Below, piece after piece: positions 1 through 64,000 of a DNA stretch of 64,000 bases (the stretch's first letter is position 1; every line of letters starts with the position of its first letter). The DNA lies in assembly GCA_008360975.2 (NCBI GenBank), contig CM039179.1:56892666-56956665 (forward strand). Direction: 5' to 3'. Origin of the DNA: Lichenostomus cassidix. Taxonomy: Eukaryota; Chordata; Aves; Passeriformes; Meliphagidae. A model generated the notes under the pieces. The model was not told the origin of the DNA, made no database searches, and worked only from the letters and a program-made list of their open reading frames with translations. The position numbers and the translations under genes are program-made.

Positions 1-1522
1 ATCCTTTTCTGTCTTCTTCAGCCCCATTCAGCAGACTGTCCTATTCACAGATCCTCTTTCAACTGACAATTTTTTTGAGAAAAACTAAAGCCTCAATACT
101 GGTAATTTAGGTTAACTAGCATCTTTGCCTTATATTTTCAATTACCATTTGACTGTTAAGTATTCTACGAAACTACTACTCATATCCCAGTGTAGCTCAG
201 ATGGTAGCATGCAGTACAGGGGACTTTTGTGATACCAGAATTTCTGTGTCATTGCTACTTGTAGGAATTTAGACTGCAGCATGCAGTCTAAATACTGTGG
301 ATTAATGAGAATATTTGAGCTACATATTGTATATAAGTAGGATTTAGTACAGGCAAGGAGAAGTATATAACCTAAAATGCATTCCATTTCACTAAAAAAT
401 TTAATTGTATCTCCATGCATGCAGCCTACCCCATTTATGCAATAATCTCAGTATTAACAACAGCAATATGTATACGTGCCTGGGTAACAAAATTAAGTTT
501 AAAGTTTTTTTCTCATAGGATTCCTACTTCCTTCATAATTTCTTCAAATCACTCACTCATTTTCTTTTTGGCCCTCCCCTGTCTTTCAAGAATGTCTCCA
601 TATCTGAAAGTATAAAACTTCCCCATGAAAGTAGATGCAAGAAACTCTTATTAATAGAAAGGCAGCTAAGCCTGCCCTCTCTGTGTTTCTACCCATGACA
701 GTAGGTTTTCTTTGGTGCTCAGATGTGGTGGACAACTTAATAGTGATGACTACTAAGGACACAACCACACAGGTATCCTCACCACATGCCTTGGTCAACC
801 TTCCTTCTTGTCTCGTCCATATAAACTGGGCAGCTCTAAGCACCACAGCAGAATTACACAAACTAACTGAAAATCTCCTTTTTCCCTGAGCCAGGCGTTT
901 GTTTCCATGGCATAATGAAGTGATCTGGGCAGAAACCAAGCATTCATGCCTTGAGATTGTAGTCTCTCAAACACCACCGATCCCTCTCTTCCAGTTTTCT
1001 CTTCAAGGCAATGCTCTTTATCTAGTTAGGGGATTACTCCTCCCAAACTGAGTTTGGAGGTCTTCCTCTGCCCACTGGTTTCACTACGAGTTATGTGTCG
1101 TAAAAAAAGCAGAGCAATATTTTTATATCTTGTCTTTGAGGTACTTTGCTGGTACTGTGAGTTCATTCATGGCAAAGTGAAATGTTGTTAAGCAGAACAA
1201 ATAATTCTATTCTAATGTTTTATTACATTCAGGCAGCATTATAGAAATAGCTCTTTTGGAGAAAAGGCAGGGGGCTAATGAGTATTAAAGAAATGAAAAT
1301 CATCAACAAGGAAAATCTACAATTTAACTTCAATTATCTCTGAGTTTTTACCTAGACTGTTAGCAGACTGAGAAACTCAACAATTCCCACCATATTTCCT
1401 TTTAATTTTCGTTCTTCTCTCCTCACAAACAATCAGTGCTGGGTAGACTTGCCAATTTCCATTTTAATGATTTTTTAAAAGCATCAAAGGAAAATTTTGT
1501 TTAAAACAATCTATTGTTTCAT
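1..1522. other. AT-rich DNA, no gene recognised
   Basis: Short open frames here overlap on both strands, have low-complexity translations and match no family I recognise. I see no splice-flanked exon, RNA gene or clear transposable element. Confidence 0.6.
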
Positions 1523-1830
1523 TGCTGTGGTGGGTTGACCTTGTCAGCTGCCAGATGCCCACCCAGCTGGTCTCTCACTCCCACTCCTCAACAGGACAGA
1601 GAGAGAAAATAATATGAGAAAGCTCATGGATTGAGATAAAAACAGGAATGTAAAACAAAGTCAACCTGTTGAAAAGATAATTAAATTTATCGCAAATTAA
1701 AATAGATTTAGAAGTGAGAATAAAAGACAAAAACTAAAAATCCCTTCTTCCATCTTTCCTTCTTCCCATGCTCAGCTTCATTCCTCCATTTCTGATTTCT
1801 TTATGTCCTCCTCTGAAGAGGAAAGAAAAG
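1523..1830 (-). repeat. old avian ERV LTR fragment
   Basis: The segment starts with GTGGTGGGTTGACC, continues through a CCCACCCAGCTGG block and an ACAGGACAGAGAGAG block, and ends in a pyrimidine-rich tail. I recall this order from a common avian ERV LTR group, read on the minus strand. It is heavily diverged, has no visible partner LTR or target-site duplication, and its borders are approximate. The identity rests on remembered consensus, not a search. Confidence 0.5.
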
Positions 1831-4800
1831 GACTAAAAACAAATATTAAAATTTAAAATTATATTCATTATAAATTCTCATGCTTCTGATATAGTTTCAG
1901 GAGTTTTGAATGCTGGTGGTTAATTATCCTAGTAGATTTTTACTGCTCACAATGAGTCTGTGAATTAACTTGAGCTCTATTCCTGTGAAATACTGCATTG
2001 TCCAGATCACTTGGTTGGAAACCAGACATTTCCCCAGTTATTTCTAAACCAGGTATAGTTCATGAAGTTTCCAGTTCTGGCTTCAGTTTTTCTTCTTTCC
2101 CTTTGAATCCATGATAAATTTAAAAAAAAAAATCATGTGCAGGCATTATGTAAGAGATATACTACACACTAAAATCTAATAACTGAAAATAGCTTCCCTA
2201 GATATTAAAGATCATGCAAAGCTTTATCAAAATTATTGTTGTCTTGGGATAAGTTTGGTTTGAAAAATTTGGTAAAAAATAATCAAAACCTTTAGCGGAA
2301 CTTCTCATTTTCCTTTTACAGGGGGATAATAGGGAAATATTGAATCAATTAAATCTTTATATACAAATATATTGATTTCACAATTGCTCCATAGCCAGTG
2401 TCTGATAGCAGAAAAATATTCTATGTGAATTAAAACAAGCTATGTATTTAACATTAGAACTTTTCTGCTCAATATTTCCACACATTAATTGAAGTTCCTC
2501 AAACTGGCAGGTATTCAAATACCTCAAATCTATTAAGAAACTAATAAACTTTTCATGAAACATTTACATTGAGGAGTGATGTAAATGTATAACACAACCC
2601 TTATTTTCAGAAAGAATTGATGTAAATTAGGAATAGGTAAACCCTTAGCCAGGAGAGGCAAAAATATATATAAAGAAAATGTTTGTAGAATCTCAGTATT
2701 GAATTTGCCTAGTCCTATATTGATTGCTCATATTAATAATTACTTCTCAAAATCCAGCCAAAGTTTGACTTCACAGTTGTTGCGTTTTAAGAATGGTATT
2801 CTCCAATTTGGTGCTCCTACTGAAATACTGCAAACCAAACACTGCTTGCTCATTTTCCCCTGCTCCTCCCCTTCCCCTGCCAGAGGATGTAGAGAAGACT
2901 TGAAGCCACAAAAGATAAAGATCATGGGGATCAAATTCCACAGCACCTCTCACTCAGCTCTGTTTGAGAAGAGAGGGGTGCTACTGCATCCACAGGAAAA
3001 GCAAGATCCCTGTAATATTTTTATTGTCTACCTTAAATCTTTGAAATCCATAAATGCTAAATAAGCAAAATCAACAAAAACTCTGTCTGGAAGGTTTCCT
3101 AAGAGGCTGCACAGTACTTGTGCTTTACAGAAAAAAAAACCCAAAACTTAAATAATTCTCATTAAAGTGATAGACAATAAATAACTGAAGTAATTCATTC
3201 TGTCATGGCATTAAAAAAGATATCTTAGAACATGATTAGCAAAAAATAGAAATTATAACTTGAAAATGTCATCACCTCTGTGTCTCCTGTCCATACAATC
3301 ATGGCTACTCTAGACAGTATAATTTTTATTATATAGATAAAATTCCTAGACAACTGATGCTGTTCTTGTCATTACATATCTATCAATTCACTGACAACCC
3401 TGGACTGTTGTAAAAGACAGTGTAATCCTTTTTTACTTCTCATTTTCATACATTTTTCAGTATTTATCAACAGATACTAAGAAAAAAGGAATAATTTATG
3501 AATGTCTCAAAAAGCCAAGAGAATAAGTTCACAACACATCTATAACATGTAGTGTATAATGGAATACGCAATTTATATTTTTATTTTCACTTCTTTTCAG
3601 AAAAGGTGATTTGTGTTTCTATTTGGCAAAGTCTCACTCCATATATTTGTCCCTATTACTGGAAAATTTCTCGATGAATGAGGTCAGGATGTGGAGTTAA
3701 TAATTATCTCAGTGAATAAAGATGGATAATGCTCTTAGTTGTGTGTAGAAGAAAAAGTAGAAACATTTAAAAGTTTTTGGAACTTCTGAAAGCTGAGGAC
3801 ATGTATTCCCCTAACAAAGGAATTATTCAATTTTGAAAGTTACAATATTGTTACACATTTACTCCTGAGACAAATGTTAACATGATCTAAGCAAGTTACT
3901 AAAACATTGGAATTTGTATGTCAAGAGGTGGGCAGCACTGCTTATAATTGGAAACATTTGAGCTTAGTTTTAATTTAGAAATGTAGTTCTGTTGATAGAT
4001 ATTTTATTCTTTTGAAAAATTATCATGTCTGTATTTGCTAAATAAGATGTAAAAAGTTAAAAAAGTGTAATAATCATATGTGCATATTATACCAAACATT
4101 TCAAGTATCCCTGTAAGCTGTGGAAAATGTAGTATTGATTCCAGCAATATATTTCATTCAGGTATTAATATGATTCAATACATGCATAAGTAAGATTGTA
4201 GCTGAAGATACAGTGAACTATCCAGAAGTCATTAGGTGGTGACAGAAAGAATACCTTCCTGACTGTATCACTTATTCAGTGTGCTCTGGCAGTCGATGGG
4301 AAAACGAACCCATCTGTATGAATTCCCTAGTGCAGAAATCAGGATATCAATTCATTTTCTTCTTGTTTGTTTTTCTCTCTCTGGGAGAAGCAGTCTTACA
4401 AGCTTCACTTCCTACCTGTAAATATAAAATTTTGAACAGGGCCCTGACTTAACATAGTTACTATGAAAACCAGTCATGTCCTATTAATTATGTTGGTTTG
4501 CACTGAAGACATACTTTGAACTCTATTTTTCTTTCTTTCTCTTTCATCTTTGGCAGTGATAATTCTTTTAATCCTATCTACCGAATTAAACAGAATACCT
4601 CTAAGTTTGATAACTCAAATATCTGAAACACAGTGTGTTAATGGATAGGTGATTTTTTTCCCTAATAGTGTACTATTGAATTCAAATATTTACTTATGAG
4701 TCTGCAAAAAGTTTGAATAGAAAAGGTGACACTCAGTCCATCATATATTGATGTTTTTTTCTTTTTTACTGCTAAAACCAAAGGCATTCATTACTGTCAT

Positions 4801-7800
4801 GGCAGTGCAAGAGATGCAAATCACTTGCAACTGCTTTGTGACAGATGGTAGAAATATTTAATATGCTTGTTTCCAGTTTGGTTTCTAAGTCCAATATATG
4901 TTGTTAAAAGATTGGAGGTGGGCCAGGAAGAAGAAAAGCTGCTTGTTTTTCCTGAAATAGCTGCTTCACTTTGGGTTGGTAGGGGCTCTTTGGAGGCAGA
5001 AGAAAACACCTTTGTCTCTGAAATCTTTTGATCATGACAAGGCTTGGAGAACCTCGGAGTGGGTGTCTGGCAGCACAAATGCATGCTGAAAGACCCTGCA
5101 ATTTGCCAGGGACTCCTCTGGCAGGGAGTTAGTTCATCCATGAAGAAACCTCTGAGGTTACAGAGGGCAGAAAACCTTTTGCAAGGGCACTTGGTGAAGC
5201 ACACCTAACCCAGATAGGCCCTAGAAGGTGTTAGTCTGTTAGTTCTGGAGTAAAATATGTCTTCTCCAGGAACCAGGAGCTTCCTTTGTTTTCATCTTCA
5301 GACCTTTCTTACCAACTGATTGGCATTATCTCTGTAGTCTTACCCTGAGCTTCTATATTATTTTAGTATTTCAGACACATGGTGGTGTGAGAGATAATAA
5401 ACCTTCAGTCCCTCAGTCACTTTTGATGTTTTCACTTTAAAGAAAAGAATTGGCAGAAGGGACAGGGGAGCAGTTGCAGTCAAAAGATCTGCTGGACTTT
5501 CTCTGTAGACACAAAATTCCAGACTTTTTCTTTATATTAGTGACAATATTTGGTATAAACAATAGATCATCATAGTAGCCGTGAAACAAAACCTTTAATG
5601 CAGACAAAAATATGGCCTCATTCTGTTTTTATCAACAGGTGAAATCGTGGTAATGTAATTATAATCTTTTATTTGGGGAGGATAATCCAAACCTATTTAT
5701 CACTCTTCTGCCGACTTAATTTCTTCAATACAAATGTGTTTGAAGAAGATGTCTTCAGACTTGAGACTCTATGTAAATGTGCCATATACTCAATAACGAA
5801 GAAAAAATAAAATCAGCAATGGGAATTTCAGGTTTCAAATATAGCAACTGTTTCAACTTGGAGGAGGTAAACCTCACTGGGAAAACATAGAAGAAATTTT
5901 CCAAATCTACATCCTTAACTCTTGTACAAATCTATTTCTCTTTTAGGAAATTGCCTCAGCAAATAGTGCTGGAGAAAACATAGTTTTGCTACAGGGCAAA
6001 AAATAGTTACAAACTGAATCAAAAGATTAATTTTGCAACTTCATGGACTAAAGCATTAAGAAGGAAAAAAAAAATTGGAATGACAACTACACTATATGCT
6101 TTCATGTTTGACTTTAAGAAAGAAAATTATTAACCGAGATGCCAATTCAAAGCCCTGGCAATCCATTAGATTACTTAAGTCTTCAGCAGAAGGGTTGTGC
6201 AGTCTTACTGATCTAATACTATTTATTTTCTTAAATTAACTGGGAAGTTAATGGTTTTGATATATACAGAATCATTCTAAGAGTAATTAAAGCTCTGGTT
6301 TTTTTAGATTTTTGGGGTTTTTTGTTTGATTGGTTGGTCTTTTTGTTTTTTTGGGTTTTGTTTTGTTTTGCTTTGTTTTGTTTTTTGTTTGTTTTTTAAT
6401 TTTCACAGTGTTAATTTTCAGGAAAGGTTAACTCTTTCTGATCTAATTAGTTATAAATCTTTTCTGCTCTAATTAATTATAAAATAACCACTTAAGATAA
6501 TATTTTTGAAGTTTTAGTGCTTTCACTGTCTCCATAATCATTCACCTTTGTTAACATAAAATATCAATAATATGATCATAAACTCTAACATTTGCAACAT
6601 GTAATAATTGTTTTATAATTTATTAAATTACTTTCCTATACAGATAGAGAAGGTAAAGTTACAAGTGCAATAACGCATTTTAGTACTGGAAAAACACTAA
6701 TTTTTCTCATGCTTGTGATGTGTTTGTGCAATTGTAGTTAGTTTTGTCAAAGTTTTCATCATAAACCATGCTTTTCAGGGATTTATAACTAGTATACTAA
6801 ATTGCTTGAGTCTTGAATTTCAAACAGGATACATGGTCTCAGTGAGGTAGAGATATTAATTTTATCTTTTTGATATTATTTTAGATTTTATAGATAAATT
6901 TGACAGTAAGATAATGCAGGTATATAACAAATTCAAGTTAAAGAAAATTCCTATGGTAGGTCAGAGAAATGGAGCATTACCACCCTTTATTTTGACGCTG
7001 AAGCATCATTGGAATTTCTGTGCTTAGGCGAAAGAACTTTGGAAGGATTTCCTTGTCATTTTCCCTAGACTTTTAATGTATTTTTTTCCAAGTGTAATCC
7101 TATCCTAATAAAATCTTACAATGCTCCTATGGTATAGGATCCACTAACATCAACCAGTATATGCTAATATTTGTTAATCATCATTCAGTGGTATTTAATG
7201 GTGAATGCTTGCTAAGTTTATGAACTGCCTGAGTTTATGAATTGCCTTAGTTTCACAGAGCTTGTACTCGCTAAAAAAAAAAAAAGTGGAGTGGGGGGGA
7301 ATGTAGTTTAACTCATAAAAAAGACTCAGGTCTCAAAAACCCCTTAACTTCTGCCAAAACTCAAACAAATTTCTTTTTCCACCAACACTCTTTGTTCTCC
7401 TTAAGAAATTGCTATTACAACTGAACATAGTGTAGGTCATTGGACTCTAATGAAGTCTACTTTCTTCTTGCTGTTTTGTTTTGGCTTTTGGGCTTATTTT
7501 TTGGTTTTGTTTTTTTCTAATAATTTATTTATTGGGCTTTTTTTCTGTTAATTCAACTTCTTTTAACAGTCTTTTTGGGTCAAATAAGAGTTATGTCTTG
7601 TTCTCTTCTTCATTTGATATTTAGTGATTTTTTTTGAGCTTTCAGTATTGCCTCTGCCATCACCACAGTCACATTTAAATGCATGCATGTGCCATGGACA
7701 CAGTTCATAATTTTAAGGCTCAATATTAACACCCTACAACCTCAGACGGGGTAAAACTTTGATTTTATTTAAATAACCATATAGATTTTTTCTCATCCAA

Positions 7801-9337
7801 ATTTTTTCTCAATGAGAAGAAAGGCAGTTCTAGGCTGCAACACATTAGTTGTGTTCCCACTGTAAAAGTTTCCATGTGCAGTAAACCAAATATATTCTGA
7901 ATTCCTCAGATTTCCTGTCCATAAATCAAACCAATCTGCAGGCACAGTTGGTGAATCCTGCCTGCCTGGGATGTTTCATAGTGAGCTGTAGTCTGCTTTC
8001 ATTCTCTGCCTTCATTAGCAGGAATTTTTCAGTGGCATCTCAGGTACATGTGCAGTAAGTCAGATCTCAGTGAGGCTCTTTGCAGAGGTGAGATCACCAG
8101 CTATATGGATAGAGAGAGAAAGTGAGATGAGGCTGAACTGGGGGGAAAAAACATCTCGTTGACACAGACTTTATGGTTTAACTAAAGCTGCAGACTATTG
8201 AGAGAAACCTTAATTACCTATCAAATAGTTCAAATGTTCAAACAAGACCAAGGAAGCTGCTGACATCCCAGCAATTCCCAGCTAAATACCATGAGCATTA
8301 GTGTTGAATTGGCATTTGCAGAGCAATTGTGAGACTGCAAGTGAAAAGAACGTTGTACCTTTTAAAGTACAGCCATTTCTGTACAAAGAACTGTTATCTG
8401 ATTTAATTTAGGAATATTGACAGGCTGTCCTGAATGAATTAGTTTAGAAATGTGTTTGGCTCACTTTATTTGAGGCACTTTGTCTCAGATCTCTGGCAGT
8501 CTGGTACAGAGGAAACCTCAAATGAAACTTCAGATGACTATGAAGGCTCCTTTTAAACAGGTGCCATCAAACATGCCTTAAATTTTGTTAAGGGTTTCCA
8601 TGCTCTAATTAGATGACTGGGTTGTGATACAGACTGCTCTCCAAGTTGAAAGCTTATTCATGTAACAATATAATTGAAAATTTTAGCATAAATATTCTGG
8701 AGGAATTGATATTTCTGGTTTTATAAGTCTGTGGATTTGGGAGACTAAAAAAGAAATTAAAGGAGCTGTTTCATTCATCCTTTGTCGATGTATCAGTATT
8801 CAGGTGACTGAAATATGGCTGTTTACTTGGGTAGGAGGTCAAACTAATTCCTGCCAACTACAGTAGGCAGTATAGAAGTAAAACAGTACGGAGATCTATT
8901 TATTCCCCTTAATTATCCATCTGGTGGTAAAATTCTACTGTTTCAATTTTGTTAATTTAAAAATGATTTGCATGTGATGAAAGTCTCAGGATTGTCATCA
9001 CTTTTTCATAGCTTTATATGTACTTGAATGTACTTCATTATGCACTTGAATCTACTTAAAGTATTTAATTTGTTCTTTTACAAAATACATGTGGGTTTTT
9101 TTCTTATCATTCCCTTTCCAGCTATATCTAAGGTCATATTTCAGTCACCTGAATCTGGCATCTTAACTTTTAAGATCTATTAATTGAAATTATTAGAAAT
9201 AAACAAGTGATATGGTTGTGCCATAAATTATCATTCAATTAACTTGTTATGATTCTGAGGAAATATTTTTAACATTTCATTCTTTTTCACAGTTAGCTGC
9301 TTATCCATGAACTCACAATTGTGGAGGAGGGAAGTAT
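1831..9337. other. AT-rich DNA, no gene recognised
   Basis: This 7.5-kb stretch has no supported gene. Overlapping minus-strand open frames at 4821-5204 lie in a locally GC-richer patch, but they show no domain, splice context or family resemblance. A T/G-rich low-complexity tract at 6299-6406 is listed separately. The segment around 8230-8480 is low in simple repeats and could be conserved non-coding DNA, but only an alignment could show that. Confidence 0.55.
6299..6406. repeat. T/G-rich low-complexity tract (GTTTT-like)
   Basis: The tract is almost only T and G, with repeated GTTTT and GTTTTTT units. It looks like a simple-repeat expansion, or the poly-A tail of a minus-strand element whose body can no longer be recognised. 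Confidence 0.75.
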
Positions 9338-9342
9338 CTGTT
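9338..9342. repeat. target-site duplication, left copy
   Basis: The 5-mer CTGTT directly precedes the TG start of the left LTR. The same 5-mer follows the CA end of the right LTR at 15293-15297. It marks the host sequence duplicated by the integrase. Confidence 0.9.
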
Positions 9343-9853
9343 TGTGTTGGTTTGAAAACAAACTAGTAGGAGATCACAAGTCAAGATTGAAATTAAAAAT
9401 AAGTGAAATAATACAAGGAAAAGCACTGACAAAGTCAGATACAACCTAACACCCTGTTAGGGTGGTAGTAGCAGTTTAACTGAAGTAGTCCAGTTGAAGT
9501 GGTGATCTTGTGAAGGTCTAGTCTTTAGCTGAAGATCTAGTAGTAGCTCTGGTCCTCTGGGAACCCAGTAGACAGGGCTAGCTCAGGCAGTTCTAAGGCC
9601 AGGTTATATTCACGTGGGAACACCTGGCTTCTCCCTCCTGGGCAGAGCATCTCACAATGGGATGAGATAAGTTTATGAGTCACACGGTGGGTCCCTGATG
9701 GCCCATTGCCTGTCATGCGGGGTGGGTCATTAGCAAGTGATAATAGCTAACGGATGGCCCATTGCCTGTCATCCGGAGTGGGTGATAGCAGCTAATGGCC
9801 CACAGCTGGTGGTAATAGAATACTTAACTACATCAATATTGCAACCTAGGACA
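9343..9853 (-). repeat. 3' LTR of the ERV
   Basis: This 511-bp direct repeat matches 14782-15292 except at five positions: 9364, 9476, 9525, 9610 and 9630. At each, this copy has T and the other has C on the + strand. The LTR starts TGTGTTGG and ends AGGACA in + orientation, so it has canonical TG...CA ends. Because the element reads on the minus strand, this left copy is the 3' LTR. Confidence 0.95.
9697..9800 (-). repeat. imperfect direct repeat in U3 of the 3' LTR
   Basis: GATGGCCCATTGCCTGTCAT occurs at 9697 and again at 9753 with a 56-bp period. The sequence between the copies is also related (GGGT...ATAGC...CTAA). The other LTR has the same pair at 15136 and 15192. Duplicated blocks in U3 are often enhancer elements; that role is inferred. 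Confidence 0.8.
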
Positions 9854-9874
9854 TTATCCACTCTTTATTTTATT
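9854..9874 (-). other. probable polypurine tract region of the ERV
   Basis: Read on the minus strand, the bases directly before the 3' LTR are purine-rich (AATAAAATAAAGAGTGGATAA). This is where the plus-strand primer should lie. The run is broken by several T residues, so it is a poor match to a classical polypurine tract. The terminal TAA of the gag-pro-pol frame (9854-9856) also lies here. Confidence 0.4.
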
Positions 9875-9956
9875 ACCATTTACATAGTTTTCACTTAAGA
9901 TAAGGTCTCTTTGTGGTACACAACAGGTTTCTTCATCTGCCTTCATCACCTACTAA

Positions 9957-10800
9957 GTATAACTAGGTCTTTGGGCAAAAACTACTCTACGGATGGGTTT
10001 GCCTTTGCTTGAGGTGGGACTAATTTAAACAGTCTTTCTTAAGAAACTTCTTACGTGTATTACAGGGACTTTATTTTTATTTACTGTGTGCAAAGGTTCG
10101 GACTCGGCAGGACCGGTTTGATTGATAGAACTTCTTGTGTTAACCATTTAGGTGGCCTTTGCTAAGTTTAGTTTTCAATTTTTGAAGGTTTTTTCGCCAA
10201 GTGCTTTCAAAGTTGTTTTAAGTAGTTTGTTGCACTGTTCAACTTTCCCGGCAGCTGGTGCATGATAGGGGATGTGGTATATTCATTCAATTTCGTGTTC
10301 TCTAGCCCAGGTGCTTATGAGGCTATTTTTGAAATGGGTTTTATTGTTAGACTCGATTTTCTCAGGGGTATCATGTCTTTACAGGACTTGCTTTTCTAGA
10401 CTCAAGATGGTGTTTCGGGCAGTAGCATGAGGCACAGGGTAGGTTTTTAACTATCCCGTGGTTGCTTTTACTATGGTTAACACGTAGTGCTTTCTTTGGC
10501 GGGTTTGGGGAAGTGTGATGTAGTCAACTTGCCATACTTCCCCATACCTGTACTTTGATCATCGTTTATTATACTACAGAGGCTTTACTCGCTTGGTTTG
10601 TTTGATTGCAGCGCAAGTCTCACAGCTGTGGATGACCTGTGAGATGTTGTCTATGGTCAAGTCTACCCCTCGGTCACGAGCTCACTTGTATGTCGCATCT
10701 CTCTCTTGATGACCAGAGGCATCATGGGCCCAACGAGCTAGAAATAATTCTTTTTTGTGCTGCTAGTCTAGATCTACCTGTGACATTTTCACTTTGGCAG
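9957..10800 (-). pseudogene. integrase domain with mutated catalytic triad
   Basis: An HHCC zinc-binding region is visible (HDASGH around 10705-10720 and CETC around 10610-10625). The first catalytic Asp is intact in WQVDYITLPQ (Asp codon 10523-10525). The catalytic Glu is intact at 10238-10240 in AAGKVEQCN. The codon exactly 36 positions before that Glu, where the second Asp of a D,D(35)E integrase must sit, is AAC (Asn, 10346-10348) in ESNNKTHF, while the family norm is DNG-T-H-F. GAC to AAC is a G-to-A change. Stops lie at 10763, 10682, 10574, 10559, 10451, 10379, 10283, 10175, 10148 and 10025. Confidence 0.9.
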
Positions 10801-10829
10801 CTCGGTCTACTTGCTCGTTGTTATGATGC

Positions 10830-11600
10830 TCTTCATTAGCTCGACTTTTAGGTACATGTGCATTCACGTGTTGAACTTTTACGGTCAGCTTTTTTGCCCG
10901 GGCGGCGATGTCCTGCCAAATCTCAGCGGCCCAGATGGGTTTTCCTCTGCGCTGCCAGTTAGCTTTTCTCCAGCGATCTAACCATCCCCACAGTGCGTTG
11001 GTTACTATTTAGGAGTCGGTGTAGAGATAGAGCCTTGGCCATTTTTCTCGTTTAGCAATATCTAAAGCCAGCTGGATGGCTTTAAGCTTTGCAACTTGAT
11101 TCGATCCACCTTGTCCCTCGGTAGCCTGTACAGCTTGTCGTGTGGGGCTCTATACTGCAGCTTTCCATCTCCGATCTGCGCTTACAATTTGGCAGGACCC
11201 ATCGGTGAAGAGGGCATAGCGTCTTTCACTCTCCGGCAGCTCGTTATACGGGGGTGCTTCCTCGGCACGTGTTACTTGCTCTTCTGCTTTTTTTGAAGAT
11301 AATTTAAAAGTTTCACTTTTAGGCCAGTTTGTTATGATTTCTAGAATTTCAGGGCGATTTGGGTTTTTAATACGGGCGCGCTGTGTGATGAGGGCAATCT
11401 ATTTGCTCTACGTGGCATCAGTGGCATGGTGGGTAGAGGGAATTCTTCTCTTGAACATTTACCCTAGCACTGGCAGTCGGGGTGCAAGGAGAAGTTGTGT
11501 TTCTGTGCCGATCACCTCTGAGGCAGCTTGGACTCTTTTGTAAGCTGCTAAGATTTCTTTTTCGGTGGGAGTGTAGTTGACTTCAGACTCTCTGTAACTT
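10830..11600 (-). pseudogene. connection and RNase H domain
   Basis: The RNase H first-Asp motif FTDGS is read at 11195-11209, and a second Asp motif (YTDS) ends at 11012, directly before a TAA stop at 11009-11011. A His near HVNAHVPKSRA (around 10880-10850) fits the C-terminal active-site loop. Five stops lie upstream (11606, 11459, 11408, 11399, 11150). RNase H removes the RNA strand after first-strand synthesis. Confidence 0.85.
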
Positions 11601-11614
11601 CGATTTTAGAATTT

Positions 11615-12620
11615 CAGTGGTCGACCTCGGGTCTCACCAGGCACTTTCTGCCAAAGGCTCCAGGACAGACTATGGCTCTCGGCTGCAGAGTAAAGCACAT
11701 TCTTTACTTCTGGTCCTGTCCTGACTGGTCCCAGGGCTACCGCATGAGCGATCTCTTGTTTGATCTGGGTGAAGGCTTGCTGCTGTTCAGGGCCCCAGTG
11801 GAAATCGTTTTTTTTGCGGGTTATGAGGTAGAGAGGACTCACGATTTGGCTGTACTCAGGGATGTGCATTTTCTAAAAGCCTATGGCGCTTAGGAAAGCT
11901 TGCGTCTCTTTCTTGTTGGTTGGTGGAGACATCGCGATGATCTTATTGATGACCTCAGAAGGAATCTGACGCCGTCTGTCTTGCCACTTTACTCCCAGGA
12001 ACTGGATCTCTCGGGCAGGTCTCTTGACTTTGCTCTTTTTGATGGCAAAACCGGCTTCCAGGAGAATTCTGATGATTTTTTCTCTTTTCTCAAATATTTC
12101 TATTGCTGTGTCCCCCCACACAATGATGTCATCAATATACTGTAGATGTTTTGGAGCTTCACCCTTTTCCAGTGCAGCCTGGATCAGTCCATGGCAGATG
12201 GTGGGACTGTGCTTCCACCCCTGGGGCAGTCGGTTCTACGTGTACTGCACACCTCTCTAGGTGAAAGCAAATTGAGGCCTGCACTCTGCTGCCAGAGGAA
12301 TGGAGAAAAAGGCATTGGCAATATCAATGGTCGCATACCACTTTGCTGCCTTGGATTCTAGCTCATACTGAAGTTCCAACATGTCCGGTACAGCAGCACT
12401 CAGTGGTGGTGTGACTTCATTCAGGCCCCGGTAATCCATCGTCAGTCTCTATTCTTTACTGGACTTACGCACCGGCCATATAGGGTTGTTAAAGGGTGAG
12501 TGAGCCTTGCTGACCACTCCTTGGCTCTCCAGATCCCGAATCATCTTATGGATGGGGGCCACAGAGTCTCTGTTAGTGCGGTATTGCCGGTGATGCACTG
12601 TTGCTGTAGCAATTGGTACT
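11615..12620 (-). pseudogene. reverse transcriptase domain
   Basis: Conserved blocks appear in the right order in one frame: MDYRGLNEVTPP (around 12440-12405), YATIDIANAFFSIPL (around 12330-12285), LPQGWKHSPTICH (around 12235-12190), the catalytic YIDD (12128-12139) and FLGVKWQ (around 12010-11990). The polymerase Asp residues are intact. Stops at 12449, 12257, 12236 and 11873 sit at or next to positions that are usually Trp in related polymerases. YIDD is a common retroviral variant of the YXDD box. Confidence 0.93.
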
Positions 12621-12759
12621 TGCTGTTTTTCAATTCTCAGTAGTCTTACAGCAGACGGGTTATCTGAGAGACCGGGCAGGGTATTCAGTTGTCTTATGTC
12701 TTCTGTCTCTACGGCTGCTATCCCAAAAGCCTAGCGATGTTCCTTTGGGTCTTTGAAAT

Positions 12760-13072
12760 ATCCACTCCTGAGATAATCTATGCTGAGGATGCATGGGGCG
12801 TCTGGACCAGTCACAATGGGGTGTTTCTGCTACTCATTTCTAGTTAAACTCACTTCAGCTTCCAGTACAGTCAGCTGCTGGGATCCTCCTGTCACCCCAG
12901 AAATAGAAATGGGTTCGGTCCTTACATACCTGGATGGCATCAGGGTGCACTGAGCGCCGGTGTCAACTAAAGCCGTGTATCTTTGTGGGTCAGACGTGCT
13001 AGGCTATCGGATCTACACAGTTCAATAGATCCGATTATCCCTTTCCTCTACCTGGCTAGAGGCAGGGCTTTT
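12760..13072 (-). pseudogene. retroviral aspartic protease segment
   Basis: The active-site motif ALVDTGAQCTLMP is read around 12940-12970, and the Asp-Thr-Gly core is intact. Downstream the frame continues through a region compatible with the flap and C-terminal half of a retropepsin. Five stops lie just upstream or inside it (13022, 13013, 13004, 12830, 12731). Retropepsins cleave the Gag-Pol precursor during particle maturation. This copy cannot be made as a continuous protein. Confidence 0.85.
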
Positions 13073-13075
13073 CTA

Positions 13076-14725
13076 ATCTTGTTTTTGGTGTACGATGTTC
13101 TTTTCCTGTAAATGTGTTCTTGAGGTTCTTTCAAGAGGATCAGTCATATTATCACTTCCATTTTGTCGGGGGTTCTGTCTACAAGAGACTGGGGCAGTGT
13201 TGTACTTAGATGAGCCTCCTGAAGTGGATGTTTCTTTTTTCAATTCACGTACCCGGGCTGCTAAGGAGGAGGTGGGTTTCCTATCTCACTTTCTCATGTC
13301 TTTCTCATGCTCTTGAAGGAAAAACCAGAGGTCACGTCGTGGAGTTTGTTTTCTTTCTCTGACTGGAGTACGTCTGCTCCTGATGGCAGAGACTCGGGTT
13401 GGTTTTGGTGTGGCATGGAAAAATCTTTCTGTGAGCTCTTTCCTTAGTTTCTGATGGCTCTCTTCAATCAATTTCCGGACTTGCTCGGCTAGGTTTGTTT
13501 CTACCGATGAGACCTGGGTGCGTAGTGGGGCGGTGACAGTGTCTTCATAAATTCTCAGTTTGTTTGCTAACACGCCCACCTGGTCTTCACTTTCTCTTCA
13601 CTGCAGTGTTGCCAGGTAACGAGAGTATATCTCTGGTCCGAGCCGCGCAAATCTTAGCCACATTTGTGAAGTGCACCGGACATTATCTGGGCTCTTGGGG
13701 AATCTCTCGTTGTCTGAGAAAATGATCTCTAGCACAGCCAATTTCTTCAGGCATCGAATACCTTGTTTTATTGTGTTTTATTTTCTTTGGTGCATCTGGA
13801 GGTCTTCTTTGCACAGGTATCTGTCTTGTACACTCAGCAGCAATCGCCGCCAGAGGCTGAGAGTTTTCTGGGTTTTTTCAATCTCCTGGTCAATGACTAC
13901 ATCTTGAGACAGGGATCTCAGTTGTCTGGCCTCACTTCTGTTTAGAATAGTGTCATTAGCTGCGGCGTCCCAGATACGGAGCAGCTAGGTTAAGATGGAC
14001 TCATTTGCCTGCCGGGTGAATTTTTTCTGTAGGTCACGCAGCTCCCCCAGGGATAGAGAGCGAGTGATGATCTCTGGCTCTGTCTCTTCTGCTGGGTGAG
14101 ATGGTTCTGCCGCATCTTCATCAGTCGCTGTGCGGACTGACTTGCTCTTGGATTTCTTTTTCTGGACGGGGGCAACTGCTACTGGCTTTGGCTGTTCTGA
14201 TTCGGCAATGGTCTGTGTTGAGATGTCGACTGTTCTTTTGGTTCTTTTTTTTTTGCCTGCTGATTTGCTTCGTTTCTTTTCTTCAAGAAGACAAAGTATT
14301 TTTTTGTTTTTCAGCATGAGGTACACTGTGCTGGTCGCAGAGAAGAAAGAAAACAGAACTAACAGGAAGATTATGCTATCCTTAGCATCCAGAAAGAACT
14401 CAATGTTGTCAAAGATGGCTGTGCCTGGCCTGAAATGCTGGAAGAAACCACTCTCTCCTCCTAGCCCCAGAGGGTGGGTGCGATTGCTGAGGAGGTCTCA
14501 GACGAAGCAGCTCAGGTTAGGCCAGGCAGACAAAGTCGAGTATATATTCTGAATGGTATTCATCGCCTCACAGGTTACTATGCAATAGGCATAATAAAGC
14601 AATACAGCAATTCTCATGCCATTCCCTGGTCGCAACAGGAGCAATGCAACGGGTAGATAGTTTCTCATTTGAGGGAAAATATAAAGGGTAAGATACATTA
14701 CCCACATAGACAGGCTGAGCATCAT
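13076..14725 (-). pseudogene. Gag-like region with hydrophobic N-terminus
   Basis: If translation starts at 14725, the first about 140 codons hold several hydrophobic stretches: roughly 14725-14675, 14655-14630, 14620-14570 and 14395-14310. A very basic KKRSKSAGKKKRTKR-like segment (about 14295-14235) and a charged, coiled-coil-prone region (about 13580-13290) follow. I see no Cys-His zinc knuckle. No standard Gag domain is recognisable, so 'Gag' rests on position upstream of protease. Stops interrupt it at 14498, 13985, 13778, 13598 and 13286. A start further in, such as the ATG near 14315, would exclude the hydrophobic part, but the frame is open almost back to the primer site. Confidence 0.6.
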
Positions 14726-14758
14726 GGTGATATGATTTTCTGAGTTTTCCCAGGTCCA

Positions 14759-14776
14759 GCCCCACGTTGGGCGCCA
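14759..14776 (-). other. primer-binding site, tRNA-Lys(1,2) type
   Basis: The minus strand reads TGGCGCCCAACGTGGGGC, five bases after the end of the 5' LTR. I recognise this as the complement of the 3' end of tRNA-Lys(1,2), the primer class used by foamy viruses, visna and Mason-Pfizer virus. All 18 bases match. Only about 33 bases separate it from the first in-frame ATG, which is very short for a retroviral leader. Confidence 0.92.
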
Positions 14777-14781
14777 AAATA

Positions 14782-15292
14782 TGTGTTGGTTTGAAAACAA
14801 ACCAGTAGGAGATCACAAGTCAAGATTGAAATTAAAAATAAGTGAAATAATACAAGGAAAAGCACTGACAAAGTCAGATACAACCTAACACCCTGTTAGG
14901 GTGGTAGTAGCAGTCTAACTGAAGTAGTCCAGTTGAAGTGGTGATCTTGTGAAGGTCTAGTCTCTAGCTGAAGATCTAGTAGTAGCTCTGGTCCTCTGGG
15001 AACCCAGTAGACAGGGCTAGCTCAGGCAGTTCTAAGGCCAGGTTATATCCACGTGGGAACACCTGGCTCCTCCCTCCTGGGCAGAGCATCTCACAATGGG
15101 ATGAGATAAGTTTATGAGTCACACGGTGGGTCCCTGATGGCCCATTGCCTGTCATGCGGGGTGGGTCATTAGCAAGTGATAATAGCTAACGGATGGCCCA
15201 TTGCCTGTCATCCGGAGTGGGTGATAGCAGCTAATGGCCCACAGCTGGTGGTAATAGAATACTTAACTACATCAATATTGCAACCTAGGACA
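14782..15292 (-). repeat. 5' LTR of the ERV
   Basis: This is the 511-bp partner of 9343-9853, in the promoter position for the minus-strand provirus. It has C at all five positions where the two LTRs differ (14803, 14915, 14964, 15049, 15069). It carries the same U3 direct repeat, at 15136 and 15192. I see no clear AATAAA in viral sense. Confidence 0.95.
15041..15050 (-). promoter_or_regulatory. TATA-like element in the 5' LTR
   Basis: The minus strand reads GGATATAACC, about 90 bases downstream in viral sense of the duplicated U3 block. It is the best TATA-like candidate in the LTR. In the 3' LTR the equivalent GGATATA is GAATATA, one of the five G-to-A differences. Confidence 0.35.
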
Positions 15293-15297
15293 CTGTT
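15293..15297. repeat. target-site duplication, right copy
   Basis: CTGTT follows the CA end of the right LTR and matches 9338-9342. A sixth T is shared by chance on this side only if the LTR is taken to start one base later, so 5 bp is the preferred length. Confidence 0.9.
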
Positions 15298-18289
15298 TCT
15301 CTAAATAAACTCTGGTTCACTACAGTAGAGGCAAGTTTGCATTTGCCTTCTGGTTTGTATATAGAATATGTAATTTTCATATTTTCTATTTTGCTTTTGA
15401 AAAGGCGGCACTTGAGATTTTTAAATTTAGTCTTTTTCAGGTTGACAGTATATGTAATACAAGTGTGAAATACTGTTCAAAACATCTCTATCAATTCAAA
15501 TCCCTTTGTTTAAAAAGAAGAGATACTCAAAACTGAGATACTTAGTTCTTAAGTAACTAAAAACCATACTTTTGAATTCTGCTTTTTTTTCTTTTTCCCA
15601 TGCCTGCATGGTTTCTATTTTAAAATAAAGACAAACTTAGGAAAGCTTAATTAATGCACCACGTGAAGAACTACAAATACATGGCAATAATTTAAAAAAG
15701 AAATATTTACATTAATTATTTTGTTGCAATTTCATAATTTCATTAACTTAATGTAGACATAGATAAAAAGCCATTACTTATTTACTTTTAATAATACTTC
15801 CTTCAAAGGAAAATATGCCTTTTGCATTACTGTCTTTGAAAAAGCCCCAAAATTAAAAATACTGGCATTTTTCTTTTCTGTAAGATCTCATTCAGTTCAG
15901 CTCTTGGCTTTGTGCTGTGAAGTACTTTTATCAATGACCAAAAAGAAATCATAAAATCATTACTGATGAAATTTGTAATTGGTTTGAAAATTGAGAGAGT
16001 GGTAAATAATAAAGAGGATATATTACTCTACAAAGTTATCCGGATCATTTGACAAGCTGAACATAATCAAACAATATCTGGCTCAATATAGCAGAAAGGG
16101 AAGTCATGCATTTAGGTGCAAATAAGTTAAATTGTATTTACAAGGTGAAACACTCCAGCCTGGAAAAGAGTGACACCTAGCAAGAGCTGGGCTAAGATCT
16201 AGTCTACCTAAGTTGGAGATGAATCCTGGAAATTCAGCCTGAGTAAAATCAATCTTTAAATAAACACATGATCAAGTCACAACACCTACCTTTCATGTGT
16301 TCCTTATATCCAGATACAGAAACTGTTGAGCCCCTTTATGGGTAGAGAGAGAGACCTGGTTTTTATGCAGCAGATTTCTCACTGGAATACTCACCCAGAG
16401 CTGCAAACTTTATTTTAGGCTCCTTTTATTCTAAGGGGGATTGAAGCTGTGGGCCTGACCAAGCTGCTATGAATAGGACTCCTTAGAATAGGTGAGATTC
16501 AGTTGACAAAAGTGTCAAGGGTCTTCCAAACTAACAAACACATAGCAGGAGAGAGCATTTGTGATCAGTGTTTGCCTCTTCCCTAGAAAAAGAAAAGTGT
16601 CTTTGGAAAAGTACAGATTCTGGAAAGTGTGCTGGTCCTGCTACACAGGAAATTTCACTAGATAACAAATTGCCTCCTTCTCTTTCCAGAAGCTGCTCAC
16701 TCTATAAATTTTTCCCTGTGGTTTTCTAAGACAGCTTCAGAAACATAAGTTGTTTGAATTAATTTGAAAAAATGAACTTGAATGAACTCATTTTGGCAAA
16801 CTTTGCCTCTACATCTGTGGGAGTTGGAGTTTTCCAGAGAATGGCAATCTCAGAATGAAACATTTATCACAGAAGCACTTTAGAAGACCTCCCTTTCACT
16901 GTAAAAAAACTATAAAGAATAGCTATAAAATATTTTAAATACGCTAATTTTTAAAAATATTTTATAGCAACTGAAGTCTTTAAGAAATTTTTTAAAAAGC
17001 AGATCACTGCTTTACAAACTACATATAATCTAACAAAGAAATTATAAACTATTTTTTTAGTGTGATAGCTATGAGTCCATTATTAAATTGTTTGAAAGAG
17101 GAAGTTTGGAGGTTTGGTTTTACCTGGAATCCAAATCAACCTTCTGGTTGAATTCCAGTAGATTAATTCCATCCTTTACATTTTATTATAATCTTTTCAC
17201 AGGGGTATTTAGGACACAAAATAGGATAATTCATTTAAACAGAACTAATTAATCCCCATTGTTGGTAAACTGAAATTTAGAAAATTTAGACATTATATTT
17301 GAAAAATATAGAGTTGTGATTTCAGATTAAAAATGCTAATTTATTTTATCAGTCAGCACTCTATGTCAACGAAGATCACATTGATAATACTATGCCTTGT
17401 TTCTTTTTCACTCTGAAAAACCAAAAGAAATTCTTCTTTTATTCTATTTTGTAGTGCTTGCTTACCTGTGAGGTACATAAACAACTAAAAGACAATAAAC
17501 TTTCCTGTTATAGATCAGACATAGAAGTGTGTAAACAATTTAGTCTTATTTACCAGAAAGCACGTTAAATCTCCTTTTCCTATCCATGATTTAGGCTTGT
17601 TACATCATACAGTAGTGATAAAATATTTTATAAGGCATTGGGAGTAAAACTTATGGCTGTTGCTGCAATTAACATTGATTATGCTATACATTGTGTAGAT
17701 TTATATAAAACTGAAGATCATCTAAATACTGAGATTAATATTACTATGATTTATTTTTAAATAATTTCTTACTGATTTTCAGCTCTGTAAACTACTAGCT
17801 CTCCACAGCTTTTAGTAAAACTTACTGAATTTTTCTGCCTAAGTCTCTGGTCTTCGTTCTGTGTGGCAGTCGGTGAAGTTTCTTTTAAAAAAACCCAAAA
17901 AACCAAAAAAAACCAACCATCATACTGTATCTTTTATGTTCTAACCCTCATAACTTTTCGTGATTTTCTATTGTTTCCTTTTTCTATATAACACCATTAA
18001 AAAAAATAAACACATCTCCCTAAAAATTAATTTTGAGTAGTTTGCTTTTGTGAGGATTAGATGGGAAAATATAAATATTATTCAAATATTTATAATATTA
18101 TAAAAAGATAAAAATATTATTAATATTTTAGACAAACCTAATTTATTTTTTATAGCCACAACTAGCTATCTATAAGAAGGCAAACTGTTCACATTAAAAT
18201 TAGATAGCATACTCTCCATGACTGAGTCACACTCCTTTCAATTGAAATACTAAGTACACTGGCTGCACCATTTTATATTTTTGCATAAT
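15298..18289. other. AT-rich DNA, no gene recognised
   Basis: No supported gene, RNA gene or clear transposon. A 15-bp-arm hairpin (16922-16968) is listed separately. A block of A/C low complexity lies near 17885-17925. Confidence 0.6.
16922..16968. repeat. hairpin with 15-bp perfect arms
   Basis: GCTATAAAATATTTT (16922-16936) is the exact reverse complement of 16954-16968, with a 17-base loop. The arms are AT-rich, so chance or a relic miniature transposon are both possible. No flanking duplication was seen. Confidence 0.7.
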
Positions 18290-18291
18290 AC

Positions 18292-18359
18292 TAACAGAGG
18301 TTGGACTCAGTGATCTTGAAGGTCTCTTCCAACCTGGTAATTCTGTGATTCTGTGATTC
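18292..18359 (+). mobile_element. CR1 LINE 3' tail
   Basis: GAGGTTGGACTCAGTGATCT followed by GGTCTCTTCCAACCTGGTAA and two ATTCTGTG units is the hallmark avian CR1 3' end with its 8-bp terminal repeat. Only about 70 bp survive, as in the many severely 5'-truncated CR1 insertions of birds. Confidence 0.9.
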
Positions 18360-18563
18360 AAAGTCATAACAGTTCAAATTTTACTTCTGCATTTCTTATT
18401 TTCTGTTGTTATTTTTTTGCCTGAAATTTCTTGACATTTTGAGTCTTTGTATAAGCCTAGGTATGTACTAGTAAGATCTTAATATTTTGATGGTGAATGA
18501 ACCTGAGCACATGCCTATTGGACAGATATTAAAAAGAACTATGCAGACAACTAAAGGTAGTGG

Positions 18564-19117
18564 TGCTTTAAAGGAAGTGTTTCCTTCTGAAACGAGGTGG
18601 TCTATAGTAATGCAATATTCAGATCTCCATGCGCTCCCTTTGTTTCCCTGCTTGGTGTACCATTGGTTCATTTTAAAATATGCTCTGCTGTACCTCAAAA
18701 CCTATTGGTGTGTAACCCTCCTGCCAATCTTCCCTTTGTCCTCCTGGGACTGGCTCAGAGAGAGCCAGACCCCACCCCCTCTCCTTCCCCTTAAAAGCCA
18801 GAGCCTGGATCTGGGAGAGGTCTTTGCATCTCTGGGCTGGCAGTCCCTATCCCATTCCTGCTTCCCTCCCCTTCTCCTTTCCCTGTGACCCTTTTCCCCT
18901 GTACCCCAAGTAAACCTCCCTGCCAGAACAGAGATGGAGTCCAGTTCTTTCCTTTGCATTACTTAATTTCCTGCCTGAACTGACGTGGTTTGAAGACTGA
19001 CGCCATGCCGCAGAACCTCGGGGGCCGGGCGCCCCAGATCCGGTGGGATTACACGGACCAGGGACCGCGGACCGGGGGGGAGCTGGCCTGTGCAGCCCTC
19101 CCGGACCGTGATACATC
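18564..19117 (+). mobile_element. probable solo LTR
   Basis: The segment has LTR architecture. CCAAT-type boxes (CCATTGG near 18660, CCTATTGG near 18702, GCCAATC near 18722) precede a CCTTAAAAGCC TATA-like box near 18789, then a pyrimidine-rich stretch, an AGTAAA near 18908, and a very GC-rich 3' end up to about 19105. AGTGG occurs at both edges (18559-18563 and 19118-19122) and may be a target-site duplication, although the 3' edge then ends in TC instead of CA. No internal retroviral sequence follows, so it would be a recombined solo LTR. The family is not identified, and open frames inside it are not genes. Confidence 0.6.
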
Positions 19118-19122
19118 AGTGG

Positions 19123-21984
19123 TCATTTTGTATTCACAATTTCTGTGAATAAAGGCATGAAATGGCCGAAGAGACAAAGACCAGGCTGTTAATATACCAC
19201 TGTAAAGTCTGTAAAATAGGTGTTAGAACTATCAGTAGTGTTTTGGTCTTTTTATTGTGATTAGAAAAATTGTACTACATGGAATGATGGAAACTATCAC
19301 TATACCTGATTGGAATTCAATTATAATTTCAGAGAAAATATTAGTGATACTGGAGTTCAGGATTTCAAAACATGGTAATATTCTTTATTTCCAAAATTCT
19401 GTAGAAACTCCATTTTATTTACCTTACAAAAATGTCAGGTTTTTGTTTACTTTAAATATTTTTCATTTCCATGTTCATTTACACTTGAGCAAAAACTATC
19501 CAAAACTGAGAAAGAGGAGTCCAAAAATTAAGCAGACTCATATTGAGTAGGAGGAGATGTTTTAAACACCTATTTTTACATTTCTTTCTTTTTCATTATA
19601 GTCCAGACCCTGATATATATATCTATTTCAGTTCTCCTGGCCACTTTCTTTATTTTACATGTCTTTAATTTGGCCTGAGCAGTGAATTTTAAATTTACAC
19701 CACTCTATCCTGGAATCCAAACATTAGCTTTCAGACTTGTTGCTTGACATCAATGTTTTTTACATACTATTTTCCTTGCTAAGTCATATTGCATTTAATT
19801 TCCAAAGATTTATAGGAAGATTTCTTTTTTTAAGTGTTCGCAAATACTGCAGTTGTAATCACACCTGATTAGTTAGTTGAGTGCCAACCACTTTATGTGG
19901 GAACAACTGTATAATGTGAGAGCAATTATGTGATTAGTTTATTTCTTCTAAGCTTAAGCATTATCAAGAGACTAAAAACTGCAAGTTATGGGGTAATTTT
20001 TTTTCAGCAACTTTATTTGTTGCCACCTTGTAATATTAACTATCTTACCATGTTGTTAAGCAGTTGTACTAGATTCTGAAATAGGAGTACAATTTTTTTG
20101 GAGTGACATAATTTTTTCCTCATGTGCGCTGGCCTTATGGAAAATCGTATGGCTGTCTGTGCTGCAAGTGGTGCAGAGTTTTCCCAGCATATCAGAGAAA
20201 GAGTTAGCTGTAGACCTATAATGAGTATAGTCATTTTAGCAGAGCTGCAGCAAGCCAATTCCTCCTATCTTAGAGATAATTTCTTATGTTGCTGTATGAG
20301 GCTGACACTTCAATGCTGTTTCAGGATCTGAGCTAGCATCTCCCTATGACAGTGTGTCACTTCAGATAGAGATTTAGGCTGGCTGAGACCTGGTTAGGGG
20401 ATTTCCCACACTGTGTTACATTACGCAGTGTATTCGTGACCATCCGTTTCATTAATATTTTATTTTGGTAGTATGCATACTGATACCCACTGGTGTGAGT
20501 GAAAGTTCTGATAAAGACTTGAAAACAGATTATTGGCTTTAAGATCCCACAAAATATTCCTTTTTTTATTTGTTTGTTTTTTCTGGGGTTTTTTTGGTTG
20601 TTGTTTTTAGTTTTTTGGGTTTTGGTTGTTTTTTTTTTTTTTATTTTACCTTTAGGTAAAATAAATGTTACTTAGCTAGGTAAAGAAAGGAAAAAGATGC
20701 AGAGGATTGCACAAGTGATTGTGATTCTGTGTCACTGTGGCTGAAAATTATAACAAAAAAATAGATGCAGCTCTGATTACAGTATCATAAAAAGCAGACA
20801 GGTTTTCAAAAGCTACTCATGTGGGATCCTAATTATAACTGAACTCTTGAAAAAACCCACAATATTTAGTTTTTGAAATGTTAGCTATTAACAAGCTTAA
20901 ATTTCCCAGTTTTCACTTGCAGTATCCATTTCTAAAAGCCTTTTGCATTACTGCTGATTGGTTGAGTCACATCTTCCAGCCGAAAAAAAATCCACCCCAA
21001 CTAGTTTTCTGTTCATTTTTAATGGCAAACACATACTTGAAGTGCATATCAGACTGAAAATCTCTTATTGATTTGAATTAATAAGGCTTGTATTATTTTC
21101 CCAGAATTTATAAATAGCACAGAAATGCTCTTTGGGGTCAATATAGAAATGATTTTGGTACAGTAAATGCTACAACTACCAGTCATAATGTGTTGCTCTG
21201 CTTCCATTCCTGTTATTTTCCATCTATGTTGCTGACATTTGCAGTTTCATTAGATGCAACTGAACAAATGTTCATGAATGGGAAAGGAGTTTACATTAAG
21301 CCTGTAGTACCACTGTCACAAAAAGGATGAAACATCCATAAAACAAATCCTCTCTTTTCTGTGAGCATTCCATGAAAAAGATGGAAAAACTAGGCTCTGG
21401 AATACTGTTTGGTAATCTTTACCTCACTAACATTTTTGAAACATTTTGATAGGTGCCTTGTAAGGAGCAGGTACAAACCTACTCAGGGTTCAATGAAATA
21501 AGACCAATTGATAGTGAAAGTCAAAGAAAAACAATGCCCAGCAAGCAGTGATCACATAATTTTACTCAGTATATGAATAACTCTGTAATTAACATAAATC
21601 AGCATAGTGACAATAATTCCAATGAATAGTAATGATTCATCTCAGTTTTTGGTTAGTTTATATACTTGTAGTCATTTATTTATGTATTGTGGGTCTTTTT
21701 TCCCTTTTATTTGTATCAACTTTGGTCACAGTAAATGTATTTCAAAACATAAATAATAATAAAATTGATTAAATCTTAATGGTTCCTCTACTCCAGATCT
21801 GGGGTTCAAAATTCCAATTAAGAATGAGCTATTAATCCTAGCAGGTAATTATAAGTTATGAAAGGAACTACCTACTACCATTTCAAGATGAGAACCTAAG
21901 GACAAATAAATGTTTTCTTGACTATAATTGTTTTCTATGCATTGCCAAGAAAAAGGGAAAGGATACCTTGAACTATTGCCTATT
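19123..21984. other. AT-rich DNA, no gene recognised
   Basis: No supported gene. The stretch holds a T/G-rich low-complexity tract (20561-20640) and, directly after it, a 24-base inverted repeat at 20641-20664 (11-base arms). Short open frames at 19257-19550 and 20040-20331 overlap on opposite strands and resemble nothing known. Confidence 0.6.
20561..20640. repeat. T/G-rich low-complexity tract
   Basis: Nearly pure T and G with GTTTTTT units, similar in kind to 6299-6406. It ends in a T run joined to a perfect inverted repeat (TTATTTTACCT / AGGTAAAATAA, 20641-20664). Confidence 0.7.
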
Positions 21985-21987
21985 CGG

Positions 21988-22125
21988 AGTCACAGGGAGA
22001 CCAGCGATGAGTAGCATTTCTCAGAAGTCTGTATTGGAGCCAGAGCTCTTTAACATCTTTGTTGGTGACATGGACAGTGGGATTGAGTGCAGCCTCATCA
22101 AGTTTGCTGACAACACCTAGCTGTG
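21988..22125 (+). pseudogene. CR1 ORF2 reverse-transcriptase fragment
   Basis: The + strand reads SVLEPELFNIFVGDMDSGIE and then CSLIKFADNT. This corresponds to the CR1 reverse-transcriptase block SVLGP-LFN-FI-D-D-GI followed by the FADD catalytic box. The second catalytic Asp is Asn here and a TAG follows almost at once. Only about 45 codons are left and no CR1 3' end is attached, so it is an isolated internal fragment of an old element. Confidence 0.85.
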
Positions 22126-22140
22126 ACACATTACTGAATT

Positions 22141-25100
22141 TTCTATCATCTGTTTTCCAGGAAGGAGAAAAACCAAGCATGCACCCATCACTTGAGGTTT
22201 TCCTAACTTGAGCTGAAATTCAGCAGTGTCTTGTCACTTGTTTTATCAGTACTCAACACAAATTAATGTTAATGTTGACATTTGATACCTGATACTGTGA
22301 GGAAAAAGAAAAATCAGATGCCATTTGTTTTATAGTTATGGCCTTCATCTCCACTATAAGTGTATGCAATTGCTTTACATGATTGGAAAAACAGAATGGA
22401 AGGATAAAATCCACCCAAACAGCCTAAAATACATTTGTTTTATTAAAAAGTTTTGGCCATGACAAATATTCACAGATATAAAGTTCTCTCTCATTTCTTT
22501 CAATGATCAATGAGAATAGTTCAGTAGGAAAAGAAGTTATATTCATGCTTGGGTAAATTAAAAAAAGAACTCAAGTCATTAACTCCTACACCCATTCATC
22601 GTATCAGCTGAAGACAGGCAGCAGACTTGGTATACATTTGATAAATACATTCTCTTGCATTTGTGTGCTGTTACATTTCTAGGGCAGTAGAGATAAGACA
22701 GAGCATGAAACAATTTAATGCAAATATGTGACCAGTCAGGTTTGCAATAAAGAAGGACTGAAACAAATAGTGTTTCATTGTACCTTGTGTTTCATTGAAC
22801 TTTCTCATAGTAACTTTAATGCAAAAGTCTGTAAATAATAAAAAAACTAAAGGACATATACTGTACTTGATCTCAAGAGATATTGCCACCACTATAGAAG
22901 ATCGTCGAAAGACAGTGGTCTCCAGCTACCAAACACTGTAAACACTGAGATGAAGCCAAGAAATTTATTTTCTAAAATCGATCTTATGACAAAATTCTAT
23001 TACAATGACTTTATTTCTAATACACCAAATGATAGATGCATATATAATAACTTTATGTGATGGCTGTTGATGCAGTAAATTGACAGCAGCTTGCACTGCT
23101 ATCATTGCCCTTCTAGGCATGGATTGGCTACAACTCAAATAATAGGTACATTGTGCCTTTCATGCATTGAAAGACTGATCTACCAAGAGAAGCAGCATTT
23201 TATCCCTATTATTTTCCATTGTTTTGACAATCAATAGGATATTTTTTCCATTATCTGAAGTAATTTTTGTAATTAATATTTCTGTTTAAATATTTAGTGG
23301 TGTAGATTAATCAGCTACTTGTTTTAAGCTACTATGTTTATAAGCTTTTAAATAACTGAACATAGTGTGAGAAGGTGAGAAAACCACAAACTGAAATGCA
23401 TGGTTTTTGGACAAAAAGAGCAGGCAACGAGCAGAAGAAAGAAAATAATCTACATACACTCCAATTCAACTCATTGCATACGTCCTTTTGTACTGGATTG
23501 CTGATAGGGAAGATCTTTATTTTCTTGCATTACCAGAGTACAGGAATATCAGACTGTGATTTGGAGAGTAACAATTCCTGGGTTTTTCCCTTGACTGCAT
23601 GTTCTGAAGCTAGTGTGTAGTGGTATAAAAGGTACCCATCATTTGCTTAATCTCAATGAAATCTTCATTGATTTCAGTGAGATTTTGCATTCATGAAAGA
23701 AAACCAAACCAAAACACCAGAATTTGGGGGCTTGGGGGGGTTGGTGTTATGTCAAGTTTTGCATCAGTTTTAATCCTGTGGACTGTGATGAGATGACATA
23801 GAAAGCAATGACATAATGTTTGATGACAGTAAATTTAAACAAAAAAAGTTTAAGCATTAAGTTTTTCATAAAATACACATTCCATTCTAAAGAGTAGAAA
23901 TTCAGGACAAACAATACTGAGACAGTATGGTAAACTTGAGAATAAGAGAATTGTATTAAAGACATTTTTCAGTTTTTAGTGGTAATTAAGCCAGTATCCC
24001 ATCTTCTCACAGGCACTAATTAATTTATGATTATGATATTCTGTAAAGATAAACTTTTGCACACATTTAAGAAAAGGAAATGAAGATCAGTTATTAATAA
24101 CCTTTAACATCATCCATCATAATACAATGACTAAGATAAAACTTTGAATACAGAGATAAGTACCAGCAGTGGCACAATCACTGCAGTTACTATTAGGCAA
24201 CTTAAACATGTAATATCCTTTTAGTGAACATTTCAGAAGTGTAGACTGAGTCTACACTTTGGCACATGGTTTCTGGCAAATCTCATCATGGGAATCCCTT
24301 CTATGAGCTTCACAGGATACCTCATTCGATTTTTGGACATTTTAATTGCCCAGAAAAAGAGACTGTTTTTACCTGATTGCTTTTCGGTGTATGTATTCTT
24401 TTGTACATATCCTTTTGTCTGTAGCTAAAAATAGTGACTGTTTTATACTGAGCAATTGCCTGAACCAAAAAAGAGAATATAATTTCTTTTTCCTCCTCTT
24501 CTTGTCTCTGTGAGGATCCCTTAGTCTTAGTTCTTAGGCCCTAGGTTGATAGACAAAGATCAGCTTTGTTAGGCTCTATGGAATTCTAATTACTCTTATG
24601 AAAGGTTTACTTAATGGACATTAAGAATGATGGGAAGAAATAATCCTTGCCTGGTGTATGAAATGTATGGTATGAATATGGTGAATTTCTATATGGGGTA
24701 TCTCATTGTTTATTTCTTGATCTTACTGCTTCCAGTTTGAATATGTTGAATACTATAAAGGCCCTTTAAGCTGGTAGTTTAACCGCACTAAAAGAAAATT
24801 CAAGAAAAAAGGAGTGCTCAAAAGGATCGTATTGAACTCTTTCAGAATACAAAACTCACAGTGACATCAACAGCAGTAGTCTGTGTTGAATAGCTACTTG
24901 TGAGGAATTTTTTCTGGCCTATAATCAGGTTTTTTCCCAGATATAGCAGTGGATGTTAAAAACTCAGTGTTTCCTACTTAAATAATTTCTTCCTCATTTT
25001 AGTAGTAGTACTATATCTTCTGTATCTTGTATTATATAAAACATCTATATCTTATATTAGAACTACCACAATAAATGTAAATATTATGAGCAGTAAGTAG

Positions 25101-28100
25101 TTTGCACTTCTTCAAATAGTACACATAAATATATTATAATATCTAAAACCAAGAAGTATGTTTTTAATAGGTTACTTTTAATTGAGTCTAGAATATTTGC
25201 TACCATAATCATCTGTGAGCCTTTGCAGATGCAGATGAGAAGACTGAGTGCCACACGTGAATCTCCTTAACCACAGATAACATGCAGATAAAATTGGTTT
25301 ATATACAAACAGCAGAGGATAGAACAAAAAAACTTATAAGCTGAGTTTTGGAAGGAAATGCATGGTAGGAAAGTTGATGTGAATGATGTGGTATGATAGC
25401 TCACAACTAATTGAAAAAAAGTTTGGGGATTCGAAAATAAAATGAAACTGGGATCAGAAGCTGGATTAGTTTATGCAAAATGGTGATTAGACACTTTTAG
25501 AATTCTATGGATCTGATGAAATGGGTCTATATATTAACAAAGTCAGTGATAACAACCCCCTTAGCATTTGATGGATGCAGGAATAAGAGTCATGAGAAGG
25601 ACCAAAATAGTTTCATTCACTTCACCTGTAACTAGCACAGAGAGACCAGGTAGGTATGGACAAGGAGACCTGTTTTATTTTTAAAAGCCAGAAATTTATA
25701 AGCAATAGTCCACAGTTAGCTCAATAGTTTATCTGCTATAGCCATTCCCAGCTCCCTCTGGAAAGATACACTGAGAAAAGCAATGACATGCTTACTAATA
25801 TTTTAGAGGTAATGTTACTCTTGAATGACCACATACTCGTACACACGTTTTTGGTTTTTTACTCAGTACTACTCAGCCTATATGCTCTCATCTTTTGCTA
25901 TTGGCAGTTGCACCAGCAGTAACAGAACATCTAGAATTTGTTATGGAAATCACATGTAAGAACACAAAAAAGAAATGCCTGTAAGTTGGCTTTTCATAGT
26001 GGAGTTCTGTTTCAAGTTCCAAAAGGCGTCTCTAAAATGTATTTAACCAACCTTATATTGATTGTTGACCACTTTGGATCCAGGAATTTAGACGAAATAT
26101 GTGAAATTTTAAAATAAGGACCCCTAAATCACAGCATTCTTGTACAGTATAATAATTAATATACCATTCAGTGTGCCATCTAAAGCTATAGACATGACAA
26201 TTAAGAATTAGAAAAAGGAAGGAATAATATAGAGATATAAACACTGAAGAATATGCCTTGTCTGATTATTTCTCTGGATTTGTTTTGAGTTAAGAATATA
26301 TCATACCTTATAGACAGATATCTAAAAATGTACATGAACAAAAATGCCACTATAATAACTGATTTCACTTACAAAACTTCTCAGAATTTTTAAGTATTCA
26401 GTGGATTTTATATATTTTAAATAGATGTATCGGAGCTGGACAACAGCTATCTGGGTATGCTGAGTGTTTGAATTAGATTAGAAGTATAAGGCACTAACCC
26501 TGTAAAAGGACTTGGTTATACCAAAAATCTGATAGTAAGTGCAATATGAATACAAGCTTATTTGAAATTGAATCATTAATTTAAAGGAGCAGAATGAGTA
26601 ATGAATTCCAATTCTGTATTTTAAATCCAAGATTACAAAAATTTTAAGTAAATTAACTATTTTTACAGGACTAATTTATTGCAATTGAAGGACTGTGTAA
26701 GACTGACTAGTCCAAACCCTGAAATACTATCTCATTATTAGGCATACTAAAAATCATACTGTAAAATATGATCGCTACTCACTGTAGGTAAGAACTACTG
26801 CTTTTCACCAATATTTCTTAGTGGTGAGTTTGAAAGAGTAAGTGATCTTTCAGTTAAATAACTGAAATAAATTAGAAAATATTTTCTTAATGAAAAAAAA
26901 GGAGTTTTTTCTTTTTTTTTTTTTTTTTTGTACAAGTAAAGAAGAATTAACTGTCCACATGGCACCTTGCCTATCACCCATATTGGTTATTCAGGATTAG
27001 TTGTACAGGAAAAGAAATGGCATACTAATTTCTGACAAATTATGATGTTGCTCTTATTTAGTATACAGAACCCGCAGACAAATTTGGAAAAAGTCTTCAT
27101 CCTGTTTTAAGATTACATTTCTCTACAAAGCCATATATTGATGTTGAGCATATGGACTTTTGATGACAGAACAAAAAAGTGAATACTGGGAAATCAAGAC
27201 ACTTTTATGAGTTATGTCAACAGTTTTTCACATTTTTGTGAATCAGCAGATACAATTTGCAGAGGGAGATGGCACTTTTTTCCCCCCTCTTTTTAGGTGA
27301 AGATCTGAATTTTTAGGCTAAAGAATATCTCCTATACGCTTCCTCTCTGGATAAATTTGTATTTCAGCTTTTATAACATATGAAGTAGTACTATCACAAA
27401 GAAAGAGTAGTTCAAAATGCCCTTTACCATATTAGTGAGACAACTTTGGTGCCAGCTGAAAAACACAAAATTTAAAAGAACTTCTCAGCTGAATGAAAGG
27501 CAAAAATTGGCTTACATTGCCTCATATCTCTGTAAATCATCTTGTAGGGTACCCTGGACACAGCCTGAGTTGTTGGACAAAAGCAGCAGACCAACACAAT
27601 AATTTCTTCCTTCAGCTCTGTGAATTCAATTTTGGGGTAGGATCAGAGAAATCCAGCTTAAGCAAATTGAATTTACTGAATTCAATTGGAATTAGAAAAG
27701 AGTTTAAAGTTTGTACACACAACAGCAATTTCTATACATATTTGAAGTCTGGCATTGGTAGACCTTGCCTGCCCTTTCCAATTTTGTTTCCTTTTGCTGA
27801 AATGTCAGACAGCTTTTTGAAAGGCCTATGGCTTAAGCATGCTCATGAAAGTAGTCTTAAATTAAAAGTGCATTTCCTTTTCGGTTGCAGCTGAAAATAA
27901 TGTTCTTTTTTTTGTTGTTCTTTGACATTCTACAGTGTTGTATATTATTAATAGTGTATTATTATTAATAATAATTATAAATAAATAATATTTTTTTCTC
28001 TAAGCCTTCATAGCTATCTTTTGTCAATGAGCTTAAATGAGCAACACAGTACTAATGAAAAAAAATGTGACCCCTCCAGTAAGATAATAAAAAACAAGAA

Positions 28101-29698
28101 TATTCTCTTGTTCTTTTCCATGAGAAAAAGGTTTCGTTCACAAAGAACCCCAATGTAAAACAGTGCTTTAGTTGCACTGTATTCTACCCATCATTGTATA
28201 GCAGTACAAGTACATATAGCTATCCAAAATATTGGCATTGAACTAGTTTTAATTAATGTTCTTGTTAAACAAAGCATCAAACAATAGCTCTTTTACTTCA
28301 CAAGCATTAAATTAGTTTCAAAGGGAATTACTAGGGTACTCATAATTTAAAGGTGAAATCACAGTTTACAGTGTATTAGTACAACTATTCACTATGAGCA
28401 TGGGTTTGTTTTCTTGCTCTGTAATGTAAATCTTCCTTCTCTTGGGCTGCATTTTGTTTTAATTATTTAAAAAAAAACGTTTCTCAACATAGACTTCCTC
28501 AGAAAACAAATAACATAGCAACCTTTGGATAATTCTTTATGTCCTTTGTGGGGTTTCAACTCCTTTGAAGTCTATTTAGTTCAAGTTTTGCTGTTGACAG
28601 TTTAAGCATGGTACAGCTCTGATCAGAACAGATTACCAGCCAGCCTTTCAGATTCTGTTTCCCTTATTGTCCTGATACTTGTCATCATGCTTTTCCCATA
28701 TACTTTTCACAGTTGCCCATTCTGTGTACAGCTGCACAGGTTGTTACATCACTGTGCTTCTTTCAGCAGACTGGCTGCAATAGTTTGGCCCTCAGAGGGA
28801 AAATAATGGTAGTAACATTTATGCCCACTTGGTTAAGCCATTGACAATTATGTTTTGTGGTTTACAGAAGAGATGAAAGCCAGGGAAAAATAGTATTAAG
28901 ATGGAATAGACAAAATGCCCATGTGTTGTAACAGGCCTTCAAAGAAAAGCTACAAACCAGAAGGATCATTTTGCTGATTATAGTGTGCTCCAAATGTCAT
29001 TTTGAAACATCTCTAATCACTAAGTACTGTACCTTACACCCATCAAAGTAAAAAAAAAATCTCATATTATAAGATTAGATAAAAGCACGGCAAGCAAAAA
29101 GTACAGTATTTTATTAGGTTTATTAAGTTTACTATATTAGAACCTTGAAAAAAAATCTTTTCATAAAAGCTTATTAGTCTTCAGCTCCCATTTTCCCTTT
29201 CATTAAAATGAACAATGTCTTTTTGGAGAAAGACATGAAAGAATGATTGTTCCTGGCAGTGCACTGGCACATCCCATCTCACAGTATTTGGTCCCTTCCA
29301 GTGCATGCAAAGAAAAAGAAAGTGGAGGGAAAACTGGTATAGTGTATGTTTAAATATGTGTGGATAAGTAAAGGACACAATTAGATTAGTTTACACTGAT
29401 TAGATTAGTACAAGTAACCTGTACCTAGAAATCTCAGAAAACAAAAATCTATTGCTATGATGCAGGTTTAAACATATGTTTCACTAAAATAAAATTATCT
29501 TTAAAAGACCTTTATTATAGAATAAATGAGAGAGAAAGTAACATCTACTTACAGTCTTCTAAAATTGAGAAGTTCCCACTAACTAATAATCCATTTTCAT
29601 TACCTATTAATTTTGGAGGTCCGTATACTGCAAGAGATAGGATTAAAACCAGAAGAAGATTACAGTAAATAGAGGTGTTTTCTCTTTCACAGATACGT
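22141..29698. other. AT-rich DNA, no gene recognised
   Basis: A 7.5-kb stretch without a supported gene. The open frame at 27493-27894 is the longest on the + strand but is compositionally like its surroundings and has no recognisable domain. A poly-T run lies at about 26909-26929, an AT-only patch at about 27945-27995, and a 21-base hairpin at 24238-24258 (10-base arms). Confidence 0.55.
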
Positions 29699-29999
29699 CT
29701 CTGATTATGTTCATGGCCCTCCTTTGGTCTCGCTCCAGCAGGGTCACAGCCTTCTTTTCTTGGGGGCCCCAGAGCTGAATGAAGTAATCCAGGTGGGATT
29801 TCGTGAGAGCAGAGGGGGAGAATAATTTTCCTTTACCTGATGGTCTTGTTACTTTTGATGTTACTTTTTGATGCAGCCCAGGATATATTTGGCTCTCTAG
29901 GCTGTGAGCACTTATTGTCAGCTCTTGTTGAGCTTCTCATTCACCAACGTACCTAACTCCTTCTCAGGGCTGCTCTCAATCCATTCCTCTGTTACCAAA
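29699..29999 (-). mobile_element. CR1 LINE fragment, reverse orientation
   Basis: The + strand carries the reverse complement of a familiar CR1 stretch: CATGGCCCTCCTTTGGTCTC, GGGGCCCCAGAGCTGAATGA, GATGCAGCCCAGGATATATT, then TTGAGCTTCTCATTCACCAA and GGGCTGCTCTCAATCCATTC. It is moderately diverged and lacks the 3' terminal repeat, so it is an internal piece. Confidence 0.88.
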
Positions 30000-31660
30000 A
30001 GAGATTAATTTACACGTAGAAAGGTTACTCAACATCTGGAACTTCTAAGAGGTAGTGAAACTATTAAAATTATATTATTCGGAGTATTCTGTGACTTTTC
30101 TAAAGTGCTATGTGACTCATAAAAGCATAGCAACAGTGGTTGGACCAGACAACAGTTTTCTTGAAAAAGCAAGGATATTTCCAGGAGATTTTAAGACCAG
30201 TTTGTTTAGTTCCATAGCTCTTCTGAGGAAAGGTCTTTGACAGACAATTTCCATTGAAAGTCTAGATTTTAAGAAGTGTCTCTTCTGATTAAAACTCCCT
30301 GTGTACAAATAACTTCATTGTGCTATATGCAGAAGCTAGGATTTTTCCTTCTTGAGGAGTTACAGGTTAAAATCTTATGAATAGAATTACTTGTAAAAGT
30401 ATCCTAAAGTGCTTCTTTTTTTGCATTGTGTTCCAAGCCAGGATGTCAAAGAGGTAAATATTATTTTCTCATTCTTGATATGCTGATAAGTAATACAGCT
30501 AGTATGTAAATATCAGTCTTAAAATCTTGATACTATAGAAATTATAGGAAAAAAATACCATAAGGAAAAAAGTACAATTCTCCTCCCCTCCATGAAAGTG
30601 GGTTTTTCTTTATTCTAGATTTTCTGGGAATAAAAGGACCAATAACAGCATAAACAAGGAAGCACCTCACATCCCTGAAAAGGCAAGAGTTAGGCTTTTT
30701 GAATGGATTCAGATAATTACATTAGCAATGATCCATTTTGCTTTTTCCTTTAAATAATTGTGACAGAGCTGGGCATTTGCAGCAATATAGTAAGTGTCAC
30801 AGCCACCACCTCTGAAAGTACCCCTTGAAGCAAAAGGAATCTTGTTTTTAACTGAGTTCAGTTTGCTGCAGGTCAGTCTAAATATCAACAGAAAATGTTG
30901 GAACTTGCTTTCTTTCCAGAATGCTTAGCACATAGCAAAAGTGAGTTCTAGCTCCCCAGCTGGAAAAATAAGGTATTAAGTAAATAATACCATGGTATTA
31001 TTTGTCATATTAAGCACCTAAGACAAGTACCACAAAAATGTACCTGGAGTGCACAGATCCAAGAGTACTGCATTATTTTTCTTTTCTTTTTTTAACTACC
31101 TCTATCTTGCTAGTTAGTAAGCAATTAATGACAATTAGAGAAAAGAGGTTTATGTCCATAGATTTTCTAGTAAGAATACTGGTCTCCAACCTATTATATG
31201 GGGCTTTGCACAAAAGCATCTATTCCGAGAAATCCTATTATTTGTGTCAGATGTGTAGCATTTCAGAAATATGCCTTCCTGCCCTGCAGTCTCTATGGAA
31301 ACATTGTCATTCAAACAAACCCCTGCCTAATCAATAAGATTATATCAAAGTAAAAGCTAAATTAAATATTATGAAGGGTTGCAACAAGATATAAAAAATG
31401 AAATAAATGTGTGTAATTTTCTCATCTTTAAAGGATAACTCTGGAAGCAGTAATTTCTTCAGGAGTTGTCAATCTGCCAAAATCACTTCTAGCTTCCTTG
31501 CCATCCACTTGCAAGGTTTTTATTTCTTCATAGAATCAATATATGTGATACACAGTGCGTATCTTATGGCCTGAATTCAAAAAGCATTCATTCCTCTGCA
31601 TACTTCAGAGAATATGAACTTGAGGAGAGTTGTCTTTTAACACCAATGTGCCATTGAACA
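30000..31660. other. AT-rich DNA, no gene recognised
   Basis: No supported gene. A perfect 22-base palindrome centred on CCATGG lies at 30982-31003. Overlapping short open frames at 30055-30308 occur on both strands and are not convincing. Confidence 0.6.
30982..31003. repeat. 22-base perfect palindrome
   Basis: AAATAATACCATGGTATTATTT equals its own reverse complement. No known site or element is recognised. Confidence 0.85.
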
Positions 31661-31663
31661 TGC

Positions 31664-31910
31664 AAGAATCAGAATATTTTAGGAAGGAAAAGACCTTTAA
31701 GATCATTGAGTTCAACCATAAACCTAACACTGCTAAGTCTACCTCCTAACCATATCCTTAAGTGCCACATCTACACATCTTCTAAAGAACTTCAGCAATG
31801 AGGATTCCATCACTTCCCTGGGCAGCCTGTTTCAATGCTTGGCAGCCGTTTTAATGAAGAAATGTTTTTAGTGGCACATTTTGACCTTGAGGTTCATCAT
31901 AACTGGTTAA
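31664..31910 (-). mobile_element. CR1 LINE 3' fragment, reverse orientation
   Basis: It starts with AGAATCAGAATATTTTAGGA and continues GACCTTTAAGATCATTGAGT, then TTCCATCACTTCCCTGGGCA followed by GCCTGTTTCAATGC. This is the reverse complement of the CR1 3' region. It is diverged, and its 8-bp terminal repeats are nearly lost. Confidence 0.85.
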
Positions 31911-31964
31911 AGATATTCAGCAAGAAATACTGAGAAACACATATTTTGTGACTGAACACAGTGA

Positions 31965-32457
31965 AGATGGGAATCACATCAGGAGTGCTCTGTCCAGTCC
32001 TGGATTCCTCAGTACAAGAGAGACATGGACATACTGGAGAGAGTTCAAAGAAGGGCCACAAAGATGGTTAAGGGCTTGGAACAGCTTGCATATTTAGGAA
32101 GGCTGATGGTACTGGGACCGTTTAACCTGGAGGAGAGCAGGTCCAGCAAGGATTTCATGTATGCACATGAATACTTTCAGGTAGTGTGCAAAGACAGAGC
32201 CAGGCCCTTTCCAGTGGTGCCCACTGACAGGGCCAGAGGCACTGGACACCAAATGGAACACAGAAAACTCCTTCTGAATGTCAGGAAACACTGTGAGGGT
32301 GACTGTTCACTGGCACAGGGTGCCTAGAGAAGCTAAAAAATCTTAAACATTGGAAATATACAAAACCTGTTTAGACATTGTTCTGGGCACCCGGCTCTGC
32401 TTGAGCAGAGAAGTTGAAGCAGATGATCTCCAGAAGTATCTTCCAACCTCAACAACT
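31965..32457 (+). mobile_element. CR1 LINE 3' fragment
   Basis: The order ACATACTGGAGAGAGTTCAA, GAAGGGCCACAAAGATGGTT, CCTGGAGGAGAGCAGGTCC, GCCAGAGGCACTGGACAC, and finally GATGATCTCCAGAAGTATCT before TTCCAACCTCAACAA matches the last about 500 bp of CR1. It lacks the terminal ATTCTATG repeats. The 100-codon open frame inside it is a by-product of the repeat. Confidence 0.9.
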
Positions 32458-32715
32458 CTCTGTGTGAAAGTACCAAATCCAGCTTGTTCCGTCCTGACAT
32501 TGAGGAACACATCCATTATTTTCACCTGTGCGATTTTAGTGTTCAGCATTTGGTGCTCTGTAAATCCTTACAGAGAGTGTCTTAGCAGATCAGAAAATTA
32601 GGACAGTCTAACATGTATCAAGCTTGGGGGCATAAAACAGAAGCATCAAAAATGACTTGTTATTTTGAACTGTGAAACATTATATTATTGAATTAGAAAA
32701 TGTCTGCCCCAATGA

Positions 32716-32913
32716 AAAATGGTTCTTGGTGAGAAATCTTTGAAGTGAAAGCCTCCCCCATCTACATAAGATTTGAAATAATGTACCCACTTCAGTGAAA
32801 TCTCTAATTAAATAGTATGAATTCCTTCATCAAAAAGCCAAGCAATTAATCAAGTTTATTACTAACTCTTCAAGCCACCCCAGCTGTATGTGAAGGAGGT
32901 GTGAAAAATTAAA
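32716..32913 (+). repeat. diverged duplicated segment, copy 1
   Basis: This copy is collinear with 35081-35261. Shared words are AAAATGGTT(C/A)TTG(G/A)TGA (32716), CAGTGAAA(T/A)CTCT (32793), CAATTAATCAAG (32843), CCAGCTG(T/C)ATGTGAAGGAG (32880) and AAAATTAAA (32905). The last CAATTAATCAAG-to-CCAGCTG spacing is 37 bases in both copies. It may be a two-member ancient repeat or a duplicated regulatory segment. Confidence 0.7.
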
Positions 32914-35080
32914 GTTCAGTAATCTAAAAAAATACGCCAGCTTTATTCCTTTCTTTGTTGGCTGTGAGTAGTTGTGGAGAATTCACAGTAGTATTCACTC
33001 TGTGGGTGATTTTTGAGATGGGTTTTCTGTTCTAAACCCAAACTGTATTCTAAAATTAAAACACAGGTTGGATTTCATATTTTCTGTGCCAAGAATTTTC
33101 TGAATCAGACATACTAACTAAGCTCCAGTGATTTTCTGAGTCACTTGTGTTTTTAGTATTTTTTATAATTAAAGTTTTTGAGAGACACAGTTCTAAGCAG
33201 CTGCACTAGACTAACTAGCAGGTGCTCATGCCTCCACTTGAATTAGTTTCTGTCCTACTGTGATAGCTATCTGGGCTGGAACAAAAATAGCATCTGTGAG
33301 TGAACATGAGACAGATTATGATCTTTTATGGTCCCTCTACCGAAGAATGTATAATCTCAATCAAACCAATGTGTCAGTTTGTATAGTAGAAAAAGAAGAA
33401 AACAGAGATGTTGGAGAATACGCAAAATATGCTTACCTGTGGGAACTAAATATTTTAGTTTTAAGAGTCCTGTTGTTTCTTTTTAAGTATATATAGACAT
33501 AAAGTTCTGCAGTCTTAACCTGCCATAACAACTTTGGAAAATACCACAAATATTTGTGGAAAAGCAGATGAGGTAACAATAAAAACAAAATCGTGAAATA
33601 TAAGCAACAAATAGTCTATAGACAAAGTAATGATCTGAGGACAAATATTTGAGTAACAGAAATGGTTGAAACAGAGGGGTGAGTGGAAAACATAAAGGCT
33701 AAAGAGCGTTCTGGAGTGCATTATGTAAGTAAGAACATAAAAACCACAGCACTGATCAATTGAGTCTAACAAATAAAGGATGACAGAAAAGAATGAGGAG
33801 AGGGAAGAAACAGATTTTAAAAGAATATTCAGAAAAAAGGTTAAGAAAAAAATATTAATAGCAGAAGTAAGAGTGAATAGGTAGAATACCAAAATCATAA
33901 GATTTCATATTCTGCTTGTGCAAAAAAAAAAAAATAAGTGAAGCAGATGAAAGTTAGGAAAAAGTTTAACAGGGAATACAGTCAACACAGAAAAAAGGGA
34001 ATAAGAAACATGTATGGCAGTGGTTGCGAAAATAATTAGACACCATTTGTTTCAATATAAAATTGAAAAAATAATAGGACTAGAAATTAGGAAAATTTTG
34101 AATACAGTCTCTACATCATCTATTATTGCATTTAAGACATTCACCTTTATATCCAGAATGAAAATCTCTGACCGTCTCTTTTGCTTGAAGTCTCATATCC
34201 CCAAGCTATCAGATGACATTTGATACTTAGGATCTGGTAAAGATGTTTCTCATCATTATCTCTGATTTCTGTTTTGTCTTTCTCAACAAATTGGTTGACC
34301 TAGATTGTAAAGAGGAATTTGGCACAACTGTCTGAGCTTCTTATTCTCTCTTTCTTCAATCAGATTGGTTCTTTCCCTCACCTACTCACGAAACTGATGA
34401 TCATTCATGCCTTTCTCTGAGCATGAACACTTTACACTTTTTTTTTGGGACTTTTGTTGCAAAAGAGAATCCAGTAGTCATTACTAGTTTCTTTGCAACT
34501 TATTATATATAAAAAAAGATTTTCTATGCATTTAATATCTCACATATAAACTCTTCTGTTTCATCTTTCCCTCATGTATTGAATAACTTTATAATAAATT
34601 GACTAGAGCAAACCAAAAGAATGAACCCATATTTCAAACACCAGACCCTTCATCATTGTTGATAGATGTTTCTTCAAACTGTTTTAAAAGACTCCCACCG
34701 AGGAAAAATCCACAATTTCCACAGGTATGTAGAGACTAAATTTAGCATCTGAACATGAAAATAAATTGGTTGAAGAATTGTACTTTGGGATTTTCTGCCC
34801 TCAGCAGTTTTGGAGAACTTTGCTACTTGTTGCAATAGTGATTTTGTTATGCAAATATTCAGGTTCTAAATTTGCAAGTCTGAAAGTTGTCAAAGTATTA
34901 GGAAATACATATATATCACAATAAAAAGCTAAGGCTCCCTTAAATTATCTAAATTTTGTTATACAGAACAGAAACATTAAAAATTGCCAATCATTTTCAT
35001 TTGCTATTGACAATAGAGAAAATACATCCCCCAATAAGCAAAAAACAAACAAACAAACAAGCTAAAATATCTTCCAGGAG

Positions 35081-35261
35081 AAAATGGTTATTGATGACAA
35101 AGCTTTGGCCACCAGAATAATTTATCTACTCAGTGAAAACTCTGGTTATTAATTATACAGCACACGTACATTGAAAACCCACACAATTAATCAAGCCTGT
35201 TTCTATAACCTCAGGCTGTTCCAGCTGCATGTGAAGGAGTATCACTACTTTTAAAATTAAA
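35081..35261 (+). repeat. diverged duplicated segment, copy 2
   Basis: Second copy of 32716-32913, same orientation, about 2.3 kb downstream. Matching words start at 35081, 35131, 35184, 35221 and 35253. Relative to copy 1 it has about 27 fewer bases between the first two words, and otherwise nearly the same spacing. Confidence 0.7.
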
Positions 35262-38157
35262 ATGTTTGTGCCTAAACAAACTCTTTCTTCCAGCAGTTTC
35301 AGTCTCTATCTTCTTTTCTTAAATCCTACGCTTGAGAAACAGATTTGTCGCTTCCTCTCCATATCAGCTTTCAATGGATATAAATATGGTTTAGCATGTC
35401 CTTCCTTGATTTTCTAGGGAAAATTATGCCAGCCCTTTCCATCTATTTTTGTACCTCATATTTTCTAGATCATTCCTGTGCTTTCTGGAGAGTTTGTGTT
35501 TTCTTTATATCTCTCATAAAATGCAATGTTTAAAATGTTTTAAGTGTTACTTCTTACATTTTACATGATAAAACACTGTTCATACTTCCTTATAGATGCC
35601 CAAGAATGTTTGCCTCTTTCTGCTAACTACCTAATCAAAAGTCTAGTATTTGAATAGATAATTATTATAAGCTTATGAAAATGTAGATGTCCCTACTTGA
35701 TTTTATCCCTATTTTCTCCAATTTATGGAAATAAATTGAAATTCATTCCTGTCTTTCTTAACATTCCAACTGCCTATCCATGTTTCCTATCATCCACAAT
35801 AAAAATCTTGCTCTCTAGTTTATCAAAAAGGTCATCATTGAAACATTGGATGCTCTAGTTTGATGTTTGTTCGGGTATCATTATTTATCATTATTTTGAA
35901 ACTAGGGGAGGACTATTTATTACTATTGCTCTTTCAGGCTTTTATGCCAAATTACTTCAGGCAAAGTACACAGAGCACATACTTGATGTGGATTTACAAT
36001 TGTAAAAGGTTAGATATATATCTGGAAGCTATCTAGGTTTCTTCTGTCACCTGAAACAACCAATGTTCTTCGGGGGCCACAAAACTTGTAGTAACATAAT
36101 AAGCTTTCAGTGTTCTCAGGGAAAAATAAGGAAAAAAGGAAGAATATATAATGATGAAAATCTAATACTTATTAGTTAGATTAGTTAGATAAAGGAAAGC
36201 TTATGTTGCAAATCTATTATACTGAACAGTCAGAGAATATGCCAGTAAATTTCCTGTTTTATTACAATATTTAAAAAAAAATTCTCTGGCTGAGACAGAT
36301 TAAGAAAAGAAAGAGGCTGATAATCAATTTTCCTTGTACTCATTGAATCTTTACACATGGAAACTTTTCCTGCAGCTTTTTCCTCTAAAAAAATTTGTGG
36401 GTACTTCAAGCAACAAACTCTACACTATCACCTCTTTGTCTCTGAGAAAATAATTTTGTCACATTTGATTTGATGGTGCATTTTATCTTCTACTCTTAGA
36501 TATCCGTTAGACTCAGTCATATCATCTGGTAGTATATATCTATAAAGTCTTGTATATATCTCAGTTAGTCACCCTGAGCTCAGTATTCAGTCAGTGGAAA
36601 GAAGCAGATATTAACAAAGTAAACCATAAAATTATTTTGATGTCTACCTTAGGACATTATGACTAATTTCTTTTCTTTTACTGTAAAAGGAGTCTTCATT
36701 ATTAGTTCTGTATCACAGATGTCTACAGTACTTCTGATGAAACCCCTAATTTTTCCATCAAGTTTCCTATTTCTGACCCCCATACCCACCTCTTCCCCCA
36801 TTCCTCTCCTGCCCTCAAGTCCAAAACCTCCTCCTGGATGAGTATGCTCTGATAACATTAGGAAACAGAATATTTCTGCTCTTTTCTGGGATTTCACATG
36901 ATCCAAAAAGATTCTGTCAGGCAAACAACCAGATATGTGTTTTCTTGTCACCTTTTCACTAACATTTACAGAATCCATGCAGTAAACTTACAGCAAATAA
37001 ATAAAACAGATAGCTACTGTGCCAAACTGCTCTTTACTAGAAAGGCTACTACCTATTTTTTTCATATTTTTCCAATTTGAAATATGAGAACTGAATGGTA
37101 ACAAAAGAAAATACGTTCAGAAATTCATTCATTTAAACTGAAATAATAAAATTGGAGGAGAGTATCTAATAAAACTTCATGATGGTTGCTTTATAGTCAA
37201 AAGAAGTGACTTTTGCAACAGAGAAAGTGATTTTATGCCTTTGAGTTTTGACACAGACAAGACCATTCAAGAATATTTCACTGGTTTTTCTAATATATCA
37301 CCTATAGTGATGATGTTCTTTTATTTGCAGTTACAGAATTTAAACCACTCTCACTAATCTTATGATGATGACTTAAGCATATTGGTTTATGTCAGATGTA
37401 GCTACTAAGTGTAACAATATGAATAAAGTCTGCTGGTCATCCTCCCCCACCCAGGTATGCTTTTTATGCTATCTTTTTAAACAAAGTGACCGCTCACAAT
37501 ATTGAATAAAAAAATAATAAGGAAAAGACAACAGCACCCGGATTGTTCCAGAAGCAGGGTATAGTTCTGGAAACATAAGGTTTCATTTCTCCTTTGTTAT
37601 TTTATCCTGTGGAAGGGTTGACACAGGAAAGACAAGTAGTTTTGAAACATTTTTAGGCTGCAGACAATGCATATTTTTGCACTGCACACATAGCTCACTC
37701 TAAGCTAATGAAATTCTATTTAAAATTAGCTTATTTTTTAAAAAAGAAAAGAAGCAGTAGTCGTATTCTCTGGCTTCTTGGAATCGGTTGAGGCTTCCTG
37801 TTCTGCAGAAATTACCAAAATAATTGATAACGGCAGCAGTTGGGTTCTTCAGCAATATAAAAAGTACAAAGAAAATGCTATTCACTCAGCCACCGAAAAT
37901 TATAAATGCTGAACTCCCAAGGTAATTGATCACAAGGAAGATAATGTTGAAATGCACAAAATCCAGAGGAAGAGACATTCTCAAGAAAATGTAAATTAAA
38001 ATACTTGAACAGTTTCCATTATCAGCAAGAAAATGTTATAAATATATCTTACTCAATGTAATTGATAGTACAAAGTTCAGCGTTCAATCAAGTTTTGAGA
38101 AGTGTCTCTAAAATTATGTAAAATCTCAACACACTCATAGCTCTAAACATATCTGAA

Positions 38158-38430
38158 ATGCAAGTTCAAGATGTGTTTCAGGTGTACAGCTCCTATTTCA
38201 AACATGAGCAGCTGATTACTCAGCTTCATTCATTGCAAGCTAGCTGTCAAAAAGAAGGATTGTTGAAGTCAGTTCAGAAATATCTTCGTTCTCTCAGCCA
38301 GATTGAATGTCAGCTGTTTTCCAAAGCAGTGAAATTAATAAAAACAATTCTTTGGTAAAGGCAGGAAATGCAGTAAGCTCAGAAGTCTTCTCGTTCACTA
38401 ATCACTCAGTGTCAAAGAGACAAATAAAGG
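38158..38430 (+). pseudogene. hAT/ZMYM-type transposase C-terminus, decayed
   Basis: The frame encodes DVFQVYSSYFKHEQLITQLH, then a Ser/Gln-rich linker, then LFSKAVKLIKTIL. After a 2-base shift at about 38349 it continues LVKAGNAVSSEVFS. This resembles the C-terminal dimerisation block of hAT transposases and their ZMYM1-like relatives, which typically read LFSEVVKLIK-ILV-PATNA-SERSFS. Downstream resemblance fades quickly. I see no N-terminal zinc finger or catalytic segments upstream. Identification rests on a short remembered motif, so a chance match cannot be excluded. Confidence 0.45.
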
Positions 38431-41039
38431 TCTGTTTCACTGGGTGTGTACATTCCAGCTGATCACCTGTGCATAATTTGTACTTACCTAGCTTGGTTGG
38501 TTAGTTCCCAAAAGCTCATTGGAAAACTTTGTGCAGGACATGATTCCCAACATGTTAACATTCTTGGTAAAACTAATAGTAATAAATTAACAATAAACAG
38601 CCTTTTGTACTGAACTTAATTGCATTCAATTATTCAATTAAATTATTAAATCTAATGTCAGTATAGCATCTGAAGTAATCAGCAATGTTCAGTTTATAAT
38701 GGAACTTGCTTATGCTGCTAGATGTGTTATGTGCAAGATTTTCATTTTCAGCCTTTGGCAGAAGCCGTACTAGTTTTGACTGTACTATTTCATTTCTTGG
38801 CTATATCAGTGGGAAACGAAGTTTTGAGAAAACCTTCAAAGGATAGAATTGATAGAGCCCTTTAAATATATTTTGTTTCCAGATTTCTTGTGAAAGCTGT
38901 GATTATGTCTCAGTAATCCTATTTTTTATTTCTGGAATAATTTTATTGTACACAAATTTCTTTTTCATAGTTCAGAACCCAAAGCATCCTTATATTTCTT
39001 CCCTGATTTTTGAATCTGATTTTTTCAGCAGCTGCAGTTTACTGTTTTATATCTGTTTACTTTTTTATATCTGTTTATTCTGATAATTTCTCTTCCTATT
39101 ATGTTATTTCAGTTTTCTTTTACCTTTTTCTTTCTTTTCCTTTGTGAGTTGTTTGTTTGTTTGCTTCATTCATATGTTTTTCTGATAATGCTCTTCCACT
39201 GTTTTTTTCCTCAGATCAAAATGTCATCTGTGCAGACATCAGTAACCTATATGACATCAGAAATATATTGCATTTTTTGGTAAAACACCGTGTGTACTGA
39301 ACACAGCCCAAATGGCAGCTTGAGAAACAGTGTTTCCCAAAGGGGCTGTTTGTGCACAAATATATCCTCTGTTTTTCTCAGGGCAGCTAGCATAACCCTG
39401 GTGATGTATGAAGCATAAAAAATAAACAAACTTGGCATCAGCCATCACCTTCTGAACATCTCTCCTTTGAAATAAGAACAGAAATATTAGCAAACTAACT
39501 TAATTTTTGGGGGTTTTGGTTACCAGCTGACAAATCTGTCAAAAATGTGTCAATTCTGACAATTTTCCTACAATGGCAGTGACTATATGCACTCCAGTAG
39601 TTTGATACACAGTGATTTCCAGACAAATATTCTCATTCTAACTTTACATAGAGGACCTGTGGCAATGAAAGGGGAGACATTTAGCCTTCTTCACTAATTT
39701 TCTAGATTTCTGTATTTCTCAGTTTTTGGAGGACCTATTCATAGAGGTTTTTTCTGATTTTTGTAATGAAATTACTCTTCATTAGGCACAGGGGATAAGA
39801 AATTTTCATTTCAAAAAGTTATAAAAAAGTCATCTAATATTGACACATTATGTCATACACATATATTTGCTCATTTGTGTAATTCATAGTGAAATGAAGC
39901 TCATAATTTTCAGCTCTTTCGCCTTCTCCCCTGCCATTCTGTCTATCACTGGTTGTAAACAGACCTCATTTTTCCCTCAGATTTCCACGTTAATATTGAG
40001 AATGTTTGATTTACTTGGGTCAGGAACACATTCATCTTCTTCGTGTAGTATTGGTCTTAATTCAAATGCAAAATTCCTCTAAGCTAATTGAACTGCTGTG
40101 TTATGAGATTGCTGGTCTTTGCAAATGTGTCATAATAATCTAATAAATTCTCATGCTTATGTTGTATTTTGCAATGTTTGTATTTTATTTCTAAATAATG
40201 AGTATTATAATGTTAGGGCTGATTGAGTGAGTATCTGCCATTTCTTAGTATTTGTGAGCTTTTTTGTGGGTTTACTTGCTTGGAATCCTTTTTTTCTCAC
40301 ATTGCTATTTTATGGTTTCACATTAATGCATTTTATCTAAGCTAAAGTGCAACTTTTGGTTTAAAGTGGGTGATCTTTTGTGCTTGGGAAATCATCATCA
40401 TCCCATTCATTCATCTGAAACACCTTTCTCCCTCTCTTTCTCACTGAATTACATATGACAGATAGAGTCATAATTTGGTATAAAATTTTAATGTTACAGT
40501 AGTAGTGTTACCTTTCTAATACATTCCAGATGTTGGTACTGCCCACTGCTGACATATGTTGTATAAAATAGTCTTCACAGGTATCTTTATTTCTGGAGTT
40601 GCAAATGGATTACAGTTATTCTGGATTGTAGTTGACTTGGATTTTCAATAAAGCTGTTTTCTTAAATTCTCTTCTCTGTTCCAAATCAAGGAAAGCAGAG
40701 CACTGTTTCAGTTAATGTGTGACTTCTACTTTATTATGACAACATTTTAGCTATTGTAGTACAGAACACACTTCTGTCTAGCTTGTGCTAGAGATATCAA
40801 AATGATGCCACAAATCTTCTCACTGCATTTAATTGCTTTCAAATGCTTCTCTGAGCTGACAGGCCAAACAGCTTCCAAATGAGCCATTATTTCACACACA
40901 GGCAGCATGCTGCTATCAAATAAGAGGCAATATTAAGGAATTCATATGAATACTATTCTCAGCTTTGCAAACTTTGTTTATATTTACAATAAGGTTTTGC
41001 ATTGCAATTAGAAACAAAGGAGTGGGCTTTTTTTCTTTG
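38431..41039. other. AT-rich DNA, no gene recognised
   Basis: No supported gene. A near-duplicate TTTTATATCTGTTTA motif occurs twice in tandem around 39043-39079. The overlapping minus-strand open frames at 39247-39493 have no domain. Confidence 0.55.
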
Positions 41040-41045
41040 TTTATT
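41040..41045 (-). terminator. poly(A) signal AATAAA near candidate exon
   Basis: On the minus strand AATAAA occurs 84 bases downstream of the TGA that closes the candidate exon at 41129. The hexamer is common by chance in AT-rich DNA, so it only supports the exon weakly. Confidence 0.35.
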
Positions 41046-41128
41046 TTCTGTGAAAACAAATTGAAAACCAGATAAAAATGAGTGGCATGCTGTCAACACA
41101 TTGTCTAATGCAACTTAGGACATCATTT

Positions 41129-41330
41129 TCATGCTTTATAGCAACAGCACATTGGTGGCTCCTGACCACCTTGAGGTACACTAGATCCTACAGGTCTTCC
41201 ACCAAACAGTTTTCCAGCTGGACAACACGCAATATGCATTGGTGTCTGTGACTCTTCCTTCCCAGGTGCAGGACTTGGTATTTTTTCTTGGTGACCTTCA
41301 TCAGATTCCCTCTTTTTTGATGGCTTCCAG
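41129..41330 (-). CDS. candidate 3'-terminal coding exon, unknown gene
   Basis: Read on the minus strand, a TTTTTGTATAG acceptor (AG at 41331-41332) opens a 202-bp segment that encodes WKPSKKRESDEGHQEKIPSP, a Gly/Pro/Cys-rich middle with LFGGRPVGSSVPQGG, and the end PPMCCCYKA before TGA. The stretch is GC-richer than its surroundings and its amino-acid use is protein-like: polar, with Lys, Glu, Pro and Cys, and few of the Phe/Ile/Asn runs that AT-rich noise gives. The terminal CCC could be palmitoylated; that is inference. An AATAAA lies 84 bases after the stop. I do not recognise the protein and see no other exon in the window. A lineage-specific non-coding exon or chance frame remains possible. 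Confidence 0.35.
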
Positions 41331-44297
41331 CTATACAAAAATCTAATACAGCATGAAAATTACCACAAATAAAAGTATCTTTAAAAGAGTGAAATCAACA
41401 CCAATTTGGAGTTTAGGATTGGTTCCTCTATATGTGAAAGAGATAGTAACTTACTGAGAGTCTATGTATCAAGTTAATACTAATATGACAACATTTTTGT
41501 TCATCGGGGAAGATTTCCTGGTAATTCAAGTAGTTCAAATAGAAGATAAAATTACGTTTGTGGATTAGGTGCAAAAGGTGAAGATTTCAAGTACCTACTT
41601 TTTTGTTATTTTCTCTATTTAAAAAGAAAATCTTTTTCTTTCATATTATTAATCTTTGTTCTTGCTTTCTGTCATAATTTTGGGGCATTTTTTCTTGTGT
41701 TAAAAAGTTCAAGAATAGTAGGCTATAAGAATATTAATCTCTTACAGGTAGAGTCGTTGGGCCAAATTTGTCAATTCAGTTTCTACCAACATAAGCCCAG
41801 CATTTAACTATGAATTTAACCATGTGAGATTTCTTCCTCCTTACATGACAGGTCAGAGGAGAATTCAGTCTAAGTAACTGCTTCTTTTTATTTTACCACA
41901 ATCTACCTATTCAAATTTTTATTTGTAACACTAAATAAAAATCACCATTGAAAAAACTGTAAAATATTGTGGAAAAGGGTATGAAATGGTAGGTCCTGTC
42001 TGAAATTTTAATCCCAGTTGGGAAATGAGTCAATAATTAGTACATCCATTGAATAATGAATCAATAATGAGGCTAAAAAGAAGGAACCTTTATCATATGA
42101 AAATTATAAAATAAAGTCTTCTACTCAGCAATTTACAATTCATATAATACTACTGATTGTATCTGGCATAGAAGTTGCAATTAAAAAGCTTTTTCCTGAA
42201 GTTATTTATTCAATTAGTTACTAATACAAACTATGTTTTGAACTAATTTGTTCTCTTTTAGAAACAAAATGAAAACATTGATTATTATATGCATTTTTCT
42301 CCTTACATTACAAAATAATTTCCTTTCCATATTCTGTTGCATTATTTAATTGCAAAAGGTGTATTTAAAAAAAAAAAAAAAAAAAAAAAGAGGGTATATT
42401 TCAAAATCTTCCTAGTAAAAATGTGTAGCAATCTTTTTGAGGTATTGCTGTAAAAAAAAATGGATATTCTGCTGGTCAATTGCTGAAGGTGTAAGTCATG
42501 CTCAGTAACTTTAGTGATGTGTTTATTCACTTAGGATTGGGTATTGCTCTTGTTGTTGCCTACATAATATTTATGGAGAAATTATGAGGACTTTGAGCAT
42601 TCCAGCTAAGGGTAATCAGCCTGTGAAATCTCAAGGTTCCTTGGCAAAACATCTTATATTAAACATTAGTGCCTAAGTGTCTTAAAGAGAGCACAGGAAC
42701 TCTTATTAGCTCATGTAAAGAGGGCAGTTTTTCAGAGCAGCAAATCTTACCAGCCTTTGTCATTCTATCACAGAGTAGGAAGATTTTTTCAACTTTTACA
42801 TATTTTTTGAAAGCACCAATACTTCCTGATGGGACCTGTTGTTTCTAAGTTCATTATCAGCAGGTCAACTAAGTTTTTACATCTTCTTTAAGTGTTCTCT
42901 GAAGGTTTTAAGGCCATAAGACTTCTGAGCTCATGCATTATCGCTCTTAAAGAAAACTACAGTGCTTGGTCTTTGTTCTGAGGTTCTGCTGTTTAAAGTC
43001 ATGCACTTTTAAGGAACTGAGACAACATCTATTTTCTTCCGTCTTTCCTTATAGAAAAATATTCTGGAACAAAAAGTTTTCATTCCCACATTTGGAATAG
43101 AGAAGAAGGCTTATTTTCCTCAACATCTTTGAACTCTTAGTGCAGAATGTGGAACACTTGCTTCTTGTGTAAAAATGAATTCTGATAATCAGAAATAGGC
43201 CCTTAATATTGCAGATAATTTCAGCTAGATTTCTGGCGTTTTTTTTCTTGAGACAAGAAAATAGTATCAGATTTTTTCATATACATCAGAAGGTGGTGTT
43301 TGACTTTGTTTCATCAAACAAATGTTTGTTTTATTCCTTTTTGGTTTTTAATTAATTATTAAAAACTCATATGAAGAGTGAACTATTAAGTGTCATAATC
43401 ATTAAATGTACCTTGTACATAGTATGTGAGGGAAGAATTGGGACTCAAGCAAGTGAAGCAAATTAAATTAAATGGCCATAATGTTAAATTTATTACAAAA
43501 AGTTAATAATAGACTTCTGAATTGAAACCAAGGTTGTGCAATTTACCAGATCTGGTGGCTTGTAATACTGTTGTAAACTCAAAATATCACCACATTGGAG
43601 TGGGTAAGATACCTTTAGATTAAAACTGTTATTTCTACAGAATATATAGTAGAGTATTACTTTTTTTGATTCTTCTTGGGGTTTTTTTTATTTTTGAATT
43701 TTAACCTTTGCAGATAACTTGCACACTGTTTAGACACATAGTCTTTTTTATTTTCTTTTTTTTTTTCTATGTAACTGCATTAGATAGCAAGCTTTCAAAG
43801 AGAACAACTCCATGCAATTAAGTTGCAGCATAAGATAGAAATCTCATTAGCTATTACCCATAGTGAGACGCTGACGGAAGTTTATTCTACATTAGTTAAG
43901 CTAAACAGTAAGCTAACATTTATCATAATTTCCCTGTGGTTCGCACTATTTATAATACTCAGGAAGAATTAATATTGCGATGTAAGTGGTGCCAGAAAAT
44001 AAAGTAGTTTATACTGAAAATCAGAAGCACATAAGAAAAAAAAATTAAGGGGATCAGTTTTTAAAATAATTATACACAAATGGAATTTTAATGGAATATG
44101 TTCCTATCAAAACAGTATTTTGTCAAGGAATATAATAGGCAGAATTTCATAATCCTGGAATATTCTATTTGATACTCAATAATCCATGCTTTCAAAAGAC
44201 TGACTTGGCAGAACTCTTCTAATTAACTCTTATACTAGAGACTTATTTGTCACAAATCTTCAGACACTGATATGACTCAAAATTAATTATATAATAT
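41331..44297. other. AT-rich DNA, no gene recognised
   Basis: If the candidate exon at 41129-41330 is real, this would be its upstream intron. It holds a 23-base poly(A) at 42367-42389. No other splice-flanked coding segment was recognised. Confidence 0.55.
42367..42389. repeat. poly(A) run
   Basis: Twenty-three consecutive A residues. No LINE or retrogene body is recognisable upstream. Confidence 0.9.
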
Positions 44298-44412
44298 ACT
44301 GAGCTGGAAGGGAACCACAAAGGTCATAGTGTCCAACTCCTGGCCCTGCACAGGACCACCCTAGAGAGCACTACACCCTAGAGAGCACTACAAGCATTGC
44401 CCAAACACTTGA
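44298..44412 (-). mobile_element. CR1 LINE fragment, reverse orientation
   Basis: TACTGAGCTGGAAGGGAACC followed by AAGGTCATAGTGTCCAACTC and CTGGCCCTGCACAGGACC is the reverse complement of a CR1 3' region. A 17-base unit, CTAGAGAGCACTACACC, is tandemly duplicated inside it (44361-44377 and 44378-44393). Confidence 0.85.
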
Positions 44413-46530
44413 ACTGTTGTGTTGTATATTTGCCTTATCCAGAAAACTTTTTGCCTTGTTGGTACAAGAGAGGTGAATCCCAGAAAATAATTGGTCATGA
44501 TTCAGTTACTTAGGCATAAGAACATGCGTAGGCATCCAGTACCATTTCCAACAATGTTGATACCTCATTTTTTCATACAGATCTGTCAAGCCTTGGAGGA
44601 ACCCCAGGTCTGAAGCAGTTTTTGGAGACCATGCCCCAAGGCAAATAAAAGGACATCAATGTCTGTGTTTGCACTCCAGATTCAAGATGTGTTAAGAAGA
44701 AATATCAGAATTAATGCATTTCCTTTTATAGGATAGCTTTCAGCAGCACTGCAATGATTATTCTCAACATGCAGCAGCAGATGTCTTCAAAGAAGAAATG
44801 GAGTGACTATTTTTTTCTGCAGTGTGGAACACAGACTACCAATTTAAACAACAAGCTGCAATTTTTTTTCTTGGTTTTTTTCTCTCTGTCAGGTACCATT
44901 TGCTCTTTCAGTTCTCAGCATGCATGCTCTTTACTTTTTGTAGCTGTGTGTGAGGACAAAACTTTAAGTTTTCCAGAAAACAGGCATGATTTTAGTCCCA
45001 GTAGGATTTTTCTCCATCCTGCATCTTCCTTCCCATACTTACTGGAAAGTGTGTAGATTTTTTACCCTTCCTTCTATGCAACACAGTGCAAGGCCAGAGC
45101 CCCAGAGAATAAAATTTTACAATACCTTAAATATCAGCATGTCTAATCTGCAAGAACTTCATTGTTTCCTTTTATTTACTTTTGCAGGCATGTTGCTTTA
45201 CGCACAAGAGAAAGCTTATTCATAATGATATACAAGAAAGTAAATGAGACAAGAAAATAAATGAGTATTTAGCAATGAGGGAGTGGAACAGTACAATCCT
45301 TACTAATTGGTTATGATATAAGTTTAATAAGCCATTCAGATAACTGCATGCCTTGGATTTGCCTTGTCAGCTGAGCTCTAGAATTTGAGTGGCTCTTCAA
45401 TTTATAGAGTGGACTAAAGCTTAAAATGCAGCAGAATTGCTGGAAAATTTATAAATTTATTTATTGGAATATAAGTGCAACATGGCAAATGAGCTATTAC
45501 AAAGTACACTGAATGCATGGATTGATTATAGTTATTTTAGCTTTTAAAGAATCTCATGCAAATGCTCAAACAGTCCTTTAAATAGCTGGAGTGAAATAAG
45601 TAGGTTTGTGCAGTACAGCTTCTTAATACTCTAAAATAATGCTCTCACTCCCCTATTTAGGCTGCAACTTAAGTCTGCAACTTAAGTTTAAAGTGAGAAT
45701 ATGAATGATATACCACCAAGAAATGGGAGAGGTTATATATAATTTTCTCTGGCTTCATAAGCTGGAAGGTCTTTCTGACACAGTGTGTGTCCTGTATGCA
45801 GCTTTATTTTTCAATGTGCACAAAACACATTGTCTCGCTGCCTACTGTGAGTTTGTGGATCAAATTAGTCACCCTACCTGGGAGAAAGGCTTTCCAGTTT
45901 ACAGAAATGCACCAATATTGTTGTCTAGACAAAATTTTTGCAAATATCGTATTAGAAAATTCTTAAATCTATCAAGTCATGATACACATAAAAACCACAA
46001 GACAACCAGTTAACAGAAGTTCAAAGGTCTCCTGTCTGAATGCTGTTTTGAGCATTACTGTCTGTGGGTGTTAAGAAGCAAAAGCATTCCAGCCAGTATT
46101 TCCTCTGTGTTGCAAAGAGCAAGAATTGTTACCACCATAATGTCTTAACATTTAATACTATCTTAATGTGTTCCAGAACTAGGGTTCTTCTGTTTCCCAT
46201 AGCTGACTCATAATTGGTTTCAAATCTATTATAAGGCCAAAATTCCTGTTTGCCTTTAAAAAAAAATTCTAGTCAGCTAGCCCTCATTAACACCTTAGGT
46301 TTTGATATAACCATTGAATTTCTCTGTATTCTCTGACTGAAATTCTCTGAATGTCAACTCACTCATAGCAGACAGTGAAATAATGAATATCATGCATATT
46401 GAAAACTAGAATGAAACTAGAAATTCTCAGAATTTAAATTTATTGAATTTTGTAGAAATTTGTCAATTCACATTGTAGTCTTTAACTGTCCTTGAAAATT
46501 ACTGCCATCTCTTCTACTACAATGTAATCA
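44413..46530. other. AT-rich DNA, no gene recognised
   Basis: No supported gene. CTGCAACTTAAGT is directly repeated at 45662-45687. The open frames at 44754-45225 and 45705-46013 have no recognisable domain. Confidence 0.55.
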
Positions 46531-46972
46531 GTTCAGGAAGGACATTGAAGTGCTGGAGCAAGTCCAGAGAAGGGCAATGGAGCTGGTGAAGCGTCTGGAG
46601 CACAAATCCTAAGAGAAGCAGCTGAGGCAGCTAGGAGAAAAGGAGGCTCAGGGCTGACCCTATCACTCCATAAAATTACCTGAAAGGAGATTGTAGCCAG
46701 GTGAGGGTTGGTCTCTTCTCTCAGGCAACCAGTGACAGGACAAGAGGATGTAGTTTTAAACTGAACCAGGGGAGGTTTAGGTTGGATATTAGGAAGAATT
46801 TCTTAAGAGAAGGCATGATTAGATATTGGAATGGGCTGTCCAGGGAGGGGGTGTAAGTGTTTAAGGAAAGACTGGACGTGGCATTCAGTTGTCATGGTGG
46901 TGTTGGGTCATTGGCTGGACTCAATGATCTCAGAAGTCTTTTCCAACCTAATTTATTTTGTGATCCTGTGAA
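46531..46972 (+). mobile_element. CR1 LINE 3' fragment
   Basis: A long, well-preserved CR1 3' end: GTGCTGGAGCAAGTCCAGAG, CAGCTGAGGCAGCTAGGAG, CCAGTGACAGGACAAGAGG, GGGGAGGTTTAGGTTGGATA, GGCTGTCCAGGGAGG, ATTGGCTGGACTCAATGATC, then TTTTCCAACCTAAT and a worn TGTGATCCTGTG tail. It is 5'-truncated and about 440 bp long. Confidence 0.95.
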
Positions 46973-46999
46973 TCTCTTTACATATTTCATCCATTCCAG

Positions 47000-47430
47000 C
47001 CATTAATGAAAACAAGACAGGGGTGGGCAGATCCATGAGGAATGACAGCTGAAACATCCTACTAGGATAGGTAAGCCTTTAACAACTACTTCCCCAGAGT
47101 AAGTTTTAAGTGTGTGATTATACCTTAATTGCATTTTCTTAGCTTGCTTATAAGAATGTCACGCATGGCAGTGTCAAAAAACCATAATAAGTCAAGCTGC
47201 ACCTAACCTACTGCTTCTTCTTTATTCACTTGGCCTGTTAGACTGTCAGAGAAAGAAATTAGATTAGTTTGACATGATCAGTTCTTGACAAACTCATGCT
47301 GTCCTTTTTTATCACCTTATTATCTTTGAGGTACTTATAAATTGATTTCTGAATATTTTTTTTTACAGAATCTTGCCAGAAATTGAAGTTAGACTAGCAT
47401 AACTGTAATTCTCCGGGTTTTTTCTTTCTT
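47000..47430 (-). mobile_element. ancient CR1-like element, reverse orientation
   Basis: The stretch TAAGAATGTCACGCATGGCA, then GTCAAAAAACCATAATAAGT, CCTACTGCTTCTTCTTTATT, TTGACATGATCAGTTCTTGA and ACAAACTCATGCTGTCC matches, with much divergence, a CR1-family segment that I know best from turtle and crocodilian genomes, in reverse orientation. It is older than the neighbouring CR1 at 46531-46972. The precise subfamily is unknown. Confidence 0.7.
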
Positions 47431-50400
47431 TCTTATTTCTATTCAGCTTATTTTTTCAGGTTAAATGTTAAGCTTCCTATTAGAGTTCTATTCCTATTAG
47501 AACTCTGGGTGCCATAAACCCAAAATATTATTTTCCAGGAGTCTAGATGAGAAATAGTAATTTTAATTACAACTGTAAAATTTTACAGTTGTAAAATTAA
47601 TTCCTAGTGCAAAAAGATTTATTTAGTCAAGATGCACAAATTGAATTTGTCCACTCTACTTTATAAAAGATACATGATAGTGTGTTCTTTTTTTTCCTGT
47701 AGAACAATTAATGCATTTTATTTCTTTACATATATAGTTAAAATGGGGAGGGAGGGCTTATTTATTTATTTGGGTTTTTTTAAAAGCAAATAAAGTTCAA
47801 TTTCTCTTGATCTTTACCTAATCCAAAGTTTGTTATGTATACTTGCTTTTCTTTTTTCTTATTTTTAATTTTCTTCTCCTGGAGCTCTTCTACTCTTTGC
47901 TAATGGAAAGTCATTGTTGCACCTCAGTTTCCCTGATTTTATCCCATTTTTTTTTTCTTGTCCTTTAGACATATTCTTAAAAAGTTACTTTTGTTTCCAC
48001 TTTTGATTTATTTATCTAATATTTATTTTCACATCACTGAAGAACTTTTGATCTTGCATTGCTTTCTTAATAGGCTTCCTCTCAACTGTGGAATGTCATA
48101 TTCTGCCATTATAAGTATAATCTCAGTTTTTCCATTACTGCCAGTTTTCTCACATTTCTTCGTACATTAGACTCTCTGAAGCACCTTGTCTCTCAGTTCC
48201 CTGAGTTTCCCATGTCGGATTTTCTGAATTGTATTATCTTTACTCTTCTTTTCTTCTACCATCAATTCCTAAGAGAATTAATCAGTATTCACTTTTAAGT
48301 ACTTTTTATTCAACTCAAGTTATACCTGTAGTTTCTGAGTCAGTATTTCTGTATGTGTTAGAACAAATTCTAAAATAGCATTTTCCCTACCAGCTTTTAC
48401 AAAGCAAAAGGTAGTTTTAATAGAATACAATTGTGACCAAGAAATCTGAAATTGTTAGTGCTGTCTTTCACTGCAGTACATTTGTTCCCTGTTCATTAGT
48501 ACCTGGCTGGGCCTAAACTTTCAGCTGAGAGATGTGAGAGCAGCCAAGGACGGATACTCCTTCTCTTATTACCCTGGGTGTTACGACATCTTCTGATCAG
48601 GCCATGGCAGTACATGGTGAACTGTCAATACCCACCTTGGAAAACAGCAGGAAAACTGTCAGGTGTTTGGGTGAGACTCTCACACCTATATGTAAGCCCA
48701 GATTTTGTCCCTGGAAAAGGAATCTGTGCAGATTAAAAGTTTTTCCTCATAAGAAATCTTCTGACAGCCAAGATACTTTTTGATCTATTCTGGGAAATAC
48801 AAGCTGTTAGATTTCCTAGACTGGAATTCAAGTAAACTTTTCTTCATTGATTTTGCTGGAACAATTGCCATGCAGTACATATTAGCAAAAAGGTAAAATT
48901 TTAGGATTAGTCTGGCTCTGTTCTATTTTGGATCTAAAACTGGATGACACGTGTTCAGTTTCTACCTATATTCACCAGAGATTTGATGAAAGAAGGTCAT
49001 ATTACCACAGGATAAAACTGATGGTTCTGTATGGTGGCAAATTCTGATTAGAGAAGCTCGAAAGATTTGCCATCAATGAAACCCAAATGGTAATTTAAAC
49101 CCTGTTTGGATCTGCCTCCTCATGCATCTCTAAAGTGTATCATAGTTAATATGTGAGCAGGCTAGTTTGCTGTTACATATCTGAATGTTACGTTCCAGAA
49201 GAATAATTTTATAAATTCATATGGTGATTTCAGTGAGTCAGCTGAGATTTGTACTTTGAGACAGACTGCCTTAGAATGAACACACAGCTATTATCTTGCA
49301 GATGTCTGTGGCAAAGTTTAAAAAAATTACAGATGTAAGTGGAATGAACTGGGAATCAATTACAAGCCACAGAAATTATTTCAGTGTCTTAGTCTAATTA
49401 TATTAATTAAGGACAAATACAAAATTCAAAAAGTGCTATTTCCAATAATCAAATAAAGTTTGGCTTTTTTTTTTTTTAAGATGGTTAGGATTGTTAAGCA
49501 TGTGCACTTTTTAAGCAGTTAATGATAAAGTCAGAGCTCAAACACAGTATTCACTTAGTGACTACTGCAAATTTTTGCTTGTTTCTTCATTATTTATAGA
49601 TACATAAATTTATTTAACATAACCAGATTTATTAAAAGGAGCAATTTTCAGCTTACTATAAACACAAGCATGTGGCTGCTTGTACCCCATTCGGATCTAT
49701 CAGCTTATGGATTTTTGTGAACTTTTTATTGTAAAGAGAAGATGATCCTCAGAATGCTCCTAATCTAAAAAGTAATACATATGAAAGTCTTTGTATTTGG
49801 ATGTAAGAGTAATGTAAAATTGTTTGTGAATCTTGCATATCTATTTGTCTAAAATATCAGACTAGACAAATAACATTGTATTTATTTGCTTTTAACACAC
49901 AAATAGTCTGTGATTTTGGATTGTCCAAACTCTGACAAATATTGTGGGTTTCTTTGATCAAGTCAAAAATTTATTTTTAAAAAAAAGACAAGGAAGAAAA
50001 TAAAAACAACACAAAAAAACAAAGAAAAAATTTAGAAAGCTACAAGAAATGTCTAAGAATTGTGAGCATTGAGGACAGCCAGTTTCCATATCTCCCTTTT
50101 CTGGTTGAAAAAGGCCTAAAAGTTCAATGTCTGTTTTACTGTCAGTGGGGTTGAATCAAACACAAAGAGAGCCCTGTTGGTTAATGTGAGACATCATGTA
50201 CACCGTATCAAAACCACATCCTTTACAGCTTGCAAATTTGACAGTAATCAGCATGTCTGTTGTCTTGTGGCTAACAGCATAAAGATTCAGCTGTAGATAT
50301 GGATCAGCTATATTTTTTTATCAGTACAGATTAATTTGTGCAAATCTCCTGCCCATGTGTAGTCTGTGTACATACATGTTCTGCATCACAACTGCTTTAA

Positions 50401-51389
50401 AGCCCCTCTGCTGAGAAACAAAAAGCCAATTACACAACCAAAGCCTGCAATATCTTTAAGCAGATCATACAGTAGTTTCAAATTCTTGCAGTTTATCACT
50501 GAAACCTATTTGAAGAATATGCATTTCTTAAATATTAATTTGGGTTTCCTAGAATGCAGAACCATGTCTCTGAACTTAAAATATTAATGTGTAATACATC
50601 GTATTCTGCATAGTTTTCCAGACAAATTCAGTGCAGCTCCTTGCAATATAATGCATGGATTACATATTCTCACCCAAACAGAGATATTACACACTATTGC
50701 AAGAGGCAGCAAAATCAATTAGCAATTATGCCATGGATAACTTAGGTCAGGTGACTTTGCAAAGCTTAGTTATATCGCCTAATAAAATTTTAAAAGTTTG
50801 TTTCTTCCACAGAGCCACTCTAGAAAACAGAGAAAAAAAATATATTGAGAAGCAATTAGCTGAGATAATCTGTGTGCTTCAAAACTGTTCAATTCTTATG
50901 AGTTCTTACCTCTACAAAGTATAAATATTGAAAATAATGAGAAGATTTTGTGTGCCATTTTGGTCCTCAGCTGCTTTCTGTTTTCCTTCTGGTATAACTT
51001 AGCTGATGGAAAAAGAAAAATAATGTCCCCAAACCCCAACTAAAAGCAAACAAAATTTGTTCTATAAAAATATACATATATTGTTGATATATAAATGTAC
51101 ATATTTTGTGTATATGTGCATGTGTGAATACATACATTTACAAGTTACCTGTTAGAGAATCTTTCTAAGGAAAGGAAACACTTGTATTAAGACAGGCACA
51201 GACGTGCTGACCCAGATTTTCTTTCTGTGCAAATACCTTCATGCCAGATAAAATGCATAAAAGAAAATAAACAAAAAAGCTAAAAATATTTACATTTGTT
51301 TTGGCTATATCTTGCTTTAAAGTAGGATTTTCCCAGGCAGGAACCTGGGTCAGCAGGATAATGGGACTCCAAGAAGTGTGAGTCATTTG
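47431..51389. other. AT-rich DNA, no gene recognised
   Basis: No supported gene. A perfect 28-base palindrome lies at 47567-47594. Open frames at 47958-48170, 50366-50587 and 50655-50924 have no domain and the base composition of their surroundings. Confidence 0.55.
47567..47594. repeat. 28-base perfect palindrome
   Basis: TTACAACTGTAAAA is followed directly by its exact reverse complement. About 80 bases upstream a second small inverted repeat (AGAGTTCTA...TTAGAACTCT, about 47483-47507) is seen. No element is recognised. Confidence 0.85.
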
Positions 51390-51942
51390 CATGGTTAGCT
51401 TGCTTTGTCTGAGGTGCTTTTATGGTGCCGTATGTTAATTTTGTATCAAGGTTTTATGTTTTGCTCACTCTGATCCCACCACTATGACAGCATGCTTGGA
51501 GTGCACAAGAAATTGCGAGTGGATACAGCCAAGGCAGCAGCCCCCAGCTGGCCAGAGGGATAACCCCCAGCATATGAAGTTGTGCTGAGAAATAATAGTA
51601 CAAGTAGAGGTCGAGGGAGGGGAGATATTTGTGGTTGCAGCGTTTGTCTTCCCAAGAACCTCTGTGCGTACTGATCCATGCCTTGCAGCAAGTGTGCAAA
51701 TATGCTAAGTTTGTGGGCTAAACTTCTGCCTGCTGGTGGGAAGTAGCAAATTAATTCCTTATTTTGTTTTGTTTGCCTGAGAATATTTTATTCACCTATT
51801 AAACTGCCTTAATCTCGACCCTTGGGTTTTCAGCTTTTGCTCTTCCATTCCTCTCCTCCATTCCTCTGGGGCCAGAGGTCTGAGCAAGTCACCAAGTGGG
51901 TGCTAAGCTGTTGGTTGGGCTCAACTGCCCACACACAGATAG
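51390..51942 (+). mobile_element. avian ERV LTR, probably solo
   Basis: The order GTGCACAAGAAATTGCGAG, CCCCCAGCTGGCCAGAGGGA, CAGCGTTTGTCTTCCCAAGA, GATCCATGCCTTGCAG, CTGCTGGTGGGAAGTAGCAA, CCTATTAAACTGCCTTAATC, CTCGACCCTTGGGTTTTCA and CTTTTGCTCTTCCATTCCTC follows a widespread avian ERV LTR. The ATTAAA at about 51799 is in the poly(A)-signal position. No target-site duplication or second LTR was found, and borders are approximate. The open frames in it on the minus strand are not genes. Confidence 0.75.
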
Positions 51943-54900
51943 TGTGGATACCTAGGGAGAGAGAATAAAAACATTTTTGAAATTATTTGCTCCAGGAATT
52001 ACATGCTTCAGGACACAATCCACCAACAAATTGAAAATCACTAAGAAGATATTTAAGCAATTAATTTGTAATAGTATTTCCTAAAACTCATAATGCGTGG
52101 TTGTAATGAATTTGTGAGAAGTTATTCCTGGAGAAGAGACTGCTGAAGTACCAGCAAGGTGAGGGCTCATTTTACCCTCAATTTTAACACTCTTAACATA
52201 CATGCTACCTTGAGCAATAGTTGTGGAAATACAGACAACATGTCAGGAAAAGATTTTTGGTTAAGGAGAAGGCACATATCTCCAGAGAACAAATTCTGCC
52301 ACATGTTTCAAGATACAGATCACAGCACCCATGTGTTTCTATGCTTTGCTGATTTTTCTCCAACAGCCCTCCAGATAATTAATACAGATCCTTACTCAAG
52401 AACAAAATGGGGAAGTAAAATTCTACCATCGTTAATCATTGCAAATCTCTTTTGATGTTTTTTTCTTACTAGAATGAAGATGGAGAAGAGCATAAACAAC
52501 ATTCAATTACACTCAAAATACATTAACACATGGTAATTCTTAAAAAAATAAAAGGAATTGAAAACGTCTTTTTGTAACAACATTCTGCAACACAGCCATA
52601 TGGCAGATTGATAGTATTCTCATTCCTTGTACTTAGGCAGTTCACAGACATAAACCCATTATTTCTGGAGCAGTGTTTGGACAGGTCTCTGTTGTACAGA
52701 TTTGGGATATCTCCTATGAGCTGTCTCAAACTGACAGCATTCTGAGGGACAATATGCAATGAATTATACTGTTGCGCTTCACTCTTCCAGTCTAAGGAAA
52801 ATGTTTTCAGCATGGCTACAGAAAGATTGCTCTATAGAAAGAATTGGAGGTTACATGGGATTGAGAAGTGGCATATTTTGAATATCTCAATTGATCAAGA
52901 TCAAATATTTCAATTTAGAAAGTCAACACCTTGTATTCACAAATAAAAGTATACATTAGAAAAATATCACTATTTTTTATTTAAAAAAACCCAAGATTAA
53001 AAATTCAACTATGTATGAAATGCATGAGCTAAAATGATTTGGTTTTCAAATTAAATTTGACAGGTAATTATTTTTTAAGAATGATAGACACTCTAATTGC
53101 TTTTATTATTTTGGAAAAAGAAAAAAAAAAAGAAACCCCTGGAAAATAATGATTGTATTTCATTTTAAAGAAGACACTGGATATGAATTGGGTGCTATCA
53201 TGACCAAAATGGCTAGGGGAAAGTTTTATATTTGGATTTGCTTCAGGAAATTATGTGGCTTTGCAACAGTTGTGACTATGGACCACTGTGTCAACATTCC
53301 TGTTGAGATACATTAGTAATCAGCATTTCACCCCAATGTATTGTCTCAAAAGTTAATACTTTAATAGGTAATTTATTCTCAAGAGTAAGAAAGTGTGACT
53401 CCAAAGATTATATATATTTCTATCATCATTGACACAAATTAATTTAATTGCACAGCTCAAATATACTGCTGCTGAACATCTTTTACATCTGGCTGTGTCA
53501 AGCAAACCCGTGGCAGGAGTTAAAGATATAGATTTAATATACATTTTCTTATCATACTTAAGAAGGACCTGAAACATTTCAAGGACGTGTAAAATGATGG
53601 CTGCAATAAACTCTACCACTGAGTCTGCAATACACAGAATAAACCCTATGTATCAAGAAATTGATGTAAAAAGACCATAAATGCCACACATGGCTATTAA
53701 ATCCTCAGGGTGAAAAATCATTGGCAGTATATACTATGAAAGTCCAAGAGCTTTTTCAGTATACTCAGTAAAAGCAAAATCCTGCAGCTCACACTGTGGC
53801 AGAACTAATATTGCCCTCTAAATGCGTCTTTTAAAACACATTTTGGCCAAGAATTTAGAAGTTTTTAACATACGTTCTGATTAATATAGAGGATCATGTA
53901 CTAGTAAAGGACATTATTTAAGTGTTGAAGAATTTTTGAAAATTTTGACCTTTTTTACAAAATTGTAACATTACAGTGTAATAATACTGTTCACAAGTAC
54001 TTAATACAAATGCATTTATAATGTATTATATTCAATATAATTATAAAGTACATACTTATCAATGCTTTCTACAATTATAAATAATTGTGTATTTGCATAA
54101 ATATAAATAAAGATTTTACATAAACTAAATAGTGTTTAATTACTTTCACCATAGAATTCCATAGGAAGTTTTACCCGTATGGAAATAGATTCCTTTAGTT
54201 TACATTTTTTGTGCTTTACAATACTCTGTTCTTATTTAAGTAATTCCTTAGTCTTCTACAATCACTTTTCTCTTCTAGGATCACTTTTCTCCATTCAAAA
54301 TATAAACTCAAAAATAAGAGTGGTATCAACGCTTTCCTTTTACAGCTACTTTGTCTCATTGAAAAAAACTGCAGGAAATGTAGGTGTTTCCTAAAGCCTG
54401 ATGTTTCCTAAATCTGCCCTGACTGCCAAAGAAAATTGCTTTTATAGCATTTGTAGAGCCAGTTGCCAACAAAGGAGGCATCATTTCTCTGATGAATCTT
54501 GTTACGTAATAAAACAATACAAAATAAATAAATAAGCAAAATTCAAACAAATTAAAACCCCTTCATTGCAAGTACATTTTTTAAATTCAGTCAATCAACT
54601 TTTGCTGCCTTTAGGAATGTTTTTCTTCTTTCCTTCTTGGTGATGCTTTTTCTTTTCCTGGTTTAAAAGTGGCTGCTGCATTTCCTCCTCAGCTTCATGT
54701 ATTTTAGAAACACACAAGCCAATCCCAAAGCAAGAAGAGTTTCTGGTTCATTTTTCATAAGTGAAAACAGAGTTCTGTGGGGCTATAGGTAAAAAGGTGT
54801 AATTGGGAGTGACCTCCACAGCAAAGACTACAGAATATTTATCTGCTAACTTCATGTAAGTCAAAGATAGTGCTGTTCAGAGGCTTCAAACCTTCTCAGA

Positions 54901-55559
54901 ACACAGCCAAACTTCCACCTTTAGACCTAAAGTTTTAAGGTTGATTCTAGGCCCTACCCCAATTCCTGCTCAAGTATAATTTCTGTGACCAAGATAGAGA
55001 GTACAAATGTGCTACATATAACACTGGGCATTTGGTCTCTATGGTACCATGGTACTGGTATTTCTTGTGTTCATTTCCATTAACCTGAGGATCTTAGTGT
55101 CTCATTTTGCACAATGTAGATGCATTCCTATCAAGTAACAAACTTTAAAATAGCTGTCATCCCTTCAGGAGTATTAGTGATATTGGGGTCCACATAGATG
55201 TGAAATTATGAGCATGATCTGTGGACCATCCTCCAGAAGTCTGTTGGGCACTCAGCAGAGATAAAACAAAGCAAAAACTGTAGCAGAATTATTTAAAAAG
55301 GGCCTGGAATAGGTTTGAAACTTCATTGCACTGCACTATAAATCCAAAACTTGAATAATCCCCTTCTCTCTGATCATGCCAACTTAAATGTACCTAGCTG
55401 GATGACAAAAATCTCAGAAAAAGTAAATCAGATGGGCGGTCTTCCAGAATCCATGAATGTTGTGATTTCTGTGTGGTTCTTTGTAATAAGGTCTTTCCTC
55501 CCATTGGGATTAACTTTATGTCAGTTATAATTTCAAACTGCATTTAAAATATGAATGGC
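51943..55559. other. AT-rich DNA, no gene recognised
   Basis: No supported gene. The minus-strand open frames at 52523-52813 and 53353-53619 show no domain. The part after about 55200 may belong to the CR1-like element that follows. Confidence 0.55.
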
Positions 55560-55860
55560 ATCCATCATGTCTCTTCCCCCCATTTTTGGGTATCAGTCTC
55601 TGTAGGGAGAAAGATTAAGCAGACTGGGAACTCTTTAGCTTGAAAAAGTTATGACTAAGGGGAACTATGAGAAGGGTTTGTAGAATCATGGTTGGTATGG
55701 TACAGATTATGAATCAGGGATGATTATTCAGTATTTGTTATAAAAAAGAAGGAACAAGAGAATATCTAGTCACAGGAATATTCAAAATATTTGAAATAGT
55801 ACATGATTAAATTACAGACCCTGCTGCCAGAGTATTGCAATGTTTAAGATTGATAGATTT
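55560..55860 (+). mobile_element. ancient CR1-like element
   Basis: GGGAACTCTTTAGCTTGAAA, TTATGACTAAGGGGAACTAT and GTAGAATCATGGTTGGTATG, then a region with GTCACAGGAATATTCAAAAT, follow the order of old reptilian CR1 3' regions (usually ...CTCTTCAGCTTGGAAAAGAG...ATAAAATCATG...). It is strongly diverged and ends near an A-rich run. Confidence 0.6.
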
Positions 55861-57500
55861 GAAAAAAAAAAAAAAAGACAAAAAAGAGTTCTATTAATGT
55901 CAGTTAAATATGGTTATCTGAACCCAATCTCCAAGTGACATGCTGAACAAAATCCAGTTTAAATGTTATGTTCAGAGGTGCCTAAATATGACCTCTACTG
56001 TAGCCTATTTATTAACAGTATGTTTCCCAAGGGTGTTTCAGATAAATGTAGTATAGAATAAGGTGAATTTCAGAGGAACCAGCCCACCACAAGCTCCAAT
56101 ATAATTTGTACATATAAAACCACATACTTGATTATTTTCAAAGAATTAAAATATGTCTAGGTTTTAAATAAGAGAGTTCATTTTGGTTTAGTTTCTCTTT
56201 TTAAAAAAATTTTTTTTTTTTTGCATATATTTTTCTTTTTCTTTTTCTTTTTTTTTTTTTTGGTAGAACACACTGCCTTCCTTCCCTTTGTACAGTTCTC
56301 CCTGTAATGCATTTTAAGTTTGCTGTTTTTCCTATTAACAATAACGTAGATTTTCTTTTACGTTCAATGGCTTTGTATCAAGAACATACCAAGAGTATAT
56401 ATTTTTAGAAATTTTATTTTTATTTTGGAATCCCAGAATCTTGAAATTATCTTTCAGTTCTTATCTACTACAACTAACAATTTCAGGTTATTTGTAAATC
56501 AATTAATAAATCATGTTTCTGAAAGCAGAAAAAAATAGTATGTGGTACTTGGCATGCACCTACAGTAGAAACAGATATAGTCATGCATTCAGTACGTAAA
56601 CTAAATAGAAAATATATGCAAACATTAATTTAAGGACCCTGGCTAATGTTTATTCAAGCTGTAAAAATATTTGTCATTGAGAAACAATACAAAAATAAAG
56701 AGAAGGAAAAAGATGTTTAAATATTAATTACATGCTGAATGGAATGTAGAGAGAGATGGTTCATGGAAACCGGTTGCTTAGTAAATCATACATTAATTTT
56801 CCAGAAAGGCTTTATACATATCAATGAAATAGTAATAGCCTTCACAAAGGTAGGTATCTTTGAGATTATTTTTTCACTCTCACCTTACAGTAGTAATAAC
56901 AACCTTCAGGCATTTCTAAGATGCTTATCATCCTGATATGCATGTACTTGTTATACGACCTTGTCATGAAGCATTTACAAATGTGCAGAAAAGAATAAAA
57001 TCATCAGAACAGTTTCCTGGTAATAAGGACTAGCTGTATTTATTTCCCTCCTTGTGATCAGTGAGCCCCAGGAAACACCTCATAACTCAATTGCTGTTGT
57101 TTAATCTGCAAATGAACTTGCTCCATCCTGCCTCCCACCAAGACCCTGGTGTGTTAGAGGGGCAGCTGTTGCATCAAGTGGCTATATTTAATTTCAACAG
57201 AGACATGAGAAAGATCCTGCCTTTTTCCCTGGACATTTAGTCTCAGATCATGATCCATCCTCTCTGCCAGATTGATGAATACATCCTGGCCTGTTCCTGG
57301 ATAGCTTGTAGGTACAGGGCTCTTCCTTCCTATAGCAATTATCCCACTTGTTCAACAGATATCTGTTATCCAGAAGTATGGAGTAGGTCCATGTGTTAGA
57401 AATATCAATGATATAACACAGTGAATTTAGCAGAAAATTTTTCCCTGCTGTGATATAAACTGGTATCTTTGTGTTCAGTTAGTGTTTTGTGTGTCAACAG
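55861..57500. other. AT-rich DNA, no gene recognised
   Basis: No supported gene. T-rich low complexity lies at 56202-56262. The segment 57000-57380 is less repetitive and moderately GC-richer, with no coding signal; I cannot say what it is. Confidence 0.55.
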
Positions 57501-57519
57501 AGGTGCCAAGCCATCAGTG

Positions 57520-57915
57520 ATGCTGCACCACTGATCAGGGGATCCATGGATATTGAGTGCTTGCGAACCTGGGCAGTGTGGGGTGTGTGCTGCACTTGTG
57601 ACCTTCTGCCTCTGCCTGCCCAAGAGGAGGAGGGGATATGTCCCTGTGTGCTTGTGTCTGAGTCTGAATGTGGGGGATACTGGTGGGAGAGCCTTGTCTG
57701 TGGCTCTCTTGTGGCCTTGTCTGTGGCACTTTGTGTCTGTGTCCTCTGTGTGTGTGTGTGATATACGTTCAGCCTCATTGCTGGTGAACTTACAAGCAGG
57801 AAAGTATCAGCTACATCCACTGGCCCTGGACGGAGACCTCAAGGTCTCAGGGCTGGACACAGTGGCAGGAGAAATCCCGAGAACCAGAGCTGCTGAAGGC
57901 AGCAGATGCTTCATC
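57520..57915 (+). repeat. GC-rich unclassified repeat, shorter inverted copy
   Basis: This segment is the reverse complement of part of 61190-61560. For example 57557-57593 and 61496-61532 agree at 35 of 37 positions when one is reversed. The shared order of a GT/TCTG-rich block and a CTCAGG/GGACC-type block continues over about 370 bases. A GT run lies at about 57746-57760. Overlapping open frames in several frames and on both strands come from its composition and are not genes. Confidence 0.7.
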
Positions 57916-58174
57916 TAGCATCCATTAACACATACAACTTGAAAATACAACATTTATATGTATTATTACCTTATACTGGATTGATACATATTGTGTGTTA
58001 ATGTAATTTTTTGTTACATTTGTTATGTTTTCTGATTGCACTCCGAAGTTGCAGGATATGAATGCCATGTATTGAAAAGTTCAGAAAGCATTGTACCTAT
58101 GCAAAACTGTGGCTAGCACAGGTTTTTCCCATGAGAAATTTTCTTGTGTTTTATAAATAAAGATAAAGTTTGGA

Positions 58175-58372
58175 TGTTGTTGGAACAGTGTGCCAGAACT
58201 TGGGCAGTGCAGGCCTGGCCAATCAGGCCTGGGGGAAGGCTTCTGACTGACCAATCTGGGTGACTTTTGAGAACTCTATATATGTGATGAAATCAAAACA
58301 ATAAAGGTCATTCCTTCTTGCCACTGAGAACTGGTGCCTTCATTACTCTGCTAGCTGCTCAACAGCGACACA
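58175..58372 (+). mobile_element. short ERV LTR fragment
   Basis: It has a TATA box (CTCTATATATGTG, about 58273), a poly(A) signal (CAATAAAGG, about 58300), a CCAATC box (about 58251) and an end of ...AACAGCGACACA, as in many avian ERVK-like LTRs. It begins near TGTTGGAACAG. It is only about 200 bp long, so the 5' part of U3 is probably missing. No target-site duplication was found. Confidence 0.6.
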
Positions 58373-61189
58373 AAACTAGATTACAAATTTAATAAAAATT
58401 ATATGCAATCAGATTGCAAAGCAGAAGATCTTTTTTTAGATTGTACTTAATAGAAAATTCCATTTGAACTGATCAGAAGATTTTTATTACACAACAATTT
58501 GATGAGGAAATTCAATGTTATTTGTCTTGTAGAGACTTAAAAGAGAGATCATATATCATGACTTTTATCTCCTTTCTAAGCTATTGCTAAGAATTTAAAT
58601 GTTAATATTCCTTTTCTCTTATTTTATGTAAATATGAAATATACTCTCATCGTTCCATAGTCTATAACAGATAGAAAGCTTTTTCGTCTGTTTGGTTAAC
58701 TGGAATCAAATATTTTTTTTAAAGCAAATCTGTAGTAATGATATTCATCTCCAAAAGCCTTTTATTTCTCTGTGAGACTTTACTAAGTACTAATCACCTT
58801 CTCTACCAGTCAACTATTTATTGCTAAAACTCTAAAAATTTAGAAAATAGATTTGACTACTTTAATAAAGTAGGCTAATTGAGTTATATTAGGTTCAATC
58901 TAAGGAGAGTGAAATAATTTAGCTCTTTCTCTTCTGTCTGTGTAAGGCACTGATACAGACACTTTTATATTGATAAAATTGATACATTGCTCTTTCAAAA
59001 CCCAAATGATTCTACACATGATAAGCAGTGCTCATTATCTGAAAATGCTATCTCTAAATTTTATCTAAATAAACTTGAAAATTAAATTCTAATAATGTAC
59101 CCACCCTGAAATTACCTTAGCTAGTTTCAGAAGTAAATCACATATGTCACTTGTGAAGAAAAGGACATTTTACCTTCTGAGATGACAAACATTTGCCAAA
59201 CATTGGTGTTGAATTCACACCATCATGGGAAGCAGAATTGAGGACCATTCCTGGTTTGTACATGAAGGACAGTGTCCTGCTGCACCTGCACTTGTTTTCA
59301 CGAATTGTATCCTTCCCAAGAGGAACACTCTTGATACATACTCATGCTGTTAAAATGATATTTGCAAAGGGCATATTTCTCTGCCAACACAGCACTTGCA
59401 TCCTTCACGTTCCTAAATTCCTACCCAGTTCCTTACATGAGTCCAGATAAACTTCATCTAATGTAATTGATTTTATGCTACTAGCACATCCACGAATGGA
59501 CTTATATAAATAACCTGAAGATAAATATAATAATGAGTGAATTAATTTTTCAGTTTTGATTTGTAACTTGAAAAGCTGTCTATACGTACTCTGAAAGATG
59601 CAGAGTTGTTTTGTGGCGCCTGTACGATTGATTTTACCTGGATCTAAAATGTTCTTTTTTTCTCTTTATTGGGTAAAATTTGTTTCACCTTTTAAGGAAG
59701 ATTTAAGCAATGAATCTTAGTGAAGCATTTTAATTCCCTGTATCATCAGTGGAGCACCCATCTGGGTGCATCATCTGGCACCCAGAAAGGGCAATTAATC
59801 ATACTAAGATATATATTTTTCCTTGAGAAATTATCCACTTGGACTTATATCATATTTATTACGTTGCAATCACTTGTACAGAGGTTCTGATCTGGCACTG
59901 GTGTTTACCTCATTGCAAATGTGGCATGGTAAAAAGTATAGGGCTGTTTAGCTGTCAGAGAAAGAGAAACTGGTTACCTCAAATTGCCCTGCCACGTATA
60001 CTGTAGCCCTGTTGGCAGTGCCAAATCCTTTACAACATACCAGAATTATCCTTTTCTTATACCAAATCCTTTACAACATATCAGAATTACCCATTGTTCT
60101 CATGTAGTTTGTTAGGCACAGAACTGTAAAAAAAACCCCAGAAGATTCAACCCTGGAAAGCTGTGAAAAACTGAGCAAAATAAAGAAAATGAGGCTTTTG
60201 TTTAGAATATTTTTCTCTTTTGTACCAACTCTGAAAATGAATAGAGTCATATTACAATTCTTTTGCATGTGGGTAAATGTAATAACTGTGGTGAGTGGTG
60301 ACTGCTCATTTGGTGTTCAAACCAGTATCTGCCTGAAAATATTTCAATGTATTGTAAATCATTTTCTCAAGCAGTGTGGATCACTAATTTCCTTTGGAAG
60401 AGAATCAGCCAACATGTTATTCAGGACACACCTGGAGGGCAATTTGCTTGTTTCGAGTTTTGTGAAACGGAAATGACACAATGTTAATTTGCTTTTAAAC
60501 TCCTTGCCATGTCTATGAATTAAATAAGCAATTGGATGAGACCAAACTGAATGCATTGAGATATCAGCCATGCAGTCCGCTTACTTTGCCTGATTGTGAT
60601 GGAAAAGTCTTTTATATCAGCAGTTAACATGTTCACATTTTCCACACTAGGCCTTTTCAGAAAACCCAGTGACAAATTCTTTGTAGATTTATATTCCACT
60701 TACATTTGAAAAAAATATGTCCCCAGAGTTAACTTTAAAGGTCTCTCTTTTTTTTTTTGTCTCTGTATTTTAACTGTTTTTATTACTTTACATCATGACT
60801 TTGGTATTGGGGGAAATATGCAGTTCTGTAGAGAGGTATATTCACAAATAAATGCTAGAAGAACACTCAAGCTCAGGATCTGATTAATTTATGTGTTTAC
60901 AAACATTTATATTCTAATATTAATATGCAATTTATGCTATTAATTTATTAATTGATCAATACTTTGCAGCTATTTGCATAAATAGCATCTCAGTCTCTAT
61001 CATCAGTAATGTTAGCAACAGCTGTAATCATAATATTTAATTTACCTTTTGATTCATCTTACCTCAATTGATTTGGGTGTTTGGAACAGCCTCTGGAATC
61101 CCGTCTTTTATCACAGGAGATTTCATTGCAAAAGTTAGTAGTTAAATTTTATTAGGATGCTCCCATACCAGGTTGTCTTTCACAAGCCA
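58373..61189. other. AT-rich DNA, no gene recognised
   Basis: No supported gene. A 31-base unit is directly repeated at 60021-60051 and 60062-60092. The open frames at 59193-59450 and 60189-60476 have no recognisable domain. Confidence 0.55.
60021..60092. repeat. direct duplication, 41-base period
   Basis: CCAAATCCTTTACAACATA(C/T)CAGAATTA(T/C)CC occurs at 60021 and again at 60062. Two mismatches within 31 bases suggest a local duplication of moderate age. Confidence 0.85.
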
Positions 61190-62130
61190 CTGTTTTAATG
61201 CCACGGGACGGTGGCTACCACCACCAGCAAATCCAGGCGAAGAACTCCTCCCATACATCCTGGAGCCTGGAGACCTGCAGGCTCTGGTCAGACTGGGGGA
61301 TGTGGCTGCTGTTATCACTTCAGCCAGCGGTGAGTTTCACTCAGACACACAGAGGACACAGACACACCCGGTCACACAGAGAGCCACGGACGAGGCACAG
61401 CCTCCAGCAGCTCCCAGATTCAGGACTTACAGCAGACACAAGCACACAAAGACACATTCCCTCTTCCTCCTGGGCAGGCAGAGGCAGCAGGCAGTGCAGC
61501 ACACACCCCACAGTGCCCAGGTTCACAAGCACACACACATTGGCAGAGCCCCTGAGCACCAGCATGGCCCCGCTGCCCACCCTGCACCCCTGCTGAGATC
61601 CTGGCCCTCCTTACTCACCCCGTGGGTCCCTGACTCACAGGCCGGTCCCCCTGGGTACTCATTGCACACACAAAGAACTCACACTCTTGTCCCACAGGCA
61701 CGCCATCTGCGGGTTCTCCTGAATGCCTGCACAGACCCAAGGCCCCCCTACTCCCCACCTGGTCTCAGCTTGGAGTTTGCCAGCAGCTCCACACTTACAC
61801 GGCACACAGAGCCAGTCTGGGGGCAGGAACAGACCCTGCCCCAGCAGCTGGCACCTGGCACACATGCTGGGACACACAGTCCCAATCCAGCTGTCACCGC
61901 TAAGCCCCTCACTCTCCTCATTCATACCCACCTCAGTAGCTGGATTTGGGACGCACACCACAACCACCTCGTTACGTGGAGGTTAATGACCCCACTGACT
62001 GCAGCAGCTGTCACCGCAGGCAGGGGTACCCACTGGCAGACCGGGTATCTGTCTGCAGAACTGTGCACCCAGTTGCCTCTCACCAATTCCCCCAGCACCT
62101 GGCTTTGAGACTTTATTACACTGACCCACA
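61190..62130 (-). repeat. GC-rich unclassified repeat, longer copy
   Basis: About 940 bp of markedly GC-rich, CACA/CTG-rich sequence in AT-rich surroundings, inverted relative to 57520-57915. It contains a 311-codon + strand open frame (61173-62108), but frames on the minus strand are open over the same stretch and the translation is Thr/Pro/His-rich without domains. I read it as composition, not a gene. An ERV LTR or non-autonomous element is likely. The strand given only marks the opposite orientation to the 57.5-kb copy. Confidence 0.6.
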
Positions 62131-62307
62131 TGAGACAGGGAGTGAGATTGCTCAGAGAATTTCTTAAAAGATTTAATAAGAAAATATGACAGACTGTAGT
62201 GTTCAGGTAGGGGTTCTGCAGTACAAGCATGTTGCCCAGCCCTGTTTAACACCTGACCTACTCCTTCTACAGTGTTTTCCTCTTATTCATTTCCCCTTAA
62301 TCTTCTT

Positions 62308-62508
62308 CCCTTAAACTTTAATAAATTTTGCATAGTTCCACAATCTATCCCGGTGATATCCCAATTCCTCGTATTCCTCCTCTTTCTCCCCTTTGTACCA
62401 GTTACCATGGTCAGGTTGGCCCTCTCCAAAGCTGGCCCTGCAGTTACTTAATGACTTTTCAATTAATGATAGGAAATCTTGGGAGACTTTGGCTCCATTA
62501 ACCCTTGT
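62308..62508 (-). pseudogene. coding-like remnant of unknown family
   Basis: On the minus strand 65 codons are open. They include GAKVSQDFLSLIEKSLSNCR and, after ASFGEGQPDHGNWYKGEK, a segment EEEYEELGYHRDRLWNYAKF. The amino-acid use (Trp, Tyr, Glu, Asp, Arg) is protein-like. Stops border it on both sides, and further open bits follow into the GC-rich repeat at 61190-62130. It may be a Gag-like piece of the same transposable element. I do not recognise the family. Confidence 0.35.
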
Positions 62509-64000
62509 CTACTGCTTGCCTGTCTTTGTGTGTTATAACTTCTTCCATTACTTAGTATCGCCTTTTGAATGGAAAATGTCCTGTATTGGATAACCTAAAT
62601 GTTGCTGATGTTCACACATTCCATACACCCTTACACCCTTACAGTGTGAATTAAATATTTTATTCTAGGCAAGAAAAAAATGTATCCCTAAACTTAGAAA
62701 AAGGATCCAATACTGTCAAGCATATCTGTTTTTCTGAAATATTTTATCACACATCTCATGTGGCAACATATTTTCCATTGTCCAAATCAGTAGTTGCATG
62801 CTGTGTCTGTCAGTAAAAATTCTATTTATACAGCTTGAAGAAATGTTATACAATACATCCTAAAGGAGAAGATGATAAGTCAATGTACTTCACCTATTGT
62901 TTCATATAAGGTCACTTTGACTTTCTCATTTTAACAGGTAGGTGGTTAACTTAATGGCTCTGAAAATGAGTAACTTTATTACAGCTGCAGTATAAGACCT
63001 GTCATATTAAATTTTTAATTATACTGTGTCAAAAACGTTTAGGAAATAATTATTTTTAAAAATATTTTTTTAATACTAGAAACATACTATTATGCTATAT
63101 TTCTTCTTATTACATGTTTTACTGAGCTCCATGACTTAAAAATTTTAAGTTGAAGAAAATGTGTAGAAGTAGTCCTTCTGGTTACACATTGCACCAGCGT
63201 TTAGTAGGACAATGTAAACTTCTGTGACATAATGCAATTTAACATTTGACATAGCACTGTATCAGTAAAAAGTAGTCTAAGTGTAATGTAGTGTAATGTT
63301 ATCAGCAATCTGCAGGCAAAAACAGGCTGCAAAAAAATTACACACCCATAGTCTTGCCAGAAGATAAACCACTTAAAATTATAGACTACATCTTCTAGTA
63401 GAACGCTGTGGATTAATCCTGGCTACACTCTCTGCATATTTAAAGAACAGTTTAAGAGGCTTATTAAAAGGCATTCAGCTTTATGTAAATTTGCAGTTAC
63501 TCACACAAAACTAAGCATTTAACAGCACACCAGTATGCTTGGTTTCTCTGAGGCAGTCTAACATGACAGTGGGTTTTACACCTGGCTAATATAGCATCTT
63601 CAGATATTTGACAGTTCTTATTTGTGCAGTCATTGGTTCAGTACTCTATTTTTAATTCCTACTTTTATTTACATATGTGGGTTCATTATAAAAGATCTAA
63701 AGTCATTAAGATCTAAACTTAAACCTTAACACTTCTAATTCTATTGCCTCCTACTTTGACACGACTGAAAATAAACACTGTGGTCTTCTAATACAGGACT
63801 TAGAGTACTGGGAAATTTTATGGACAACAGGGAAATAATTTATTTCATGAATATGAGATAAGTTCATGAAGGGAGGAATATTTCATTCACATGTTGTAAT
63901 GTGGTATTAGATTATAGAAGTAAATTCAGATAGATTTCTCAGGTGAAGGTGTGAGAACACAAACCAATGTATCATGATATTGGGAAAAATGAATTCCAGT
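62509..64000. other. AT-rich DNA, no gene recognised
   Basis: No gene, RNA gene or recognisable element was found up to the end of the window. Confidence 0.6.

What the first reader, a model, noticed from the sequence alone, without database searches (positions are those of the whole stretch)
9854..14725. ERV with 33 stop codons but no frameshift: signature of G-to-A hypermutation
Directly seen: one minus-strand frame of about 1,624 codons stays in register from the primer site to the 3' LTR, yet holds 18 TAG, 8 TGA and 7 TAA stops. Slow neutral decay would also leave indels, and none shift the frame. Established: Trp (TGG) becomes any of the three stops by G-to-A alone, and many of these stops sit where related polymerases have conserved Trp, for example before RLTMDYRGLN and just before NRLPQGWKHSP. 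Inference: the viral cDNA was edited by a cytidine deaminase (APOBEC- or AID-like) in the replication cycle that made this insertion. G-to-A editing of LTR elements has been reported in bird genomes, although birds lack APOBEC3.
Basis: partly seen in the sequence, partly recalled or inferred. Interest (0 to 1): 0.85.

Follow-up and report, generated by a model that had tools for sequence, protein, structure and literature searches.

The report
Bird retrovirus killed by DNA editing
A young endogenous retrovirus, most likely in a songbird genome, carries dozens of stop codons that look like the work of a host enzyme that damaged the virus's DNA while it was being copied; birds lack the enzyme family known for this in mammals.

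Summary
Observation confirmed: a complete provirus without room for env (LTRs 9343-9853 and 14782-15292, minus strand) holds one 1,624-codon frame with 33 internal stops and no frameshift. G-to-A editing is supported. (1) The LTRs match at 506/511 sites; all 5 mismatches are G in the 5' LTR and A in the 3' LTR on the viral strand, none at CpG. (2) Neutral decay at that divergence gives about 0.9 stops. (3) Against proteins of relatives (bird, where named, bar two likely contaminants), 470 scored codons give 30 inferred G>A and 2 C>T; all 9 testable stops (of 33) face Trp. (4) Edited Gs mostly precede A or G and AID hotspots are under-used. G>A confined to the 3' LTR was described in 2025 for mouse proviruses and attributed to late displacement of that minus strand, so editing took place in the cycle that made this copy. 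Against: no 5'-3' gradient. Editing of bird LTR elements is known; I saw no bird case of the 3'-LTR mark in my searches. The own-genome test did not complete (12 calls).

The parts
14782..15292 (-). 5' LTR (511 bp), TG...CA ends
   Evidence: 506/511 identical to the other LTR, no gaps
9343..9853 (-). 3' LTR (511 bp); carries all 5 LTR mismatches as A where the 5' LTR has G (viral strand), 4 in GA and 1 in GG context
15293..15297 (.). target-site duplication, 5 bp
   Evidence: same 5 bases on both sides
9338..9342 (.). target-site duplication, 5 bp
   Evidence: same 5 bases on both sides
14759..14776 (-). primer-binding site, Lys-type (tRNA assignment recalled)
   Evidence: 18 nt, starting after five bases inside the 5' LTR
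9854..14725 (-). single gag-pro-pol frame, 33 internal stops, no frameshift, no room for env
13781..14497 (-). gag-like part (pieces 13988-14497 and 13781-13984)
   Evidence: 74 relatives of piece 13988-14497, named ones from birds; 42 relatives align to piece 13781-13984; no Pfam match above gathering score
12833..13003 (-). protease-like piece
   Evidence: PF13975 and PF00077 at E about 0.002, below gathering score
11876..12448 (-). reverse transcriptase (pieces 12260-12448 and 11876-12235)
   Evidence: RVT_1 E 1.7e-6 (just below gathering score) and 1e-11; 391 relatives of the second piece, best 120 listed
10766..11149 (-). RNase H (pieces 11012-11149 and 10766-11008)
   Evidence: RNase_H E 0.014 (weak) and 1e-7; 64 relatives of the second piece
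10454..10558 (-). integrase-core-like piece
   Evidence: rve E 0.0082, below gathering score

Best explanation
This is a young provirus without env whose minus-strand cDNA was deaminated (C to U, read as G>A on the viral strand) by a host cytidine deaminase during the reverse-transcription cycle that made this insertion. Shown here: the G>A excess, its strand, its 3' purine bias, Trp in relatives at the testable stops, low divergence otherwise, and G>A marks confined to the 3' LTR. Inferred: the order of events. Early edits of the whole minus strand gave the stops and missense changes; after second-strand transfer the minus strand of the 3' LTR is displaced and single-stranded a second time, so late edits show only there. 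Also inferred: the enzyme prefers a pyrimidine before the target C (APOBEC3/APOBEC1-like, not AID); in a bird the leading candidate is APOBEC1.
For: LTRs differ at 5 of 511 sites, all G(5')/A(3') on the viral strand, none at CpG, all followed by A or G; under strand and LTR symmetry of transitions (1/4)^5, about 0.001, for this class, 0.004 for any one class (own arithmetic). Relatives: 34 differing codons among 470 scored give G>A 30, C>T 2, A>G 1, T>C 0, transversions 6; G>A share under random substitution would be 15%, 30 of 39 observed, p about 7e-18; against C>T alone p about 2e-6. G>A v C>T under 4 other filter settings: 37.5 v 2, 23 v 2, 19 v 1, 52.5 v 4. All 9 stops with at least 3 relatives face Trp by majority (436 of 466 residues). 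Second G of Trp-type codons lost in 14 of 37 before a purine, 1 of 22 before a pyrimidine, p 0.005; inferred G>A 23/154 before a purine v 7/123 before a pyrimidine, p 0.018. LTR and coding rates at GA/GG sites do not differ significantly (5/55 v 23/154, p 0.36). No relative shares more than 2 of the 28 purely G>A codons. Same 3'-LTR mark in mouse proviruses.
Against: No significant rise of stops toward the 3' end (4/9, 8/11, 8/16, 13/23 by quarter; p 0.22), although such a gradient is reported for a group of mouse proviruses. 24 of 33 stops could not be tested against relatives. Loss of the first G in Trp-type codons (25/59) exceeds the inferred rate at other GG sites (11/60, p 0.005; the second rate comes from a stricter, missense-only inference): TGG may be a hot motif (as for APOBEC3G), or some edits are older than this cycle. 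Of the five control frames for the context test one shows a weaker trend the same way (23/47 v 12/43, p 0.052). The laxer filter settings also raise A>G (6.5 and 11.5). p values are uncorrected for several tests. Substitutions are inferred from proteins, not from DNA of the same family in the same genome.
Confidence: 0.86

Rival explanations
1. Inherited damage: the stops were made in an earlier cycle and this copy is a trans-mobilised descendant of an already edited provirus, with only the 3'-LTR marks being new.
For: A case is described in mice: Mtv23 is inferred to be a copy of the edited Mtv17. TGG loss is higher than the inferred rate at other GG sites. 17 of the 115 relatives (of 258) whose last residue aligns to a piece end exactly where this copy has a stop.
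Against: The testable stops (9 of 33) face Trp in most relatives. No relative shares more than 2 derived residues; 37 of 1,066 cells are shared, scattered over 12 of 28 codons. LTR and coding-frame rates are compatible with one event. The LTR differences need editing in the last cycle in any case. Copies in the same genome were not seen.
Confidence: 0.1
2. Neutral decay after integration (ordinary mutation, methyl-CpG deamination).
For: A silenced provirus is expected to decay; the LTRs do differ at 5 sites.
Against: 0.9 expected stops against 33; G>A 30 v C>T 2; none of the 5 LTR changes at CpG and all in one LTR; no frameshift.
Confidence: 0.01
3. Editing by AID rather than an APOBEC1/APOBEC3-like enzyme.
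For: AID is present in birds (recalled); its involvement in mutation of a mouse retrovirus has been reported (passages).
Against: AID prefers WRC, i.e. GYW on the viral strand: 2 of 61 such G sites changed against 28 of 216 other G sites, p 0.034. None of the 5 LTR changes is in GYW.
Confidence: 0.05
4. The frame is not decayed but uses suppression or recoding of its stops.
For: The frame is otherwise in register.
Against: Three different stops, 33 of them, with many extra G>A missense changes; 26 TGG remain.
Confidence: 0.005

Closest known systems
DNA-edited LTR retrotransposons of birds (Knisbacher and Levanon 2016, as cited in PMC6523648 and PMC6497032)
   Same: G>A editing of bird LTR elements, with especially strong signals in zebra finch (passages of the two citing papers).
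   Different: That work covered many genomes and I could not read it. The two citing papers differ on medium ground finch: one names it among strong signals, the other says the effect there was much more limited. Here one copy is diagnosed on its own, by LTR asymmetry and Trp stops.
Hypermutated endogenous MMTVs with G>A unique to the 3' LTR (PMC12548423, 2025)
   Same: Genome-wide G>A plus LTR mismatches confined to the 3' LTR (all but one there, 5 of 5 here), explained there by displacement of the 3' LTR minus strand late in reverse transcription (section 7 read; discussion passage).
   Different: Mouse, APOBEC3, betaretrovirus. The authors state it had not been reported for other retroviruses and found it also in MLV. 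Here a provirus without env in a presumed bird, a class described as lacking APOBEC3.
Class III (ERVL/spuma-like) elements
   Same: The best five of 8 solved-structure hits of the RT piece (8e-10 to 4.3e-9) are chains that I recall as foamy virus protease-RT-RNase H; no room for env; 5-bp duplication.
   Different: Lys-type primer site rather than the Leu type that names ERVL (recalled); no tree was built.

Membership tests
Cytidine-deaminase-hypermutated provirus | Excess of G>A over C>T on the viral strand | tested here: met
   30 v 2 in 470 scored codons; 5 of 5 LTR mismatches
Cytidine-deaminase-hypermutated provirus | Biased base 3' of the edited G | tested here: met
   14/37 v 1/22, p 0.005; 23/154 v 7/123, p 0.018; one of five control frames shows a weaker trend, p 0.052
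Cytidine-deaminase-hypermutated provirus | Changes private to the copy, few other changes | tested here: met
   9 non-G>A against 30 G>A; at most 2 derived residues shared with any sampled relative
Cytidine-deaminase-hypermutated provirus | 5'-to-3' gradient of edits | tested here: inconclusive
   p 0.22
Cytidine-deaminase-hypermutated provirus | Unedited copies of the same family in the same genome | not tested
   The genome search unanswered (12 calls)
MMTV-type late editing (G>A unique to the 3' LTR) | LTR mismatches G>A and in the 3' LTR | tested here: met
   5 of 5
AID-type editing | WRC hotspot use (GYW on the viral strand) | tested here: not met
   2/61 v 28/216, depleted, p 0.034
APOBEC3 editing | Host encodes APOBEC3 | not testable with these tools
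APOBEC1 editing | Host APOBEC1 present and expressed in the germ line | not testable with these tools
   A1 homologs are reported in zebra finch and anole (passages of PMC3880073)
Class III (ERVL/spuma-like) | RT closest to spuma-like RT | tested here: inconclusive
   sequence hits only; no tree built
Class III (ERVL/spuma-like) | tRNA-Leu primer site | tested here: not met
   site reads as Lys type (assignment recalled)

The most novel reading that the evidence does not exclude
A bird deaminase, not APOBEC3 and not AID, acts on retroviral minus-strand DNA with an APOBEC3-like preference (purine 3' of the edited G) and stays active until the last step of reverse transcription, leaving marks only in the 3' LTR. 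The 3'-LTR mark would then be a general single-copy signature of deaminase editing across vertebrates, usable without any reference copy, and it would correct LTR-based ages, which for this copy would rest on edits alone (no other LTR difference in 511 bp).
Probability: 0.55. Interest if true: 0.65.

Novelty: new member of a known kind. Interest (0 to 1): 0.5.

Why it matters
Birds are described as lacking APOBEC3, yet their LTR elements are reported to be strongly edited; which enzyme does it is open as far as I know. One copy here helps to separate the candidates by context (against AID) and shows editing in the last cycle. G>A confined to the 3' LTR, described in 2025 for mouse MMTV and MLV, appears here in a presumably avian element that would need a different deaminase; in nine searches of the held papers (listings, abstracts and some passages seen) I saw no bird case. 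LTR dating of such copies measures editing, not age.

Tried and rejected
Neutral decay, AID editing and stop recoding were considered and rejected (see rivals). DNA relatives were sought and not found: viral contigs with the RT piece and with an alignment, genome contigs, phages. Knisbacher and Levanon 2016 is not held. Rfam (gathering scores) and tRNA scans of the window were empty. Self-comparison of the window (E up to 1e-8, over 60 bp) shows the LTR pair but no other copy of the element. A 5'-to-3' gradient was sought and not found. A conserved hydrophobic Gag segment was sought and not supported (5 of 74 relatives). Two paper look-ups failed on their search terms and were repeated with plain terms.
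Full report
What is there. On the minus strand lies a complete provirus: 5' LTR 14782-15292, 3' LTR 9343-9853, both 511 bp with TG...CA ends, flanked by the same 5 bases (9338-9342 and 15293-15297), with a Lys-type primer site at 14759-14776 (tRNA assignment recalled). Between them one frame, 9854-14725, runs from 56 nt after the 5' LTR to the 3' LTR. The frame is the least interrupted in each of the eight full 600-nt blocks. Pieces match protease (weak), reverse transcriptase, RNase H and integrase (weak) families. There is no room for env.

Host. The window's species is not given. The RT piece has 391 relatives, of which the best 120 are listed; the named ones are from birds, many passerine, apart from one record labelled Klebsiella, presumably contamination. 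The gag-like piece has 74 and an RNase H piece 64 relatives, again from birds where named, with one record labelled Salmonella. A songbird host is therefore inferred, not shown.

LTR test. The two LTRs differ at 5 of 511 positions. At all five the 5' LTR has G and the 3' LTR has A on the viral strand; four are followed by A, one by G; none follows C. Under symmetry of strand and LTR the chance that five transitions all fall in this one class is (1/4)^5, about 0.001, or 0.004 for any one of the four classes (own arithmetic; the choice of LTR was not fixed in advance). Apart from these five the LTRs are identical, so the insertion is young.

Decay test. At the LTR divergence, simulated random substitution gives 0.9 new stops on average (maximum 5 in 500 runs); 20% divergence gives about 28. 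Neutral sources of new stops would be G>A in 18.5% and C>T in 37.8% of cases.

Relatives test. The 258 listed relatives (120 of 391, 74 and 64) were aligned to the stop-free pieces of 12 or more residues. Alignments of at least 68% identity over at least 60% of a piece were used for columns; positions were scored if at least 5 relatives covered them (470 codons), and a change was called where at least 60% of the relatives agreed on another residue and at most 10% had the window's. 34 codons differ, with inferred changes G>A 30, C>T 2, A>G 1, T>C 0, transversions 6. Random substitution put through the same codon inference gives a G>A share of 15%. Four other filter settings give G>A v C>T of 37.5 v 2, 23 v 2, 19 v 1 and 52.5 v 4; A>G rises to 6.5 and 11.5 in the two laxer ones. 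A first run on 120 relatives and three pieces gave 9 v 1 in 253 codons. At the 9 of 33 stops where at least 3 relatives reach the site, the majority residue is Trp every time (436 of 466 residues); the other 24 stops are untested.

Context. Among the 59 in-frame TGG/TAG/TGA/TAA codons the second G is lost in 11 of 24 before A, 3 of 13 before G, 1 of 7 before T and 0 of 15 before C (purine v pyrimidine 14/37 v 1/22, p 0.005). Of the five other frames four show no such difference (p 0.38 to 1.0) and one shows a weaker one (23/47 v 12/43, p 0.052). Inferred G>A: 23 of 154 sites before a purine, 7 of 123 before a pyrimidine, p 0.018. AID hotspots (WRC, i.e. GYW here; motif) were hit in 2 of 61 against 28 of 216 elsewhere, p 0.034. 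These p values are not corrected for several tests. The preference resembles APOBEC3 enzymes (CC or TC targets) more than AID.

Which cycle. Edits made before the plus-strand strong-stop is copied appear in both LTRs; edits made after the second strand transfer, when the 3' LTR minus strand is displaced, appear in the 3' LTR alone. That mechanism is given in PMC12548423, which reports 3'-LTR-specific G>A in four endogenous MMTVs (one mismatch excepted) and in MLV and says that it had not been reported for other retroviruses (section 7 read in full; discussion passage). The present element shows the same pattern, 5 of 5. The rate at GA/GG sites in the 3' LTR (5/55) and in scored codons (23/154) does not differ significantly (p 0.36), so one event suffices. 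Against it: loss of the first G in Trp-type codons (25/59) is higher than the inferred rate at other GG sites (11/60, p 0.005), though the second figure comes from a stricter, missense-only inference. A hot TGG motif would explain this and is reported for human APOBEC3G (abstract of PMC3909203), but older edits are not excluded. No 5'-to-3' gradient was seen (p 0.22), although one is reported for a group of mouse proviruses (passage of PMC2041998).

Not inherited from the sampled relatives. 28 codons can be explained by G>A alone; 12 of them are shared with at least one relative, no relative shares more than 2, and 37 of 1,066 cells are shared in all. Relatives in other birds seem to be edited too: of 120 RT relatives 17 show at least four private G>A-type residue changes and at least three times as many as C>T-type, against 0 in the mirror-image control; pooled private changes are G>A 245, A>G 168, C>T 104, T>C 95, with 15, 15, 11 and 11 residue pairs open to each class. 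Of the 115 relatives (of 258) whose last residue aligns to a piece, 17 end exactly at a site where this copy has a stop, 5 at a site where it has TGG and 93 elsewhere. This fits repeated hits on the same Trp codons, though it could partly reflect shared ancestry.

Enzyme. Passages in two papers say that bird LTR elements, zebra finch above all, carry strong editing signals, citing Knisbacher and Levanon 2016, which I could not read; the two differ on medium ground finch. APOBEC3 is described as specific to eutherian mammals (abstract of PMC5399452); APOBEC1 homologs are reported in zebra finch and anole, and anole APOBEC1 mutates DNA (passages of PMC3880073). APOBEC1 is my leading candidate (about 0.5); its target context in birds is not known to me.

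What was not done. Viral and prokaryote contig collections gave no DNA relative. The verdict therefore rests on the LTR pair, on codon context within the copy and on proteins of relatives.

Noticed in passing
window 13988-14497 (-): The gag-like piece holds a strongly hydrophobic 19-residue stretch (mean hydropathy 2.13), perhaps a membrane anchor in a provirus without env; only 5 of 74 relatives of the piece have one of at least 1.6.
   Followed up: partly
relatives P0011, P0032, P0006, P0079 and others: 17 of 120 RT relatives show an excess of private G>A-type residue changes, 0 the mirror excess: editing of this family looks widespread in birds.
   Followed up: partly
window 57557-57742 and 61339-61532: Inverted repeat of about 190 bp at 80% identity, overlapping listed ORFs 57553-57918 and 61173-62108, which have no Pfam match up to E 0.05.
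   Followed up: no
relatives P0039 and P0250: Bird-type retroviral proteins filed under Klebsiella pneumoniae and Salmonella on contigs of a few hundred bases, presumably host DNA contamination.
   Followed up: no
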